From an uncultured Neomegalonema sp. (lineage in GTDB: Bacteria; Pseudomonadota; Alphaproteobacteria; Rhodobacterales; Rhodobacteraceae), in assembly GCA_937957975.1 (NCBI GenBank), contig CALFFK010000010.1:1-64000 (forward strand): 64,000 nucleotides of DNA, in the 5' to 3' direction. Positions 1 through 64,000 of the stretch are shown piece after piece. The notes below the pieces were generated by a model. It saw only the letters and a program-made list of their open reading frames with translations, was not told the origin of the DNA and did no database searches. Numbering within the stretch: the stretch's first letter is position 1; each line of letters begins with the position of its first letter. Made by a program: the position numbers and the translations under genes.

Positions 1-1046
1 GCGATGCGGGTGGTGTCGCCGCGTTCTTCGAGCAGGTCGGCGAGGCGCGAGGAATGCGTGACGACGACGAGCTGGGTGCGGGCGCTGGCATGGAGGATCA
101 TGGCGGCCAGTGGCTCGATCAGATCGTCATGCAGGCTGGCCTCCGGCTCATTCAGGGCGATGAAGGGCGGATGGCGATGTGAGCAGAGCGCCGCGATGAG
201 GCAGAGATAGCGCAGCGTGCCGTCTGACATCTCGTGAGCCGAAAAGGGCCGCGCAAAATTGGGCATGGACAGCGCAACGGCGTGACGTCCGGCGGCTTCG
301 GTGAAGGTCAGGGCCGAACCGGGGAAGGCGGCGTGGATCGCGGCCTCTATGGTTTGGCGTGCTGCTTCGTCGCCCAGATGTACTGCTGTTGCAAGCGTTG
401 CGGCGAGATTGCGGCCGTCGCCGTCGAGCATCGGCGCGCAGATCGCGACCTGCGGCCAGCGCAGGGGGGATTCTTCGTCGGTACGAAACCCATGATGAAA
501 GCGCCATGCGGCGAAACGGCGTTGCAGGGCGTCGAGTTCCGGGAACCGAACAGGATCGCGCAAGCGCGCCAATGCAGTTTCGGCCATCAGCAACATATTC
601 GGATAAGGCTGCCACTTACCGTCTGGCGCGCGGGCCGTGATGTTTGGTCCCTTGCGCTGCATCATCAGGGGGGCGCGATCCCCAAGACGGGCGGCCACTG
701 ATTCTTCCCGCACCATTGGGTCCAATGCGAGGGCAGGGTCTTTCGGGCCGGGAATCCCAAGCCGCAAGGAATAGCGCAGCCCGTCAAGATCGGCCTCCAA
801 GGCGATGGATTCTGCCGGTCCTGCACCATCGGCCCCGGCCCATAGAACCGAGCGCATTCCGCCCTCGTCCGCGATGGCTTGCGCCAATGTGCCAGAGGCG
901 GCGGCATGGACGAGAGCGAGGGAGCGGTAGAAGTTTGTCTTCCCCGCCCCATTGCTGCCCGTCACGACCGTCAGATTGCCCAGCGGGACCGCGAGTGAGC
1001 GGATTGAGCGATACCCCTCTACGCGAACATAGCGCAGACGGCTCAC
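1..1046 (-). CDS. AAA family ATPase (COG4637-like), 3' end missing
   Basis: This reading frame runs leftward off the window edge, so the C-terminus is not seen. About 348 residues are visible. A P-loop GSNGAGKT lies at residues 30-37, and near the end of the visible part are an ABC-type signature (MSDGTLRYL), a Walker B stretch (FIALNEPEASLH) and a following VVVTHS switch motif. These mark an SMC/ABC-like predicted ATPase of the AAA_21/COG4637 kind. The likely start is GTG at 1046, 18 bases after the grpE stop, so it may be read from the hrcA-grpE transcript. Its substrate is unknown; related proteins are predicted to work on DNA or as overcoming-lysogenization-like nucleases, but no nuclease domain is visible here. 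Confidence 0.8.
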   Translation of the reverse strand, partial: MSRLRYVRVEGYRSIRSLAVPLGNLTVVTGSNGAGKTNFYRSLALVHAAASGTLAQAIADEGGMRSVLWAGADGAGPAESIALEADLDGLRYSLRLGIPGPKDPALALDPMVREESVAARLGDRAPLMMQRKGPNITARAPDGKWQPYPNMLLMAETALARLRDPVRFPELDALQRRFAAWRFHHGFRTDEESPLRWPQVAICAPMLDGDGRNLAATLATAVHLGDEAARQTIEAAIHAAFPGSALTFTEAAGRHAVALSMPNFARPFSAHEMSDGTLRYLCLIAALCSHRHPPFIALNEPEASLHDDLIEPLAAMILHASARTQLVVVTHSSRLADLLEERGDTTRI

Positions 1047-1063
1047 ACGTTGGTGGGCGGCGC

Positions 1064-1774
1064 TCAGGTGGAACTGTCCGATGATGAGGCGGCAGCGGTG
1101 TTGGCCGATGCGCCGTCACCCGATGTGCTCGCACTTGCACTTGCGCTTGACGAAGAAGTTTCGGCAACGACAGGGGCGGCCTTTGCCACACCAACCATCG
1201 CCGCACGCACAAGGCGATCATGGCATATGAATCCGGTCGAGATCACTTCGATGATCGTTCCGCTTTCGGTGCCGGGAATGGGAGCCTCAAACATTGCCTG
1301 ATGCTTGTTCACATCAAAGCGTTCGCCGAGTTCTGGTTCGATAGCGGCGATCTTGTGTTTGTTGAAGGCGTTCAGGAACTCGCGTTCCACAAGCTCCAGT
1401 CCGGCGATCAGATCGGATGCTGCTGCGCGCTGTTCATCGGTTGCTGATTTTAGCGCCCGGTGCAGGTTATCATAGACAGGCAGCAGATCGCGGGCGAGGG
1501 GAACGGCGGCATATTTTGCGCCGTCATCGCGATCACGTTGCGCCCGGCGACGGGTGTTTTCCGCTTCTGCCAGTGCGCGCAGATGGCGATCCTTGGCCTT
1601 GTCGAGTTCCTCTTCGAGTTCCGCGATGCGGATCTCGTGCATGACAGATGGATCGACATAGGCTTTCGGCGCCTCCTGCTCGTCACTTTCCACAGCGGGA
1701 GCGTCACTCGCTGTTTCGTTGGTATTCAGCGGGGGGGCGCCCCCATTTTCTTCCGGTGTCGGCCCTGACATCAA
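1064..1774 (-). CDS. grpE: GrpE, nucleotide exchange factor for DnaK
   Basis: GrpE releases ADP from DnaK during protein refolding in the cytoplasm. The 236-residue product has an acidic disordered N-terminus, a long coiled coil (about residues 50-105, with AELEEELDKAKDRHLRAL), and the family beta domain with the signature around VISTGFICHDRLVRAAMVGVAK near residues 175-200. The start may be either of two adjacent ATG codons (1774 or 1771). It follows hrcA by 7 bases and is surely co-transcribed. The last 30 or so residues are an unusual serine/alanine/threonine-rich tail beyond the normal GrpE end. Confidence 0.95.
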   Translation of the reverse strand: MMSGPTPEENGGAPPLNTNETASDAPAVESDEQEAPKAYVDPSVMHEIRIAELEEELDKAKDRHLRALAEAENTRRRAQRDRDDGAKYAAVPLARDLLPVYDNLHRALKSATDEQRAAASDLIAGLELVEREFLNAFNKHKIAAIEPELGERFDVNKHQAMFEAPIPGTESGTIIEVISTGFICHDRLVRAAMVGVAKAAPVVAETSSSSASASASTSGDGASANTAAASSSDSST

Positions 1775-1781
1775 GCGTGCC

Positions 1782-2873
1782 TCATTCTCTCAACTTGCGT
1801 TTTGACGGGGAACCACTGACCAGTTTGCTGACCATGCGCGCGGTGAAGTCCACGATAGGCATGATCCGCGCGTAGTTCAGTCGGGTTGGGCCTATAACGC
1901 CCAAGGCTCCCACGATTTGTCGGCTTTCGTTCATATAGGGGGAAATGACAAGGGCGGAACCCGAATGCGAAAACAATTTGCTCTCTGCGCCAATGAAGAC
2001 GCGCACCCCTTCCCCTTCCTCAGCCAGATTGAGTACCTGCGCGAGATCGCGTTTGCGTTCCAGATCGTCAAACAACATTCGCACGCTGTCGATCTCGTCT
2101 TCCGCCCGTGCGCTGGACAGCAGGTTTGAAAGACCGCGCACGATGAGCGTACCGCCATCGGCAGATGATGCACCGGCCCATTCGGCTACTCCGCTTTCGA
2201 CCAATGCCTGTGCTGCGGTGTCGAGTTCGGCGCGCACCAGTGCAATCTTTGCTTCAATGGCAGCGCGTGATTCGCCCAGGGTCAGGCCGCGCAGGTGAGC
2301 GTTCAGGAAATTTGTTGCCGAGGCCATGGCAGAAGGGGTCAGGCCGGGGGGCAACCGAAACAGGCGATTCTCGACATTGCCGCCTTCGGTCACGATGATA
2401 GCCATGGCGCGCCCGTCATTGAGCGGGGCGACCTCAATATGCTCAATGGGGGCATCGCGCGTGGGGGCGATGACGAGACTGGCGCAGCGTGACAGGCCCG
2501 ACAGGGCGGTTGTCGCTTCGGTCAGAACGTCGTCGATGCCCCGGTCGTCCTCGTCATGCAGGGCGGTTTCGATGGCGCGGCGTTCGTCTGCTCCGATGTC
2601 GCCGACCTGAAGGAAGCCATCAAGAAAGAGACGCAACCCCTGCTCTGTCGGGATGCGGCCCGCGCTGGTATGGGGGGCCGCAATCAGACCCATGAGTTCG
2701 AGATCCTGCATCACATTGCGGATCGATGCGGGAGAGAGGGGGTCTTCGAGTTGTCGCGACAGCGTGCGCGAACCGACAGGATCTCCATGCTCAATAAAGG
2801 ATTCAACGATGCGCCGGAAAATCTCACGGCTGCGTGCATCGAGGGTATCCGATGTGTCGAAGGCTGTGGCCAT
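1782..2873 (-). CDS. hrcA: HrcA, heat-inducible transcription repressor
   Basis: HrcA represses chaperone genes by binding CIRCE inverted repeats, usually upstream of groESL. The 363-residue product has an N-terminal winged helix with the family signature HTSAGRIPTEQGLRLF near residues 68-83, a central GAF-like domain and a C-terminal GALGVIGPTRLNYARIMPIVD segment, all at the usual places. It heads a minus-strand operon with grpE. No CIRCE sequence is seen in its own upstream region, which instead holds a different palindrome at 2906-2924, so autoregulation through CIRCE is not supported here. Confidence 0.96.
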   Translation of the reverse strand: MATAFDTSDTLDARSREIFRRIVESFIEHGDPVGSRTLSRQLEDPLSPASIRNVMQDLELMGLIAAPHTSAGRIPTEQGLRLFLDGFLQVGDIGADERRAIETALHDEDDRGIDDVLTEATTALSGLSRCASLVIAPTRDAPIEHIEVAPLNDGRAMAIIVTEGGNVENRLFRLPPGLTPSAMASATNFLNAHLRGLTLGESRAAIEAKIALVRAELDTAAQALVESGVAEWAGASSADGGTLIVRGLSNLLSSARAEDEIDSVRMLFDDLERKRDLAQVLNLAEEGEGVRVFIGAESKLFSHSGSALVISPYMNESRQIVGALGVIGPTRLNYARIMPIVDFTARMVSKLVSGSPSKRKLRE

Positions 2874-2905
2874 GGGTCCGCCGTGTGCTCTCCGGGTTAT
2901 CCGAA

Positions 2906-2947
2906 GTATCGATATAGTCGATACGACACTACGGGTTAATCCTGCAA
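2906..2947 (-). promoter_or_regulatory. Candidate hrcA promoter with overlapping palindrome
   Basis: On the minus strand TTGCAG (2947-2942) and TATCGA (2923-2918) are separated by 18 bases and could form a sigma-70-type promoter. A perfect 7-base inverted repeat, GTATCGA at 2906-2912 and TCGATAC at 2918-2924 with a 5-base spacer, overlaps the -10 element, as an operator would. It does not resemble CIRCE. Assigned by eye only. Confidence 0.35.
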
Positions 2948-3075
2948 GAAAATGGCTGTCATGTCATGGTGGAACTCTTGGAGGACGCTCTGGAAGAGAG
3001 CTATTGGAGACGGCTGTGTCATTTGAGTGTCGACACTGAATGGCACGCGCTGCCTGATTGCGATGGAGGATAACA

Positions 3076-3531
3076 ATGGCCATCCGGTTTCGTCCTGCGG
3101 CCCGTGCGGATTTGTCCGTTATGGTCGCGCTGATCGCTGCCGATCAGCTTGGTGCGACGCGCGAGGATGCGCGTGAGCCGCTTGCGCCCTGTTATGTTGA
3201 TGCGTTCGAGGCGTTGATCAGTGATCCCAATCAGATACTTGCGGTTGCTGATGATGCGGGTGTGGTCATCGGGACGCTGCAATTGACCTTCATTCCCGGC
3301 CTGTCGCGCAAGGGATCATGGCGGGGACAGATCGAGGCGGTACGGGTGGCCGAAAGCCATCGTGGCAAGGGTGTGGGGGCGAGGTTTTTCGAATGGGCCA
3401 TAGACCAGTGCCGGGGGCGGGGGTGCTCGCTTGTGCAACTGACCACCGACCGCAGCCGCCCGGACGCGCATCGCTTTTATGAACGCCTTGGTTTTGAAGC
3501 CAGCCATGTGGGCTATAAACTGAAACTTTGA
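3076..3531 (+). CDS. GNAT family N-acetyltransferase
   Basis: A 151-residue GCN5-related acetyltransferase that would move an acetyl group from acetyl-CoA to an amine. The acetyl-CoA-binding motif A (RGKGVGARFFEWA) lies near residues 95-108 and is followed by the closing motif RFYERLGFE. The start ATG at 3076 is chosen because GGAGGA lies 5 bases upstream (3065-3070); a TTG at 3058 in the same frame would overlap that ribosome-binding site. Its substrate cannot be read from sequence. It is divergent from hrcA. Confidence 0.88.
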   Translation: MAIRFRPAARADLSVMVALIAADQLGATREDAREPLAPCYVDAFEALISDPNQILAVADDAGVVIGTLQLTFIPGLSRKGSWRGQIEAVRVAESHRGKGVGARFFEWAIDQCRGRGCSLVQLTTDRSRPDAHRFYERLGFEASHVGYKLKL

Positions 3532-3548
3532 CCGCCCCTCCCTCGTGA

Positions 3549-4295
3549 ATGAAGGATCGTGATGTGCTGAAAAAACTGTTATGTGCCGCCGCCGTGCTCT
3601 GTTCGGTGACGCCTGCCATGGCGGAGGAACCCTCCGATTTTCTGGCGGCGAATATCCTTGGGATTTTCTATCACGAACTGGGTCACGCCATTATCCATAC
3701 GGAGGATGTGCCGATCTTCGGGCAGGAAGAGGATGCGGCGGATGTTTTCTCGATCTTTTTGGTCGATGCGCTTTTTGAGGATGGGGACGCGCAATCCCTC
3801 GCGCTGGATATGGCATCGGGTTTTGCGGGCGAAGCGATGATGCGGGACGCCGAGGAAGAAGAGATTGCGTGGTGGGATACCCATGGCCCGGATGAACAAC
3901 GGTTCTACAACATGGCGTGCATCCTCTATGGTGCCGACACGGAAGCACGTGAAGGGTTTGCCGATGAGGTCGGCCTGCCGGACGAACGTGCGGAATCCTG
4001 TGCGGAAGAATACGATCAGGCGGCGGCAAGCTGGGGTTCCGTCATGGAAGAAATGTCGGACATCAAGGGACGACCGAAGCTGACCTTCGCGGGAAACAGG
4101 GAACTTGCGGTTTCGAAAATTCTTGAGGAGGAAGTCAGAAGCCTCAACCGCGAGATTCGACTCTCCCACCCGGTCGGTGTTTCGGTTGAAGCATGTGATG
4201 AGCCAAATGCCTATTATGATCCTGAGGCGTACAAGATCGTTTTCTGCACTGAATTTGTGGGGCATTTACAGCGGATCGAGGTGTTGCTGAAATGA
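3549..4295 (+). CDS. Secreted DUF4344-type putative metallopeptidase
   Basis: The 248-residue product begins with a signal peptide (hydrophobic core LLCAAAVLCSV, likely cleavage after TPAMA near residue 25), so it acts outside the cytoplasm. A zinc-peptidase HELGH motif lies at residues 42-46, followed by an acidic segment (EEDAADVF) that can supply the third metal ligand. This arrangement fits the DUF4344 putative metallopeptidase family. Paired cysteines in the C-terminal half may form disulfides. No substrate is known. It follows the GNAT gene by 17 bases, which may be chance co-orientation. Confidence 0.78.
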   Translation: MKDRDVLKKLLCAAAVLCSVTPAMAEEPSDFLAANILGIFYHELGHAIIHTEDVPIFGQEEDAADVFSIFLVDALFEDGDAQSLALDMASGFAGEAMMRDAEEEEIAWWDTHGPDEQRFYNMACILYGADTEAREGFADEVGLPDERAESCAEEYDQAAASWGSVMEEMSDIKGRPKLTFAGNRELAVSKILEEEVRSLNREIRLSHPVGVSVEACDEPNAYYDPEAYKIVFCTEFVGHLQRIEVLLK

Positions 4296-4323
4296 TTCAG
4301 GGCGTCCTTCGCGAAAGATCGGC

Positions 4324-4896
4324 ATGAACACACCTGCCCATACCCTGCTTGCTGCCGCCTTGCTGGCCAAACCGGAGGCGCGCAAGCGCAATGCTGCGTT
4401 GATAGTGGGGTCGCTGATCCCGGATGTGACGATCCTATGGATGATCCTCTGGGAGAGGTTTATACGTGGGACGGATATGCGGACGATCTTTACGGAGAAA
4501 TATTACGCCCCGGAATGGCATCTGGTTTTTGCGATCCCCAATTCCATACCGCTGTTCGCGCTGGGCGCGGCGGCGGGCTATGCGCTGGGATGGCCGCTGG
4601 TGTGGGTGTTGTGTGCCGCTGCGCTGGTGCATGTCATCGGTGATCTGCCGCTACATCACGATGATGGGCATCCGCATCTTTGGCCGTTCAGTGATTGGAT
4701 CTATGCCAGTCCGGTCAGCTATTGGGACCCTGGCCATCACGGGATAGCGGCGGGGGCAGTGGAGGCCGCGCTCTGTGTGGTGCTGGGGGTGATCCTGTGG
4801 CGGCGTTTCAGCGGAGTTCCTGCGCGGACATTGATTGCGTTTGGCGTGGCGTTGGAATTGTCTGTGCCACTCGGCTGGTTGCTGACACTCGGATGA
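4324..4896 (+). CDS. Membrane protein with YdjM/DUF457-like metal motifs
   Basis: A 190-residue integral membrane protein with about four hydrophobic segments. The N-terminal NTPAHTLLAAALL, a following SLIPD motif near residues 30-34, and a histidine/aspartate-rich loop (HHDDGHPHLWPFSDW near residues 115-129) recall the YdjM/LexA-regulated membrane-bound hydrolase family, whose members carry similar metal-type residues. Some relatives are mislabelled CobQ in databases. The actual reaction is unknown. It overlaps the next gene through an ATGA stop-start, so the two are probably translated together. Confidence 0.65.
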   Translation: MNTPAHTLLAAALLAKPEARKRNAALIVGSLIPDVTILWMILWERFIRGTDMRTIFTEKYYAPEWHLVFAIPNSIPLFALGAAAGYALGWPLVWVLCAAALVHVIGDLPLHHDDGHPHLWPFSDWIYASPVSYWDPGHHGIAAGAVEAALCVVLGVILWRRFSGVPARTLIAFGVALELSVPLGWLLTLG

Positions 4897-5237
4897 GGAA
4901 CGGGGCACGTCTGGTGTTTCTTGCGCTGTTGCTGGGGGTGGTTCTGGTCAGCGTGCTGTCGGTAAGGCGATTGGGGTTCAGCGTCGAACCGCCCTATGAC
5001 AAGATCGCCCATCTAGGCATGTATTTCGTGCTCGCGTTTTTTGCCGCGCTGGGTTGGCCGCAATGGCGCGGGGTGGCGCTGATCGGGTTGCCCCTGGTTG
5101 GGCTGGCCCTTGAAGCGGCACAAACCCTGACGCCCGCGCGCGAGTTTTCCTGGGCGGATGTATTTGCCAATGCCGCCGGGATTGGACTGGCTGTTGCTGT
5201 ATCGGCGGCAATCACACGCTGGCTGGATCGGGGATAG
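4893..5237 (+). CDS. VanZ-like family membrane protein
   Basis: A 114-residue protein with about four membrane helices. The PYDKIAHLGMYFVLAFF segment near residues 34-50 and the later EAAQTLTPAREFSWADVFANAAG segment are typical of the VanZ-like family, whose role outside teicoplanin resistance is unclear. The ATG at 4893 overlaps the stop of the preceding membrane-protein gene (ATGA), supporting coupling. The 3' end overlaps the convergent VOC-family gene by 26 bases. Confidence 0.8.
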   Translation: MRNGARLVFLALLLGVVLVSVLSVRRLGFSVEPPYDKIAHLGMYFVLAFFAALGWPQWRGVALIGLPLVGLALEAAQTLTPAREFSWADVFANAAGIGLAVAVSAAITRWLDRG

Positions 5238-5601
5238 AAAGCTCGATCAGGTTGTCGTCCGGGTCGCGGATATAAAGCGACATGATCGGGCCGGTCGCGC
5301 CGGTGCGCTGTACCGGGCCTTGTTCGATGGCGATACCGACGGCGTTCAGACGCTTGGTTGCCACCTCCAGCGAAACATTGAGCAGAAAGCACAAATCGCC
5401 GGAACCGGGAGTGGGATGGGCTGATTTTGGCTCAAACTCATGGCCCGCGCGGTGCAGGTTGATCTTCTGCACACCGAACGAGAGCGCGATGCGCCCCTCA
5501 CCAAACATCTGTTTCTTCATACCAAGACCATCGCAATAGAATGCGATGGTCGCGTCGATGTCTTTCACCGTGAGGACGAGGTGGTCGAGGGAGGCAATCA
5601 T
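5212..5601 (-). CDS. VOC family (glyoxalase/bleomycin-resistance fold) protein
   Basis: A 129-residue protein with the two beta-alpha-beta-beta-beta modules of the vicinal oxygen chelate family. It opens with ASLDHLVLTVKDIDATIAFYC, typical of the first module with a metal-binding histidine, and closes with IMSLYIRDPDDNLIELS, which holds the usual C-terminal glutamate ligand. It is probably a small metal-dependent enzyme of virulence-protein/biphenyl-dioxygenase-like type; its substrate is unknown. The ATG at 5601 is chosen because the family N-terminus begins right there. Confidence 0.85.
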   Translation of the reverse strand: MIASLDHLVLTVKDIDATIAFYCDGLGMKKQMFGEGRIALSFGVQKINLHRAGHEFEPKSAHPTPGSGDLCFLLNVSLEVATKRLNAVGIAIEQGPVQRTGATGPIMSLYIRDPDDNLIELSIPDPASV

Positions 5602-5645
5602 AGAACGTGATGCCCGTAATAACGGGTCTCTCCTGGTAGAGGGGC

Positions 5646-5667
5646 CATTCCCGCTTGTGCGGGAATG
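5646..5667. repeat. REP-like inverted repeat between two minus-strand genes
   Basis: A perfect 9-base inverted repeat, CATTCCCGC (5646-5654) and GCGGGAATG (5659-5667) around TTGT. Similar TTCCC-GGGAA hairpins are common dispersed extragenic elements in proteobacteria, and a degenerate relative occurs at 25526-25545. It lies after the BMP-family gene on the minus strand and may protect its mRNA end; there is no T-tract on that side. Confidence 0.6.
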
Positions 5668-5680
5668 AAGGTTTTTCCGG

Positions 5681-6745
5681 TCACTTCGGCAGGTCGCCTT
5701 CGACGCCCTTGATGAAGAAGTCCATGGTGGCGAGCATTCCGTCATCGGGAATTTCGCCCTTGGCTACGCGCTCCTCGCCATCGCGGTCAGTGATGGGGCC
5801 GGTGAAGGGATGAAGAAGGCCGACGCGGATTTTGTCTTCCATCAGCTTGGCATCGCGGGCGACGTCATAAGGCATGTTCACATAAGGCGACATCTGCACC
5901 ATGCCGGGCTGGATGCCATCCCATGTATCCGTGCTTTTCCACGACCCGTCCAGAGCCATGCCGACGCGCTCGACGTAATAGGGCGCCCAATTATCGATCA
6001 CGGAAGTAAGCTGTGCTTCCTTGCCGAATTCGTGCATATCCGACGCCTGACCAATGGCCAGGATGCCAGCATTTGCCGCTGTCTGGAGCGGGGCCGGGCT
6101 ATCGGTGTGCTGGGTGATGATGTCCGCACCCTGCGCGATCAGGGCTTTCGCCGCATCGGCCTCTTTGCCGGGATCGTACCAGGAATTGACCCATTGAACC
6201 GAGATCGTGGCATCGGGGTTCACGCTCTGCATTCCAAGGAGGAAAGCGTTGACGCCACGAATGACTTCCGGGATCGGGAAAGACGCAACATAACCCGCCT
6301 TGCCGGTCTTGGACATGCGCGCTGCAATCATTCCGGCGATGTAGCGCCCTTCGTAGAAACGGGCGGAATAGGTGGCGACGTTATCGGCGCGCTTGTAGCC
6401 GGTGGCGTGCTCGAATTTCACATCCGGGAATTGCTTGGCGACCTTGACGGTCGGGTCCATGAACCCGAAGGAGGTTGTAAAGATCAGGCCATGGCCGCTG
6501 GCGGCGAGCTGGCGGATAATGCGCTCTGCGTCCGGGCCTTCCGAGACGCTTTCGATGTAGGTCGTCTCAATTTTGTCCCCATAGGCTTCCTCGATGGCCT
6601 TGAGGCCTTCGTGATGCTGATAGGTCCAGCCGTGGTCGCCGATGGGGCCGACATAGACGAAGCCGACCTTGAGTGGATCATCGGCAGCAAGGGCCGGGGC
6701 GGAAAGAAAGGCCGCAAATGCGGCGGCGAGCAAGCTGCGGAGCAT
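5681..6745 (-). CDS. BMP family ABC transporter substrate-binding protein
   Basis: A 354-residue periplasmic binding protein of the BMP/Med family, which usually captures nucleosides or related compounds for an ABC importer. A signal peptide ends near ALAA (residue 21). The mature part begins DPLKVGFVYVGPIGDHGWTY, the standard BMP opening, and carries IGQASDMHEF and a TGPITDRDGEERVAKGE tail common in the family. A ribosome-binding site (AGAGGGA) precedes the ATG. No permease or ATPase lies next to it in this window, so its partner genes are elsewhere or upstream members are missing. Confidence 0.9.
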   Translation of the reverse strand: MLRSLLAAAFAAFLSAPALAADDPLKVGFVYVGPIGDHGWTYQHHEGLKAIEEAYGDKIETTYIESVSEGPDAERIIRQLAASGHGLIFTTSFGFMDPTVKVAKQFPDVKFEHATGYKRADNVATYSARFYEGRYIAGMIAARMSKTGKAGYVASFPIPEVIRGVNAFLLGMQSVNPDATISVQWVNSWYDPGKEADAAKALIAQGADIITQHTDSPAPLQTAANAGILAIGQASDMHEFGKEAQLTSVIDNWAPYYVERVGMALDGSWKSTDTWDGIQPGMVQMSPYVNMPYDVARDAKLMEDKIRVGLLHPFTGPITDRDGEERVAKGEIPDDGMLATMDFFIKGVEGDLPK

Positions 6746-6833
6746 GGAATCATCCCTCTGGTAACAATTGGGTAACTTTTAATTCCGCTCGCTCCAAAAT
6801 GACAGGGGGAAGGAATATCGCTTCCTGAAACAT

Positions 6834-6862
6834 AACAACCCCGGCGCAAGGCCGGGGTTGTT
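6834..6862 (-). terminator. Strong hairpin after dnaX-ybaB
   Basis: A perfect 12-base stem, AACAACCCCGGC (6834-6845) and GCCGGGGTTGTT (6851-6862), with a 5-base loop. It lies 33 bases beyond the ybaB stop on the minus strand and would end the dnaX-ybaB transcript. The T-tract after it is weak. Confidence 0.7.
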
Positions 6863-6894
6863 ATGGGGTTTCCCTCCGTTCGATATGATATGTC

Positions 6895-7236
6895 CTACTG
6901 ACCCATCAAACCCGGTGGCAATTGCATGTCGCCCATGACTTTCTGCATTTCTTCCTGCGCGCGCAGACCTGCCTTGTCCTGAGCGGCCGCGACGGCGGCG
7001 ATGATGAGATCCTGCACCACTTCGGCGTCTTCGGGTTTGAGGAGCGAAGGGTCGATTTTCAGGCTGGTCAGCTTGCCCTTGGCATTGGCGGTGGCGACGA
7101 CCATGCCTGCGCCGGATGCACCCTCGACATGGATATGCTCCAATGCTTCCTGCGCTTCGACGGCCTTGGCCTGCATCTCGCGGGCCTGACCCATCAGCTT
7201 GCCGATGTCGCCCATATTTTTCAGTCCTTCGAACAT
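6895..7236 (-). CDS. ybaB: YbaB/EbfC family nucleoid-associated protein
   Basis: A 113-residue DNA-binding protein that forms tweezer-like dimers. The family layout is visible: an N-terminal coiled helix (MGQAREMQAKAVEAQEAL), a central sheet with VVVATANAKGKLTSLKIDPS, and a C-terminal helix (ADVVQDLIIAAVAAAQDKA-like segment). The ATG directly follows the dnaX stop (TGAATG), the usual dnaX-ybaB pairing. In many bacteria recR follows; here a terminator hairpin follows instead. Confidence 0.95.
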   Translation of the reverse strand: MFEGLKNMGDIGKLMGQAREMQAKAVEAQEALEHIHVEGASGAGMVVATANAKGKLTSLKIDPSLLKPEDAEVVQDLIIAAVAAAQDKAGLRAQEEMQKVMGDMQLPPGLMGQ

Positions 7237-8994
7237 TCAGTTCTCTCCCAGAAGGTCCATTTCGTCGTCATCGTCATCTTCGACGGGTGTGTCGGGCATA
7301 TCGGGGGCAACCCCGACCGGATTCAAGGGGATGGACAGCAATTCTCCATCGGGAAAGGCCGCAAGGGCCGCTGCGACAAGGGGGTGCTTGCGGACGCGTT
7401 GATCAAGGCCGTGGCTGGCCTCGGCACGGGTTTCCGCGACGGTGGGCTGGCCTTCTTCGTCACCGATGCTGATGGTCCAGCGGGTGTCGGTCCAGTGGCG
7501 TAACCGTTCGGAGAGGGTTCCGGCCAGATGTTCCGGCGCACCGGCAGCGGGGCGAAACTCGATGCGGCCCGGTGTGTATGAGATCAGGCGCAGACCCGTC
7601 TCGACATCATGCAACAGAACGCCGTCGCGTTTTTTGCGGATGAGCGCCACGACGGCCTCAAAGTCCTGCGGTAACGGAACAATTTCTGCGGCGGGCGCGG
7701 GGGAGGCCTGGCTATGCGGCTGGAGGGCGACTTTCGGTGCAGCAGAAGCGGAGGCAACCCGCAGGGTGCTGGTTGCACCCCCGCTGGAGGAGCCGCCGCC
7801 CGATGGGGAGGGCGAGGCAGTTGGTGCAGCGGGGGCCGCGCTTTCCAGCTTGCGAACCAGATCGCCGGGGGTAGGCAGATCGGCCACGGCGCATAACCGA
7901 ATGATGCTCATTTCTGCGGCCATGAGGGGGGAGGGCGCAGAGCGTGTTTCCTCCAGGGCTTTCAGGAGCATCTGCCACGACCGGGCCAGCACACGCATGG
8001 GCAATTTTCCGGCGAGTTCCCTGCCTCGCTCACGCGTTTCGGCGGGCAGGGAGGGATCGTCGGCAATATCGGGGGCAACTTTCAGAGTTGAGAGCCAATG
8101 CGCCGTTTCGGCCAGATCGTTGAGCGTAACTTCGGGGTCTGCACCGGAGCGGTATTGATCGCGCAATTCCATCAGTGCCGCCGCCGCCTCGCCCTGCATA
8201 ACCATGGCGAATAATTCGATGACACGGCTCCGGTCGGCAAGGCCCAGCATCGTGCGGATGGATGCCGCATCCTTGCCGCCATCCGCGATAGCCTGATCAA
8301 GCAGTGAGAGCGAGTCGCGTACTGACCCCTCCGCCGCCCGCGCAATCAACGAGAGGGCTTCGGCCTCGATCTCTACACCTTCGGCTTCCGCGATCCGGGC
8401 AAGATGGGCAATCAGGCGATCCGGCTCGACCCGGCGCAGGTCGAACCGCTGACACCGGGAAAGGACCGTGACCGGCATCTTGCGGATTTCGGTGGTGGCG
8501 AACAGGAATTTGACATGGGCGGGTGGTTCTTCGAGCGTTTTGAGCAGCCCGTTAAAGGCGTTCTTCGAGAGCATATGCGTCTCGTCGATGATATAGACCT
8601 TATAGCGGCCAATCGCGGGGCGATATTTTGCGCCCTCGATAATCTCGCGCACATCGTCGATGCCGGTATGGGAGGCAGCATCGAGTTCGATCACGTCCAC
8701 ATGCCGCCCTTCGGTGATGGCCGTGCAATTCCCGCACGTGCCGCATGGTTCGACGGTGGGACCACCATCCCCATCGGTACCAATGCAGTTCAACCCCTTT
8801 GCGATGATGCGGGCGGTGGTGGTCTTGCCGACCCCGCGCACGCCGGTCAGGACGTAGGCATGGTGGATGCGTCCGGATTCGAAGGCGTTGCGCAACACGC
8901 GCACCATCGCCTCCTGCCCGATCAGGGCATCGAAATCCTGTGGTCGATATTTGCGGGCGAGAACCTCATAGGCCCCGGATTCTTCATCTGCCAT
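7237..8994 (-). CDS. dnaX: DNA polymerase III subunit gamma/tau
   Basis: The clamp-loader motor subunit of the replicative polymerase, 585 residues. An N-terminal AAA+ module begins at YEVLARKYRPQDFDALIGQ and carries the P-loop GVRGVGKTTTARI near residues 45-57, a C4 zinc module (CGTCGNC), and the SRC-type arginine finger in VTVLSRCQRFDLRRV. A serine/alanine/proline-rich linker precedes a tau-specific C-terminal domain ending in an acidic EDDDDDEMD tail. The ATG at 8994 starts the conserved part; a longer frame upstream has no family match. I saw no A-rich slippery site of the E. coli type. Confidence 0.95.
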   Translation of the reverse strand: MADEESGAYEVLARKYRPQDFDALIGQEAMVRVLRNAFESGRIHHAYVLTGVRGVGKTTTARIIAKGLNCIGTDGDGGPTVEPCGTCGNCTAITEGRHVDVIELDAASHTGIDDVREIIEGAKYRPAIGRYKVYIIDETHMLSKNAFNGLLKTLEEPPAHVKFLFATTEIRKMPVTVLSRCQRFDLRRVEPDRLIAHLARIAEAEGVEIEAEALSLIARAAEGSVRDSLSLLDQAIADGGKDAASIRTMLGLADRSRVIELFAMVMQGEAAAALMELRDQYRSGADPEVTLNDLAETAHWLSTLKVAPDIADDPSLPAETRERGRELAGKLPMRVLARSWQMLLKALEETRSAPSPLMAAEMSIIRLCAVADLPTPGDLVRKLESAAPAAPTASPSPSGGGSSSGGATSTLRVASASAAPKVALQPHSQASPAPAAEIVPLPQDFEAVVALIRKKRDGVLLHDVETGLRLISYTPGRIEFRPAAGAPEHLAGTLSERLRHWTDTRWTISIGDEEGQPTVAETRAEASHGLDQRVRKHPLVAAALAAFPDGELLSIPLNPVGVAPDMPDTPVEDDDDDEMDLLGEN

Positions 8995-9053
8995 ACCCTC
9001 GTGTATCCCATTCCATGGGGCTGGTGACAAGCGGCGCGATGTACGGGTTATGG

Positions 9054-9947
9054 CTATTTCTTCATCGCCGCTGCGGCGAGGCGTTCGCGATTCAGTGTGT
9101 AGATGCCCGACGCGACGATGATCAATGCGCCGAGCCATGTCCAGCCATCGGGAAGCTGCCCGAATACGAAAAAGCCGTAGAGCGTCCCCCAGAGGATCAG
9201 GCTGTAATGTACGGGCGCGACAACAACGGCCTGCGCCGCATCAAGCGCCATGATAACGAGGGTTTCTGCGATGGCTGCAACAATCGCCATCCCGATAAGC
9301 AGGGCGATTTCGAGGCCGGAGGTCGGGTTTTGCCAGAAAAATGGCAGGGGAACCGTTAGAATCGCCCATGATACGATGGCGGTGTAGGCGACGGTGGTTT
9401 GCGTCCTGTCATCCCCGGCCAGCATACGCGACAGCACTTGCCGCAGGGCGAAGGCGGCGGCGGCGATGATAATAAGGCCAGCGGCGGGATGAATCACACC
9501 CATACCGGGGCGGATCACGATCAGGGTTCCGATGAATCCGATGCCCACGGCGGTCCAGCGGCGGATGCCAACCGACTCGCGCAGGATGATGGCCCCCATG
9601 ATCGTCACCATGAAGGGGGCAACGAAAGTGATCGCCACCGCATCGGCCAGCGGCACATAACTGACTCCAATGATAAACAGCGTGGCCGAACAGGCCGCAA
9701 GCGCACCGCGCCCGATTTGCAGTTTCGGATGTGCGGAGTGAAGGACCGACCGGCCCCGCAAGGCAATGAGAACCATCACGCCCAGCAGTAACCCAAGCTG
9801 ACGACACCAGACGATCTGAACCGGATGCAGTGTGTCTGTAAGGAACTTGGCCATTGTATCGACGCCGGAGAACAGAAACATCCCCGCCGCCATGAGCGCG
9901 ATGCCGCGCAGGCTGTTACTGTTTTTCGGGGTTGGAGATGCTCTCAA
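9054..9947 (-). CDS. DMT superfamily (EamA) transporter
   Basis: A 297-residue inner-membrane protein with about ten hydrophobic helices in two EamA halves, the layout of drug/metabolite exporters. The first half begins RGIALMAAGMFLFSGVDTMAKFL, and the second ends with LGALIIVASGIYTLNRE. The start is a TTG at 9947, the first possible start in the open frame; internal ATGs would cut the first helix. Its substrate cannot be told. The stop lies 59 bases upstream of the dnaX start, so the two may share a transcript. Confidence 0.85.
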   Translation of the reverse strand: MRASPTPKNSNSLRGIALMAAGMFLFSGVDTMAKFLTDTLHPVQIVWCRQLGLLLGVMVLIALRGRSVLHSAHPKLQIGRGALAACSATLFIIGVSYVPLADAVAITFVAPFMVTIMGAIILRESVGIRRWTAVGIGFIGTLIVIRPGMGVIHPAAGLIIIAAAAFALRQVLSRMLAGDDRTQTTVAYTAIVSWAILTVPLPFFWQNPTSGLEIALLIGMAIVAAIAETLVIMALDAAQAVVVAPVHYSLILWGTLYGFFVFGQLPDGWTWLGALIIVASGIYTLNRERLAAAAMKK

Positions 9948-10095
9948 TGGTGCGATTGGGGGTATAGCGATCTCGTCTCTCCACCAATCATCGGAACCGA
10001 TGGATCAGTGTTAACCATGGGGAGTGCGCTCGTCTATCGCTCAACTTTTGTAAAGCGCGGTCAGTTCTGATGATCTGGCCTGATGGCGTTTTGCA

Positions 10096-10575
10096 CTACC
10101 CGTGGCATCGCTTTGCCTTGCGGTCACTGCCGCACCAGCATGGATCGTTGCGTCCGGGGCGGTAAGGACCAAGCTGTTCGCCGTTGGTATAGACCCACGC
10201 ACCGGCGTCACGAATGAAGTGTGAGCGTTCGTGCATCTGGCCAAGGTCGCCGGTCCGGGGTGGTTTGGGGCGAAAGGCGGCAGCGAAAGTGACGGTGCCT
10301 TTGGTGTCGTTCAGGCCGCCCTTTTGCGTATCGAGAATAACGAGGTTCAGCCAGTCCGTTGCGGCAATGCTGCGGGCTATATCGGTGTGTTCGGTCGTGC
10401 CGCGCGATGTGCTGTGATGGGTGGTGACGAGGTATTCGATGGCCCCCTCGCAAAACGCAGTATAGCGCGAGCGCATGAGAGCCTGCGCTGTCTCGGCTGG
10501 GCGCAAACCGGACAGACGGGGTTCGCAGCATTCGGCGAAGGGCGCACCTGAATGGCAAGGGCACGGACGATTCAT
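10096..10575 (-). CDS. YchJ family protein with two SEC-C motifs
   Basis: A 159-residue protein of the YchJ (UPF0225) family. It has a cysteine-rich SEC-C motif at each end: CPCHSGAPFAECC at residues 5-17 and DPCWCGSDRKAKRCH near the C-terminus, both zinc-binding modules like the SecA tail. Between them is the NTF2-like YchJ middle domain (RSRYTAFCEGAIEYL, DTQKGGLNDTKGTVTF). The family's cellular role is not established. It stands alone between a DMT transporter and a short glycine-rich gene. Confidence 0.88.
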   Translation of the reverse strand: MNRPCPCHSGAPFAECCEPRLSGLRPAETAQALMRSRYTAFCEGAIEYLVTTHHSTSRGTTEHTDIARSIAATDWLNLVILDTQKGGLNDTKGTVTFAAAFRPKPPRTGDLGQMHERSHFIRDAGAWVYTNGEQLGPYRPGRNDPCWCGSDRKAKRCHG

Positions 10576-10665
10576 GGCTTATTGTAATCCTTGTTTAGCC
10601 GAATTGGATTGTCACTCCCTGCAATGATTTATCGCAAAATGGGTCACACTGGGGGCGCAGGACGT

Positions 10666-10695
10666 AAAAAAGGGCCGCTCTCATCGAGGCGGCCC
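10666..10695 (-). terminator. Rho-independent terminator after the glycine-rich gene
   Basis: Read on the minus strand, a GC-rich stem (GGGCCGCC side at 10695-10689, GCGGCCC side at 10678-10672) is followed by six Ts (10671-10666). It lies 60 bases past the stop of the 96-residue glycine-rich protein and is a classic intrinsic terminator for it. Confidence 0.82.
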
Positions 10696-10755
10696 CATCG
10701 TTTTATCATATGCCGTTATGTCGTCTGAACAGGAACGACATGGGGTTGTCAGATC

Positions 10756-11046
10756 TCAGCGGCCCATCGCGCTTTTAACAGCACCGATGATGGCCATGAG
10801 AGCGCCGCCACCAACGCCGCCCGTGGCAAGGCTGCCAACGATAGAGCCGACATCGACGCCACCGCTTGCTGCGCCTGCTGCGGCACCGCCCATGCCGAGC
10901 ATTCCCAGAATGCTGCCGCCAAGGCCGCCGCCGAGGATACCCGCGATGGAGTTGCCCGCTGTGCCGAGGCTGAGATTTTTGAACAGACTGCCCGCGACGT
11001 TACCGCCTATGGCACCTGAAGCGAGTGAAATAATCATTGGAAGCAT
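10756..11046 (-). CDS. Small glycine/alanine-rich hypothetical protein
   Basis: A 96-residue protein made almost entirely of Gly, Ala, Ser and branched hydrophobics, with GxxxG-like runs (AGILGGGLGGSILGMLGMGG) typical of glycine-zipper membrane proteins and only a few charged residues, mostly at the C-terminus (KSAMGR). No known enzyme domain is visible. A good ribosome-binding site (AAGGGGA) stands before the ATG and a strong terminator follows, so it looks like a real single-gene transcript. A membrane-associated or self-assembling role is a guess. Confidence 0.62.
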   Translation of the reverse strand: MLPMIISLASGAIGGNVAGSLFKNLSLGTAGNSIAGILGGGLGGSILGMLGMGGAAAGAASGGVDVGSIVGSLATGGVGGGALMAIIGAVKSAMGR

Positions 11047-11259
11047 TGTATCGTCCCCTTAACCTGTTTGCCTGTGGCGACGTGCCACGAGATTTGTCCG
11101 GTTCAAGCACTGCTTGCCATTGCGATCATCCGCCGCAACGGCGAGGCTTGACGTTATATGGAATCGCAATCCCAAACCGATTTACATCCCTCGCGATTTC
11201 GTGAGAGATGTCAAATTGATTAAGCAAATCATGGTTCAACCCAAAGGTGCGTATGGGTA

Positions 11260-11547
11260 TCAGGCTCCTTCGACGATCACGATTTCCGAGTCGGAATAGG
11301 CCTGTCGCAGTTTTGCCGCTTCCTGATACCCTTCGGAGTTATAGCATTCGAGCGCCCGCGCGTAGCTGTCGAACTCCACGACGACATGGCGCGAGCGGAT
11401 CGTGCCTTCCGGCCCCTCGCATTGTCCGCCCCGCACCAGGAACTTGCCGCCGAAGCGTTCCAGAACCGGGGTGTCGAGCTTAACATATTGTGGGTAGTTT
11501 TCGACATCCGTGACATCAACATGGACGATCCAGTAACCTTTTGGCAT
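11260..11547 (-). CDS. DUF1330 domain protein
   Basis: A 95-residue dimeric alpha-beta barrel-type small protein of the DUF1330 family. The opening PKGYWIVHVDVTDVENYPQY, the central GGKFLVRGG, and the RHVVVEFDSYARALECYNSEGYQ segment match the family layout closely. Function is unknown. The ATG at 11547 is preferred because AGAGGA lies 9 bases upstream; two earlier in-frame ATGs (11556, 11577) sit on or before that site. It is divergent from the signal peptide peptidase gene, 38 bases away. Confidence 0.85.
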   Translation of the reverse strand: MPKGYWIVHVDVTDVENYPQYVKLDTPVLERFGGKFLVRGGQCEGPEGTIRSRHVVVEFDSYARALECYNSEGYQEAAKLRQAYSDSEIVIVEGA

Positions 11548-11585
11548 TTCTTTCATTCCTCTCGAAGTTTCCGGCAAAGGGCCGC

Positions 11586-12506
11586 ATGATGAATCAGATC
11601 GAAGAATACGAGGAACGCAAGAAACTTCGGCGCAGCAGGTTCCGCTGGCGCGTCGTTGCCTTGCTCGCAGTGCTGATCGCAGGGGGCGTGGCGCTGTCGC
11701 GAGTGCAGCCGGAGCGCGGCGCGCATGTCGCTCGCTTCGATGTGGACGGAATTATTATGGGCGACCCTGATCGCGCCAAGCTGCTGCGCCGTATCGCGAA
11801 GAATAACAACATCAAGGCGCTGGTCGTGCGAATCAATTCGCCGGGGGGCACGGTTACGGGGTCAGAGGAACTCTACGACGTGCTGCGTGAGGTGGCAGAG
11901 AAAAAGCCGGTCGTGGCGACGATGGGAGATGTGGCGGCGTCGGGTGGTTACATCACGGCACTGGCTGCCGATCATATCGTAGCGATGAGCAATACGATCA
12001 CTGGTTCGGTCGGTGTGATCTTTCAGGCTCCGAATTTCCATGAACTGATGGAGAAAGTCGGTGTGCAGATGGTTGAGATCAAGAGTGGGGATCTGAAAGC
12101 TGAACCGACGCCCTTCAAGCCTGTCGATCCCGACATTATCGCGGCAGAGCGGGAATTGGTGGATGATTCCTTTGAATGGTTCCTCGGATTGGTGGGGGAG
12201 CGACGCGATATTGGCGATAACGCGATGGCAGAGATTCGCCGGGGCGGTGTCTTTACCGGGCGCATGGCGCTGGAGCGCGGCTTGATCGATACCCTGGGTG
12301 GCATGAACGCAGTACGAGAATGGCTCAATGAAGAACGCGATGTTGCGAAGAACCTCGAACTCGTCGTCTACGAGGTGAAGGAAAAAGGGTCGTTGCCCTT
12401 TGATTTTTTACTCGGTGGGAGTGCTTTGCGTAGCGCACAGGGCGCTTTTGACGCATTGGGGGTTGGTGAACGGATGAAGGCCGGGCTTTGGGCAATCTAT
12501 CGCTGA
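11586..12506 (+). CDS. sppA: Signal peptide peptidase SppA-type S49 serine protease
   Basis: A 306-residue inner-membrane protease that cuts leftover signal peptides. One membrane helix lies at residues 21-38 after a basic N-terminus. The S49 core follows: VRINSPGGTVTGSEELY, the nucleophile Ser119 in AASGGY, and the general-base Lys171 in SGDLKAEPTPF. This is the short, single-domain SppA type. The start is ATG at 11586 (a second ATG follows at once), with AAGGG upstream. ihfB, lapA and trpF follow on the same strand. Confidence 0.92.
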   Translation: MMNQIEEYEERKKLRRSRFRWRVVALLAVLIAGGVALSRVQPERGAHVARFDVDGIIMGDPDRAKLLRRIAKNNNIKALVVRINSPGGTVTGSEELYDVLREVAEKKPVVATMGDVAASGGYITALAADHIVAMSNTITGSVGVIFQAPNFHELMEKVGVQMVEIKSGDLKAEPTPFKPVDPDIIAAERELVDDSFEWFLGLVGERRDIGDNAMAEIRRGGVFTGRMALERGLIDTLGGMNAVREWLNEERDVAKNLELVVYEVKEKGSLPFDFLLGGSALRSAQGAFDALGVGERMKAGLWAIYR

Positions 12507-12532
12507 GGTGAAAATCCATAAAAAATAGGGGG

Positions 12533-12561
12533 TTGACGACATGGCCCCCTCACAGTGTAGT
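12533..12561 (+). promoter_or_regulatory. Candidate ihfB promoter
   Basis: TTGACG at 12533-12538 and TGTAGT at 12556-12561 are 17 bases apart, a good -35 and a weak -10, lying about 75 bases before the ihfB start. This suggests ihfB has its own promoter within the sppA-trpF gene run. Confidence 0.4.
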
Positions 12562-12634
12562 TGAAATGGTTAAGGAGTGTGGTGGCAAGAGTGCCATCGC
12601 GGGACGTACGCGAGAGCTATTCGTGGGGGCAAGA

Positions 12635-12931
12635 ATGATAAAATCGGAACTCATTGCGATACTCGCTGAGGAAAACCCGCATCTCTATCAACGGGATGTG
12701 GAGAGGGTCGTCTCGACTGTATTTGAGACGATTACCGATGCGTTGGCCGAGGGAAACCGGGTCGAACTGCGCGGTTTTGGGGCATTTTCCGTCAAATCAC
12801 GCGAGAGTCGGATGGGCCGCAATCCTCGCACAGGCGAGTCTGTTCCTGTGCCTGCCAAGCATGTCCCTTTCTTCAAGACAGGCAAAGAGTTGCGCGAAAG
12901 ACTTAATGAGGATTATAAAGGGGACGAGTAA
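12635..12931 (+). CDS. ihfB: Integration host factor subunit beta
   Basis: A 98-residue DNA-bending protein that pairs with IHF-alpha. It begins [17 protein letters not shown] and carries the HU/IHF signature with the DNA-intercalating arm [21 protein letters not shown] at about residues 60-80, including the conserved proline. The ATG at 12635 gives the exact family N-terminus; a longer in-frame opening at 12533 falls inside the proposed promoter. It lies in the common sppA-ihfB-lapA-trpF order of alphaproteobacteria. Confidence 0.96.
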
Positions 12932-12952
12932 TCCGGCGCGAGGTCACCTCCG

Positions 12953-13273
12953 ATGCGTTTCCTGACGATCCTTATCTCGATTTTTGTGGGCATCATGCTC
13001 TGTGCCGTCTTCCTTGGGAACGGCCATGGAGTTCATGTCAATCTGGAACCCTTCGTGAAACGGCCTTTGCCGCCAGCGACACCCTACAGAATCATGCCGC
13101 TTTGGGTGGTGATGATTTCCTGTGCGGGTATTGGTGCAGTGCTTGGTTACCTACTTGGCATCAGTGGCAATAATTATACAGCGCCTGCCACGTCCGCGCC
13201 CGCTTCGGGGCCGAAGAAGGTAGCCGAACATGATTATCTATTGATCGACGCAGCCGGAAATCGGCGTGGCTGA
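12953..13273 (+). CDS. LapA (DUF1049) domain membrane protein
   Basis: A 106-residue inner-membrane protein with two hydrophobic helices, residues 3-22 and about 48-68, separated by a short loop; the second is followed by a polar tail rich in Ala, Pro and Ser. This is the LapA layout, a family linked to lipopolysaccharide assembly in E. coli. Its position between ihfB and trpF is usual in alphaproteobacteria. The stop overlaps the trpF start by one base, indicating coupling. Confidence 0.82.
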   Translation: MRFLTILISIFVGIMLCAVFLGNGHGVHVNLEPFVKRPLPPATPYRIMPLWVVMISCAGIGAVLGYLLGISGNNYTAPATSAPASGPKKVAEHDYLLIDAAGNRRG

Positions 13274-13905
13274 TGGCTGATGCAAAGATCTGTGGGTTAT
13301 CGACGGCGGAGAGTGTCACTGCTGCCGTTGAAGCAGGTGCACGGTTTATTGGTTTCGTATTCTACCCTCCCTCGCCCCGTGCTGTGACGACGGCACAGGC
13401 GGCTGCGCTCGCAGTTGAAGTGCCGCCGGGGATCGGGAAGGTCGGATTGTTGGTTGATCCAACGGATGAAGACATTGATGCGGTAACGGCGACCGTGCCG
13501 CTCGATTTTATACAGGTACACAAGGTCAGTGATCGGGATCGGTTGGGCGTGATCCGGGCGCGCGCTGGGTTGCCCCTCATAGTCGCGCAGGCCGTCGAGA
13601 CGACGGATGATGTTGATGCGGGGCTGGCGTTTGTGGGGGTGGCGGATATGCTGCTCTTTGATGCAAAACCGGCGCAGGATGCGACGCTGCCGGGCGGCAA
13701 TGGGGTGGCCTTCGACTGGCGGCTTTTGGCGAACCGCCGCATTCCAGTACCATGGATGCTTGCGGGGGGACTGACCCCCGATAACGTGGCGCAAGGCGTG
13801 AGGCTGACCGGAACCCGGATCGTCGATGTTTCATCGGGCGTCGAGAGCGCCCCCGGCGTCAAGGATGCCGATGCAATCCGGGCATTCGTAACGGCGGCGC
13901 GGTAA
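13273..13905 (+). CDS. trpF: Phosphoribosylanthranilate isomerase
   Basis: The third enzyme of tryptophan synthesis, which converts N-(5-phosphoribosyl)anthranilate to its carboxyphenylamino-deoxyribulose isomer. The 210-residue TIM barrel has the catalytic Cys7 in KICGL and Asp130 in LLFDAK, plus phosphate-binding AGGLTPDNV and DVSSGVES. The usual HG after IQ is HK here (IQVHKVSD), a small departure. trpA and trpB lie about 7 kb away on the other strand, rather than directly following as in many relatives. Confidence 0.95.
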   Translation: MADAKICGLSTAESVTAAVEAGARFIGFVFYPPSPRAVTTAQAAALAVEVPPGIGKVGLLVDPTDEDIDAVTATVPLDFIQVHKVSDRDRLGVIRARAGLPLIVAQAVETTDDVDAGLAFVGVADMLLFDAKPAQDATLPGGNGVAFDWRLLANRRIPVPWMLAGGLTPDNVAQGVRLTGTRIVDVSSGVESAPGVKDADAIRAFVTAAR

Positions 13906-13907
13906 CG

Positions 13908-14351
13908 TCAGACCTGTCGCGCTTCGACCCGCGCCCGTGCCAGCCCGCTGTCGCGGTCGGGGATACCGAGAAGGCCACAGACCTTGCGGACAAGATGATC
14001 CTCTTCAAAATCGCGGTCGCCATCGGTTAGGATAACATCCCATAGGTCTTCGAGAATGCGCACACGGTCTTCAAAAGGCGTGGATTCTTTCAGGGCATGG
14101 GTAAAGCGGAATACATCGACCGCTTCCTGCTGCGCTGTTTCCGCCTTGAGAAGCAGAGCCTGGGCGGCTGCTTCATCCAATTCTTCCTCCCGCATCAGGA
14201 TGCGAAGGATCGCGGCCCGCTCTGTCGGAGCATAGTCGTCATCGCGGCGGGCGGCTTCGACGAGCAGGGCAGCAAGAGCCAATGCGCCGGAGATGTGATG
14301 CCCGGCGGCGGGGTCTTCACTACGGAACAGGCGGGCAAGGCTATCGAACAC
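13908..14351 (-). CDS. TerB-like (tellurite resistance/DnaJ-type) protein
   Basis: A 147-residue all-helical acidic protein of the TerB family. The segments ALAALLVEAARRDDDYAPTERAAILRIL and LWDVILTDGDRDFEEDHLVRKVCGLLGI are the two acidic helix-loop motifs typical of the fold. Such proteins are usually cytoplasmic and of unknown role; a link to tellurite resistance is by name only. The start is a GTG at 14351 with GGAGAA upstream, and both lie inside a long hairpin (14349-14390) that may control translation. It is convergent with trpF, with 2 bases between stops. Confidence 0.8.
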   Translation of the reverse strand: MFDSLARLFRSEDPAAGHHISGALALAALLVEAARRDDDYAPTERAAILRILMREEELDEAAAQALLLKAETAQQEAVDVFRFTHALKESTPFEDRVRILEDLWDVILTDGDRDFEEDHLVRKVCGLLGIPDRDSGLARARVEARQV

Positions 14352-14390
14352 GATGATTTCTCCGGGAAAACTGTCCCGGAGAAGATCGTG
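14349..14390 (-). promoter_or_regulatory. Hairpin burying the TerB-gene start and ribosome-binding site
   Basis: On the minus strand CACGAT-C-TTCTCCGGGA pairs with TCCCGGAGAA-ATC-ATCGTG: a 10-base stem and a 6-base stem separated by a 1x3 internal loop, with a 6-base terminal loop. The 3' arm contains both the GGAG ribosome-binding site and the GTG start codon of the TerB-like gene, so the folded mRNA would block initiation. Confidence 0.6.
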
Positions 14391-14405
14391 CCGGGAAAAG
14401 CGGTT

Positions 14406-15305
14406 TCAAGCTGTATTGTCGAGCAGGGCCATTACGGCGGGCCATGCGGCAGGATCAGTGACTGACTTCTCACGGCAGAAAGGATTACAAAAGCCGATTA
14501 TCCTGCCGTTTATTTTTGCAAGGCTGTCAGGCTGAACCGGCTCGCGGGAATAGGGGCAGGTCGTGTTGATCGCATCGGATGCGTCGCCGTGATGGCGACT
14601 GGCCGGTAGCGGAGTGGGGCGAGGCGCGTTTTCCGGCCCAGTGGCGGGCAGATCGAGATCGTAGCGGGTGAGGATACGCGGATCAGCATCGGCCATGGCG
14701 TGCCAGCGGCGGAAGGATGGGTGGGCGTAGATCGTCTTCACATAGGCTTTGGAAGGGGCATTCAGCGCAAAACCATAGGTGATAAAGCGCGTGGCGACAG
14801 GGGCGAACATGGCGTCCACCGCGCCAAATGTTTCTCCGCCCAGATACGGACCACCGAACCTGTTGAGCGCCCAGGACCAGAGTTCCTGTACCCGGTTTGC
14901 ATCTGCGCTTTCCGCTTCGGTTGGTTCGAACCCGTTATAAATACGGCGCAGATTCATCGAAGGGCGATCACGCAGGGCGCGGAAACTGGCGTGCATCTCT
15001 GCGGCCAGTGAGCGCACACCTGCTCGCGCGGCCACATCCTGCGGCCAATGGCCCGCATCGGGATGGCGTTCGGCGAGGGTTTCGGCAATCGCAAGGCTTT
15101 CCCAGACCAGCGCGTCTGCGCCGTCGATCTCCAGTGCAGGAACCGTGCGGGCGGGGGCATTGCGGGTCTGCATATCTGTGAAGGCATCGGAATACATCGG
15201 TATCCATGCAGGGCGGAAGGGAATCCCGAATGCATCAAGCAGCAGCCAGCCGCGTAGTGACCAGCTCGAATAGGCGGCATCGCCGAGATAGAGAGTATAA
15301 GCCAT
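14406..15305 (-). CDS. Glutathione S-transferase with cysteine-rich C-terminal tail
   Basis: A 299-residue protein. The first 215 or so residues are a GST: a thioredoxin-fold opening (TLYLGDAAYSSWSLRGW), the cis-proline region ARTVPALEID, and a helical second domain with GETFGAVDAMFAPVATRF. After a proline-rich linker, the last 45 residues hold CPYSREPV and GFCNPFCREK, a likely metal-binding module resembling short YHS/TRASH-like zinc motifs. ATG 15305 has AAGGAG upstream. It may conjugate glutathione to an unknown substrate; the tail's role is not known. Confidence 0.85.
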   Translation of the reverse strand: MAYTLYLGDAAYSSWSLRGWLLLDAFGIPFRPAWIPMYSDAFTDMQTRNAPARTVPALEIDGADALVWESLAIAETLAERHPDAGHWPQDVAARAGVRSLAAEMHASFRALRDRPSMNLRRIYNGFEPTEAESADANRVQELWSWALNRFGGPYLGGETFGAVDAMFAPVATRFITYGFALNAPSKAYVKTIYAHPSFRRWHAMADADPRILTRYDLDLPATGPENAPRPTPLPASRHHGDASDAINTTCPYSREPVQPDSLAKINGRIIGFCNPFCREKSVTDPAAWPAVMALLDNTA

Positions 15306-15420
15306 GGAACGCTCCTTTTTCGTATCCGATGGTGGACGATATAACAAAGCGGGACCAGTCACCTTTCATGCGGTTGCCTATAACGAATGGTCATTGACGA
15401 CAGGCGCGTGAGCCACATCT

Positions 15421-16176
15421 GTGTGCGGGATGGGATTGGATAGTTTCGGAACGGGCCTGAATGTGGCGGTCTTCGGTGCGGGGGGTGGTCTTGGCTCTGC
15501 CTTTGTCGAGGCACTGGTGGCAGAAGACGGGGTTGCGTGCGTCCATGCAGTGTCACGGGGGAGTTTGGATTTTGGGTCCATAAACATAAAGGTGTGCGGG
15601 CATTCCTTTGATCCGCTGGACGAAGCGACCCTTGGTGACGTGGTGGCGGCAATGACGGCAGAGGGGCCTTTGCATCTGGTCATTATCGCGCTGGGCATTC
15701 TGCATGGTGACGGGATCGCGCCTGAGAAAACGTGGCGTCATGCGGATGCGGAAGTGATGGGGCGTGTGCTGGCTGTGAACACCATTGCGCCGACCCTGAT
15801 CGCGAAGCATGTGCTCCCCACTTTGGCAAAGGGACGGAAAACCGCGCTTGCGGCGCTATCGGCACGGGTTGGCAGCATTTCCGATAACAGGCTTGGCGGC
15901 TGGGTTTCATATCGTGCGTCGAAGGCGGCGCTGAACATGATGATCCGCACCTTTGCCATCGAATTGGCGCGGGTGAATAGTGATGCGGTTTTCGTCGGTC
16001 TTCACCCCGGAACAGTGGAAACGGAATTGTCCAAACCGTTCCGGCAAGGGGTTCCCGATGGGAAACTGCTTACACCGCACCAATCAGTCGCAGGGATGTT
16101 GGTGACGCTCGACGCAATTAAACCGGATGCCAGCGGAAAAATCCTTGATTATATGGGAAAAGAGCTTCCCGCCTGA
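15421..16176 (+). CDS. SDR family oxidoreductase (C-factor-like)
   Basis: A 251-residue short-chain dehydrogenase with a Rossmann N-terminus (VAVFGAGGGLGSAF near residues 15-28) and the catalytic YRASK motif (residues about 163-167) preceded by a serine-containing strand. The layout matches CsgA/C-factor-type SDRs, NAD(P)-dependent enzymes with varied substrates. The start may be GTG at 15421 or ATG at 15430; neither has a strong ribosome-binding site. It is divergent from the GST gene. Confidence 0.85.
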   Translation: MCGMGLDSFGTGLNVAVFGAGGGLGSAFVEALVAEDGVACVHAVSRGSLDFGSINIKVCGHSFDPLDEATLGDVVAAMTAEGPLHLVIIALGILHGDGIAPEKTWRHADAEVMGRVLAVNTIAPTLIAKHVLPTLAKGRKTALAALSARVGSISDNRLGGWVSYRASKAALNMMIRTFAIELARVNSDAVFVGLHPGTVETELSKPFRQGVPDGKLLTPHQSVAGMLVTLDAIKPDASGKILDYMGKELPA

Positions 16177-16326
16177 TTTCAGCGGGTTGGGCTGTGGTGC
16201 GGAGATGCCACACGGGTTCGTGATGCAGTGCACACGGAAAAAATCAAGGGTCGGCGGAACCTTCCGGGCTTGGCGGAGCTTTGAACTACATAATTCACTC
16301 ATCGACAAAATCGCGGAGTTTGCGTC

Positions 16327-17226
16327 ATGGCCGAGTCAACACGTCCCAGCCCAGAAGATCGCAAGGTCATCTCCACCGCCATGTCTACAGCGATGTTGGA
16401 TGCTGACACCGAATTGAGTCTTGCACGTCGCTGGCGCGATGAAGATGACGTGGAAGCGTTACACCAGCTTACCAATGCCTATATGCGCCTTGCCATCTCC
16501 ATGGCATCCAAATACCGCCGCTACGGCGCGCCCATGGGTGATCTGATTCAGGAAGGTGCAATTGGCCTGATGAAAGCCGCTGAACGCTTTGACCCGGATC
16601 GTGGGGTGCGTTTTTCGACCTACGCAGTTTGGTGGATCAAGGCGTCGATTCAGGATTATGTCATGCGGAACTGGTCGCTTGTGCGAACCGGCTCCACCTC
16701 CTCCCAGAAATCGTTGTTCTTCAACCTGCGCCGGGTGCGGGCCGAGAAAGAGCGCGAAGCCGCTGAATACGGGCGTCAATTCGGGACGATGAGCAATGAT
16801 ACCCGCAATGCCGTTGCCACCGCCCTGCGTGTGCCGCTGCATGATGTCGAGATGATGGAATCGCGCCTCGCTGGAACCGATTTCTCGTTGAACACCCCGC
16901 AAGGCGATGAAGAAGGCCGCGAATGGGTCGAAACCATCGAGGATGATGCGCCAATCTCCAGCGATTTTGCAGTTGATGAAGAAGATACCGCGCGGACTCA
17001 CACCTGGATCGCCAGTGCGCTGACGGTGCTAACTGACCGGGAGCGGATGATTATCACGGAACGCAAACTCTCGGAAGATCCTTCCACACTGGAATCCCTT
17101 GGCGGTCAGCTTGGGTTGTCGAAAGAACGGGTGCGTCAGTTGGAAACGCAAGCTCTCAAGAAAATGCGTGGTGCTCTCGAAGCACGGCTTGGATCGGCGG
17201 CCCATGAGGTCATGCTTCAGCAGTAA
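16327..17226 (+). CDS. rpoH: RNA polymerase sigma-32 (heat-shock) factor
   Basis: A 299-residue sigma factor that directs transcription of heat-shock genes. Region 2 includes GDLIQEGAIGLMKAAERFDPDRGVRF and the melting helix STYAVWWIKASIQDYVMRNWS; directly after is the RpoH-specific box QKSLFFNLRR near residues 127-136. Region 4 carries a helix-turn-helix in LGGQLGLSKERVRQLETQALKK. Upstream (16177-16326) there is no clear sigma-32 site. A strong terminator follows. It may control hrcA-grpE and other chaperone genes. Confidence 0.96.
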   Translation: MAESTRPSPEDRKVISTAMSTAMLDADTELSLARRWRDEDDVEALHQLTNAYMRLAISMASKYRRYGAPMGDLIQEGAIGLMKAAERFDPDRGVRFSTYAVWWIKASIQDYVMRNWSLVRTGSTSSQKSLFFNLRRVRAEKEREAAEYGRQFGTMSNDTRNAVATALRVPLHDVEMMESRLAGTDFSLNTPQGDEEGREWVETIEDDAPISSDFAVDEEDTARTHTWIASALTVLTDRERMIITERKLSEDPSTLESLGGQLGLSKERVRQLETQALKKMRGALEARLGSAAHEVMLQQ

Positions 17227-17253
17227 GATACAGGCAGCTTGCAGAACAGATAA

Positions 17254-17283
17254 GGGCTTTGGAGAAATCCAAAGCCCTTTTTT
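17254..17283 (+). terminator. Rho-independent terminator of rpoH
   Basis: GGGCTTTGG (17254-17262) and CCAAAGCCC (17269-17277) form a perfect 9-base stem with a 6-base loop, followed by six Ts (17278-17283). It begins 27 bases after the rpoH stop. Confidence 0.93.
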
Positions 17284-17318
17284 GTGTTCCGAGCCGTAAT
17301 TTCCGTTATCCATGGGCC

Positions 17319-18287
17319 ATGACCTATGACGATATTATTGCCGCGCGGGGGCGGTTGGCGGGGCAAGCGGTGATGACGCCGATGCTGAACGCGGCGCAGA
17401 TCGATGCAATTGCCGGAAGGCGGGTATTGGTGAAGGCGGAATGCCTGCAACGCACAGGTTCTTTCAAGTTTCGGGGGGCATGGAACCGCGTTTCCGCCCT
17501 GTCGGATGAGGAACGGCGGCGCGGCGTGGTGGCCTCATCTTCGGGTAATCATGCGCAGGGCGTCGCGTTGTCATGTCAGTTGCTCGGCGTGTCTGCTGTT
17601 ATTGTTATGCCCGCTGATGCGCCCAAGGCAAAAGTGAATGCCACACGGGCGTATGGGGCAGAGGTCCGCTTCTATGATCGTGCCACAGAAGATCGTGATG
17701 CGGTCTGCATGGCGCTTGCGCAGGAGCGTGACGCGGTGGTCGTGCCACCCTTCGATGATCCATACGTGATCGCAGGGCAGGGTACTTGTGGGCTGGAGAT
17801 TGCGGCCCAGGCGCGGGAGTTGGGAGTCGAGCAGGGAACGATGCTCACATGCTGTGGCGGTGGAGGGTTGTCATCGGGAATTGCACTGGCGCTGGAACGG
17901 GATGCGCCCGGCCTGACGGTACGGCCTGTGGAGCCGGAAGGGTTTGATGATTTCGTGCGTTCGCTCGTGGCGGGGGAGCGTTTGGCCTGTGCGGCGGGCG
18001 GGATGTCAGTGCAGGATGCGATCCTGACATCCATGCCGGGGCAGTTGACCTTTCCGATAGGGCAACGCCTGTTTGGTTCCGGTCTTGTTGTCAGTGATGA
18101 TGAGGCGCTGCGTGCCGTGGGCCTTGCGTGGCAATGGCTGAAGATTGTGCTGGAGCCGGGCGGGGCCGCTGCCCTTGCGGCGGCGCTGTTCCGGGGGGCG
18201 GCGCTGGATGCAGGGCCGGTGATCGTGACGGCCTCAGGGGGCAATGTTGACCCGCCGATGTTCGCGCGGGCGATGGCGACGCTGTAA
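17319..18287 (+). CDS. PLP-dependent threonine/serine dehydratase family
   Basis: A 322-residue fold-type II PLP enzyme like catabolic threonine dehydratase or serine racemase; it would deaminate Thr or Ser to a 2-oxo acid. The PLP lysine is Lys50 in TGSFKFRGAWN; SSGNHAQGVA binds the substrate carboxylate, and the glycine loop CCGGGGLSSG holds the phosphate. There is no C-terminal ACT domain, so it is not the feedback-regulated IlvA form. The ATG at 17319 lies beyond the rpoH terminator, so it is read separately. Confidence 0.9.
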   Translation: MTYDDIIAARGRLAGQAVMTPMLNAAQIDAIAGRRVLVKAECLQRTGSFKFRGAWNRVSALSDEERRRGVVASSSGNHAQGVALSCQLLGVSAVIVMPADAPKAKVNATRAYGAEVRFYDRATEDRDAVCMALAQERDAVVVPPFDDPYVIAGQGTCGLEIAAQARELGVEQGTMLTCCGGGGLSSGIALALERDAPGLTVRPVEPEGFDDFVRSLVAGERLACAAGGMSVQDAILTSMPGQLTFPIGQRLFGSGLVVSDDEALRAVGLAWQWLKIVLEPGGAAALAAALFRGAALDAGPVIVTASGGNVDPPMFARAMATL

Positions 18288-19592
18288 TCAACTATTCTCG
18301 CGCAGGATACGGCCAGCGAGATAGAGGGAGCCGCAGATAAGGATACGCGGGGGTTCAAGGTCGGTGCTTTCTTCACCCGTAATCAGGCGCAGGGCTGTTG
18401 TGACGTCTTCGACGGCGATTGCATCGAGATCGATGTCGAGCGCCACATCCATCAGGTCTTCAGCATCCAGTGTGGCGGCCTCGCCGGGGATGGAGACGCA
18501 GTAAACGCGGCGGACGAGGCCGTGAAAAGGTTCGAGATAGCCGGTCGGGTCTTTGGTATTGAGCATCCCGCAGATCATGTGAAAAGGCTTTGGCGATTGC
18601 TCTTCCATATCGGCAATCAGGGAAGCGATGGCCTCACCCGCCGCCGGGTTGTGGCCACCATCGAGCCAAAGCTCTGCCCCGGTGGGCGCAATGTCGAAAA
18701 GCGGCCCGTGGCGAAGCCGTTGCATCCGGGCGGGCCACTCGGCGTTTGTGACAGAGGATGTGGCAATTTTCTCGTCATCATGGCCGAGCAGGGCGAGGGC
18801 CATAATCGCCGCGCCCGCATTTTCGAGTTGATGCTCACCCGGTAGAACAGGCCGGGGTAGATCAATCAGGCCGTCGGGATATTGCACGGAAAAGCCGTTC
18901 ACCTCGCGCCGCACAGACCAATCTGCGCCAAAGGCATGGACCATCGCTTTCTTTCGCGCGGCCTGTTCTGCGATGACCTTGAGAGCATCTTCCTCTTGCC
19001 TCCCCACCACCACCGGAACTCCGGGCTTGATGATCCCTGCTTTCTCGCCCGCGATTTCCTGTATTGTCTCACCGAGATAGGATTGGTGATCCAGAGAAAC
19101 CGGAGTGATGATCGTCAGGGCGGGGTCATCGATCACATTCGTCGCGTCGAGGCGTCCGCCCAGACCCACTTCGAGAATGCAGTAATCTGCTGGAGTGCGA
19201 GAGAAGGCGAGGAGGGCGGCGACGGTCGTGACCTCAAAAAAAGTAATGGGTTCACCGCCATTCACAGCCTCACATTCTTCCAGCAAGTCGGCCAATGCGC
19301 TTTCTGCAATCAGTTCACCATTCAGACGGATACGCTCGTGGAAACGGGCGAGGTGGGGGGATGTGTAGGCATGGACGGATTTTCCTGCCGCCTCCAGCCC
19401 CGCGCGCAGGAAGGCTCCTGTTGATCCCTTGCCGTTTGTTCCGGCGATGTGGATGACGGGTGGGAGCGAGCGTTCCGGGTTGCCGAGACGATCCAAAAGC
19501 CGCGTCATCCGGTCAAGGGACAGGTCGATAATCTTTGGATGCAGGTCTAACAGACGTTCGAGAATCGCGTCACTATGGGCAGGAGAACTCAT
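18288..19592 (-). CDS. folC: Bifunctional folylpolyglutamate/dihydrofolate synthase
   Basis: Adds glutamate to folates and makes dihydrofolate. The 434-residue product has the ATP-binding P-loop IHIAGTNGKGSTGAFL, the DATNVIDDPALTIITPVSLDHQ segment, and a Mur ligase-like C-terminal domain with LDGGHNPAAGEA. ATG 19592 lies 4 bases after the accD stop; an alternative ATG at 19631 would overlap accD by 35 bases. It is the downstream gene of a trpB-trpA-accD-folC run, common in alphaproteobacteria. Confidence 0.94.
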   Translation of the reverse strand: MSSPAHSDAILERLLDLHPKIIDLSLDRMTRLLDRLGNPERSLPPVIHIAGTNGKGSTGAFLRAGLEAAGKSVHAYTSPHLARFHERIRLNGELIAESALADLLEECEAVNGGEPITFFEVTTVAALLAFSRTPADYCILEVGLGGRLDATNVIDDPALTIITPVSLDHQSYLGETIQEIAGEKAGIIKPGVPVVVGRQEEDALKVIAEQAARKKAMVHAFGADWSVRREVNGFSVQYPDGLIDLPRPVLPGEHQLENAGAAIMALALLGHDDEKIATSSVTNAEWPARMQRLRHGPLFDIAPTGAELWLDGGHNPAAGEAIASLIADMEEQSPKPFHMICGMLNTKDPTGYLEPFHGLVRRVYCVSIPGEAATLDAEDLMDVALDIDLDAIAVEDVTTALRLITGEESTDLEPPRILICGSLYLAGRILRENS

Positions 19593-19596
19593 CGTC

Positions 19597-20523
19597 TCAG
19601 GGGGCGTCAGGTGCGAGGGGGTGAGTGTCATCGATTGCGTTCCCGGCAGGGGCAGGCAGGGCTTCCTTATGGGCGGGCATTTTCAGCAGAAGGCGCAGCA
19701 AGCGTCCGATCTCAACCGGCATTTTGCGGCGGTCAACGACCATGTCGAGCATACCATGCTCCAGCAGATATTCGGCGCGCTGGAAGCCTTCGGGCAGTTT
19801 TTCGCGGATCGTCTGTTCGATTACGCGAGGGCCAGCGAAGCAGATCAATGCCTCTGGTTCGGCAATCTGCACATCGCCGAGCATGGCATAGGATGCGGTA
19901 ACACCGCCGGTGGTCGGGTGCGTCAGGACGGAGATATAGGGCAGTCGCACCTCGCGCAGCATCTGTACGGCGATGGTCGTGCGGGGCATCTGCATCAGGG
20001 AGAGAATCCCCTCCTGCATCCGTGCGCCACCCGCCGCAGAAAACATGATGAAGGGCGCGTTTTCATCCACTGCTGCGCGCGCACCGGCCAGGATAGCATC
20101 CCCGGCAGCCACACCCATCGACCCGGCCATGAAGGAGAAATCCGAAGCCGCCGCGACAGCCTTGACGCCAAGAATATCGCCCTTGCCGATCAGGATTGCA
20201 TCCATTCGGCCCGTTGCTTTGCGGGCTTCCTTCAGGCGATCAGTATAGCGTTTCTCATCGCGGAAATTCAGGGGATCGTTCACCGGCTGAGGAGGAATGA
20301 TTTCCTTGAATGCACCATTGTCAAACAGGGCTTCAAACCGTGCCTGTGGCGTAATCCGCATGTGATGGGAGCAATAAGGGCAAACCTGCCGGGATTCTGC
20401 GAGTTCGCGATGAAAGATCATCTGGCTGCAATCAGCGCATTTAAGCCAGAGATTATCCGGCGTCTCGCGACGATTCAGAAGCGTACCGATACGGGGACGG
20501 ACGTAATTCGTGATCCAGTTCAT
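19597..20523 (-). CDS. accD: Acetyl-CoA carboxylase carboxyltransferase subunit beta
   Basis: Part of the enzyme committing acetyl-CoA to fatty acid synthesis; transfers carboxyl from biotin to acetyl-CoA together with AccA. The 308-residue product carries the N-terminal C4 zinc ribbon at Cys29, Cys32, Cys48 and Cys51, then a crotonase-fold core ([40 protein letters not shown]). A short Pro/Ala-rich tail ends the protein. It sits between trpA and folC. Confidence 0.96.
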
Positions 20524-20565
20524 AGCGATGGCGTCCGGGTGCGTGTTCTCATACGCGTCAACCTA

Positions 20566-21390
20566 TCACCCGCGCGCCGAATGAACAGCATCAGCAAGCG
20601 ATTTCACGAAAGCCGTGACGTTCTTGACAAGACCAACTTTTGCGCCGCCCTTGCGATCTAGCTTTCCAACGATGGTGTCAATGATGGCCGAGCCAACGAC
20701 AACGCCATCGGCGACCTTTGCCAATTCCGCGCCCTGTTCCGGGGTTTTTACGCCGAAGCCCACGACAACGGGCAGATCGGTCTTGGCCTTGATGCGAGCA
20801 ATTGCGGCCTCGACCGCTTCGGTATCGGCACTGCCCGCCCCGGTGATGCCGGTAATCGAGACGTAATAAACAAAGCCGGATGTGTTATGGAGGACCACAG
20901 GAAGACGTTTCTCGTCGGTCGTCGGCGTGGCCAGACGGATGAAATCAAGACCGGCTTCACGGGCGGGGATGCACAGTTCAGCATCCTCTTCGGGTGGCAA
21001 ATCCACCACGATCAGGCCATCGACACCAGCGGCCTTGGCATCGGTCAGGAAGGCATCGACGCCATGATTGAAGATCGGGTTGTAATAGCCCATCAGCACG
21101 ATAGGCGTATCATCGTTGCTCTTACGGAAAGTGGCGACGGCTTCAAGCGTTGTTTTCAGCGTTTGACCAGCGGCCAGTGCGCGTTGCCCCGCAAGCTGGA
21201 TTGCGGAGCCGTCGGCCATCGGGTCGGTGAAAGGCATTCCGACTTCGATGATGTCAACTCCGGCTGCGGGCAAGCCCTTGAGCAGCTTTGCAAAGATATC
21301 CGGGTTCGGATCGCCTGCCATGACGAAACTGACGAAAGCCGCTTGGTTTTCGTCTTTCAGCTTCGCGAAGCGCCGTTCGATGCGCGACAT
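20566..21390 (-). CDS. trpA: Tryptophan synthase alpha subunit
   Basis: Splits indole-3-glycerol phosphate and channels indole to TrpB. A 274-residue TIM barrel with catalytic Glu49 ([11 protein letters not shown]) and Asp60 (MADG), and the phosphate loops GFGVKTPEQ and VVGSAI. AAGGAAC precedes the ATG. It follows trpB with a 111-base gap that holds a hairpin, rather than the usual overlap. Confidence 0.96.
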
Positions 21391-21466
21391 GGGCGATGTT
21401 CCTTCCGGGAGTGTGGCCGTCGTGATGCCAAACCGATATGGTTAATTGCGTTGGGTTTCTAAAGGT

Positions 21467-21484
21467 TAGACCCTTGCGGGTCTA
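21467..21484. other. Hairpin in the trpB-trpA gap
   Basis: TAGACCC (21467-21473) and GGGTCTA (21478-21484) form a perfect 7-base stem around TTGC, with partial pairing beyond. It sits between trpB and trpA, with no T-tract on the minus strand. It could be a processing or partial termination site, tuning TrpA to TrpB ratios. Confidence 0.5.
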
Positions 21485-21501
21485 CCCCCCTTTACAGGCC
21501 G

Positions 21502-22719
21502 TCAGATTTCGATGCCGAGGGCTTCGGCCACGGTGAATATATCCTTGTCGCCCCGGCCACACATATTGAGGACGATGATCTCTTTTTCGTCCATGTCCGG
21601 CGCAATCTTCATCACATGCGCAAGGGCGTGGGCGGGTTCTAGGGCGGGAATGATGCCTTCCATTTCGCAGCAAAGCTGGAACGCCTTCAACGCCTCATCA
21701 TCATTGATCGCGACGTATTCGACGCGTTCGGCTTCCTTCAACCAGGCATGTTCTGGGCCGATGCCGGGGTAATCAAGACCGGCGGAGATGGAATGGGCCT
21801 CTACAATCTGTCCATCATCATCCTGCAACAAATAGGTGCGATTGCCATGAAGAACGCCGGGGCGCCCTCCGGTCAGGGACGCGGCGTGCTCGTTGGTATC
21901 GACGCCCTTGCCGCCCGCCTCCACGCCGATCATTTTCACGTCCGGCTCATCAAGGAAGGGATGGAACAGGCCCATCGCGTTTGAGCCACCGCCGATACAG
22001 GCAACCAGCATATCGGGCATCCGGCCTTCGGCGTGTTTGATCTGGCTTTTTGCTTCCCAACCAATGATTGACTGAAAATCGCGCACCATGGCGGGGTAGG
22101 GGTGCGGACCCGCCACCGTGCCGATGCAGTAGAATGTGTCTTCAACATTCGTTACCCAGTCGCGCAGAGCTTCGTTCATCGCGTCTTTCAGGGTCGAGCG
22201 ACCGGAGGTGACGGGGATGATTTCGGCGCCCAGCAGCTTCATGCGAAAGACGTTGGGTTTTTGGCGCTCCACATCGGTTGCGCCCATAAAGACAACGCAT
22301 TTGAGGCCGAATTTTGCGCAGACGGTTGCGGTGGCCACGCCATGCTGGCCCGCCCCGGTTTCGGCGATGATGCGGGTTTTTCCCATACGACGGGCGAGCA
22401 GGATCTGCCCAAGGACGTTGTTGATCTTGTGCGCGCCGGTATGGTTCAGCTCATCGCGTTTCAGATAAATTTTTGCGCCGCCGAGATGCTCGGTCAGGCG
22501 GGAGGCGAAGTAGAGAGGCGACGGGCGACCCACATAGTAGCGCCACAGGTTCTCCATCTCGGCACGGAAAGAACGGTCGGCTTTGGCTTCGTCCCATGCT
22601 TTCTCAAGTTCGAGGATCAGTGGCATCAGCGTCTCGGCCACAAAGCGCCCACCGAACTTGCCGAAGCGGCCTTCCTCATCGGGGCCGGAGCGGAAGCTGT
22701 TATGGTCCTGAGCGGTCAT
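21502..22719 (-). CDS. trpB: Tryptophan synthase beta subunit
   Basis: Condenses indole with serine to give tryptophan, using PLP. The 405-residue product starts [21 protein letters not shown], the family N-terminus; the PLP lysine is Lys98 in HTGAHKINN, and the phosphate loop is [10 protein letters not shown]. It heads the trpB-trpA-accD-folC run on the minus strand. GAGGATC precedes the ATG. Confidence 0.97.
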
Positions 22720-23155
22720 GGTCGATCCTCGCGGGCGGGGCGAGGGAGGACGTATCCACTCGCCATTTTGTGATGCGGAACCGGGTTTAATCGCGATTGG
22801 GCAGAAACGAAACCGTTTTCCGCGTCGCAGGGGAGAGCAGGCCGTGAAGATAACCGAATGTCTTGCTATTGTCTGCTCGCTGACAAGGGATCAGGGCAAG
22901 ATTGGTAGTGGTCTGGGCTATCGTTCAATCTGTAAGGGCGAAGGGACGGATTCGTCGTAAGCAGGCAGTTTAGTGGTTGTGATTGCATCGAGTGGCAGGT
23001 CTTTGCGTTCGAGTTGTAATGCGGGAAACAGCGAAGCCTGCCTCAACATTTGCGTAAATTGTTATGGTAAATAATTTTAAAATGATTTCCGCCATCAGCG
23101 GCTTCAAAAAATCAGGAAGGGATTTCCATCTGTGCAGAATTCATGTGTTTCTGAT

Positions 23156-23182
23156 AAAAAAAGGCGACCCCGGAGGGCCGCC
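23156..23182 (-). terminator. Rho-independent terminator facing away from tadA
   Basis: On the minus strand GGCGGCCC and GGGTCGCC (23182-23175 and 23170-23163) pair through 8 bases, one a G-U wobble, then seven Ts follow (23162-23156). It lies 195 bases beyond the tadA stop, leaving room for a long 3' region or a separate small RNA. Confidence 0.8.
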
Positions 23183-23330
23183 TGAAGTGGAGATGGAGTT
23201 GGTGTAACGCTCGATATCCTGTATCGCGTCCAACTGCGCCCAAACAAAGGCAATTTGAAATATTAAGAAAGATTAGTGTGCGTTTTACGAAGCTACTTTT
23301 CTTGCTTCATTTTATTGTAAGATGAGATTT
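23156..23330 (-). ncRNA. Candidate structured small RNA
   Basis: A minus-strand segment starting just after TATACA (23340-23335, with TTAAAA 16 bases upstream) and ending at the terminator. It contains a nested hairpin at 23234-23198: GTTGG with CCAAC, ACGC with GCGT and GATA with TATC. No long coding frame is present, only a 13-codon one beginning near 23333. It could instead be a tadA 3' untranslated region. Confidence 0.35.
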
Positions 23331-23377
23331 TCATTGTATAATGCTTTAATGTATTTTTTTAATTTTTAATATTAAGA

Positions 23378-23845
23378 TTAATCTGTATCTCTTTGAAATC
23401 TTTTGAGTTGAAAAAAATCTTTTAGAATCTTACGGCACTCTTTCTCTTCGATTCCGGTAATGATTTCTGGCTTGTGATGCAGGTTGGGATGGTCATAAAG
23501 ACGTGGTCCGGTCTCGATTCCGCCGCTTTTGGGGTCGCTTGCACCATAGTAGAGCCGCGCGATTCGGGCATGGGCGATGGCGGCGGCGCACATGGGGCAT
23601 GGTTCCAGAGTGACCCAGAGAGTGCAATTGGTCAGGCGCTCCGACCTGATTCCTGAACAGGCACGGCGGATGGCCAATATTTCGGCATGGGCTGTGGGGT
23701 CGTGACCTTCGCGGGTTTCGTTCCCGGCGGTGGCCAGAATCTCGCCATGTGCCGAGACGATCACCGCACCGACGGGAACTTCGCCTCGTGCTGCCGCTGC
23801 ACGCGCTTCGTCCAGCGCCTGTGGCATGAAGGTGGTGAAGGGCAT
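23378..23845 (-). CDS. tadA: tRNA-specific adenosine deaminase
   Basis: Converts adenosine-34 of tRNA-Arg(ACG) to inosine. The 155-residue product has the deaminase zinc site His53-Ala-Glu55 (HAE) and PCPMC with Cys83 and Cys86, followed by [17 protein letters not shown] 23845 is chosen because GGAGAG lies 8 bases upstream; an earlier ATG at 23875 is less well placed. The last 20 codons are AT-rich, like the DNA that follows, and end in a basic FQLKRFQRD tail. It is divergent from the pseudouridine synthase gene. Confidence 0.93.
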
Positions 23846-23909
23846 TGCGAACTCTCCGGTGGATGAGCGAAACATAGCGTGCCGGGTTCCCTTCTGCTAT
23901 CGCAACGCC

Positions 23910-24749
23910 ATGAGTGATGAGCAAAAACCCGAACGAATTGCCAAACGTCTGTCGCGTGCAGGTATTGCCTCGCGTCGTGATGCCGAGAAGATGATTGCGG
24001 AAGGGCGGGTATCGCTCAATGGCAAGATATTGGATACGCCAGCGGTAACGGTGACGGCAAAGGATCGAATTGTTGTGGACGGTAATCCGCTGGGCGAAGC
24101 GGAACCCGCGCGCCTGTGGAAATATCACAAGCCACGTGGCGAGGTGACAACGGCGCGCGACGAGAAAGGCCGAAAGACCGTTTTCGATGGCCTGCCTGCC
24201 GAGATGCCGCGAGTGATGCCCGTGGGGCGGCTGGACATAACATCCGAAGGGCTGTTGTTGCTGACGAATGATGGCGAGTTGAAGCGTAAACTCGAATTGC
24301 CCTCAACGGGTTGGACGCGCCGGTATCGGGTGCGTGTGCATGGGCGCATTACTGATGAGATATTGGAGCCGCTACTCAAGGGGATCACTGTCGAGGGTGT
24401 GCGTTATCAACCGATGCAGGTGCAATTTGACCGCCAGCAGGGCGCAAATGCGTGGCTGACCGTGGGGCTGCGTGAAGGTAAGAACCGGGAAATCCGCAAG
24501 GCGATGGAAGCCATTGGACTGGTTGTTAACCGATTGATCCGGGTTTCTTATGGGCCATTTCAACTGGGGCAACTCGAAGAAGGCAAAGTCGAGGAAATCC
24601 GCCAGCGTATCCTGCGCGATCAGATGGGTGAGAGTGATGTGAAGGGTGATGCAAAACCCGAAAGCAAGGGGGAAGGCAGGGCCAGGGCCAAGCCGCGCGC
24701 TGTATCCCCGGCCAAGAAGGTAAGGCGGGCAAAAAGGGACACACGATGA
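23910..24749 (+). CDS. RsuA/RluB-type pseudouridine synthase
   Basis: Isomerises uridine in 23S (RluB/RluE/F type) or 16S rRNA. The 279-residue product starts with an S4 RNA-binding domain ([21 protein letters not shown]) and then a catalytic domain with Asp109 in [16 protein letters not shown], and [15 protein letters not shown] Lys/Arg-rich disordered tail (about residues 240-279), including a [13 protein letters not shown] end, likely binds RNA. The layout fits RluB most closely. It overlaps the amidase gene by four bases (ATGA). Confidence 0.9.
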
Positions 24750-25498
24750 ACGATCTGGCTGTTCTGGACCAACCCTCACCAAATATCGATGCGCGTGATG
24801 GTGGGATTGATATGCTGGTGCTCCATTACACTGGCATGCGAAGCGCGGCGGCGGCGATCGAGCGGTTGTGTGACCCGGAGGCGAAGGTCTCGGCGCATTA
24901 TGTGATTGAGGAAGACGGGACGTTGCATCGGCTGGTGCGTGAAGAGGATCGCGCGTGGCACGCCGGGGTTTCGGAATGGGGCGGTATACCGCTGTGCAAT
25001 GATTGCTCTATCGGGGTCGAAATCGTCAATCCGGGGCATGAATGGGGATACCGCCCGTTCCCGGAAGCACAGATGCAGGCGCTTGAGACGCTGGCCGCAG
25101 GAATTATGACGCGATGGTCAATCCCGCCAGAGCGGGTGCTGGGGCATTCCGATATTGCGCCATGTCGCAAGGAAGACCCCGGCGAATTATTCGACTGGCC
25201 GCGTCTTGCCCGCGCAGGTTTGGCCGTTTGGCCAAAGGCTGCGGAGGATCGCGAGCCGGGGAGGTTTCTGGACCCCGAAGGAGTTATCGGGTTGAGCCGC
25301 GCGATGGCGACAATAGGATATGATATGCGCGATTTCGGGAAGGCATTAACCGCCTTTCGCCGCCGTTTCCGGCCTGATGCGCTGGAGGGCGTGCCGGTTA
25401 TGCGTGATTTCCTGATCGCGCGGGAGGTTGCTTTGCGCTATCCGGTGGCGCGGTCTTTCGAGCCGGTGGTCGTGATAGATGATTTCATCAGCGAGTGA
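24746..25498 (+). CDS. N-acetylmuramoyl-L-alanine amidase, AmpD-like
   Basis: A 250-residue Amidase_2 enzyme that cuts the bond between muramic acid and the stem peptide. Zinc ligands by alignment to AmpD are His27 (VLHYTG), His134 (GHSDIAP) and Asp144 (KEDPG); Glu92 in GVEIVNPG is the candidate catalytic residue. No signal peptide is seen, so it is likely cytoplasmic, recycling muropeptides as AmpD does. A C-terminal region of about 80 residues resembles a peptidoglycan-binding type domain ([15 protein letters not shown]). The ATG overlaps the preceding stop. Confidence 0.9.
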
Positions 25499-25525
25499 TG
25501 CGCCATGCGCCTGTCATGCGCCGAC

Positions 25526-25545
25526 GTTCCCACTTTCACGGGAAT
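25526..25545. repeat. Degenerate REP-like element
   Basis: GTTCCCACTTTCACGGGAAT lies between the convergent amidase and pepN genes. Its TTCCC and GGGAA arms and trailing ATGA match the element at 5646-5667 with several changes, so both may belong to one dispersed family. Confidence 0.45.
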
Positions 25546-25562
25546 GATAAGGGCGGTGGCGA

Positions 25563-28199
25563 CTACCCCAACAACCGACTGATGATTTCGTAGGTGTCAC
25601 GGGAGCAACCGTCACGCTCAAGGATGCGGCGCATGGCGGCTTGCATCTTGTTCTGGCGTGGCTCGTCATAGCGTCGCCATGTCTCGAAGGCAGTGGCCAT
25701 GCGGGCGGCGGTTTGTGGGTTCATGGTATCGAGCCATGCAACCTGTTCGGCGAAAAAGTCGTAACCGGAGCCGTCGGCGGCGTGAAAGCGCCAGTGATTG
25801 GATGCAAACGCCCCCACAAGCGAGCGGAAGCGGTTGGGGTTGCGCCAGTCGATGTCGTCGCGGGCGCGCAGGGTTTTTGCACGATCCAGCGAATCCTCAC
25901 GTGGCATGGCGACCTGGAGTGAGAGCCACTTGTCGATGACGAGGGGATCATGTTTCCAGCGGGTGTGGAAAGTGTCGAGGGCTGTATCTGCTGCCTCGCC
26001 GCCGATGCGAATGAGAGTGGCGAGGGCTGTGGCACTGTCAGTCATGTTCCTGGCGGAAGCGAATTGGGCCTCTGCCATTGCGGGGGTAGGGCCGTCCTCC
26101 AGATTGGAGAGGATGGCCAGAGCCGTGTTCTTGAGAGAGCGTTTTCCTGCGCTGGTCGCATCGGGGCTATAGGGGCCGGGGGTTGCGTTGGCTTCATAGG
26201 CCGCGATCAGGGGGTCTTTTGCAGTGGTGGCGATGGCCGTGTCGAGGGCAGTCTTGGCGGCATAAACGGCGTCTGGATCGACGGTTTCACCTAATGCTGC
26301 GAGGGATGCCGCGATTTCTTCCTGACCGGGGGTTGAGAGCAGCAGGGCGAGAAAGGCAGGGTCGCCGCCGCGTTCGAGGGCGGTGTTCAGCGCAGCGGGT
26401 AGAATAGGGTCTATGGTCGCGACTTTGCCGGTCGCCATGTCTTGTGCCGCTTTCAGAGCCAGATCACGGGCGGCTTCGGCGCGGTTGAAGGCGTCGGTGT
26501 CATGGGCCAGCAGCAAGGCTTTTTCGGCATCTGTGTGCGGATAATCAAGAATGACGGGGGCCGAGAACCCACGAAGTAGCGAGGGGATGGGCGTTGCCGC
26601 CGCGCCGCTGAAGGTGAAGGTCTCGCTGGGGTGAGTAAGCTCAAGGATATGGGTGTCGCGCGCCTCCCCATCAGGGCCAGTCAAGTGCAGGGCTTCGCCT
26701 TCGGCGGAGAGAAAGCCGACAGCAAAGGGGATATGAAGCGGCAGTTTGTCGGCCTGCCCCGGCGTGGCGGGAGTATTCTGGGTGATGGTGAGGGTTGTCT
26801 CGTCGCCCTCATGGGCCATGCGCACGCGGATGCGGGGGGTTCCGGCCTGTGACCACCAACGGCGGAACTGGGTGAGGTCGCGACCTGACGCGGCCTCGAA
26901 CACAGCGGCGAAATCCTCAATGGTGCAGGCTTGACCGTCATGGCGCTCAAAATAGAGGTCCGTGGCCTTGCGGTATGTCTCCGGGCCAACAAGAGTGTGG
27001 AGCATACGCACCACCTCCGCACCCTTTTCATAGACTGTGGCGGTATAGAAGTTGTTGATCTCGATGTATTCTTCGGGGCGTACCGGGTGGGCAAGCGGTC
27101 CCGCATCCTCACGGAACTGACGGGCGCGAAGCATCGAGACTTCCTTGATGCGCAGCACGTCTGGCGAGCGCGTATCCTCCGAAAATTGTTGATCGCGAAA
27201 AACGGTCAGCCCTTCCTTGAGGCAAAGCTGGAACCAGTCGCGGCATGTGATGCGGTTGCCGGTCCAGTTGTGGAAATATTCATGGGCAATGACGCTTTCG
27301 ATGGAGAGGTAATTGCCATCTGCCGCCGTTTCCGGTGAGGCGAGGACGAGGCGGGTGTTGAAGATGTTCAACCCCTTGTTCTCCATCGCGCCCATGTTGA
27401 AATCATCCACGGCGACGATCATAAACAGCGGCAGGTCGTATTCGCGCCCATAGGCTTCCTCGTCCCATTTCATCGAGCGTTTGAGGGCATCCATGGCGTA
27501 GTCGCATTTGTCCTCGTCGCCGGGGCGGACGTAGATTTCGAGCGCGACATCCATGCCTGATGCCGTGGTGAAACTGTCCTCGATCTTTTCAAGCTGGCCC
27601 GCGACGAGGGCGAAAAGGTAAGCGGGCTTTGGATGGGGATCGTGCCATATGGCGAAGTGGCGACCATCAGGTAACTCGCCGGTTTCGCCTCGTTCGCCGT
27701 TGGAGAGAAGGATGGGGCAGGTTGCGCGGTCGGCCTCCACGCGCACGGTATAGGTGGTCATCACGTCGGGGCGATCAGGAAAATAGGTGATCTTGCGAAA
27801 ACCTTCGGCCTCGCATTGGGTGCAATACATGCCGTTGGAGATATAGAGGCCTTCGAGCGCCTTGTTGGATTCGGGGGCGATTTCGACATCGGCGCGCCAT
27901 GTGAAGCGTTCAGGCAGGCCATCGCCGGGGACGCGCAGTCCTTTATCGTCGATCTGCGGAGTGATGGCTTTGCCGTCAATGGTGGCGGAATGGAGTTTCA
28001 GCATCTCGCCATCAAGCACGAGGTCAGTCGATGCACCCTGCGCCCTCTGGGGGTTGAGGGTGAAGACGATCTCGGACGATACGCGCGTCGCCGCCGGGTC
28101 AAGCGCAAAGGTCAACGCGACGGATTCGACCAGCCAGACGGGCGGCGTGTAATCGGCAAGACGGATTGCGGTGTGGCGGGGAGCGGTATCGGTGCGCAT
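25563..28199 (-). CDS. pepN: Aminopeptidase N
   Basis: A zinc M1 aminopeptidase of 878 residues that removes N-terminal residues from peptides in the cytoplasm. The exopeptidase motif GAMEN is at residues 270-274, and the zinc site HEYFH at 306-310 with Glu329 in LKEGLTVFRDQQ. The long helical C-terminal domain (from about residue 550) is full length, matching the proteobacterial PepN form. It would process peptides brought in by the two peptide-type ABC systems in this window. Confidence 0.97.
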   Translation of the reverse strand: MRTDTAPRHTAIRLADYTPPVWLVESVALTFALDPAATRVSSEIVFTLNPQRAQGASTDLVLDGEMLKLHSATIDGKAITPQIDDKGLRVPGDGLPERFTWRADVEIAPESNKALEGLYISNGMYCTQCEAEGFRKITYFPDRPDVMTTYTVRVEADRATCPILLSNGERGETGELPDGRHFAIWHDPHPKPAYLFALVAGQLEKIEDSFTTASGMDVALEIYVRPGDEDKCDYAMDALKRSMKWDEEAYGREYDLPLFMIVAVDDFNMGAMENKGLNIFNTRLVLASPETAADGNYLSIESVIAHEYFHNWTGNRITCRDWFQLCLKEGLTVFRDQQFSEDTRSPDVLRIKEVSMLRARQFREDAGPLAHPVRPEEYIEINNFYTATVYEKGAEVVRMLHTLVGPETYRKATDLYFERHDGQACTIEDFAAVFEAASGRDLTQFRRWWSQAGTPRIRVRMAHEGDETTLTITQNTPATPGQADKLPLHIPFAVGFLSAEGEALHLTGPDGEARDTHILELTHPSETFTFSGAAATPIPSLLRGFSAPVILDYPHTDAEKALLLAHDTDAFNRAEAARDLALKAAQDMATGKVATIDPILPAALNTALERGGDPAFLALLLSTPGQEEIAASLAALGETVDPDAVYAAKTALDTAIATTAKDPLIAAYEANATPGPYSPDATSAGKRSLKNTALAILSNLEDGPTPAMAEAQFASARNMTDSATALATLIRIGGEAADTALDTFHTRWKHDPLVIDKWLSLQVAMPREDSLDRAKTLRARDDIDWRNPNRFRSLVGAFASNHWRFHAADGSGYDFFAEQVAWLDTMNPQTAARMATAFETWRRYDEPRQNKMQAAMRRILERDGCSRDTYEIISRLLG

Positions 28200-28262
28200 G
28201 GGTTCTCTCGCGGCTATACGGCGTATGGAATCATGTAGTCGCTTTGCGGTTCAATTGCACGA

Positions 28263-29936
28263 CTATCGCATTCCCGGCCTCGACCGGCCAATTTGCCGCG
28301 TCAGCAGCACTACCGGGATTAACCCCACAGCAACGATGGCCAGTGAGGGGGTGGAGGCTTGCAGCAGTCGTTCATCGGAAGCGAGGCGATAGGCTTGCAC
28401 GGCCAGCGTGTCAAAGCCAAAGGGACGCATGATGAGGGTGGCAGGGAGTTCTTTCATCACATCCACAAAGACGATCAGGGCCGCCGTCAACAACCCTCCC
28501 CGGATGAGCGGGACATGGACCGATAGCAGGGTTCCCCGTGCCGAGCGGCCCAACGCGCGGGAAGCGTAGTCCATGGAGGGAGTGACTTTTTCCAGACTGG
28601 CCTCGACGGTCTGCAATGCCACAGACATGAAGCGCACGACATAGGCATAGAGCAGGGCGGCAATGGTGCCGGTTAGCAAAAGGCCGGTTGAGATGCCGAA
28701 CAGCCGTTCCACCCAACCATCAATAAAGTTGTCGAACGCCCCCAGCGGCAACAGTAAGCCGACGGCGATAACCGATCCGGGGATGGCATAGCCGAGAGAC
28801 GCAATGCGGTTGGAAATGCGTGTCGCGGGACTGTCTGACAGGCGCGCAGCATAACCAAGAAAGAGGGCGAGGCCAACAGTCAGGCCCGCGCCTGCACCAG
28901 CCAGCAACAGGGAATTGAAGGCAAAGCCCAGATAGCGGGGGCCGAAAAGGTCGTGCCCGCCCTCCCATGTCATATGGCCAAGAACCAGCAGGGGGAGAGC
29001 AAAGCCGAAGATCGTCGGGATGGCACAGAAGAATGTGGCCGCAATTGCCCGTCCGCCAGTGAGTTGAAATTCGGGGGGGCCGGTAAAGCGTTTACCCGCC
29101 GGATGGTAACGCGCCGCCCGCCGCTGGATGCGCTCCATGGTCAGCAGGATCAGGACGAAGACGAGAAGACAAGCGGATAGCTGCATGGCGGCAATCCGAT
29201 CGCCCATGAGAATCCACGAGCGATAGACGCCAGTGGCAAAGGTCGAGACGCCGAAATGGGACACGGTGCCAAAATCTGCGAGGGTCTCCATCAGGACGAG
29301 AGCGATGCCGGTGGCGATTGCAGGGCGGGCCATGGGGATGGCAATGCGGAAGAAGGAATCCCATGGGCCATGGCCAAGGGTGCGCGAAACTTCAAAGGCC
29401 GTCACGGATTGTTGGAGGAAAGCGGCGCGCGCGAGGAGATAGACATAGGGGTAGAGTACAAGCGTCAGCATCAATCCTGCGCCGCCCAGTGAGCGGATCT
29501 CCGGGAACCAGTAATCGCGTGGCCCCAACGAGAAGGCAGTGCGCAGGGCGCTTTGCACCGGGCCGGGATGATCGAGCAGGTTGGTATAGGCATAGGCGAG
29601 AACATAGGCGGGGAAAGCCAGTGGCAGGGCCAGCGCCCATTCAAGAATGCGGCGTCCGGGAAAACGACACATGGTCACGAGCCATGCTGTGCCGACCCCA
29701 ATGATAGCCGTACCTATGGCGGTAATGAGCGCGAGCTTCAGGGTATTACCCACATAGAGGCCGAGTCTGGTTTCGGCCAGATGAGCGAACGCGCCCTCGT
29801 CGGACTGAAACAGCGAGACGATCACTGCGAGTATCGGGGTAGCGATCAAAAGCGCAACGATGACCGCGATGATCGTCGCAAGCGTTGTTGGCAGGCGACG
29901 GTTTCGCGTCTGTCGTATTTCTTCCAAAAGCGCCAC
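28263..29936 (-). CDS. Iron(III)-type ABC transporter permease (FbpB-like)
   Basis: A 557-residue inner-membrane permease with two fused permease domains, about twelve helices, as in FbpB/ThiP-type Fe3+ or thiamine importers. Each half carries an EAA-like loop (for example EVSRTLGHGPWDSFFRIAIPMARP and DYASRALGRSARGTLLSVHVPLI). The start is a GTG at 29936. No binding protein or ATPase gene lies next to it. The usual substrate of the family is ferric iron; here it is inferred only. Confidence 0.88.
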   Translation of the reverse strand: MALLEEIRQTRNRRLPTTLATIIAVIVALLIATPILAVIVSLFQSDEGAFAHLAETRLGLYVGNTLKLALITAIGTAIIGVGTAWLVTMCRFPGRRILEWALALPLAFPAYVLAYAYTNLLDHPGPVQSALRTAFSLGPRDYWFPEIRSLGGAGLMLTLVLYPYVYLLARAAFLQQSVTAFEVSRTLGHGPWDSFFRIAIPMARPAIATGIALVLMETLADFGTVSHFGVSTFATGVYRSWILMGDRIAAMQLSACLLVFVLILLTMERIQRRAARYHPAGKRFTGPPEFQLTGGRAIAATFFCAIPTIFGFALPLLVLGHMTWEGGHDLFGPRYLGFAFNSLLLAGAGAGLTVGLALFLGYAARLSDSPATRISNRIASLGYAIPGSVIAVGLLLPLGAFDNFIDGWVERLFGISTGLLLTGTIAALLYAYVVRFMSVALQTVEASLEKVTPSMDYASRALGRSARGTLLSVHVPLIRGGLLTAALIVFVDVMKELPATLIMRPFGFDTLAVQAYRLASDERLLQASTPSLAIVAVGLIPVVLLTRQIGRSRPGMR

Positions 29937-30030
29937 TGTTCGATCACGTCCTTCTTATCGACATGGGGTTGTCGTAACGCACCCCGCGACACAGTTGAAG
30001 TGACATGAACGCGCAAAGGAGCGGAACGCC

Positions 30031-30621
30031 ATGATTTCACGCAGACAGATCGTCCTCGGTGCTGCAGCGAGCGGATTGCCGATCAATGCTGCATCTGCCC
30101 TCGTGCCAACACCGCAACAGACGCCAGGGCCGTTTTATCCTGACATCCTGCCCCGCGAGAGTGATGCCGATTTGGTGTCGATTGCAGGCGGGCCACCCGC
30201 AGCAGGCGCCGTGATCGTGGTCGAGGGGCGGGTACTGGGGACCGATGGTCGCCCGGTAGTCGGGGCATCGCTGGAGTTATGGCAAGCCAATGCATATGGG
30301 CGTTATTCTCACAGTGCAGATCGCTCGAATGTCCCGCTCGATCCGAATTTTCAGGGGTATGGCGTGGTGCGTACGGATGCGGATGGGCGCTACCGTTTTC
30401 GTACGATCCAACCCGGAGCCTATACAGGGCGCACACAGCACCTGCATTTCTATGCAACGGGGCCGGGTTTCGAGAGAACACCGATGCAGATGTATTTTGC
30501 GGGTAATCCGGGGAACGAGGTCGATTTTCTCTGGCGTTCATTGACCGGGCCTGCCGCGCGCGATGCGGTGACGGTCAATTTTGAAGGCGGCACCGGGACG
30601 TTCGACATCGTTCTGGGGTAA
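30031..30621 (+). CDS. Exported intradiol ring-cleavage dioxygenase family protein
   Basis: A 196-residue protein with a likely twin-arginine signal (SRRQIVL at residues 3-9, then an Ala-rich stretch to about 23), suggesting export in folded form. It matches protocatechuate 3,4-dioxygenase-type enzymes: iron ligands by position are Tyr92 (RYSH), Tyr131 (PGAYTGR), His137 and His139 (QHLHF). PcaH/PcaG are cytoplasmic and occur in pairs; this stand-alone, exported form resembles the poorly understood periplasmic branch. Substrate unknown, aromatic diols inferred. Confidence 0.85.
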   Translation: MISRRQIVLGAAASGLPINAASALVPTPQQTPGPFYPDILPRESDADLVSIAGGPPAAGAVIVVEGRVLGTDGRPVVGASLELWQANAYGRYSHSADRSNVPLDPNFQGYGVVRTDADGRYRFRTIQPGAYTGRTQHLHFYATGPGFERTPMQMYFAGNPGNEVDFLWRSLTGPAARDAVTVNFEGGTGTFDIVLG

Positions 30622-30623
30622 GC

Positions 30624-30650
30624 AAAAAGCCATCCCCGAAGGGATGGCTT
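30624..30650. terminator. Terminator between convergent genes
   Basis: AAGCCATCCC (30627-30636) and GGGATGGCTT (30641-30650) form a perfect 10-base stem with a CGAA tetraloop. On the minus strand five Ts follow (30628-30624), and on the plus strand a T-run begins at 30658. It can serve the dioxygenase and the export lipoprotein genes. Confidence 0.9.
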
Positions 30651-30667
30651 GAATGACTTTTTCTATC

Positions 30668-32779
30668 TTACGGCGTGATAAACCGTGTTCCGGCACCAAG
30701 CAGTGTATTCGTGCCGCCGAGTAATTGCGTCAGTGTCCGGTTCCAGTTCGTGACCGGCTGTGGTGTTACGTAGATCGTATCATCCGGGCGCAATTTGAAG
30801 ACCGTCGCGGCAGAGAGGTTTGCGATATTCTGGGCATTGAGTTTGAAGATATACACTTTTGCCCGGACTGAATCCGCGTTGTCGGTGCGAATCACATGGA
30901 TACCGCGTGGATCGCCTTCTCTGGGGTTAATCCCCTCTGATTCGAACAGGGCGTCTGCGAGGCTGATTGTTGAGCCGAAGGGCATCGGCATCCGGGTCGT
31001 CCTGCCCACTTCACCTGTCACATAAACATAATCCCGTGCGAGGGAATCGAGTCGTTCGGCTGTTTCGAGGCGAGACAGTTCGAGAGTTGCCCGGCCACGT
31101 TCATCTGCGCGTTCGCGTAGGATCTGTTCCTCGCGCGACAGATCGAATTGGCCCCGGCGAAGCTCCAGTTCCTGATCGCTGCGGTTGGCATTGCGCTCCA
31201 GCAGATCAGTGTTGCGTGCCTGAATATCGGCATTGCGTTGCTGAATAGTGAGTTGGGCATTGTCGCGCTCAGCCTGTGCGCGTTGCAGTTCCAGTAACGC
31301 ATTCGCCCGTTCATCACCTGCACGCTGCAATTCAAGGGCAGCCTGTTCGCGGTTGTCTTTGGCTTGTTGGAGATTGAAAGCCGTGCGTTCGCGTTCTTCG
31401 CGGGCTATCTGAAGCTCAAGTTGCGATTGTTCACGCTGGTCCTTCAGGCGTTGCAAATCGAAGGCGGCTTGGTCGCGTTCATTCTTCAGGCGCTGAAATT
31501 TGAACGCTTCTTGCTCGCGCTGTTCGCGCTGGGCTTGCAGGGTGCCTGCTTCGGCCTCGCGTTGTTCACGAAGTCGCTGGAGTTCAAGCTGCTGATCTTC
31601 GCGTTGTTCACGGAGGCGCTGGAGTTCGAGTTGCTGTTCGGCGCGGCGGGCATCCGCTTCTGCCTGGGCCAGACGGGCGCGTTCGAGGGCGATACGTTCC
31701 TGACTCAAGCGCAGGTTTTCCTGACTGCGGACATCGTCGTTGCGAGAGAGCAGAAGCTGTTGTTCGGCGAGCCGACGCTGGGATTCCTGGGAAACAATCT
31801 GCTCACGTTGAAGGCGCAGACGATCCTTGTCTATATTGACGGATTCGAGCGTGCGGGTCAGTTCAGCCTGTCGCGCCTCTTCGCCCGACGGATCCTGCAC
31901 GATGACCTGATCTCCGTCGCGCATAACTGTACGCGAACCTCCCCCTTCATACGCGATTGAAGAATAGGGTACGCGGTAACGTTGACCATTTTTGCGAACG
32001 AGTTCGACCGTTGCTGCATCGTAAATCGTGCTATCCGTCGCAACCTTGAGCAGGGCTTGACGCAAGGTGACAGGGTCCATTGTTACAGGGGCTGCAAGTG
32101 GCCTGATACTGCGCCCCGTGATCGAATAAAACTGACTCTTGAAGTCTGTGACATTCACCAATGCGACGGGTGAAATATATACTTTTTTCATCCGCTCCAG
32201 AACTTCGCTACGGACTTGTTCGACGTCTTTGCCTTCGACGTTAATGTAATCGAGTTGCGGAACGAAAATACGGCCTTGCTGATCGACAAGATAGCTGTTT
32301 TGAAGCTGTGCGTCGGCGTTGTTCTGGTCGTTTGTCGCGACGTTTGCTATCTGGAGGACATCACCTTTGCCAATTTTGTAGGAGATAATGGGATCTTCCG
32401 GCAAACGGTTGGACGCGGATGATTGTGAGGTCGCATAGACGGCCACGGGTCCGTCGGCCTGGGCCAGCCGCGTGGGGGAATATGGTGCGGGTGCTGCGCC
32501 GAATTGCCCGGTGCCTTGCAGTTGGCCGGGTAATGGCCTTGGGTTGTAAGGCCAGCGCACATTCGCTTCCTGTGCCGCCGCAATAGTCAGGTTCACGATC
32601 TGAAGGTCGTAAGGGAAGCGTTCATCATCCTTGATGAAGAGTGACTTTTCACTGGGCGCAAAAGATGGATGGTAAATTGCGCCACAGCCCACCAAAAGGG
32701 CACTCGCCGTGATGCCGAGGGCGACGGAACGAAGGATACCGGAGGGTACGGCCTGACTGGAGAAAATCTTCACTGCCAC
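30668..32779 (-). CDS. Polysaccharide export lipoprotein with SLBB domains and long coiled coil
   Basis: A 703-residue Wza-like outer-membrane export protein. A signal peptide ends in the lipobox LVGC (lipid on Cys32). A poly-export domain (SYKIGKGDVLQIANV, about 124-210) is followed by a first SLBB (about 215-300), then a roughly 280-residue charged coiled coil (about 300-578), and a second SLBB-like domain (VYVTGEVGRTTRMPMPFG, about 583-660). The coiled coil contains ten exact-length 14-residue repeats. GTG 32779 is chosen because AGGA lies 8 bases upstream; a longer frame to 32965 starts upstream of the signal peptide. No Wzc, Wzx/Wzy or glycosyltransferase genes are nearby. Confidence 0.85.
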   Translation of the reverse strand: MAVKIFSSQAVPSGILRSVALGITASALLVGCGAIYHPSFAPSEKSLFIKDDERFPYDLQIVNLTIAAAQEANVRWPYNPRPLPGQLQGTGQFGAAPAPYSPTRLAQADGPVAVYATSQSSASNRLPEDPIISYKIGKGDVLQIANVATNDQNNADAQLQNSYLVDQQGRIFVPQLDYINVEGKDVEQVRSEVLERMKKVYISPVALVNVTDFKSQFYSITGRSIRPLAAPVTMDPVTLRQALLKVATDSTIYDAATVELVRKNGQRYRVPYSSIAYEGGGSRTVMRDGDQVIVQDPSGEEARQAELTRTLESVNIDKDRLRLQREQIVSQESQRRLAEQQLLLSRNDDVRSQENLRLSQERIALERARLAQAEADARRAEQQLELQRLREQREDQQLELQRLREQREAEAGTLQAQREQREQEAFKFQRLKNERDQAAFDLQRLKDQREQSQLELQIAREERERTAFNLQQAKDNREQAALELQRAGDERANALLELQRAQAERDNAQLTIQQRNADIQARNTDLLERNANRSDQELELRRGQFDLSREEQILRERADERGRATLELSRLETAERLDSLARDYVYVTGEVGRTTRMPMPFGSTISLADALFESEGINPREGDPRGIHVIRTDNADSVRAKVYIFKLNAQNIANLSAATVFKLRPDDTIYVTPQPVTNWNRTLTQLLGGTNTLLGAGTRFITP
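31211..31630 (-). repeat. Ten tandem 42-base units in the export lipoprotein gene
   Basis: Exactly 420 bases encode ten in-register 14-residue repeats (protein residues 384-523 from the GTG start). The pattern is hydrophobic-x-hydrophobic-Gln at positions 1-4, then a basic stretch and an ERE/QRE-like core, for example LELQRLREQREDQQ and FNLQQAKDNREQAA. The copies differ in sequence but not in length, so the repeat is old and under selection for length. Confidence 0.85.
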
Positions 32780-33185
32780 GGTCTCTTTCCTGTTGTCTTG
32801 CGGTTTCAGGATACCCTTAAGTTCCGGGTTTGCCTTAGGATGGGCAATCCGAATGCGAAAACTGGGCCAGCCTGAATTCATCCACCGATTGTTATACCAT
32901 CTGTCGATGCAGTCAAAAGGATGTCTATTGTACCAAGTGTCCGAGTGTCGTGATTCGTAGCACAATAGAGCTGTTTTGCTTCATCGTTTCGCCGCAAGCT
33001 TACCGTTGCGGTCGGTGATGAGCAAGGCATTGCATGAGCATTGCGATAGGCATGGAATGCTGCTTTCAGGTCGAACATTGAACAGTCGCGCGTCTCCTTT
33101 GCTGGAATGGGTGGACGGGAGGTTGGATGTTCGTGTCATATCTGCATTCTGTTGCCTGATTGCCCTCCGCTAAAGAAAGAGTCCA
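32780..33185. other. 406-base divergent region between export lipoprotein and gph
   Basis: This region should hold both promoters. On the minus strand TTGACT (32916-32911) and TATAAC (32896-32891) have only 14 bases between them, a weak promoter. A GCATTGC direct repeat occurs near 33027-33042. No convincing gene or RNA structure was seen. Confidence 0.5.
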
Positions 33186-33869
33186 ATGACCCGACGCTAT
33201 GATGCTGTGATCTTCGATTTGGACGGAACACTGATTGATAGTGCTGAAGCGATTACATTGATCGCAGGGCGCTTTCTGGCCGAGCATAATATACCGCCTA
33301 TTACCATTGAAGAGACACGCGGATTCGTGGGGAACGGGGGAGACGTTTTTGCGCGCCGAATGCTGCGTGCGCGGGGGCTGGAGGCAGAAGGGGCCGAAGG
33401 CGATGCCCATGTCACACGGTTTTTCGAGTTTTATGCGGCGGCTCCGGGAGAGGAAAATCCGCCTTATTCGGGGGCGGAGGACATGCTGGATGCGCTGGTG
33501 GGTTTGGCGCTGGGAATGTGCACCAACAAACCATACGAGCCGACGTTGAATGTGCTGGATGCATTGGGTTGGCGACAACGATTTGGATCAGTGGTGGCGG
33601 GGGATACGCTGGCGGTGAAAAAGCCTGACCCTGAACCCTTGTTGCATACGATGCGTGAACTGGGTGTGCCGCATCAGCGGGTACTGTTCGTCGGGGATAG
33701 CGAGGTCGATACGCAGACGGCGCTGGCCGCCGGAGTCGATTATGCGCTGCACACGAATGGGTATCGCAAAACGCCGGCAGAAGAGTTGCCTGCATTGCTG
33801 CGCTTCGATGATTTTTCGGCGTTGTCGGATTTTGTCTTGGGGACAGCGGATGGGAGCGGGCGATCCTGA
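33186..33869 (+). CDS. gph: HAD family phosphatase, probable phosphoglycolate phosphatase
   Basis: A 227-residue haloacid dehalogenase-type hydrolase. Motif I DLDGTLIDS (nucleophile Asp near residue 11), motif II in MCTNKP, motif III Lys in VKKPDPEP, and motif IV VGDSEVDTQTA are all present with a helical cap. The pattern fits Gph, which removes 2-phosphoglycolate; other HAD-IA phosphatases look alike. It is upstream of aspS on the same strand. Confidence 0.88.
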   Translation: MTRRYDAVIFDLDGTLIDSAEAITLIAGRFLAEHNIPPITIEETRGFVGNGGDVFARRMLRARGLEAEGAEGDAHVTRFFEFYAAAPGEENPPYSGAEDMLDALVGLALGMCTNKPYEPTLNVLDALGWRQRFGSVVAGDTLAVKKPDPEPLLHTMRELGVPHQRVLFVGDSEVDTQTALAAGVDYALHTNGYRKTPAEELPALLRFDDFSALSDFVLGTADGSGRS

Positions 33870-33962
33870 TTGCTATAAGATATGGCCGCCGCCGCCATCC
33901 TTGACATCCCGCCTGTCCCGTGGCCTTTCCCTTCCGAAACCTCCACACGCCGGAATACCGCC

Positions 33963-35729
33963 ATGCACGCTTATCGTACCCATACCTGCAATGACCTTCG
34001 CAAGAGTGACGAGGGGCAGAATATCCGCCTTTCCGGCTGGGTCCATCGTGTGCGTGACCATGGGGGGGTGCTGTTTATCGACCTGCGCGACCATTACGGG
34101 ATGACGCAAGTGCTGGCTGATAGTGACAGCCCGGTCTTTTCGGAAATCGAGAAGGTGCGTTCCGAATGGGTGATCCGCATAGACGGGAACGTCAAGGCCC
34201 GCGATGCAAACCTTGTGAACGCGAATATCGCGACGGGTGAGGTCGAGGTGTATATCCGTGACATGGAGGTGCTGGGCAAGGCGGATGAACTGCCCTTGCC
34301 GGTCTTTGGCGATCAGGAATATCCTGAAGAAACGCGCCTGAAATACCGTTTTCTCGATCTTCGGCGCGAAGGGCTGCACGAGAACATGAAGCTGCGCTCC
34401 CGCGTCTTTACCCATACGCGGCAGGCGATGGACGGGATCGGGTTCACAGAATACCAGACGCCTATTCTCACGGCATCCTCGCCAGAGGGCGCGCGCGATT
34501 TTCTGGTGCCGTCGCGTCTGCACCCCGGTACGTTCTACGCGCTGCCGCAGGCTCCGCAGCAGTTCAAGCAGCTTATCATGGTTGCCGGGTTTGATCGCTA
34601 TTTCCAGATCGCGCCGTGTTTCCGCGATGAAGACCCCCGCGCTGACCGTTCGCCCGGTGAGTTCTATCAACTCGATCTGGAGATGAGCTTTGTTGAGCAG
34701 GGCGAGGTTCTGAACACCATGGAGCCGGTGGTGCGTGGCATCTTTGAGGCCTTTGCGGATGGCAAGCCGGTGACACAGGAATTTCGACGGATTCCCTATG
34801 CCGAGTCATTGCTGAAATATGGCTCCGACAAGCCCGACTTGCGTAATCCTATCGAAATGCAGGTCGTCAGCGATCATTTTCGGGGATCGGGCTTCAAGAT
34901 TTTCGCGTCGATGCTGGAGAAGCCGGAGAACGAAATCCGTGCCATTCCTGCGCCCAAGGGCGGCAGCCGCAAGTTTTGCGACCGCATGAACGCCTGGGCG
35001 CAGAAAGAGGGTCTGCCGGGGATGGGGTATATCTTCTGGAAAGACGGAGCAGGGTCCGGGCCGCTGGCTAAAAATATTGGACCTGAACGGACCGAGGCTG
35101 TGCGCGAACAGCTTGGTTTGGGCGATGGTGATGCCGCCTTCTTCCTTGCGGGCAAGCCCGATAGCTTCCTCGCCATTGCGGGCCGCGCGCGGGATGTGAT
35201 CGCGGATGAATTGGAACTGGCCGATAAGGACCGTTTTGAGCTGTGCTGGATCGTCGATTACCCGATGTACGAATATGACGACGAGAATAAGAAAGTCGAT
35301 TTCTCGCATAACCCCTTCTCGATGCCGATGGGCGGAATGGAGGCACTGGAGAGCGGTGATCCACTGAACCTGTTAGCCTATCAATACGATGTGGTGTGCA
35401 ACGGCTATGAACTCGGTTCGGGCGCAATACGGAACCACAAGCCGGAAATCATGCTCAAGGCTTTCGAGATTGCGGGCTATCCGGCGTCCGAAGTCGAAGC
35501 CCGGTTCGGCGGGATGCTTAACGCCTTCAAATACGGCGCCCCGCCCCATGGCGGCATGGCGCTGGGTATGGAGCGGATCGTGATGCTGCTGGCCGGTGAA
35601 AACGCCATCCGCGAAGTCGTCATGTTCCCCATGAACCAACGCGCCGAAGACCTGATGATGGGCGCTCCGGCAGAAGTGGATCAAACGCAATTGCGGGAAC
35701 TGGGGATTCGCTTGGCTCCGAGGGACTGA
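33963..35729 (+). CDS. aspS: Aspartyl-tRNA synthetase
   Basis: Charges tRNA-Asp (and, in bacteria lacking asparaginyl-tRNA synthetase, sometimes tRNA-Asn). The 588-residue class II enzyme has an N-terminal OB-fold ([24 protein letters not shown]), motif 2 in [23 protein letters not shown], a bacterial insertion domain, and motif 3 in [19 protein letters not shown] 33963 starts the family N-terminus ([12 protein letters not shown]). Its 3' end abuts a restriction endonuclease gene 4 bases further on. Confidence 0.97.
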
Positions 35730-35733
35730 GAAA

Positions 35734-36465
35734 ATGCTGGAGCCGCTTCATGCTTTAGATTTTGATATTTTGGTCAAGAATCATGCAGATGCGATTCTTA
35801 CTCAGGATTTTCCAGATGATCTCTGTGCTGTTATTGAGATCCTTGCGTCCTTTAAGCTTGATGTGGCCGAGATTATTGGTGGCGGTGGCGGTGAAGCGAT
35901 CTTTACCCAACGATTACGCAAGAGCCTTACTGATGCAGGCTGGCCAAAGCATGTGTTCAATGTCCAGACTATTGTAGATGGAGCGGAGAGAGAGGCTATT
36001 GGTCACGAAATTGATCATGTGAAAAATTGTTCAAACGGTACGCTTGCCCTTGAGATAGAATGGAATAACAAGGATCCATTTTATGATCGAGATTTGGAGA
36101 ATTTCCAAAGACTTCATGTGATCTCCGCTATTAGCGTCGGCATTATCGTGACACGTGGTGCGAGCCTGCAAGATGCTTTCCTTCGGCGTATATCATCAAG
36201 ATTGCAAAGAGACGGTATCGTTGATGAGGGTGGTCTCGAAATCTATGGAATTACTGAACGCACATCTGCGCAGCGCAGGGCCGTAGAAAAAATGACGCAG
36301 CGTCAAATTCCATTCGCAGATGCTTTCAGCCGTAATTTTGTATCAAGTAAATTCGGACAGGCGACCACGCATTGGTCGAAACTGCGTATACGTGTAGATA
36401 GAGGAGTTGGGAATCCTTGCCCTCTCTTATTAATTGGTTTGCCTGAGACAATTCTCGAAGGCTGA
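35734..36465 (+). CDS. Type II restriction endonuclease, BglII/BstYI-like
   Basis: A 243-residue protein that fits the BglII/BstYI endonuclease family, PD-(D/E)XK enzymes cutting sites such as AGATCT or RGATCY. The catalytic cluster by position is Asp94 (HEIDHV), Glu107 and Glu109 (ALEIEWNNKDPFYDRDL). The EIEWNNKDPFYDRDL run and the following hydrophobic strand (ISVGIIVTRG) match the BstYI layout. The start is ATG 35734, 4 bases after aspS, within its 3' AGGGACTGAGAAA. The gene is visibly AT-richer than aspS, a sign of transfer. The partner methyltransferase is convergent. Confidence 0.82.
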   Translation: MLEPLHALDFDILVKNHADAILTQDFPDDLCAVIEILASFKLDVAEIIGGGGGEAIFTQRLRKSLTDAGWPKHVFNVQTIVDGAEREAIGHEIDHVKNCSNGTLALEIEWNNKDPFYDRDLENFQRLHVISAISVGIIVTRGASLQDAFLRRISSRLQRDGIVDEGGLEIYGITERTSAQRRAVEKMTQRQIPFADAFSRNFVSSKFGQATTHWSKLRIRVDRGVGNPCPLLLIGLPETILEG

Positions 36466-36466
36466 A

Positions 36467-37099
36467 CTACTCCGCTGCGACCGTCGAATTATAGTCGTAT
36501 GTCTTCCAGTCCGGTTTGTAATCCGCATCTGCCTGATTGCCCCATACGCTCCAGCCATCACGCACGCCGCGACCGAAGAGTTCGAGATACGGTCCCCAGC
36601 TACAGCTTTCGATCAGGTCGTACTGCTCATCCGGTTTGCGCGAATGCTCACGCTTGCGGGTTTGCATCATGTTGACCTGTCTCCGTCCCGGCGGCAGCGT
36701 TCGGACGTTTTTCCCGCGTGTTCCGAATAACAGGATTTCTGTGACATTGCGGAAATAGAAACCTACCCCGCGCCCATCAGACCCGCCGTCCTTTCGAATC
36801 TTGTGCCAGATGACATTGGACTTGTACGTGAATCCCCACGCATCCATCACTTTAAGCCCTTCGGGCAATAAGGCGTTCGGCACCCACATATAGCAATGGG
36901 CGCGCTCCTCCATGAAATCGGAGACGGTGAGATCACAGATTGCTTCGACATCGAGTGTTTCGTATCGCGAAAGACGCTTGTGTTCAGGGGCGACTTTCCC
37001 AGTGCGATTTACGAAACGCCATGGTGGATCGGCCAATACGGTAGAGAAGCGATCTTTCCCGACGAAATCGGCCAAATCCTGCGAAGCGTCTTGTGACAT
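36467..37099 (-). CDS. MT-A70 family N6-adenine DNA methyltransferase
   Basis: A 210-residue S-adenosylmethionine-dependent methyltransferase with the catalytic DPPW motif at residues 24-27 (VLADPPWRF), the MT-A70 form of the adenine-methylase DPPY signature. Later segments (NVIWHKIRKDGG, TEILLFGTRGK, PYLELFGRG) are typical. It stands convergent and 1 base from the BstYI-like endonuclease and is its likely protective partner. Start 37099 is chosen because a TATAAT box (37135-37130) lies 30 bases upstream; an earlier ATG at 37195 would precede that promoter. Confidence 0.85.
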   Translation of the reverse strand: MSQDASQDLADFVGKDRFSTVLADPPWRFVNRTGKVAPEHKRLSRYETLDVEAICDLTVSDFMEERAHCYMWVPNALLPEGLKVMDAWGFTYKSNVIWHKIRKDGGSDGRGVGFYFRNVTEILLFGTRGKNVRTLPPGRRQVNMMQTRKREHSRKPDEQYDLIESCSWGPYLELFGRGVRDGWSVWGNQADADYKPDWKTYDYNSTVAAE

Positions 37100-37129
37100 C
37101 GGGTTTACGATCCGTGAAAAGCTGAATTT

Positions 37130-37135
37130 ATTATA
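37130..37135 (-). promoter_or_regulatory. -10 box of the methyltransferase gene
   Basis: A perfect TATAAT on the minus strand. The -35 region (around CCGTTC) is weak. It lies 30 bases upstream of ATG 37099. Confidence 0.45.
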
Positions 37136-37321
37136 GGAGAACCTTACTGGAACGGATCGCTGTGTCAAACCTTCAGATTTATCGATGGAGGGCAATCTGC
37201 TGATGCGACAGGAAGTGTTGAAACACGATTCATTCCTGCGACCGGCGGTGTAACGAAATCCCTTTGTCGAAACCCGCTGCTGACGTTAGGAATAGGCGCT
37301 TGGTGATGAAGGGGTAGTGCG

Positions 37322-38176
37322 ATGAGCCGGGTCGTTTATGTCAATGGCGAGTATGTCCATGAGGAGGACGCCAAGATTTCGGTCTTTGATCGGGGTTTTC
37401 TGTTCGCCGATGGCGTCTATGAAGTGGCGGCGGTCATCGGTGGCAAGCTGGTGGATAATGAGGCCCATCTGGCGCGTCTGGAACGCTCGCTGACAGAGCT
37501 GAAAATGCGCTGTCCTGTGCCCTTTACGGAAATTCCCGTGATCCAGCGCGAACTTGTCGAGGTGAACGACATCGACGAGGGTATGGTCTATTTGCAGGTC
37601 AGCCGGGGTGTCGCCGACCGGGACTTCAACTTTCCAAAGAAAGAACAGCCGAGCCTTGTAATGTTTACGCAGGATCGACCTGTCTCCAGCAGCCCGAAAG
37701 CCGTGCGTGGCATCCGCGTCAGCTCGCAGCCCGATATTCGCTGGAAACGGCGTGACATCAAGACGGTACAGCTACTCGCGCAATCATTGGCCAAGGAGGC
37801 GGCGCTGTCCGCCGGGGCGGATGATGCCTGGATGGTTGAGGATGGGTTCGTGACGGAAGGATCATCGAACAATGCGTTCATCATCACGGCGGACGGAACG
37901 CTTGTAACGCGCCAGCTTGGCAATGACATTCTGCACGGTATCACCCGCCGGGCGGTTCTGGAGATCGCGGCAGAGGAGGGGCTGACCGTCGAGGAGCGGC
38001 CCTTCACCGTTGTGGAAGCGCAAGGGGCAGCAGAGGCGTTTTCAACCAGTGCTTCGGCCCTCGTGATGCCGGTTATCAGCATTGATAACAAGACGATTTC
38101 GCAGGGCGTGCCGGGGCCGATTACCCGGAAACTGCGCGAACGCTATATCGAAATCGCACAGGAAACAGCGGTTTGA
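37322..38176 (+). CDS. dat: D-amino-acid aminotransferase (fold-type IV PLP)
   Basis: A 284-residue class IV aminotransferase, most like D-alanine/D-amino-acid aminotransferase. Key features: opening VYVNGEYVHEEDAKISVFDRGFLFADGVYE, PLP Lys147 in RRDIKTVQLL, and TEGSSNNAFII with STSASALVMPV later. Branched-chain aminotransferases share the fold; the FDRGFLFADGVYE and RRDIK motifs favour Dat. It overlaps the next gene by a TTGA stop-start and lies downstream of the restriction island. Confidence 0.88.
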   Translation: MSRVVYVNGEYVHEEDAKISVFDRGFLFADGVYEVAAVIGGKLVDNEAHLARLERSLTELKMRCPVPFTEIPVIQRELVEVNDIDEGMVYLQVSRGVADRDFNFPKKEQPSLVMFTQDRPVSSSPKAVRGIRVSSQPDIRWKRRDIKTVQLLAQSLAKEAALSAGADDAWMVEDGFVTEGSSNNAFIITADGTLVTRQLGNDILHGITRRAVLEIAAEEGLTVEERPFTVVEAQGAAEAFSTSASALVMPVISIDNKTISQGVPGPITRKLRERYIEIAQETAV

Positions 38177-39402
38177 TTGATCCAGTTTTACGCCAGTACG
38201 AAGCCTACCCTTATCCCGAACGTGACCCTGCCGATGAGGCGACGCGGTTGATTACCGGATCGCCCAGCCATCCGGTTGAGCTTGACCATTTTCTTTTCGA
38301 GGGCGCACGGGACTGGTCGCGCCCCTTTCGGGCGCTGGTGGCCGGGGGAGGCACGGGCGATGGCCTTATCATGCTTGCGCAGATCCTCGCGGATCATGGG
38401 GTGGATGCGGAGATCATATATCTCGATATGTCGGTCGCCAGTCGCCGGATTGCCGAAGCGCGGGCGGCGGCGCGGGGGCTGACGAGTATTCGTTTCGAGA
38501 CCGGCGACCTGCTGCGTGCCGGGGAATATGGGTCATTCGATTACATAGATTGTTGTGGGGTGCTGCATCATTTGCCTGATCCCGATGCAGGATTCGCCGC
38601 ATTGCGGGGTGCGCTGGCCGAGGGCGGTGGACTTGGGGGCATGGTCTATGCGCCCTATGGCCGGGCCGGGGTCTATGAGATGCAGGATGCCTTGCGGGCG
38701 CTGGTGGCGGATGATCCGCCAGAGGCGCAGGTGGCGCATACGCGCGGGGTGATCCAGTCGCTCGTGCCAACCAATGGATTGAAGCGCAATCCGTTCCTGA
38801 ATGACCATACCCATGGCGGCGATGCGGGCCTCTATGACCTGCTGTTGCATAGCCGGGATCGGCCTTATGATGTGGATGCGCTGTTCGATGCGTTGGAGCG
38901 GGCGGACCTTGATTTCGCCTCCTTCACGACACCGGGCAGGTACGATCCACGCCTGATGCTGGCTGATCCTGTCTTGCGCGAGCGGGCGGGCGCATTGACC
39001 TATCGTCAACGTGCGGCACTTGCGGAAAGGCTGGTAGGGAATATCAAGGTTCACAGCTTTTATGCCACGGCGAAAGGCGCAGAACCCCGGATTGCGTCAC
39101 CATCACCGGATGCGGTGCCATCATTGATTGGCGTATCGGGCGCGGCGCTGGCGGAATCAGTCTACAGGAACGGTGTGATCCGGGGCGAGGTAGACGGTAT
39201 CGGGTTTCAGCGCGCCTTGCCCAAGGATGCCGCCGGGATTCTCACCGGGATGGACGGACGGCGCAATCTTGACGAAATCCGCAGCATGATTGGGTGGGAA
39301 GCAGAGCGTTTTTACAGTCTCTTTAATACCCTCTATCAGCCATTGAACAATTTCGGGCTGATGCGGTTCAGTCGTCTGAAGCGGCTTGCGTCTCGATCGT
39401 AA
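38173..39402 (+). CDS. Class I SAM-dependent methyltransferase
   Basis: A 409-residue protein. The N-terminal half is a methyltransferase with motif I LVAGGGTGDGLIMLA (about residues 55-69), acidic YLDMS, and a CCGVLHHLPDPDAG motif near residue 125. The C-terminal half, including DAAGILTGMDGRRNLDEIRSMIG, resembles a regulatory or substrate-binding domain found in such longer forms. The start is a TTG at 38173 overlapping the dat stop, suggesting coupling. Substrate unknown. It overlaps the convergent hydrolase-OsmC gene by 35 bases. Confidence 0.82.
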   Translation: MIDPVLRQYEAYPYPERDPADEATRLITGSPSHPVELDHFLFEGARDWSRPFRALVAGGGTGDGLIMLAQILADHGVDAEIIYLDMSVASRRIAEARAAARGLTSIRFETGDLLRAGEYGSFDYIDCCGVLHHLPDPDAGFAALRGALAEGGGLGGMVYAPYGRAGVYEMQDALRALVADDPPEAQVAHTRGVIQSLVPTNGLKRNPFLNDHTHGGDAGLYDLLLHSRDRPYDVDALFDALERADLDFASFTTPGRYDPRLMLADPVLRERAGALTYRQRAALAERLVGNIKVHSFYATAKGAEPRIASPSPDAVPSLIGVSGAALAESVYRNGVIRGEVDGIGFQRALPKDAAGILTGMDGRRNLDEIRSMIGWEAERFYSLFNTLYQPLNNFGLMRFSRLKRLASRS

Positions 39403-40552
39403 CGGTGCCTTCCAGCATCCGGTGAACGGGGCAGCGGTCAGCGATTTCTATCAGGCGGGTGCGTTGTTCTTCGGTCAAGTCGCCGCTCAGGTGGATCGTG
39501 CGCCGGAAGGTGCTGTTATGGCGATCCGCTTGTTCCCAGGTGACATCGATCTGCGCCGCGTCAACATTCCATCCCTTGCGGTTCGCATACATCCGCATTG
39601 TCATTGAGGTGCAAGCGCCTAACCCGGCCCCCACGAGTTCAAACGGTGAAAAGCCCCGGTCAGTGCCGCCAACCCGTACTGGCTCATCCGCCCATATGTG
39701 TCGGTCACGGGGGGCATCTATGGCGGTGAAAAAGCCTTTGGTATCCAGTTCGCGGACATGAACGCCAGCTTTTGGCGAGGGGACGCTGGCGACCGGGGGC
39801 AAATACTGGCTTGCCCAGACCGCGATGGTATCGGCGGCGTATTCGGCATCAGCGGGGCGGGTGAGCAAGTGGTCTGCGTCGTCCAGACTGATGAAACTTT
39901 TGGGATGTTTTGCCGCGATGAACAGGCGGCTCGCATTTTCAACGCCGACGGTGGCATCCAGCGGCGAGTGCATCACGAGGAACGCACAGCCCAGTTTGGC
40001 GAGGCGATCATCCAGTCTGGTATTGGCAACATCGTCCAGAAATGATTTGCGGATTGTGAAGGGGCGACCGGCCAGACTGACTTCCGCCTGGCCTTCGCGT
40101 TCGATTTGTTCGCGTCTGTCCTCAAACTGATGGACGACATGGGCCGGATCGGCGGGGGCGCCGATGGTGGCAACGGCCCGTACTTCCTCAATGCGGCCAG
40201 CGGCGGCGATGACGGCGGCCCCGCCCAGTGAATGCCCGACGAGGAGGGCAGGGGGCATCCCGTAATCGCGCAAGGCATCCGCCGCTGCGACCAGATCATC
40301 GGTATTTGAGGAAAATGTTTCGTTCGCGAATTCGCCTTCGGAATGACCCAGTCCTGTGAAATCGAAACGCAACACGGCGATGCCGTTTTCTGCCAGACGC
40401 CGCGCAATTCGCCGCGAGGCTATGAAATCCTTCGAGCAGGTGAAGCAATGGGCGAAGATTGCGGTTGCGCGTGGCTCACCCGCCGGAAATTCCAACCGCC
40501 CGGAAAGTTTTGTGCCGTCACGGCTGTCGAATATGAATTCTTCGCTTCGCAT
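39368..40552 (-). CDS. Alpha/beta hydrolase fused to OsmC domain
   Basis: A 394-residue two-domain protein. Residues about 1-250 form an alpha/beta hydrolase with the nucleophile elbow GHSLGG and a later DADHLL histidine. Residues about 270-394 are an OsmC/Ohr-type peroxidase domain with a conserved cysteine (GAGLGACTSMTMRMYA) and CPVHRMLEG near the end. Such bifunctional proteins occur widely; the OsmC half usually reduces organic hydroperoxides. ATG 40552 starts the family N-terminus. Confidence 0.9.
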   Translation of the reverse strand: MRSEEFIFDSRDGTKLSGRLEFPAGEPRATAIFAHCFTCSKDFIASRRIARRLAENGIAVLRFDFTGLGHSEGEFANETFSSNTDDLVAAADALRDYGMPPALLVGHSLGGAAVIAAAGRIEEVRAVATIGAPADPAHVVHQFEDRREQIEREGQAEVSLAGRPFTIRKSFLDDVANTRLDDRLAKLGCAFLVMHSPLDATVGVENASRLFIAAKHPKSFISLDDADHLLTRPADAEYAADTIAVWASQYLPPVASVPSPKAGVHVRELDTKGFFTAIDAPRDRHIWADEPVRVGGTDRGFSPFELVGAGLGACTSMTMRMYANRKGWNVDAAQIDVTWEQADRHNSTFRRTIHLSGDLTEEQRTRLIEIADRCPVHRMLEGTVTIETQAASDD

Positions 40553-40689
40553 GGCCGTCGCCCTCGATTCGTCGCATCGGTTACAAGGAATAGCGAAATT
40601 GCGCCTGCAACACGATAAGGTTCGGCAGAAAAGCACCTTTGGCCCGGATTTTTGGCCTTGTGATGCGCCCTTACCGGATTTCTGAATGT

Positions 40690-42024
40690 TCAGGTCAGGA
40701 AGCGGTCATCGAAAGGATAACGGGTCAGGTTTTCATACCCGTCCTCGGTAATAAGTACCTGATCTTCCAGCTTGATCCCGCAAGAGCCGCCAACTTCGCC
40801 GTAATAGACTTCGACGCAGAGGGTCATGCCGGGTTCCAGAGCCGTATCATGCATTCCTGCTTCCCAGTCCTGTGGATAGCGGACTGAAGGGTATTCGTCG
40901 CACAGGCCGACGCCGTGATAGACGACACCATAGCGTTGGTCGGCATATTTCTGCGGTAGTGGCTGCGCCATGCGTGTGAGTTCGTCGATGGTGAGACCGG
41001 GGCGCAGAAGAGCCATGTTCGTTACAATATGATCGTATGCGTCGCGGTATATCTGTTTTTCATAAGCGGTGGGTTCGGCATCGCCGACGATCCATGTCCG
41101 GCTGAGATCGGCGCAATACCCGTAGGGGCCGATGAGATCGGTATCAAAGGCCAGTATATCCCCTTCTGCCATGATACGCGGCCCTGCCTCCTGAAACCAC
41201 GGGTTTGTGCGTGGCCCGGATGAGAGGATGCGGGTTTCGATCCATTCGCCGCCGCGAATATGGTTGCCATGCTGAAGAATGGCCCAGGCGTCCACTTCAG
41301 TAATGCCGGGACAAACCATCGCCTCCATTTCGTGCATCGCGGCCTCGCAAGCCGAGATGGCGCAACGCATGGCGTTGACTTCGTTGGCATCCTTGATGAC
41401 GCGCGCAAATTCAGTGACTTCCTGCCCGTTCGTGATTTCGATGCCAAGGTTTTCGAGGGCCAGATGACCGGCGCGTTCCATGCGATCAACGGCGAGGCGG
41501 CGGTTGTCGCCGCCATGCACGCGCATCAGGTCATCGACTTCGGCAGCGAAATGCGCCGCGTGCTCGTTCACCAATCCCGCACTTTCGAAATAGAAGAAGC
41601 TCGCGCCATGGCGGACTTCGCGAATAAGGGGAAGGTGGGTGGTGAGGTGTTCCGAACCGTGAAAATCCCACAGCACTACATATCCATCCGCAGATACAAA
41701 ACACGCGCGCGCGGGGTTATGCGTTGTCCAAAGCTGCATATTTGTGGAATCGGTGATGTAGCGAATATTCAGCGGGTCGAAGGTCAGGACGCCCGCAAGA
41801 TCCCGCTTTTGCAGTTGCCCGACGATCCGGGAAAGACGGTATTCGCGCAAACGCGGCATGTCGGGCGGGGTAATGCCGAGGGCTGCCCATTCGGTAAAGG
41901 CCAGATCGGTCGGGCCAATTTCCACCCGGTCGTTATCGAGTGGGGTTCCGTCGGGCTTGAACAGGGTCGTTGCACGGCGGCGGCTGGGGTCGATCTTGCG
42001 GTTTGATCCGGTTTGGATGTTCAT
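40690..42024 (-). CDS. dddP: DMSP lyase DddP (M24 metallopeptidase fold)
   Basis: Cleaves dimethylsulfoniopropionate, a common algal osmolyte, to dimethyl sulfide and acrylate. The 444-residue product matches DddP of Ruegeria lacuscaerulensis: the six metal ligands known there have exact counterparts one residue earlier, Asp294, Asp296, Asp306, His370, Glu405 and Glu420, as do Tyr365 and the catalytic Asp376. RGGEWIETRILSSGPRTNP is also typical. An M24-type Xaa-Pro peptidase would lack this combination. GGGAGGA precedes the ATG. It stands alone, with no DMSP transporter or acrylate genes adjacent. Confidence 0.93.
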   Translation of the reverse strand: MNIQTGSNRKIDPSRRRATTLFKPDGTPLDNDRVEIGPTDLAFTEWAALGITPPDMPRLREYRLSRIVGQLQKRDLAGVLTFDPLNIRYITDSTNMQLWTTHNPARACFVSADGYVVLWDFHGSEHLTTHLPLIREVRHGASFFYFESAGLVNEHAAHFAAEVDDLMRVHGGDNRRLAVDRMERAGHLALENLGIEITNGQEVTEFARVIKDANEVNAMRCAISACEAAMHEMEAMVCPGITEVDAWAILQHGNHIRGGEWIETRILSSGPRTNPWFQEAGPRIMAEGDILAFDTDLIGPYGYCADLSRTWIVGDAEPTAYEKQIYRDAYDHIVTNMALLRPGLTIDELTRMAQPLPQKYADQRYGVVYHGVGLCDEYPSVRYPQDWEAGMHDTALEPGMTLCVEVYYGEVGGSCGIKLEDQVLITEDGYENLTRYPFDDRFLT

Positions 42025-42062
42025 GGCGCGTCCTCCCTGCTTTCAAGGTGACGCAACCACAT

Positions 42063-42099
42063 GACCTCGCACCCGCCGGTTTCCGACGCAAGCGAGGTC
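42063..42099. other. Hairpin between ssb and dddP
   Basis: GACCTCGC (42063-42070) and GCGAGGTC (42092-42099) form a perfect 8-base stem. It follows the ssb stop by 12 bases on the minus strand and lies upstream of dddP, so it may end or process the ssb mRNA; there is no T-run on that side. Confidence 0.5.
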
Positions 42100-42110
42100 G
42101 TTTTCGTGCA

Positions 42111-42608
42111 TCAGAACGGAATTTCGTCGTCCAGATCGGGTGCGTAGTTTTCGCGGGGTGGTTCGCTGCCGCCGGAATACCCCCCCCCGTCGCCGCCCTG
42201 TGAATAGCCGCCAGAACCCTGATCGTAGTTGCCACCACCACCACCACCGCCTTCATTGCGACCATCAAGCATTGTCAGAGTACCGCCGTATCCCCGGAGA
42301 ACGATTTCGGTTGAATACTTGTCCTGACCGCTTTGATCCTGCCATTTGCGGGTTTCGAGTTGACCTTCGAGGTAAACCTTCGATCCCTTGCGCAGGTATT
42401 GCTCGCACACACGAACAAGACCTTCGTTGAAAATCGCAACCCGATGCCATTCGGTGCGTTCACGGCGCTCACCAGTTTGTTTGTCTTTCCAGTTTTCGGA
42501 TGTTGCAATGGAAAGGTTGCAGACCTTGCCGCCGTTCTGAAAAGACCGGACTTCTGGATCGCGGCCCAGATTGCCGATCAGAATGACTTTGTTAACGCTG
42601 CCAGCCAT
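42111..42608 (-). CDS. ssb: Single-stranded DNA-binding protein
   Basis: A 165-residue protein that coats single-stranded DNA in replication and repair. It opens [20 protein letters not shown], the OB-fold family N-terminus, and has the conserved TEWHRVAIF and [16 protein letters not shown] Gly-rich linker leads to the acidic tip DLDDEIPF that recruits partners. ATG 42608 is used because the frame upstream has no family match. No LexA-type box was seen in the upstream region. Confidence 0.96.
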
Positions 42609-42777
42609 TTGCTGATTCCCCGAATAAATTTGGAACTTTTGCGGAACACTAAACCCTTCATACTTCATTGCCAATCCTGGAATTGGTTCTGCTGCAAGAA
42701 TTTGTTCACCCGGCCCTGTGCATTGTACGGGCCATCGAAGTCGTGATCGGAACGTGATCGCGGCGACAGGAGAACGA

Positions 42778-43410
42778 ATGATGAAGCCTGATGCTTTCGC
42801 TCTGCGCAGTATGCGCATCCTTTTCGTCCTCGGTTTGGCTGGTGCGGTTTCTGCTTGCGCATCTTCGGGCCAGCAGAGGCAGGTTTATGCCCCCCCTCCA
42901 CCACCTCCTTATGCGGCGCAGCCCCTTGCGGCACGGCCGCCCGTTGCGCATCGGCCGGTTGCGCAGCAACCCGGTGTGCAGCGGCCCTTCGCGCAGCCGC
43001 CTGTGACGCAAGCGCAGCCCCGGCCCCATGTGGAGCGTCAGGTTGCCATCGGTGGCACGGTTTTCCCGGTAGACGGGACCGCAGGTAATGTCCCCGCCGG
43101 ATCACGCCTTGTCGTGCGCGTTTATGATGCTGCTGGCGGTGACGTGAATATCCGGGCGGCCGAAGGTGCTTTTCGGGTCTCTGAAGGGCTGCCGGTTCGT
43201 TATAAAGTGCCGGTCGCGGCGCGGGCCATGAATGGCATGGAATTGCCCGCCGTTGCCGCCCGTGTCGAAGGCCCGCATGGCGGGGTGATCTATCGCAATG
43301 AAACGGCGGTGTTGCTGAAATCAGGTGCTGCGGGTGATATTCCCATGACCCGTCAGGGCAGGCAGGCGGCAAGCGCCGTAACGAAGGTATGGCATGCGCC
43401 AGAAAACTAA
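42778..43410 (+). CDS. YbaY-like lipoprotein
   Basis: A 210-residue lipoprotein. A signal peptide ends in LAGAVSAC (lipid on the cysteine near residue 26). A proline-rich spacer of about 50 residues with [11 protein letters not shown] and [18 protein letters not shown] follows, then a domain of about 105 residues resembling YbaY/YscW ([38 protein letters not shown]). Such proteins assist outer-membrane assembly in some systems, but function here is inferred. It is divergent from ssb. Confidence 0.7.
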
Positions 43411-43510
43411 ACCTATTGCTATGGGTTGAAATAATACATCGAATTTCGCGCTCCACAGGAAGGTGAGAGTCAGTTAAAACTGATCCGGGTTCAATGCAAA
43501 ACGCTGATGT

Positions 43511-43531
43511 GTTGGGGCGCGTGGCCCCAAC
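43511..43531 (-). terminator. Hairpin after the ABC-2 permease gene
   Basis: GTTGGGGC (43511-43518) and GCCCCAAC (43524-43531) form a perfect 8-base stem. It lies just past the permease stop on the minus strand, in the gap between convergent genes, and may end the long ABC operon. Few Ts follow. Confidence 0.6.
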
Positions 43532-43534
43532 CCC

Positions 43535-44350
43535 TTACCCACGTTTGCGCCCGACCAGTCCCTTGGATGGATCATAGGCGTAAATTGCCGCGCCAAGGAA
43601 TGCCGCCGTTATGGCGATGACGACCCCTGCCGCCATCCAGTTCACTTGCCCATAGAGGGCAAAGCGGATCAATTCGACGGCATAGGTGAACGGATTGAAC
43701 CAGCAAATATCGTAGAGTAATTCGCTCGATTCCTGTATTCGCCATAGCGGGTAGAGGGCCGAGGAAGCGAAGAACATCGGGAAGATGACGAAATTCATTA
43801 CCCCGGCAAAATTCTCCAGTTGCCGGATGGTTGAGGAGAGCAGCAGGCCAATGGCGCCCAGCATCATGCCCGACAGGATCAGGGCGGGCAGGAGCGCGAG
43901 ATACCCTATGGGCGGTGGGCGAATATCCCAAAACCATGCGATCAGCAGAAAAGCGTAGACCTGTAGGATCGACACCGCAACGCCCGCAATCAGCTTTGAA
44001 CTGAGGACAAACCAGCGAGGGTAGGGGCTGACCAACAGGGTGCGCATCGCGCCGGTTTCACGGTCATAAACCATAGACAGGGATGATTGCATCCCGTTGA
44101 AAAGCTGAATCATCGCGCAGAGGCCGGGCGTCACGTAGACTTCATACAGCACGTAGGTCTCGTAGGGCGGCGTAATAGAGAGTCCGAGAACCGAGCGAAA
44201 ACCGGCGGCGAATATGAACAGCCAGACGAGGGGGCGAACGAGGGCCGAGAGAAATCGCTCCCGCTGCTGTGCGAAACGAATAGCTTCGCGCCAGACGATG
44301 CCGGAAAGGGCAACAAACCGGCCCGACCAGCCCAGACGGTCGGTGGTCAT
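43535..44350 (-). CDS. ABC-2 type transporter permease
   Basis: A 271-residue inner-membrane permease with six helices of the ABC-2 family, exporters of drugs, lipids or polysaccharides. A conserved cytosolic loop (MVYDRETGAMRTLLVSPYPRW) and the typical PMFFASSALYPLWRI helix 5 region are visible. It overlaps the ATPase gene by four bases (ATGA), so the two form an exporter. It is the last gene of a minus-strand run starting with peptide-importer genes. Confidence 0.9.
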   Translation of the reverse strand: MTTDRLGWSGRFVALSGIVWREAIRFAQQRERFLSALVRPLVWLFIFAAGFRSVLGLSITPPYETYVLYEVYVTPGLCAMIQLFNGMQSSLSMVYDRETGAMRTLLVSPYPRWFVLSSKLIAGVAVSILQVYAFLLIAWFWDIRPPPIGYLALLPALILSGMMLGAIGLLLSSTIRQLENFAGVMNFVIFPMFFASSALYPLWRIQESSELLYDICWFNPFTYAVELIRFALYGQVNWMAAGVVIAITAAFLGAAIYAYDPSKGLVGRKRG

Positions 44351-45099
44351 GCTGCGATTTCCCGTTCGTCTATGCCGGTCATCGCGAGGAAACGATCGCT
44401 CAATGTCGTATCGCCTGCGATTTCGCCTGCGGTCCCCTGAGCCAGCACTTCGCCATGATGCAGCAGAATGACAGGATCAGTCGTGCGAACTTCGTCGAAC
44501 AGATGGGTTGCCCAGAGCACACCGACTTCGCCACTCTCAACCAATGCCCGAACCGTATCCACCACATCGGTGCGGGAGCGTACATCCAGACCGACAGTGG
44601 CTTCATCGAGAAGCAACAGCGTAGGGTCGTGCATGAGGGCGCGTGCAATTTCGGCGCGGCGTACCTGTCCACCGGAGAGGGTTGCGACTTTGGATTCGCC
44701 TTTATCAAGCAGGCCGACCCGCTCAAGCACCCGATCACCGCGTTCGATTGCTTCGCGTCGCCCGATACCGTGCAGGGCGGCATGGTAGCGCAGGTTTTGG
44801 CGGATGGTGAGGCTTATATCCAGAGAGCGTGACTGGAAGACGACTCCCATGCGCGCCAGAGCGGGGCCAGGTTCGCGGCGCACATCATGGCCGCATACCT
44901 CGATGGAACCGCTGACATTATCATAGAGGCGGGTGATGAGGGAAAAGAGGGTACTTTTTCCCGCGCCATTTACGCCAAGCAAGGCAACGAAATCGCCGCG
45001 CTTTACGGTGAGCGATGTGTTTTTCAGGGCCTGTACGGCCCCGAAAGCGTGACTGACACTCTCTACGCGCAGAGCGTCGTGATCCGCTGTGCCGCTCAT
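44347..45099 (-). CDS. ABC-2 transporter ATP-binding protein
   Basis: A 250-residue ATPase energising the adjacent ABC-2 permease. Walker A GVNGAGKST lies near residues 42-50, the signature LSGGQVRRAEIARAL, Walker B LLLLDEATVGLD, and switch histidine in WATHLFDEV are intact. Its layout is of the CcmA/NatA group. It overlaps both neighbours by four bases: the permease downstream and the peptide-importer ATPase upstream. Confidence 0.93.
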   Translation of the reverse strand: MSGTADHDALRVESVSHAFGAVQALKNTSLTVKRGDFVALLGVNGAGKSTLFSLITRLYDNVSGSIEVCGHDVRREPGPALARMGVVFQSRSLDISLTIRQNLRYHAALHGIGRREAIERGDRVLERVGLLDKGESKVATLSGGQVRRAEIARALMHDPTLLLLDEATVGLDVRSRTDVVDTVRALVESGEVGVLWATHLFDEVRTTDPVILLHHGEVLAQGTAGEIAGDTTLSDRFLAMTGIDEREIAA

Positions 45100-46742
45100 G
45101 CGTCCGCCGATTCAACCTTGATGCCGGAGCGTTCACGTTCTTCAAGCAGATTGGTAAGCCAGTCGGGGTCCATCTCAGGCACAGAAGACAGCAAGAGATC
45201 AGTGTATGGATGGTGTGGTGGCCTGAACATCTCGGTCTTCGGACCCTGCTCCACTACCTTGCCATGCTGCATAACGACCACTTCGTCTGCGATGGCCCGT
45301 ACGGTCGCCAGATCATGCGTGATGAACATATAGGCGAGGCCCAGCTCGGTCTGGAGACGGTCGAGAAGGCGCAGGATGCCTTCAGCGACAAGCTGGTCTA
45401 GCGCGCTCGTCACTTCGTCGCAGATAATGAACTCCGGGTCTGCGGCCAGCGCACGGGCGATGCCGATACGTTGTTTCTGGCCGCCCGATAATTCTCCGGG
45501 GAAGCGGTGGCCAAAGACATCTGGTTCCATCTCAATCAAATTGAGCAACTCGCGCACCCGTTCGTCCCGCGCGCGGCCCTTGAGACCGAGATAGAATTCG
45601 ACAGGGCGGCCGATGATCTCGCTGATACGTTGTTTTGGATTCAGGGCCGTATCGGCCATCTGATAGATCATCTGCGCCTGACGCAGTTGATCCTTGCTCC
45701 GCCGCTTGAAGCTGGGGGGTAATGCCTCGCCGTTGAACAACACGTCGCCGGCAGTTGGGGGCAAAAGCCCCGTGATGACGCGCGCCGCTGTGGATTTGCC
45801 TGAGCCAGACTCGCCAACCACCGCAACAGTGCGGCCTTTGTGGATGTCGAAGCTGACGCCATGCAATACGGGCACTGGCCCATAGGACGCATCGACATTG
45901 CGTAAACTGACGACCGGCACTGCATCGGCAGCAGGGGCCGGTTTGGCGGATGCCTTAAAGCTGCGCACAGCCCAGAGGGATTTGGTGTAGTCCTGCGTCG
46001 GGGCGCTCAGCATGGTGCGGGTGTCGGCTTCCTCAACCAGCACGCCGTGTTTCAATACCATGATACGGTCTGCCATCTGGGCGACGACGGCAAGGTCATG
46101 GGTGATGTAGATTGCCGCTGTGCCGAATTGTTCCACCGCTGAACGAATTGCGGCCAGAACCTCGATCTGGGTTGTCACGTCCAGCGCCGTCGTTGGCTCG
46201 TCGAAGATGATGAGGTCGGGGCGACAGGACATGGCCATCGCCGTCATGGCGCGTTGGAGTTGTCCCCCGGACACCTGATGTGGATAACGAAAGCCAATTT
46301 CGTCGGGATTCGGCAATTGAAGACGCCGATAGAGGTCGGTCGCGTCTGTCTCTGCCTCGTCCTTCTTCATCACCGAGTGCTGAACAGGGGCTTCCGAATA
46401 TTGGTCAATCAGGCGGTGGGCCGGGTTGAAACTCGCCGCTGCCGATTGTGCGACATAGGCGATGCGTTTGCCGCGCAGACTACGGCGTTTCGACTCGCTT
46501 GCCTTGGCCAGATCGAGATCATCGAATTCGATGCTGCCACCTGAAATCCGGCACCCGCCACGCACATAGCCCATTGCGGCAAGGCCCATCGTGGATTTGC
46601 CTGCGCCGGATTCACCGATCAGGCCGAGGACTTCGCCGCGCCGCAGGTCGAGATCGATGCCCTTGATGATTGGCAGCCAGTCATCGCCGGTCTTTCCGTC
46701 GATCTTAACACCGCGCATCTTCAGGAGAATATCGTCGCTCAT
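45096..46742 (-). CDS. Peptide-type ABC importer ATPase, fused DppD-DppF
   Basis: A 548-residue protein with two complete ABC ATPase halves, matching the fused DppD/DppF layout of oligopeptide importers. The first half has GESGAGKST and SGGQLQRAMTAMAMSC; the second has GESGSGKST and LSGGQKQRIGIARAL, each followed by an oligopeptide-transporter C-terminal extension. ATG 46742 is chosen because AAGGAG lies 8 bases upstream; an ATG at 46748 overlaps the permease stop (TAATG). Confidence 0.93.
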   Translation of the reverse strand: MSDDILLKMRGVKIDGKTGDDWLPIIKGIDLDLRRGEVLGLIGESGAGKSTMGLAAMGYVRGGCRISGGSIEFDDLDLAKASESKRRSLRGKRIAYVAQSAAASFNPAHRLIDQYSEAPVQHSVMKKDEAETDATDLYRRLQLPNPDEIGFRYPHQVSGGQLQRAMTAMAMSCRPDLIIFDEPTTALDVTTQIEVLAAIRSAVEQFGTAAIYITHDLAVVAQMADRIMVLKHGVLVEEADTRTMLSAPTQDYTKSLWAVRSFKASAKPAPAADAVPVVSLRNVDASYGPVPVLHGVSFDIHKGRTVAVVGESGSGKSTAARVITGLLPPTAGDVLFNGEALPPSFKRRSKDQLRQAQMIYQMADTALNPKQRISEIIGRPVEFYLGLKGRARDERVRELLNLIEMEPDVFGHRFPGELSGGQKQRIGIARALAADPEFIICDEVTSALDQLVAEGILRLLDRLQTELGLAYMFITHDLATVRAIADEVVVMQHGKVVEQGPKTEMFRPPHHPYTDLLLSSVPEMDPDWLTNLLEERERSGIKVESADA

Positions 46743-46747
46743 GTTCA

Positions 46748-47743
46748 TTACTCCTTCAGACCGCTGGAACGGTGCAACATCCAATCGACCACAAAATTGA
46801 CGGCTACGGTCAAGAGCGCGATGGCTCCGGCAGGGTAGAGGGGAACAGCAACCCCAAAGCTGATGAGCGTCGCGTTGTCGCGGACCATCGAACCCCAGTC
46901 TGCGGTTGGCGGCTGAACGCCAAGGCCGAGGAATGAGAGTGCTGAAATCGTCAGGAAGACGAAGCAGAAGCGCAACCCGAACTCTGCAATCAATGGTGCG
47001 GTGGCGTTGGGCAGGATTTCGTTGCGGATGATGTACCAAAGCTTCTCACCGCGCAGGCGCGAGGCTTCGACGTAATCCATCACCACAATATTCATCGCTA
47101 CCGCCCGCGACAGGCGAAAGACGCGCGTGGAGTCAAGTACAGCCATGATGAGGATGAGCGCGGCTGTGTACAGCGCAGGGGATGGATTATCCATCCGCCC
47201 GATCCATGTGTTCGCGACCGTCAGCGCCAGCAGCGCGAAGATCAGGGTGGGGATTGACATCAGCACGTCAATGACGCGCGAAAGGATCTGATCGATCCAG
47301 CCGCCCAGTGTCGCGGCGAGCATACCCAGAGTGCCGCCCAGCAGGAAGGAGATGATAGTGGTCAGCAATGCGATGCCGACGGTGTTTCGGGCGGCATAGA
47401 TAAGCCGCGAGAGCATGTCGCGCCCCAGGTTGTCAGTGCCCATGAGGTATGTGGCGTTTGGTTCTTCGAACTGTGCCCCAAGAATTTCGCGTTCGCCATA
47501 GGGGGCGAGCAACGGGGCGAAGAGCGCCACGAAAACATAGATTGCGATGACAAGCATCCCGAACCATGCGGTTAGCGGCGCGCTGCGAAAGGCACGGGAG
47601 CTGCGGACCCATAGCGATTCCTGCGCAACTTTCGGAGCATCGGCATCCGCACTCATCGCGGTGGGGTCAATTGTCGCGGCAAGGGCGTCTCTGGTGATCA
47701 CCTGCGATTTGTCTGGATTTGGTTCGTTGGTCATATCGGTCAT
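46748..47743 (-). CDS. Peptide-type ABC importer permease (DppC-like)
   Basis: A 331-residue membrane permease. After an N-terminal extension of about 70 polar residues come six helices of the DppC/OppC family, with the EAA-like loop MDYVEASRLRGEKLWYIIRNEILPN near residues 215-240 contacting the ATPase. ATG 47743 has GGGAGGG 8 bases upstream; a longer frame to 47809 is less likely. Confidence 0.92.
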   Translation of the reverse strand: MTDMTNEPNPDKSQVITRDALAATIDPTAMSADADAPKVAQESLWVRSSRAFRSAPLTAWFGMLVIAIYVFVALFAPLLAPYGEREILGAQFEEPNATYLMGTDNLGRDMLSRLIYAARNTVGIALLTTIISFLLGGTLGMLAATLGGWIDQILSRVIDVLMSIPTLIFALLALTVANTWIGRMDNPSPALYTAALILIMAVLDSTRVFRLSRAVAMNIVVMDYVEASRLRGEKLWYIIRNEILPNATAPLIAEFGLRFCFVFLTISALSFLGLGVQPPTADWGSMVRDNATLISFGVAVPLYPAGAIALLTVAVNFVVDWMLHRSSGLKE

Positions 47744-47774
47744 TCTTGCGCCCTCCCGGCGTGGATCATGGCGC

Positions 47775-48920
47775 TCATTTTGGGTGCAACAGGCGCGGGT
47801 TCGTCGCAATGGCGAGAATATCCGCGAGCAGATTGAGCAGGATGTAAGTGGCTGCGAAGATCAGGCAGCATGCCTGCACGACAGTGACATCGCGCTTGGT
47901 TACGCTATCAACCATCAACTGGCCTACGCCGGGATAGACGAACACCACTTCGACCACGACTACTCCAGTGACGAGGAATGCAAGACTGATCGCAACGACA
48001 TTGATGATCGGCGCCAGTGCATTGGGCAGGGCGTGGGTGACGATGACGCGCCATGGCGACATGCCCTTGAGCCGCGCCATCTCAACATAAGGCGAGGCAA
48101 GCAGGTTGATGATCGCGGCGCGGGTCATGCGCATCATATACGCGGTTACGACGAGTGTTAGCGTCAGGGCAGGCAGGAAGCTGCGTTCAACCCGTTCTCC
48201 GAACGGTGCTCCGGGCGCAATGTTGGAGATTGAAGGATAGCTTGTGACCCCCTGCATCTGTGGATGCCAGTAGCCTGTGACGAGGTTGGCCAGCAACGCT
48301 GCACCAACGATCAGCACGATAGCCGGGATCACTGGAAAGACCCGTCCGATCTTGCGGCCAGCCCGGAACGACCCCCAGCCTTCCATGATGAACCAGATGC
48401 CTATGATCGCGAGCACCCATGAAAGGTCAAAAGGATAACCAACGGACAGCATCAGAATCAGGATATAGGCGACAAAGAATTCAGGGAATGAGATGGAACT
48501 CAGCGTCAGCACGTTGATAAGCCGATCAAACCACGTATTGCGGTAGAGCGCGGCCAGCAAACCGAGAATAATCGATACCGGCACTGAAATCGCAGCGGCA
48601 AAACACGCAAGGAACAATGTATTCCCAAGGCGTGTAGACATCAGGTCTGAAATCTCGCGCTTGGATGCCAGTGATTTGCCGAAATCACCCTGCACCGCGC
48701 CGCCCAGCCAATCGAAATAACGCTCGACCGGGGGCTTATCGAGGCCCAGTTCCTTTCGGAAGGCGGCAACGGTTTCGGGGGTTGCGGCCTGACCGAGGAT
48801 TTCCTGTGCCAGATCGCCCGGCAACATCTCGACAGCGGAAAAAATGATGATCGAGACAACGAGCAAAGTCAGCAGCCCAAGCCCCAATCGCTTTATCGCC
48901 ATGCTTGCAATAGGATGCAT
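47775..48920 (-). CDS. Peptide-type ABC importer permease (DppB-like)
   Basis: A 381-residue DppB/OppB-type permease with the family N-terminus (LTLLVVSIIIFSAVEMLPGDLAQE) and the ATPase-contact loop YVEMARLKGMSPWRVIVTHALPN. It is longer than most DppB because of an extra loop of about 60 residues in the middle (GRKIGRVFPVIPAIV to SNIAPGAPF). GGGAGA precedes the ATG. It heads a five-gene minus-strand run. No binding-protein gene is seen nearby. Confidence 0.92.
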   Translation of the reverse strand: MHPIASMAIKRLGLGLLTLLVVSIIIFSAVEMLPGDLAQEILGQAATPETVAAFRKELGLDKPPVERYFDWLGGAVQGDFGKSLASKREISDLMSTRLGNTLFLACFAAAISVPVSIILGLLAALYRNTWFDRLINVLTLSSISFPEFFVAYILILMLSVGYPFDLSWVLAIIGIWFIMEGWGSFRAGRKIGRVFPVIPAIVLIVGAALLANLVTGYWHPQMQGVTSYPSISNIAPGAPFGERVERSFLPALTLTLVVTAYMMRMTRAAIINLLASPYVEMARLKGMSPWRVIVTHALPNALAPIINVVAISLAFLVTGVVVVEVVFVYPGVGQLMVDSVTKRDVTVVQACCLIFAATYILLNLLADILAIATNPRLLHPK

Positions 48921-49086
48921 CCGGCGTATCTCCCTGAATTTTATTTTGTGCTACGTTAACACCCGGCGACGAGGTCGCAACGTCAAACTGTCAAGTCGCC
49001 TCCACAATCCTGCGAGTGAACTTGTGCTTGTAAGACGTTAGCCGCAAGATCGGCCCGACATGGGACAAGTCTGGACAGGAATTACG

Positions 49087-50118
49087 ATGCGAACAACCAA
49101 AACGATCCACGTTGTTTCCTGTCATGCGGAAGGTGAAGTTGGTGATGTTATTGTCGGCGGCGTAGCTCCCCCCCCCGGTGAAACACTTTGGGAGCAACGT
49201 GACTGGATTGCCCGCGACGATGTCTTGCGAAATTTCATGCTCAACGAGCCGCGCGGCGGTGTCTTTCGACATGTTAATCTGCTGGTCCCGCCAAAACACG
49301 CAGAGGCGGTGATGGGGTTCATTATTATGGAACCTGAGGATACGCCGCCAATGTCCGGTTCCAATTCGATTTGCGTTTCCACGGTCTTACTCGATAGCGG
49401 GATCGTGCCGATCACGGAGCCGGTGACAGAAATGGTGCTGGAAGCACCTGCTGGCCTCGTTCGCGTGCGGGCCGATTGTTCCAATGGCAAGGCGAACCGG
49501 ATTTCAGTTCAGAACGTACCCGCCTTTGCCGGAGAACGCGAGGTTGCGCTGGACGTACCGGGCCTTGGTACGTTGATGGTCGATACGGCCTATGGGGGCG
49601 ACAGCTTCGTGGTTGTGGATGCGGCGACGCTTGGGGTTTCGCTTGTCGCGGCGGAGGCGCGGCAACTTGCGGAGCTTGGAATACGGATCACGAATGCAGC
49701 GAATGTGCAATTGCGCTTTCATCACCCGGAAAACGCGCACTGGACACATTTTTCCTTTTGCCTCTTTGCTGGTCCTCTCACACGCGATGGTACTCATCTG
49801 AGCGCCCGTGCGGCGGTGGCGATCCAGCCGGGCAAGATCGACCGCTCGCCTACTGGCACCGCCGCCTGTGCGCGTATGGCCTTGTTGCATGACAGCGGAG
49901 AGATGCGTATCGGGGATACCTTCACCGCTCGCTCGATCATCGATTCCGAATTTCATGGGCGAATTGTGGATACGACAATGGTTGGCAACCGGCCTGCTAT
50001 CATCCCTGAAATATCAGGGCGTGCCTGGATCACTGGCACACATCAGCACATGCTCGACCCGGACGATCCATGGCCTGAAGGGTACAGGTTGAGCGACACC
50101 TGGCCAAAAATCGAGTGA
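49087..50118 (+). CDS. Proline racemase-family protein, trans-3-hydroxyproline dehydratase-like
   Basis: A 343-residue protein of the proline racemase superfamily, cofactor-free enzymes using two acid/base residues. Proline racemase and hydroxyproline epimerase have cysteines at both; here the positions are Ser90 (MSGSNSI) and Thr256 ([12 protein letters not shown]). Loss of the second cysteine to threonine is a mark of trans-3-hydroxy-L-proline dehydratases, so dehydration is likelier than racemisation. ATG 49087 has CAGGAA upstream. It is divergent from the peptide-type importer operon, which may bring in its substrate. Confidence 0.78.
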
Positions 50119-50131
50119 GCCTGTGGCGAAG

Positions 50132-50920
50132 CTATACCTCCGCCAGAAACGCCTCTGAAAGTGCCAGCACTTCTTTCGGCTTTTCCGCATGAATCCAATG
50201 TCCGGCATCCGGCACGACCTCAATTATCGCTCGCGGGAAGGACGCGCGTATCGTTGCGTGGTGTTCCTCGCGTATATAGGATGACGTGCCCCCCGCGATG
50301 AACAATACGGCTCCATCGTAGTGCTGCGTTCCCGGATCAACCCAACCGACCATCGTTTCCATGGCTTTGGCCAGCACGTCGAGATTGGAACGGCGTGTGA
50401 TGCCATCGCTGGAAATACGCAGGTTTTGTAACAGGAATGCCCGCATCATTGCATCCGGTACTGGCCCCCGCAGCGCCGCATCAGCATCACTACGTTTTGC
50501 GATTGCATCGAGGTCCAGTCCCCGCAGCGCATCAATTTGATTGAGATGGCTGTGCGTGTATGCAACTGGTGCAATATCAGCGATAATCAGTGCTGCAACC
50601 CGATCCGGCGCATTGAGCGCCAGTTGCATGGCCGCCTTGCCGCCCATCGAATGGCCAAAGACCAACGCGCGTCCGCCAATTTCAGTTTCGATGAACATGG
50701 CAAGATCGTCTGCCATTGCCGGATAATCCATCGTGTCGTCCCACGGGCTGTCGCCGTGGTTGCGCATATCGACGGTGTAGACATCCCGCTCTGCCGATAA
50801 TCCCCGCGCCAATGTGCCGAAATTACGTCCCTGACCCAGCAGGCCGTGGGCCATGACGAGGGGCAAGCCGGGATCGTTCAGCTGCGCGTCGAGTTTTGTA
50901 AAATGCAGGGGAACGGCCAT
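50132..50920 (-). CDS. Alpha/beta hydrolase (YbfF-like esterase)
   Basis: A 262-residue hydrolase with oxyanion-loop MAHGLLGQGRNF, nucleophile Ser91 in FGHSMGGKAAM, and the acid/histidine region DAGHWIHAEKP near residue 240. The pattern fits the YbfF/abhydrolase acyl-esterase group. Substrate unknown. The gene is convergent with the proline-racemase-family gene, 13 bases away, and 8 bases downstream of the nitrilase-family gene. Confidence 0.88.
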   Translation of the reverse strand: MAVPLHFTKLDAQLNDPGLPLVMAHGLLGQGRNFGTLARGLSAERDVYTVDMRNHGDSPWDDTMDYPAMADDLAMFIETEIGGRALVFGHSMGGKAAMQLALNAPDRVAALIIADIAPVAYTHSHLNQIDALRGLDLDAIAKRSDADAALRGPVPDAMMRAFLLQNLRISSDGITRRSNLDVLAKAMETMVGWVDPGTQHYDGAVLFIAGGTSSYIREEHHATIRASFPRAIIEVVPDAGHWIHAEKPKEVLALSEAFLAEV

Positions 50921-50928
50921 GGCGGGTT

Positions 50929-51804
50929 TTATTCGCCTTTCCAGACGCTTGCATAAAGATCAGGGCGGCGGTCATGCCAGTTTCTCACCGCGCCTTCGCG
51001 GCGGGCCCAATCGAGTTTGGCCATGTCGAGATCGGCAAAAATGATCTGTTCGGCATTCGGTTCGGCCTCGGCGGCAATGCCATCGCGGGCGAATGGCAGG
51101 TCGCAGGGCGTGAAAATAGCACTCTGTGCATAATTGATGTCGGCATTGACGACGCCGCGCAAAGTACCGCAGTTTCCGGCGAGGGCCATATAGCACTGGT
51201 TTTCGATGGCTCGCGCTTGCGAACAAAGGCGCACCCGCATCGTTCCCGCCCGCGTATCGGTCATAAATGGTACGAAAATCAGCCGCGCGCCGTCTTCAAC
51301 AAGCTTGCGTCCAAGTTCAGGGAACTCACTGTCATAACAGATCAGCGTCCCTACCGGGCCACAATCGGTTTCGATGGTTTTCAGCCTTTGCGCGCCTTGC
51401 ACACCCCAAACTGCATGTTCATCAGGGGTAGGGTGCAACTTTGGTTGCGCATGGATCGCACCGTCTTTCAGACACAGATAGCTGATGTTGCGCGCGATAC
51501 CGTCATCGTCGCGCGTCAGATGCGATCCCGCAACGACATGGATGCCGTGCCGTTGCGCCATGGCGCTCATACGGTCACGAAAATCCGGAGTTTCTTCGGT
51601 CAGCGCATCCATCGTCGCCGCTGGATCATGCCCGGCCCCGGCGGCAAGCGGGAATGTCATCATCTCTGGCAATACAACGAAATCACAGCCATATCCGGCG
51701 GCGATAGCGACATAATGCTCGATTGGCGCGTAGAAGGCGTCTCGATTGCCCACATTCCGCATGGGAAGCTGGACACTGGCGACTCGCATGGAATCCGCAC
51801 GCAT
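50929..51804 (-). CDS. Carbon-nitrogen hydrolase (nitrilase family)
   Basis: A 291-residue amidase-fold enzyme. The catalytic triad by position is Glu47 (VLPEMMTFP), Lys122 (AQPKLHPTPDE) and Cys156 (LICYDSEFPELG). The layout is of the carbon-nitrogen hydrolase group acting on amides or N-carbamoyl compounds, not true nitrilases. Start choice is open: ATG 51804 has GGGACG upstream; 51789 and 51828 are possible. A small oxidase-subunit gene precedes it. Confidence 0.88.
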   Translation of the reverse strand: MRADSMRVASVQLPMRNVGNRDAFYAPIEHYVAIAAGYGCDFVVLPEMMTFPLAAGAGHDPAATMDALTEETPDFRDRMSAMAQRHGIHVVAGSHLTRDDDGIARNISYLCLKDGAIHAQPKLHPTPDEHAVWGVQGAQRLKTIETDCGPVGTLICYDSEFPELGRKLVEDGARLIFVPFMTDTRAGTMRVRLCSQARAIENQCYMALAGNCGTLRGVVNADINYAQSAIFTPCDLPFARDGIAAEAEPNAEQIIFADLDMAKLDWARREGAVRNWHDRRPDLYASVWKGE

Positions 51805-51832
51805 GATGGCTTGCGTCCCGATCATCGCGTCA

Positions 51833-51985
51833 TCAGGTGCGGAAGACCAACAGGAATAGCAGTACGAGAATCGACAATAGCGCGATGTACATCGACCATT
51901 TGATGAAGCCGCCAAAAGCGGCGTGCTGGGCGTCGATATTCATTTCGCCGCGAACATAGCGGTCAGGGTCGTAGTCGGTGCTCAT
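51833..51985 (-). CDS. aa3-type cytochrome c oxidase subunit IV
   Basis: A 50-residue protein with a polar N-terminus (DRYVRGEMNIDAQ) then a family-typical HAAFGGFIKWS and one membrane helix (about residues 31-48). This is the small subunit IV of aa3-type cytochrome c oxidases of alphaproteobacteria (COX4_pro_2). It stabilises the oxidase complex. No other cox genes are in the window; its stop lies 29 bases before the nitrilase-family start, so it may be co-transcribed with it. Confidence 0.82.
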   Translation of the reverse strand: MSTDYDPDRYVRGEMNIDAQHAAFGGFIKWSMYIALLSILVLLFLLVFRT

Positions 51986-52066
51986 TGGTTGCCCTTAGCT
52001 TCAAGAGTTGGCGCGACATTACTGACCAAACATATCGCCCGCAAGCGACTTTGCCATCGTAACCGC

Positions 52067-52615
52067 TTACTTTCGTCGCAAATGCTCCTCAAGACGCGGC
52101 ATAATCTCAATCAGGTTACAGGGGCGATGACGATAATCGAGCTGCAATCGGAGAATATCGTCCCATCCATCCTTGCACGCACCCGGAGAACCGGGCAGGG
52201 CAAATAGATAAGTACCACCCGCCACGCCGCCACAGGCACGGGATTGCATGGTCGAGGTGCCGATCTTGGCGAAAGAGATCATGTGAAAAAGGGCCGCGAA
52301 TCCCTCGATTTCCTTATCATAGACATCGAAATGCGCCTCTACCGTTACGTCGCGACCTGTAAGGCCAGTGCCACCCGTGGAGATGATGACGTCTATTGCT
52401 TCGTCAGAGATCCAGCCGCGCAGGGTCTCTGCGATGTCGGCACGCTCGTCGCGCACAATGCGTCGGTCGGCGATGTGATGACCCGCTTCAAGGATGCGCG
52501 CCTCCAGAACGTCGCCTGATCGGTCATCTTCACGGGTTCGCGTGTCCGAGACTGTGAGTATGGCGACACCCACGGGGATAAAGTCACGATTCTCGTCAAT
52601 TCGGCTGGCGCTCAT
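52067..52615 (-). CDS. moaB: Molybdenum cofactor biosynthesis protein B
   Basis: A 182-residue MoaB/MogA-type protein that adenylates molybdopterin or binds it during cofactor synthesis. It has VAILTVSDTRTREDDRSGDVL, the strongly conserved STGGTGLTGRDVT near residues 80-92, and LFALPGSPGACKDGWDDIL. ATG 52615 overlaps the uracil-DNA glycosylase stop (ATGA), so the two are translationally coupled. An alternative ATG lies two codons upstream. Confidence 0.95.
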   Translation of the reverse strand: MSASRIDENRDFIPVGVAILTVSDTRTREDDRSGDVLEARILEAGHHIADRRIVRDERADIAETLRGWISDEAIDVIISTGGTGLTGRDVTVEAHFDVYDKEIEGFAALFHMISFAKIGTSTMQSRACGGVAGGTYLFALPGSPGACKDGWDDILRLQLDYRHRPCNLIEIMPRLEEHLRRK

Positions 52616-53388
52616 CGGCATTCCTCGATTTTGGCTTGCAACGCTTGCAAATCACTCCACGCCTTGTGCTTGTCCATTGGTTGTCTCAGCAAATAGGCAG
52701 GGTGAAGCATTGGCAAGCAGGGGCGCGTTGCCGCTGGTGTTGTTACTTCAGCCCATATTCCACGCATCCGCATGATGCCGGTCGTCGTGTCCAACAGGGC
52801 TTTGGTGGGTGTATTGCCCATAGCGACGATCAGAATCGGGTCAATCAAATCTATGTGGCGGCGAACGAAGGGTATGAATGCACTCGATTCGGTGGCGCTT
52901 GGGGTGCGGTTCTGGGCGGGTCTCCACGGGACGATATTTGTGATGTAGACCGCTTTTTCGGGGTCTTCATCATGGCGCGAGAGGCCGATGGCCGCCAGCA
53001 TCCGGTCGAGCAATTGACCGCCCCGCCCGACGAATGGTTTGCCCTCAATATCTTCGTTCCGGCCCGGAGCCTCGCCCACGATCATCACTCTGGCGGCTGG
53101 GTTGCCGTCTGCGAACACGCATTGTCTTGCCCCGGCCTTTAACGGATGGCCATAGGCGTCGATGGCCTTGTGCAAGGCGTCAAGATTGGTGCAGGCCGCT
53201 GCAATCGCCCCGGAATCTTCTTCTGATTCTGATGGAGCAAGAGCGAGAACAGGCGCGACGCTTTTGGCTTCGGGGGCAGAGCGGGGCGTTTCGGTGCGAT
53301 CGAGGAAATTATCCCCAATCGCCTCATCCGCCCCCAGTTCAATCTGCCAGGCCAGCGCGGCCAGCAGGTTTTCGTGCGATTCCACCAT
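52612..53388 (-). CDS. Uracil-DNA glycosylase, family 4-like
   Basis: A 258-residue base-excision repair enzyme that removes uracil from DNA. Motif 1 GEAPGRNEDIEGKPFVG (residues 105-121) and the C-terminal HPAYLLR near residues 229-235 are intact. Family 4 enzymes bind an iron-sulfur cluster through four cysteines; here the equivalent N-terminal pair appears as YGHPLK and the third site as SAFIPF, so the cluster may be absent. ATG 53388 has GGGAGGA 5 bases upstream. It overlaps moaB. Confidence 0.88.
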   Translation of the reverse strand: MVESHENLLAALAWQIELGADEAIGDNFLDRTETPRSAPEAKSVAPVLALAPSESEEDSGAIAAACTNLDALHKAIDAYGHPLKAGARQCVFADGNPAARVMIVGEAPGRNEDIEGKPFVGRGGQLLDRMLAAIGLSRHDEDPEKAVYITNIVPWRPAQNRTPSATESSAFIPFVRRHIDLIDPILIVAMGNTPTKALLDTTTGIMRMRGIWAEVTTPAATRPCLPMLHPAYLLRQPMDKHKAWSDLQALQAKIEECR

Positions 53389-53463
53389 GCCGTCCTCCCT
53401 GATCAAAGATAGAGCAGGCAAACGGGAACGGAAAGGGCCAAGCCCATCAGGTGCAATGAGTCT

Positions 53464-55755
53464 TCAAATTGGAATCATGTTTTCGTGGCAATGCTCGATC
53501 AGGGCATCGCGAACGCGCATTCGGGCCAGTTCTGCCTCCTCTGCAACGGAGCGGAAGGCTGCAAGGTCAGTGGCGAGCAGGGCGCGCTTGACGGGGCCAA
53601 TGGAAGCGGGGCGCATTGAAAACGCGCGAACGCCCATGGCCGCCAATGCCAATGCGTCGAGGGGACGCCCTGCTGCTTCGCCGCAAAAACTCAACTCTGT
53701 GTCCGATTCCGTGCAGCGTTCCACGATCATGCGGATCAAGCTAAGAAAGGCGGGGTGCGTAACGCCGTATCGTCCGGCAGTGCGTTCGTTCGTTCGGTCT
53801 GCGGCAAAGAAGAACTGCATCAGGTCATTGCCGCCGATAGAGATGAAGTCCGCCAGATCAAAGAACCGCTTCTGGGCGAAGGCGAGAGAGGGCGTCTCCA
53901 GCATCGCCCCGATTTTCAACTCTGTTGGCGGTACGTCCATATCGAGGCGCTCGACCTCTTCGAGCAGCATACCGCGCGCCTTCTCAAACTCGGCCAATGC
54001 CGCGACCATGGGGAACATCACGCGCAAGGGGCGCCCACTTGCAGCGCGAAGCATTGCCTGTAACTGCATCCGCAGCACCACGGGGCGGTCCAGCCCTACG
54101 CGGATTGCGCGCCAGCCAAGTGCTGGATTACTCTCGCGCGGCTGCTTCATGTAAGGCAGCACCTTGTCTGACCCGATGTCGAGGGTGCGAAAGTTCACGG
54201 GGCGTCCATCGGCCTTGTCGAGAATATGGCTGTAAAAATTGGCCTGTTCGTCGCGGGTTGGCATGGCCTTGTTGAGCATGAAGTGTAATTCAGTGCGGAG
54301 TAGGCCGACCCCTTCTGCACCGCTTTCATTAAGGCTGGGCAGGTCAGCAGCCAACCCGCCATTCATGTAGAGCTTGATCTCATGGCCATCGAGCGTGCGG
54401 CAGGGCAGATCGCGTAATGCCGCGAAGCTGGCTTTTTCCTGCATTCGCAGCGACAGCTTTTCCTCGTAGGCCGTGACAACGTCTTCGCGGGGGCGCACAT
54501 GCACATGGCCCTGATCGCCATTGACGATCACTTCATCGCCTGCTTCGCCCGCCCGCAGGATTCCCTTGGCCTGAACGATGAGAGGGATTTCCATGGCACG
54601 CGCGACGATGGCGGCATGGGAGCCGATAGCACCATCTTCCAGCACGATTCCCGCCAGCGTGCCACGCGGATAATCCATCAACTCGCCGGGGCCAAGCGCG
54701 CGGGCGATAAGGATTGCGCCGTCCGTGGGCATTGCGCGATCACCATCGGGCAGGATCAGGCGGCGCATCAGGCGTTGGGCGATGTCGTCCATATCGTCGA
54801 AACGCTGGCGCAGGTAGGGGTCATTCGCCGTGCCGAGCTTGAGCCGCGCCTCGGTGCGGGCGGCATCGACCGCCGCTTCTGCTGTCAGGCCAGAGACAAT
54901 GAATTCCTCCAGCTTGCGCACCCATCCCCGATCATTGGCGAACAGGCGATAGGTTTCCAGAACTTCGCGATGCTCGCCGGTATCGGCCATGTCGTTGCCA
55001 TCGAGCATCGTGTCTATATCTGTGCGCAGGCGGCCTAATGCCTCGCGCAGACGCACCCGTTCATGGACAGGATCTTCAGCAATGGGATTGGGGAGCAGCA
55101 GCTTTGGTTCGTGTAGATGTGCGGGGCCAATGGCTACGCCATCCGCTGCGCCTTGTGCCTGAATATGAATTGGCTCGCGTGCGTCTTCTTCGCCGTCATT
55201 CGGTGCGCGGGGGATCAGGGTTCCGGCTTCGGCCATCTCCGCGATGACCATGGCGACAAGGGCGAGGGCTTCGCTTTCTTCTTCTGTATAGCTTGTCGGA
55301 TGTTCGTTCTGGACAACGAGAACACCCAACATGCGCCCAAGTTTCTGGATCGGAACGCCAAGAAAAGACGAATATTGTTCCTCTCCTGTTTCAGGCAGAT
55401 ACCGAAATTCAGGATGCTCGCGGGCTTTGGCCGTGATGATGGCTCGTCCGTCGCGGGCAATGACCCCGACAAGACCTTCACCAATTTTCAACCGCGCCTC
55501 GTGCACGGCCTCGCGCCTGAGCCCTTCGGTTGCCGAGAGTTGCAGCGTATCCTGCCCCCGGATCAGATAGACGGAGCAAACCTCGGCAGCCATTGACTGC
55601 GCGATCAGTGTGACGATCTGATCGAGGCGTTGTTGTCCGTCACCCGGTGCGGCGAGAGCCTGTCGCAAGCGACGTAGCAAAAGCTTTGGAGACGCCGCCG
55701 CCCCCGGACCGGATTTATTTCCCGTACCCCAACCGCTTGCGAAGGGGTCGCTCAT
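53464..55755 (-). CDS. ptsP: Phosphoenolpyruvate-protein phosphotransferase PtsP (nitrogen PTS)
   Basis: Enzyme I of the nitrogen-related PTS, moving phosphate from phosphoenolpyruvate to NPr and signalling nitrogen status. The 763-residue product has an N-terminal GAF domain (about residues 30-180), an enzyme I phosphohistidine domain with the active His380 in GAIGSHAAIVARAM, and a C-terminal phosphoenolpyruvate-binding barrel. ATG 55755 starts the usual N-terminus. It follows lysC by 7 bases, a typical alphaproteobacterial pairing. Confidence 0.95.
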   Translation of the reverse strand: MSDPFASGWGTGNKSGPGAAASPKLLLRRLRQALAAPGDGQQRLDQIVTLIAQSMAAEVCSVYLIRGQDTLQLSATEGLRREAVHEARLKIGEGLVGVIARDGRAIITAKAREHPEFRYLPETGEEQYSSFLGVPIQKLGRMLGVLVVQNEHPTSYTEEESEALALVAMVIAEMAEAGTLIPRAPNDGEEDAREPIHIQAQGAADGVAIGPAHLHEPKLLLPNPIAEDPVHERVRLREALGRLRTDIDTMLDGNDMADTGEHREVLETYRLFANDRGWVRKLEEFIVSGLTAEAAVDAARTEARLKLGTANDPYLRQRFDDMDDIAQRLMRRLILPDGDRAMPTDGAILIARALGPGELMDYPRGTLAGIVLEDGAIGSHAAIVARAMEIPLIVQAKGILRAGEAGDEVIVNGDQGHVHVRPREDVVTAYEEKLSLRMQEKASFAALRDLPCRTLDGHEIKLYMNGGLAADLPSLNESGAEGVGLLRTELHFMLNKAMPTRDEQANFYSHILDKADGRPVNFRTLDIGSDKVLPYMKQPRESNPALGWRAIRVGLDRPVVLRMQLQAMLRAASGRPLRVMFPMVAALAEFEKARGMLLEEVERLDMDVPPTELKIGAMLETPSLAFAQKRFFDLADFISIGGNDLMQFFFAADRTNERTAGRYGVTHPAFLSLIRMIVERCTESDTELSFCGEAAGRPLDALALAAMGVRAFSMRPASIGPVKRALLATDLAAFRSVAEEAELARMRVRDALIEHCHENMIPI

Positions 55756-55762
55756 GGTATCA

Positions 55763-56998
55763 TCACGCCGATGCCTGCCCGGAATCAGAAAGATCAAAGG
55801 CCGTATGGAGGCATCGGACAGCCAGCTCCATGTATTTTCGCTGGACCAACACGCTGACCTTGATCTCGGATGTCGTAATGACCTGAATATTCACGCCTTC
55901 TTCTGAAAGGGCCGCGAACATGCGCTGGGCGACGCCAGTATGGCTTCGCATCCCGATGCCGACAACCGAGACTTTCGCAACGTCACGGTCGGCCACCAAT
56001 CCTTCGAAACCAACCTCGTCTTTGGCTGCCTCCATCGTGGCTTGCGCCCGGTCAAAATCGTCCGAATGAACCGTGAAGGTCATGTCTGTGCGCCCGTCAT
56101 CCGAGATGTTCTGCACGATCATATCGACATTGACGTTCGCCTCGGCCAGTGGTCCAAAGATCGCAGCGGCCACGCCGGGGCGGTCGGCGACATTCTGGAG
56201 CGTGATCTTTGCTTCATCGCGCGAGAAGGCGACTCCGGTGACGACGTTGCTTTCCACGATTTCCTCCTCGTCGCAGACGATGGTTCCGGGTGCATCCGAA
56301 AAACTGGAGCGGACCTGTAGTGGAACCTTGTAGCGCATGGCTAGTTCGACCGAGCGTGTCTGTAGCACTTTTGCGCCTTGTGAAGCGAGTTCCAGCATCT
56401 CCTCAAAGGCGATGCGGTCAATCTTGCGGGCTTCGGGTTCGACGCGGGGGTCTGTGGTGTAGACGCCATCCACATCGGTGTAGATGTCACAGCGATCCGC
56501 TTCGAGCGCGGCGGCAATGGCGACTGCGCTGGTATCCGAACCGCCCCGGCCCAATGTGGCGATTCGGTTATCGGGGGAGACCCCCTGAAATCCTGCACAA
56601 ACCGCAACGTCGAATCCTTCATCGAACTTCGCGAGCATCGCGGTGGTATCGATTTCCTGAATCCGGGCAGACCCATGGGCGGCATCGGTTTTCAGTGGCA
56701 TCTGCCACCCCTGCCATGATCTGGCATTGACGCCCAGCGATTGCAGGGTCAGCGCCATAAGGCCAGATGTTACCTGCTCACCGGAGGCGACCACGGCATC
56801 GTATTCGCGCGCGTCATAAAGCGCCGATACCTCGCGCACATAGCCGACGAGTTTGTTCGTCTCGCCCGACATGGCCGAGACGATAACAGCAACCTGCCAG
56901 CCAGCATCCACCTCGCGCTTTACCTTTTGCGCGGCATTGCGGATGCAGTTCAGGTCAGCGACGGACGTGCCGCCGAATTTCATCACCAGAATGGCCAT
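55763..56998 (-). CDS. lysC: Aspartate kinase
   Basis: First enzyme of the aspartate pathway to lysine, threonine and methionine. The 411-residue product opens ILVMKFGGTSVADLNCIRN, has the kinase loop GRGGSDTSAVAIAAAL near residue 160, and two C-terminal ACT domains (from about residue 265) for feedback control by lysine or threonine. It is upstream of ptsP on the same strand. Confidence 0.96.
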   Translation of the reverse strand: MAILVMKFGGTSVADLNCIRNAAQKVKREVDAGWQVAVIVSAMSGETNKLVGYVREVSALYDAREYDAVVASGEQVTSGLMALTLQSLGVNARSWQGWQMPLKTDAAHGSARIQEIDTTAMLAKFDEGFDVAVCAGFQGVSPDNRIATLGRGGSDTSAVAIAAALEADRCDIYTDVDGVYTTDPRVEPEARKIDRIAFEEMLELASQGAKVLQTRSVELAMRYKVPLQVRSSFSDAPGTIVCDEEEIVESNVVTGVAFSRDEAKITLQNVADRPGVAAAIFGPLAEANVNVDMIVQNISDDGRTDMTFTVHSDDFDRAQATMEAAKDEVGFEGLVADRDVAKVSVVGIGMRSHTGVAQRMFAALSEEGVNIQVITTSEIKVSVLVQRKYMELAVRCLHTAFDLSDSGQASA

Positions 56999-57097
56999 GA
57001 ATCCGATCCGGGCCGTAGCCCGCCTCCCTTTCGCGAAATCGCGCTCCTGTTAGCGGGATAGACCGGATTTCGCAAGCGATGCGCGATGACGTGTCCG

Positions 57098-58078
57098 CTA
57101 TTGGCCTGCCAGAGTGAGTGTCTGGTTCCAAACCGCCTCTTCCAGTGCCACCGGATCGTTTTCCTGCTTGTCCTGTCCGGGTATCCGCGCACCTTCGTCC
57201 AGTGCCACACCAGCTTCGACCTGAGCGAGGCGATCAAAGAAGACGCCAGAAGTTTCCGGGTCCATCAACAAATAATATTGTCCGAGGTCGTGGGGCGGTC
57301 CTTCGGGGGCTTTCAGGGGTTTGACGTCGCGGCTGACCACGCCGCCGGTCAGGCCCGAAGCGAGAAGTTCGGCCATCAGGCCAAAGCCCCAACCCTTGTA
57401 GCCACCCATGCTGACCAACGATCCGGTCAGTGCCGCCGCCGGATCGGTTGTAGGCTTGCCCTCCGCATCGACGGCCCAGCCTTCGGGGATGGGTTCACCC
57501 GCCGCTTTTGCCATCGTGATCTTGCCCAGTGCCACGGTTGTGGTGGATTGGTCGAATTGCATCGCCAACCCGCCCTTGCCGTCCGGGACCGAAAACGCGA
57601 TTGGGTTCGTGCCCAACACTCGTGTTTTTCCTCCCGGTGGGGCGACGATGGGGGATGCGTTGGTCATGCCCAGCCCTATAAGACCTTCGCGGGCGATCTG
57701 CTCCGTGAAATATCCCAGTGATGTGCAGGTATGGGCATGGCCGACCGCAAGGCTTGCGACACCACATTCGCGCGCTGCTTCCACTGCCATTGGCAAGGCG
57801 CGGGTAAACGCGGGTTGCGCGAAGCCGAGCGCGGCATCGACATGCACAGCACCGGGGCGCGGGCGTGTGACGATTGGCTCTGCATTGCCTTTGACCCGTC
57901 CGCTGGTCAGTTGCTTGCAGTAGCTTTCGAGATAATAGAGGCCACAGATGCGGTTGCCCACCGCTTCGGCCTTGCGAACAGCGCGGGCGACTTCAACCGC
58001 GATCCATGGTGCTGCCCCATGCCGTTCCAGCGCGCTTCGGGTTGTCGTCTCGATCTCGTCCAGCGATACCTGTGGCAT
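57098..58078 (-). CDS. Ldh family (malate/L-lactate dehydrogenase-type) oxidoreductase
   Basis: A 326-residue NAD(P)H enzyme of the YbiC/DpkA family. It carries the conserved segments DAALGFAQPAF and TNASPIVAPPGGKTRVLGTNPIAF (about residues 140-163), with a GHAHTCTSLGYF segment near 112-123 where the family has a catalytic histidine. Members include malate, ureidoglycolate, and delta-1-pyrroline-2-carboxylate reductases; the last would follow a hydroxyproline dehydratase, but linkage is only suggestive here. Confidence 0.86.
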   Translation of the reverse strand: MPQVSLDEIETTTRSALERHGAAPWIAVEVARAVRKAEAVGNRICGLYYLESYCKQLTSGRVKGNAEPIVTRPRPGAVHVDAALGFAQPAFTRALPMAVEAARECGVASLAVGHAHTCTSLGYFTEQIAREGLIGLGMTNASPIVAPPGGKTRVLGTNPIAFSVPDGKGGLAMQFDQSTTTVALGKITMAKAAGEPIPEGWAVDAEGKPTTDPAAALTGSLVSMGGYKGWGFGLMAELLASGLTGGVVSRDVKPLKAPEGPPHDLGQYYLLMDPETSGVFFDRLAQVEAGVALDEGARIPGQDKQENDPVALEEAVWNQTLTLAGQ

Positions 58079-58275
58079 CCCTCATTCCTTCGTCTCAGGG
58101 CGTATCAGCCCGAATTCCATATCCGCTCACCCGAAAAGGGCTTTGGTACCGTCTTCTGGTGTCCTGACCCCGGCCAGTGTGGCGCGGTCAAGCCGCTTCT
58201 CACGCGCTCGTTCTTCATTCCGCGAGGCGGTCGCACATATGAACGATAACGGCAAGGTCATAGGTGACCTTCGTA

Positions 58276-58716
58276 TCAGTCACTCACCGGCTTTGTTTTC
58301 GGTTTCGCTGTTGGATCACCGATCTGGACCATCTGTTTTTTCATCCGTTCGCGGATGTCCCAAAGACCGCTGAAGCCCTTTGGCATGACAAAGGTGTCAC
58401 CTGCCCGGAACTCCATGACCGATCCGTCGTCGTTGGTCACGACCAAATGACCTGAGATCATCAGGACGTATTCGGTAAAGGGATAGTCTTCGAGATATGT
58501 TTTGCTGACTCCCGCTTCCCATAATCCGACACGCACTGTCGCGCCGTCCTTATGTTCTGCGGTAAAAAGGATGTTTTGCCCGACATAGACCCCCGGTTTG
58601 ACCGGTACTTCTATCGTTGGCACGGTACTGTCGATGATAACGGTTGGTGGGGCATCCGCCGCCAGCGCGGGAGCGACGTGGCCGAAGGCGAGCATTGCGG
58701 TGACAAGGCGTATCAT
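58276..58716 (-). CDS. Secreted cupin-domain protein
   Basis: A 146-residue protein with a signal peptide (MIRLVTAMLAFGHVAPALA, cut near residue 19), so it acts in the periplasm. A single cupin domain follows (LMISGHLVVTNDDG, EFRAGDTFVMPKGFSGLWDI) resembling DUF861/EutQ-type cupins; the metal-binding histidines of typical cupins are not all visible. ATG 58716 has GGAGA upstream; the earlier ATG at 58728 overlaps this site. Function unknown. Confidence 0.78.
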   Translation of the reverse strand: MIRLVTAMLAFGHVAPALAADAPPTVIIDSTVPTIEVPVKPGVYVGQNILFTAEHKDGATVRVGLWEAGVSKTYLEDYPFTEYVLMISGHLVVTNDDGSVMEFRAGDTFVMPKGFSGLWDIRERMKKQMVQIGDPTAKPKTKPVSD

Positions 58717-58743
58717 GGCGATCTCCATATGAGGGTGGAGGGT

Positions 58744-58827
58744 TCAGTCATCATCGACGATGGTGTTCATCACTTTCGGTCGGTTCAGTGTGATCCGCCC
58801 GCCGCGTTCCTGGAATACCTTGTTCAT
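58744..58827 (-). pseudogene. N-terminal remnant of an enoyl-CoA hydratase (crotonase)
   Basis: A 27-codon frame, ATG 58827 to TGA 58744, with AAGGGG upstream. Its product carries ERGGRITLNRPKVMNTI, closely like the first strand of crotonases, which usually read ERxGxxxxITLNRPKVMNAI. The rest of a crotonase (about 230 residues) is absent; the cupin gene follows 27 bases later. This looks like a decayed or truncated gene at the end of the ABC operon. A real micro-protein is less likely. Confidence 0.5.
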
Positions 58828-58840
58828 GGAGAGCCCCTTG

Positions 58841-59821
58841 CTACAGCAGCAGACAGGCGGCCCTGTGTCCGGGGCTGATCTCGCGTAATTCCGGTGTTTG
58901 TTCGTGACAGCGCGACTCGGCGAGCGGACAACGGGAAGCAAAACGGCAGCCATTGGGAAGATCGACAGGGCTGGGAGGGTCGCCTTTCAGGCGGATACGG
59001 TCGCGCCGGTTGCGTTTGTTGCTGTGAACCATAGGCACAGCCGCCAGCAGCGCCTTGGTGTAGGGGTGCTGTGGGTTTGTGAAGAGAGTAACGCGGTCGG
59101 CCTGTTCGACGATCTGGCCCAGATACATCACGGCGATCTCGTCACAGATATGCTGCACCACGCCCAGATCATGCGAGATGAACAGGTATGTCAGCCCTAA
59201 TTCCTGTTGGAGTCGGGCCATAAGATTGAGAATTTGCGCCTGAATCGCAACATCGAGAGCCGAGACCGGCTCGTCACAGACGATCAGATCCGGCTTGGTC
59301 GAAAGCGCGCGGGCGAGGCCGAGGCGCTGGCGTTGGCCCCCGGAAAACTGATGCGGAAAGAGGGCGCGTTGTTCGGGGCGCAGCCCGACTTGCCCGAACA
59401 GTTCTGTGACCCGCGCGTCCCGCTCGGCGCGCGTGCCGATTTGCATGAGGTCGAGTGGTTCACGTACGATCTCTGCGGCGCGTTTGCGTGGATCGAGAGA
59501 GGAATAGGGGTCTTGAAACACGATCTGAAATTGGCGGCGTGCGGCGCGCAGGTCTTCCTTGTCCAGATCGCTGATGACCGTATCGCCCAGCGTAACGCGC
59601 CCCGCCGTAACATCAACAAGCCGCATGATTGCAAGGGCCGTTGTCGTTTTGCCAGAACCGGATTCACCAACAATGCCGAAGGTTTGGCCTGCCGGAACAG
59701 TAAAGCTGACTCCATCAACGGCGTGGACGGTGGGTTTCGTGGCGAATAATCCCCTGCCTCCGCCGAAATGCACTTTCAGGTCTTCCACCACCAGTGCGCT
59801 GTTTCTTGGCTCCATTGTCAT
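58841..59821 (-). CDS. Oligopeptide-type ABC importer ATPase (OppF-like)
   Basis: A 326-residue OppF/DppF ATPase. Walker A GESGSGKTT near residue 50, signature FSGGQRQRLGLARAL, Walker B LIVCDEPVSALD, and a C-terminal oligopeptide extension with GCRFASRCPLAESRCHEQ, a conserved cysteine cluster that binds iron-sulfur in some relatives. ATG 59821 overlaps the OppD stop (ATGA). It is the last intact gene of a five-gene operon. Confidence 0.94.
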   Translation of the reverse strand: MTMEPRNSALVVEDLKVHFGGGRGLFATKPTVHAVDGVSFTVPAGQTFGIVGESGSGKTTTALAIMRLVDVTAGRVTLGDTVISDLDKEDLRAARRQFQIVFQDPYSSLDPRKRAAEIVREPLDLMQIGTRAERDARVTELFGQVGLRPEQRALFPHQFSGGQRQRLGLARALSTKPDLIVCDEPVSALDVAIQAQILNLMARLQQELGLTYLFISHDLGVVQHICDEIAVMYLGQIVEQADRVTLFTNPQHPYTKALLAAVPMVHSNKRNRRDRIRLKGDPPSPVDLPNGCRFASRCPLAESRCHEQTPELREISPGHRAACLLL

Positions 59822-60801
59822 TGTCCAGCCACCCAGCACGCGGTTAGGTGAGGGCCGGTGGTTGCCTTCAGCGGTGGCTTTGAATCGTCACATTGTGCAA
59901 TTCTTTCGAGGCAACGCGGGGCGAAGGCGCACCCTTTTCCCAGATCGGTGAGGGCAGGGACAACGCCTGGTATCTCCGGCAATGGTTCGCGCAGCATTGG
60001 TGGCTCCGGTTCGAGATGCGGAACGCAGGTAATCAAACCCTTCGTGTAGGGGTGCTGCGGGTTCGAGAGAACGGTTTCCACCGTACCTTTCTCAACCACA
60101 CGACCCGCATACATCACAGCCACCCGATCCGCGAGTTCGGCGATTGCGCCCATGTCGTGGGTAATGAGGATGATGGCCGTTCCCGTCTCGGTTTGCAGGT
60201 CTTGCAGCAGGTCAAAAATCTGCGCCTGTACCGTGGCATCCAGCGCAGTTGTTGGTTCATCGGCGATCAGGACGCGGGGGCGGCAGGCCAATGCGATGGC
60301 GATCATCACGCGCTGGCGCATTCCCCCAGATAGTTGATGGGGGTAGGCTTTCGCGCGCAGCTCTGGTTCGGGGATTTCAACGGCCCGTAACATCTCAACA
60401 GCGCGGGCCATGGCGGCTTTGGGGCTGGCGTTTTCGTGCAGGCGGACGCTTTCAGCGATCTGCTCGCCCACGGTGAAAACGGGGTTGAGAGAGGACATCG
60501 GTTCCTGAAAAATCATGCCGATGTCGCGCCCGCGTACTTCGCAGAGTTCTGCTTCGCTCAGGCCGACAAGTTCGCGGCCTTCCAACCGGATTGACCCGGA
60601 TGTGACCTTGCCGGGGGGATTGGGAACCAGCCCCATGATCGACAGGGCCGTCATTGATTTGCCGCAACCGGATTCGCCCACGATGCCAAGGACTTCGCCG
60701 CTCGTTACCTCCAACGATACATGATCCAGAACCCGCGCATTGCCCGCGCGTGTACTGAAATCGACGACCAGATCATCGACGCTGAGAAGTGGCGCGCTCA
60801 T
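59818..60801 (-). CDS. Oligopeptide-type ABC importer ATPase (OppD-like)
   Basis: A 327-residue OppD/DppD ATPase that pairs with the following OppF. It has Walker [10 protein letters not shown], signature [17 protein letters not shown], Walker [13 protein letters not shown], and the C-terminal [16 protein letters not shown] cysteine cluster of the family. Start and stop both overlap neighbours by four bases, showing tight coupling in the operon. Confidence 0.94.
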
Positions 60802-61661
60802 CGTTGGCGCAGTTTCGGATTAAGGGCGTCGTTCAGGCCGTCGCCGATCAGGGAAATGGCGAGGACCGTGAGGAAGATCGCGAAACCGGGAATTGCGACA
60901 GCAAAGCCTGCATCAAGGATATAGGGCCGGTTCGATCCGATCACCTGCCCCCAACTCATCACGTTCGGATCGCTGAGGCCCAGAAAACTCAACGCTGCTT
61001 CGAACAGGATTGCAGAACCGACCATCAGGTTTGCCTGCACAATGATGGGGGGCAGGGCGTTGGGCAGGATCACGCGGAAAATCAGATAGGCGTCCTTCGC
61101 GCTGCCGGAACGGGCGGCGGTGACATACTCCAACTCACGGATACGCAGGAATTCGGAGCGGGTGACGCGTGCTACTGCGGTCCAGCTTACGATGCCAATG
61201 GCAAAAGTGACGGTGACGAGTGATGCCCCGAACAACGCGACGATCACCATGGAAAAAAGAAGGGTGGGGAGTACCTGAAAGAACTCGGTAAAGCGCATCA
61301 GCACCTCCTCAACCCAGCCGCCATAATATCCGGCGAATGCGCCAACGGTCACGCCGATCACGACCGAGATTATCGCTGCGGCCAGCCCGATGGCCATGGA
61401 AACCTGCCCCCCCGCCATCATCGCCGCGAGGATGTCACGCCCAAGGTAATCGGTGCCGAAGAGGTACTCGTCCTGTCCGGGTTGGGTGAAGGGAGCCCAG
61501 ACCATCTCAAATGGATCAATCTGATAGACGAGCGGGCCGATGAAGGTGAAAATGAGAATTGCGATCAGCAGGATCAGGCCGAAAACCGCTGTGTAATTGC
61601 GGAAAAACATCGTCGCCATCTCGCGTAGCGGATGCGTAACCTGAAGGGTCGGTTCGGTCAT
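60798..61661 (-). CDS. Oligopeptide-type ABC importer permease (OppC-like)
   Basis: A 287-residue inner-membrane permease with six helices. It has the OppC/DppC N-terminus (MFFRNYTAVFGLILLIAIL), the FGTDYLGRDILAAMM segment, and the ATPase-contact loop LEYVTAARSGSAKDAYLIFRVILPN. ATG 61661 lies 2 bases after the OppB stop; AGGCGGGGT is upstream. It forms the pore with the OppB-like protein. Confidence 0.94.
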   Translation of the reverse strand: MTEPTLQVTHPLREMATMFFRNYTAVFGLILLIAILIFTFIGPLVYQIDPFEMVWAPFTQPGQDEYLFGTDYLGRDILAAMMAGGQVSMAIGLAAAIISVVIGVTVGAFAGYYGGWVEEVLMRFTEFFQVLPTLLFSMVIVALFGASLVTVTFAIGIVSWTAVARVTRSEFLRIRELEYVTAARSGSAKDAYLIFRVILPNALPPIIVQANLMVGSAILFEAALSFLGLSDPNVMSWGQVIGSNRPYILDAGFAVAIPGFAIFLTVLAISLIGDGLNDALNPKLRQR

Positions 61662-61663
61662 TG

Positions 61664-62638
61664 CTACCCCGCCTTTATCCGTGGATCGACCAGCCGCAAG
61701 GCGATGTCGGTCAGAATGTTGAAGACGATGACAACCAGCGACGAGAAGAACAGGATGCCCATAATGGTTGGTGTATCGCGGGCGAGGATGGATTGCAGGG
61801 CAAGCGTGCCGAGGCCTGGCCAACTGAATACGGCTTCGACCACCACAGCACCGGAGATAACGGAAGCAAATTGCAACCCCGCAACGGTGATGACGGGGCC
61901 AAGCGCGTTGCGCAGTGCGTGTTTGTAAAGAACAGTGCGTTCCGGCACGCCCTTTGCCCGTGCGGTTCGCACGTAATCGGCGCCCAGAACTTCCTGCATG
62001 GAGGCCCGCGCGAGGCGGCTGTAGAGGGCGAGATAGATGGAGGCGAGTGTCACCATCGGCAGGATGAGGTGATAGAGAACGTCAAGCGCCTGTATGAAGA
62101 ACCCGCCTTCGACCGTAACATCCCGCATCCCGCCCACGGGAAAGATAGGGAAGACCGACACGAAAGTTATGATGAGCAGAATGCCGGTCCAGAAGACCGG
62201 GGCCGCAAAGCCGAACAACGACAGGAAGGTCACGATTGTATTGAGCAGGCCGTTCGGATTACGCGCCGCCATCACACCAAGCCATGTTCCGGTCACGATG
62301 GCCAATATTTGCGAAGAAACGACGAGCAATAATGTTGCGGGCAGGCGCTCAAGCACGAGTTCTGTGACAGGGGTGTTGAAAAAGTAGGAAAACCCCAGGT
62401 CGAAGCTGAAGATGCCGGACATATAACGCCAGAGTTGCGTGAGGAATGGCTTGTCCAGCCCATATCGCGCGCGGATTTCCTCGATTACTTCCGCATCCGC
62501 GCCCCCCATGTCGCCCGCAATGGAATCCGCAATATCGCCGGGGGCGATGGAAACCAGCGTGAAATTGAGAACCAGCACGGCGAGCAGCAGGACGAGGCCG
62601 TAACCGATGCGCGTGAGGATGATGCGGATGAGAGACAT
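61664..62638 (-). CDS. Oligopeptide-type ABC importer permease (OppB-like)
   Basis: A 324-residue permease of the OppB/DppB family. The N-terminus (LLAVLVLNFTLVSIAPGDIADSI) is the standard amphipathic start, and the contact loop DYVRTARAKGVPERTVLYKHALRN is near residues 220-243. It follows the binding-protein gene after 66 bases that hold a hairpin, and is almost fused to the OppC-like gene. Confidence 0.94.
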   Translation of the reverse strand: MSLIRIILTRIGYGLVLLLAVLVLNFTLVSIAPGDIADSIAGDMGGADAEVIEEIRARYGLDKPFLTQLWRYMSGIFSFDLGFSYFFNTPVTELVLERLPATLLLVVSSQILAIVTGTWLGVMAARNPNGLLNTIVTFLSLFGFAAPVFWTGILLIITFVSVFPIFPVGGMRDVTVEGGFFIQALDVLYHLILPMVTLASIYLALYSRLARASMQEVLGADYVRTARAKGVPERTVLYKHALRNALGPVITVAGLQFASVISGAVVVEAVFSWPGLGTLALQSILARDTPTIMGILFFSSLVVIVFNILTDIALRLVDPRIKAG

Positions 62639-62665
62639 GCATTGCGCCCGGTTCGTGAAGAAAAT

Positions 62666-62692
62666 CCTGCCCCGGCTCAGGGTCGGGGCAGG
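62666..62692 (-). terminator. Intercistronic hairpin between binding protein and permease
   Basis: CCTGCCCCG (62666-62674) and CGGGGCAGG (62684-62692) form a perfect 9-base stem with a 9-base loop. On the minus strand ATTTTCTT follows. Such a site in ABC operons lets the binding protein be made in excess by partial termination or mRNA protection. Confidence 0.75.
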
Positions 62693-62704
62693 GATATGGT
62701 TCGG

Positions 62705-64000
62705 TCAGTCCTTGAGATACACCCGATCCAAGGGATGCGATGTACCCCAGATAGAGTCGGGTGGGTTGCCGACCTTGCTGTTCGAAATCGTATGATAGGG
62801 CGACGGGAACAGCGGATAGAGCGGCAGCTCATCGGCGATGATCTGCTGGAATTCGGCGTAGTATTTCTTGCGCTTTTCGATGTCGTTGGTCGATCCGGCA
62901 AGCTCCATCAGTTCATCGACGCGGTCGTTCGCGTATTGCTGCGTGTTCGACCATATGACGCCTTTCTTGATGTTATCGCTGGAATAGGTGCGATGCACAC
63001 CGATTACCGGATCACCCCAGTTGAAGACGTTATCGATGGTCATATCGAATTCGTGGTTCGAGATGCGCTTCGACCATGTTGGAAAGTCAGGTGACGAACG
63101 CACGGTCACGTCGATGCCGATCTTCTTCAGCGCGGGCTTCATGTATTCCGCCGGGGGTTTGACCGTTGGCCAACCATAATCGACCGTCAGGCCGAAACGC
63201 ATTCCGTCCGAACCTTTCTCGTAACCCGCATCATCGAGCAGCTTGTTCGCCTTGTCGATGTCGAGATCGTAACCTTCGACCGTGCCATCATAAAACGGGC
63301 TGTCCGGGTGGATGCCGGTCTTGGATGGCTTGGCCGTCCCGCGCATCAAGGCCTTGAGCATGAAATCGGTATCAACCGCATAGGCAATAGCCTTGCGCAC
63401 GATGGGGTCGGAGGTCGGGCCTTCGGCCTGGGTGTTGAAAGCCAGCCAGTTGATCGGGCCGATTGCACCGTATCCCTTGTCCGAAACGGTAAGGTCGTCG
63501 TTTTTTTTGAGGCGCACGAGGTTAAGCGGGTCTTGTTCGAAGCCCGACATATGCAATTCGCCGTTCTCCAGCGCGATTGTGCGGGCAGAGCCATCTTTCA
63601 TCACGCGCATGACGATCTTGTCGAGATAGGGCAGCCCTTCAATGAAATAATCATCATTGCGTTCGAGGATTACGTGCTGGTCCTTGGTGTATTCCACGAA
63701 TTTGAATGGGCCGGAGCCAACAACGTCCTGTCCGTTGCGCGGGTGGGCCTTGGGGTCTTGCCCATCGCCATAGATGTGTTTGGGGATGATCGACAAAAGC
63801 TGTGACGACATCGCCAGCATCAGCGCGGGGTGTGGCTTTGAAAGGCGCAGGATCGCAGTATGCTCGTTGGGTGTTTCGACGCTCTCGACCGGGGCGAACA
63901 TGGATTTGAACGGATGGTTCGCTTTTACGGTCTCGATGGAAAAGGCCACGTCTTCAGACGTAATCGGTTCGCCATCGTGAAATTTCGCGCCCTTAACGAG
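62705..64000 (-). CDS. Oligopeptide-type ABC substrate-binding protein, 5' end missing
   Basis: The frame continues past the window end, so the start and signal peptide are not seen; 431 residues are visible. It matches family 5 solute-binding proteins of dipeptide/oligopeptide importers: KFHDGEPITSEDVAFSIE near the visible start, NPRNGQDVVGSGPFKF-like and GLPYLDKIVMRVM later, and AIAYAVDTDFM. It would bind peptides or other compounds in the periplasm for the downstream OppBCDF genes. The exact ligand cannot be told. Confidence 0.94.
   Translation of the reverse strand, partial: LVKGAKFHDGEPITSEDVAFSIETVKANHPFKSMFAPVESVETPNEHTAILRLSKPHPALMLAMSSQLLSIIPKHIYGDGQDPKAHPRNGQDVVGSGPFKFVEYTKDQHVILERNDDYFIEGLPYLDKIVMRVMKDGSARTIALENGELHMSGFEQDPLNLVRLKKNDDLTVSDKGYGAIGPINWLAFNTQAEGPTSDPIVRKAIAYAVDTDFMLKALMRGTAKPSKTGIHPDSPFYDGTVEGYDLDIDKANKLLDDAGYEKGSDGMRFGLTVDYGWPTVKPPAEYMKPALKKIGIDVTVRSSPDFPTWSKRISNHEFDMTIDNVFNWGDPVIGVHRTYSSDNIKKGVIWSNTQQYANDRVDELMELAGSTNDIEKRKKYYAEFQQIIADELPLYPLFPSPYHTISNSKVGNPPDSIWGTSHPLDRVYLKD

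What the first reader, a model, noticed from the sequence alone, without database searches (positions are those of the whole stretch)
31046..31882. Export lipoprotein with a coiled coil built of ten exact 14-residue repeats between SLBB domains
Wza-like export proteins are usually about 350-400 residues. This one has about 280 charged residues between its two SLBB domains, including ten in-register 14-residue units (31211-31630) whose length is constant though the sequence varies. Such a rod could extend the channel across the periplasm or dock a partner. No polysaccharide synthesis genes are nearby, so it may serve an unlinked or unusual system.
Basis: partly seen in the sequence, partly recalled or inferred. 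Interest (0 to 1): 0.6.

Follow-up and report, generated by a model that had tools for sequence, protein, structure and literature searches.

The report
Sugar exporter with expandable helical arm
A bacterial protein that helps push slimy sugar chains out of the cell carries, between two of its standard domains, a very long helical arm whose length differs within one group of close relatives only in steps of seven residues; the exporter family is well known, but this arm looks like an undescribed variant whose shape and job remain to be shown.

Summary
The gene (30668-32773, minus strand) is a Wza/OPX-type export lipoprotein with 287 residues between SLBB1 and SLBB2, including ten in-register 14-residue units (lag-14 identity z = 10). 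In the wider family the same site holds exactly 62 residues in 116 of 125 measured rows, modelled in one of them as an unbroken helix. In ten Neomegalonema genomes it is expanded to 189-287 residues, always a multiple of 7; ten of ten indels between close pairs are 7, 14 or 28 residues, against none of six elsewhere in the same proteins. Two paralogs (172, 240) break the rule. It is helical by prediction, but over its length not a canonical coiled coil. A straight channel-extending rod is unlikely, because the N-terminal tether did not lengthen; a folded-back arm fits better but is unproven. Likely partner genes are unlinked (Wzc-like kinase, YjbH, YjbF). Helical regions in alpha-proteobacterial OPX proteins are in print (PMC2850547), but in the S. 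meliloti examples checked the helix lies inside the SLBB domain. New variant of a known kind; mechanism open.

The parts
30668..32773 (-). OPX (Wza-type) polysaccharide export lipoprotein gene, GTG start, 701 aa plus stop
   Evidence: start chosen because a lipoprotein signal follows directly
32684..32686 (-). lipobox cysteine (LLVGC), first residue of the mature lipoprotein
   Evidence: sequence; Cys nearly invariant in alignment A1
32555..32611 (-). N-terminal arm (strand + helix, mature 26-44); the VIA alignment to Wza runs from model residue 24 and Wza residue 45
32150..32383 (-). Poly_export domain (PF02563), D1
31895..32134 (-). SLBB1 (D2), up to the last strand GDQVIVQ
31034..31894 (-). 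287-aa insert between SLBB1 and SLBB2 (mostly 62 aa in the wider family)
31526..31882 (-). predicted helix 1 of the insert (mature 269-387)
   Evidence: ten-residue block pLDDT 76-88 to residue 370, then falling to 51
31121..31492 (-). predicted helix 2 of the insert (mature 399-522); the break before it has block pLDDT 51 and may be an alignment artefact
31211..31630 (-). ten in-register 14-residue units
30767..31027 (-). SLBB2 (D3)
30671..30751 (-). C-terminal segment with the WNR motif of Wza; Wza_C not listed here, but above cut-off in the short ortholog L033

Best explanation
The gene makes an outer-membrane polysaccharide export (OPX, Wza-type) lipoprotein of a Rhodobacterales lineage. 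Most relatives carry a connector of fixed length (62 residues, predicted as a single helix) between D2 (SLBB1) and D3 (SLBB2). In Neomegalonema this connector was multiplied, in steps of 7 and 14 residues, into a 189-287-residue helical arm. Because the N-terminal connection between the membrane anchor or arm and D1 did not lengthen, the helix most likely folds back on itself, so that D3 stays near D2 while the arm projects from their junction, roughly 12-19 nm long if it is one hairpin, and packs against neighbouring arms or a partner such as the Wzc-type co-polymerase. The seven-residue quantum keeps the helix phase at both fixed ends. Shown: family identity, position, quantised lengths, unlengthened tether, unlinked candidate partner genes. 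Predicted: helicity. Inferred: octamer, fold-back, packing, partner, cargo.
For: Domains and Wza match. 62-aa connector in 116 of 125 measured rows outside the genus; one unbroken helix 258-309 in the model of L033. Ten type A lengths 189, 203, 210, 224, 238, 245, 259, 259, 266, 287, all multiples of 7. Indels between five close pairs: 10 of 10 multiples of 7 (11 of 11, 11 of 11 and 9 of 9 under other gap costs) against 0 of 6 outside the insert; one of them (7 residues, L005/L010) lies in the N-terminal flank, outside the 14-residue units. Tether limits: five of nine type A proteins with complete N-termini could not span a straight helix even fully taut. AlphaFold splits the insert into two nearly equal helices, 119 and 124 residues. 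Candidate partners: YjbH in 13 of 14 genus genomes and YjbF in 13 of 14 (12 over the cut-off), in G000 side by side on C66; type B paralog directly before the start of a yjbH gene (L094); orthologs on Rhodobacterales plasmids beside YjbH/YjbF, glycosyltransferases or a tyrosine autokinase (three records); type A gene followed by a manC-like gene in G007 and G008; a metallophosphoesterase beside the OPX gene in L005 and beside the Wzc-like gene in G000.
Against: The 14-residue register runs unbroken through the AlphaFold break, which lies at the edge of a stretch where the alignment leaves the window protein nearly alone, so the predicted turn may be an artefact; pTM is 0.40. I saw no conserved turn residues. 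Indels are not mirrored about the middle of the insert, as I would expect of a hairpin with a fixed tip. Wza, the closest relative of known structure, has no such helix here. That the N-terminal arm packs on D3 in Wza is recalled, not tested. Four of the nine type A proteins could just span a straight helix by the Cys-to-D1 tether. Type B proteins have both a long insert and a long linker (172/124, 240/173), which fits a straight spacer in them. Partner assignment rests on unlinked genes.
Confidence: 0.5

Rival explanations
1. Straight spacer: eight parallel helices lengthen the channel between D2 and D3, so that the exporter itself bridges more of the periplasm.
For: The 62-residue form is predicted as one unbroken helix between D2 and D3; type B proteins lengthened insert and linker together; no clear turn in the repeat register; four of nine type A proteins could just span it by the Cys-to-D1 tether.
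Against: Type A linkers stay at 58-67 aa while inserts run from 189 to 287; five of nine cannot span it even fully taut, and by the shorter arm-to-D1 linker none of nine can, though the shortest, L013, only just fails (23.0 against 23.4 nm; this holds only if the arm sits on D3); the window protein would need about 44 nm, the top of the 210-442 A periplasm range given in PMC9603273 (section 8).
Confidence: 0.2
2. Mutational drift: a helix-coding repeat that duplicates and contracts by 21- or 42-base steps, tolerated but with little function of its own.
For: Nine different lengths in ten species; units are repeats, so recombination gives multiples of 7 by itself; a 42-base DNA repeat is still recognisable.
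Against: The connector is 62 in 116 of 125 rows outside the genus; a 7-residue indel lies outside the 14-residue units; the flanks also diverged between the 7-mer and 14-mer groups while totals stayed multiples of 7; no stop codon inside any of the matches.
Confidence: 0.22
3. The insert is the membrane-fusion-protein-like helical region already described in alpha-proteobacterial OPX proteins (ExoF type).
For: Same class of bacteria, same protein family, long central helical region (PMC2850547, parts 1 and 2 of 3 read).
Against: In the three S. meliloti pSymB OPX proteins the Pfam SLBB match stops early (profile 2-37, 2-51 and 2-37 of 55) and the helical stretch follows before the last strand (read by eye); in L251, the only one of them sent to NCBIfam, that stretch matches HlyD (TIGR01843, E 4e-12). 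The window protein has two SLBB domains with the helix between them, and no HlyD match is listed at E up to 1.
Confidence: 0.05

Closest known systems
E. coli Wza (class 1 OPX; PDB 2j58, 9r60)
   Same: Poly_export, two SLBB domains, WNR motif after SLBB2; Foldseek E 8.9e-17, rmsd 23.7; VIA Z 15.7, rmsd 20.3, 272 aligned; Wza is a lipoprotein in print, the window protein has a lipobox
   Different: Wza has no long helix between D2 and D3; here 287 residues. Wza_C was not listed for the window protein.
Rhodobacterales OPX proteins of about 455 aa ('polysaccharide biosynthesis/export family protein')
   Same: same domain order and the same insertion site; best relatives outside the genus
   Different: insert 62 residues in 116 of 125 rows; one helix in the model of L033; no repeat signal in the two tested, L033 and L034
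ExoF-type OPX of S. meliloti and the MFP-like helical regions of PMC2850547
   Same: alpha-proteobacterial OPX with a long helical region
   Different: helix inside the single SLBB domain and, in L251, HlyD-like; here between two SLBB domains and no HlyD match
GfcABCDE / YjbEFGH (group 4 capsule) systems
   Same: YjbH (GfcD-like) and YjbF (GfcB-like) occur in the genome and next to some relatives; PMC8592465 (abstract and passages) describes GfcD as an outer-membrane beta-barrel
   Different: no linkage in this genome; physical contact untested; no search for a GfcC/YjbG gene was made

Membership tests
OPX (Wza-type outer membrane polysaccharide export) | Poly_export domain followed by SLBB domain(s) | tested here: met
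   PF02563 46.1 bits (cut-off 28), PF22461 48.5 bits (cut-off 27), two stretches
OPX (Wza-type outer membrane polysaccharide export) | lipoprotein signal (most class 1 members) | tested here: met
   lipobox LLVGC by sequence only, no signal-peptide predictor run; Cys nearly invariant in A1
OPX class 1 | C-terminal outer-membrane helix (Wza_C) | tested here: inconclusive
   not listed for the window protein at E up to 1; above cut-off in L033 (29.2 of 25.8), below in L013 (15.0) and L021 (22.9); WNR motif present
OPX (Wza-type outer membrane polysaccharide export) | octameric ring | not testable with these tools
   only monomers could be predicted
ExoF-type OPX with MFP-like helical region | helical region interrupts the SLBB domain and resembles HlyD-type MFPs | tested here: not met
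canonical left-handed coiled coil (over the whole insert) | hydrophobic residues with 3.5-residue periodicity | tested here: not met
   ILMFV power at 3.5 is 0.0-0.3 times the shuffle mean in six 14-mer inserts; peaks at 7 (six of six) and about 14 (four of six); whole-insert moment within the range of 500 shuffles in all twelve inserts. Local 28-residue stretches reach higher moments, so short segments are not excluded
Gfc/Yjb group 4-like system | OPX gene in an operon with yjbF/yjbH | tested here: not met
   yjbH and yjbF are on another contig in this genome; adjacency seen in some relatives; this lowers 'is part of that operon', not 'works with it'

The most novel reading that the evidence does not exclude
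The eight arms of the exporter form a register-locked outer sheath of antiparallel helices, held together not by heptad stripes but by alternating hydrophobic and charged bands every 14 residues (about 2.1 nm), enclosing the junction between the exporter and its inner-membrane kinase. Each species tunes the sheath length in whole helical steps, and the kinase's periplasmic arm is lengthened in the same genomes (66-73 extra residues between the apparent membrane segments, in four blocks, in the two 14-mer genomes compared with four 7-mer genomes).
Probability: 0.15. Interest if true: 0.65.

Novelty: new variant of a known kind. Interest (0 to 1): 0.45.

Why it matters
OPX proteins are usually described as stacked rings (D1-D3) under an outer-membrane pore. 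Here a large group of relatives places a connector of nearly invariant length, predicted as one helix, between two of those rings, and one genus stretches it three- to nearly fivefold, in seven-residue steps in one of its two branches. That makes the question of what sets the geometry of sugar exporters across the periplasm testable by natural length variants. It also separates two independent helical insertions in OPX proteins that could otherwise be lumped together.

Tried and rejected
Rejected: ExoF/MFP-type hairpin; canonical coiled coil over the whole insert; single charged alpha-helix (E+R+K+D 41%, L 15%; judged from composition only, no predictor run). Insert alone against PDB sequences: no hit at 0.001. 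RNA families above gathering score and tRNAs in the window: none. S. meliloti pSymB annotation was absent, so 'ExoF' for L251 is a recalled name resting on gene position, not on a label. The Wza structure paper is not held, so domain limits of Wza are recalled. VIA rows were filled by D1-SLBB1, so the insert was barely tested there. A covariation of kinase length with insert length was looked at but rests on two clades and unlinked genes; G004's copy (two stops inside) was not aligned, and G005, G006 and G009 showed only weak partial matches.

Results against my reading: exceptions to the seven-residue rule are type B (172 and 240, differing by 68) and, outside the genus, 28, 58 (two rows), 59 (two) and 65 (two), beside 55 and 48 which fit it. 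Chance figures of the kind (1/7)^n are naive, since repeat recombination itself favours multiples of 7. One or more 62-type rows have a linker far above 55 (range 54-162), not followed up. The tree is midpoint-rooted; type B groups with the 62-residue proteins and type A apart, so lengthening may have occurred twice, or been reversed. Rows dropped: for the tree every fifth 62-residue row was used (37 rows in all); in the census only fetched DNA was measured: of 118 places listed, 30 came as loci and 76 were fetched, 12 were left out (two of these genes were in hand), and rows without a locus were not fetched; for linkers 117 of 138 rows matched my patterns.

Full report
Observation. The ORF on the minus strand at 30668-32965 is a Wza-type export protein (Poly_export 46.1 bits, SLBB_2 48.5 bits in two stretches; best solved relative Wza 2j58, E 7.8e-25, both halves matched). 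A GTG at 32773 followed by a lipoprotein signal with Cys at 32684-32686 is the likely start. Between the last strand of SLBB1 and the first of SLBB2 lie 287 residues (31034-31894). The ten units at 31211-31630 are in register, with lag-14 identity far above shuffles and no signal at lag 7 (z 1.6 over the insert).

Origin and relatives. The window lies in a genome close to metagenome-assembled Neomegalonema genomes (four named relatives, 48-75% identity in the best segment; G000, 3.27 Mb, 125 contigs). In the genus, 11 of 14 genomes have a relative. Ten carry what I call type A and two (G008, G013) type B; G008 has both. With the C-terminal domain as query, 113 of 390 genomes of the order match at 1e-12.

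Length census. With HMM anchors on both SLBB domains, 138 rows, made distinct by script, could be measured in the DNA in hand; loci lacking either anchor in one open frame, and 12 of the 118 places, are not counted. Outside the genus: 125 rows, 116 of them exactly 62 residues, the rest 28, 48, 55, 58 (two), 59 (two) and 65 (two). In the genus: 13 rows (two of them the same type B gene): type A 189, 203, 210, 224, 238, 245, 259, 259, 266 and 287, type B 172 and 240. All ten type A values are multiples of 7. Between five close type A pairs all ten indels are 7, 14 or 28 residues; with other gap costs 11 of 11, 11 of 11 and 9 of 9 are multiples of 7. In the rest of the same proteins the inner indels are 4, 1, 1, 3, 2 and 1. 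The seven-residue rule is thus a property of the insert. Recombination between repeats must contribute to it; the 7-residue indel in the N-terminal flank (L005/L010) and the prevailing 62 argue that selection does too.

Structure. AlphaFold (33-row alignment, mean pLDDT 75.4, pTM 0.40) gives helices 269-387 and 399-522 of the mature protein. For the ortholog L033 (430-residue mature part, 26 rows, mean pLDDT 80.7, pTM 0.43) it gives one unbroken helix, 258-309. The break in the long model lies where the alignment leaves the window protein nearly alone, and the 14-residue register crosses it unbroken, so I do not take it as a proven turn.

Not a classical coiled coil over its length. In the six 14-mer inserts the pattern of I, L, M, F and V has peaks at 7 (six of six) and at about 14 (four of six), and almost nothing at 3.5 (0.0-0.3 times the shuffle mean). 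The unit reads as a hydrophobic half (positions 13, 14, 1, 3, 6) and a polar half (7-12), with Q at position 4 in ten of ten and R at position 10 in nine of ten units. The four 7-mer inserts instead show charge at period 3.5. In local 28-residue stretches the 3.5-residue moment is higher, but its phase wanders along the insert. The helix therefore seems to carry bands along its axis rather than one stripe; this is my inference.

Geometry. [quoted passage not shown] From Cys to the start of D1 the window protein has 102 residues. A straight helix of 254 residues spans 38 nm; with about 6 nm assumed for D2 and D3 that needs 44 nm, against at most 35 nm of fully taut tether. The same holds for the five longest of the nine type A proteins with complete N-termini, not for the other four. 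The linker from the N-terminal arm to D1 is 58-67 residues in the nine type A proteins measured, whatever the insert length, against a median of 55 in 102 rows with 62-residue inserts, and 124 and 173 in type B (117 of 138 rows could be measured). If the arm packs on D3, as I recall for Wza, the taut linker is shorter than the straight helix in all nine, only marginally so in L013 (23.0 against 23.4 nm), but longer in both type B proteins. Hence the fold-back reading for type A.

System. Of 57 other ORFs in the greedy window list, 37 were scanned and none matched a polysaccharide synthesis family. The genome has YjbH and YjbF side by side on C66, a Wzc-like kinase followed by a metallophosphoesterase on C78, a second OPX on C115, and a short OPX on C70 and a Wzz protein on C1. 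On three plasmid records of relatives the OPX gene lies beside YjbH/YjbF (Phaeobacter porticola), beside two ORFs annotated 'Bacterial putative lipoprotein' and 'hypothetical protein' together with glycosyltransferases (Marinovum), or near a tyrosine autokinase and sugar genes (Sulfitobacter indolifex). In G007 and G008 a ManC-like gene follows it. So the protein very probably exports an exopolysaccharide; which one is unknown.

Co-polymerase. The kinases of G000 and G002 (three sequences, open frames of 783-798 aa) carry blocks of 13, 29 and 14 residues, plus 10-17 further ones, that five sequences of four 7-mer genomes (664-682 aa) lack, all between the two apparent membrane segments. This is a lead only: two clades, unlinked genes.

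Tree. On the conserved domains (37 rows, midpoint root) type A is one clade (99/98) with 7-mer and 14-mer subclades; type B groups with the shorter forms (99/98).

Prior art. PMC2850547 (parts 1 and 2 of 3, that is all but the figure part) reports a long helical region, similar to that of membrane fusion proteins, in alpha-proteobacterial OPX proteins related to ExoF. The S. meliloti pSymB proteins examined here have it inside the SLBB domain, HlyD-like in L251, so it is a different insertion. PMC9603273 (abstract, sections 6 and 8 and passages) classifies OPX proteins and gives a class 1 median of 378 aa; 'coiled' and 'Rhodobacter' do not occur in its main text. PMC1796856 (passages) describes a small helical insert within SLBB domains of this clade, between strands 4 and 5. 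PMC12881504 (abstract and one section) gives the 360 A Wza-Wzc assembly. PMC5082667 (passages) reviews length-conserved coiled coils. Searches of the library listed no paper whose title or abstract start announces a helix between D2 and D3 of an OPX protein; most listed papers were not opened, and most subscription papers are not held.

Verdict. A real, well-supported structural variant of a known exporter family, with an unusual seven-residue length rule in one branch; mechanism open.

Noticed in passing
window 35734-36465 (+) and 36467-37195 (-): BglII-family restriction endonuclease (PF09195, E 4e-26) beside a convergent MT-A70 methyltransferase (PF05063, E 1e-24), just after the ORF at 33882-35729 (aspS by eye, not scanned): a likely restriction-modification pair.
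   Followed up: partly
G000 C78 (L071 10304-12697) and relatives L114, L115, L128: Wzc-like kinases of two 14-mer genomes have 66-73 extra residues between the apparent membrane segments compared with those of four 7-mer genomes.
   Followed up: partly
L016 (G013) and L021 (G008): Type B OPX paralogs with long inserts (172, 240) and long N-terminal linkers (124, 173), lengthened together.
   Followed up: partly
window 30031-30621 (+): Dioxygenase_C (intradiol dioxygenase-like) protein (PF00775) next to the OPX gene; a similar-looking ORF lies next to the OPX gene of L003 (by eye on the translated start).
   Followed up: partly
L217, L240, L235, L239, L248, L249: Outside the genus, six of the nine non-62 connectors differ from 62 by 3 or 4 residues (58, 59, 65), about one helical turn.
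   Followed up: no
window 43538-45111 (-): ABC-2 type permease and ABC ATPase pair of unknown cargo, about 11 kb from the OPX gene.
   Followed up: no
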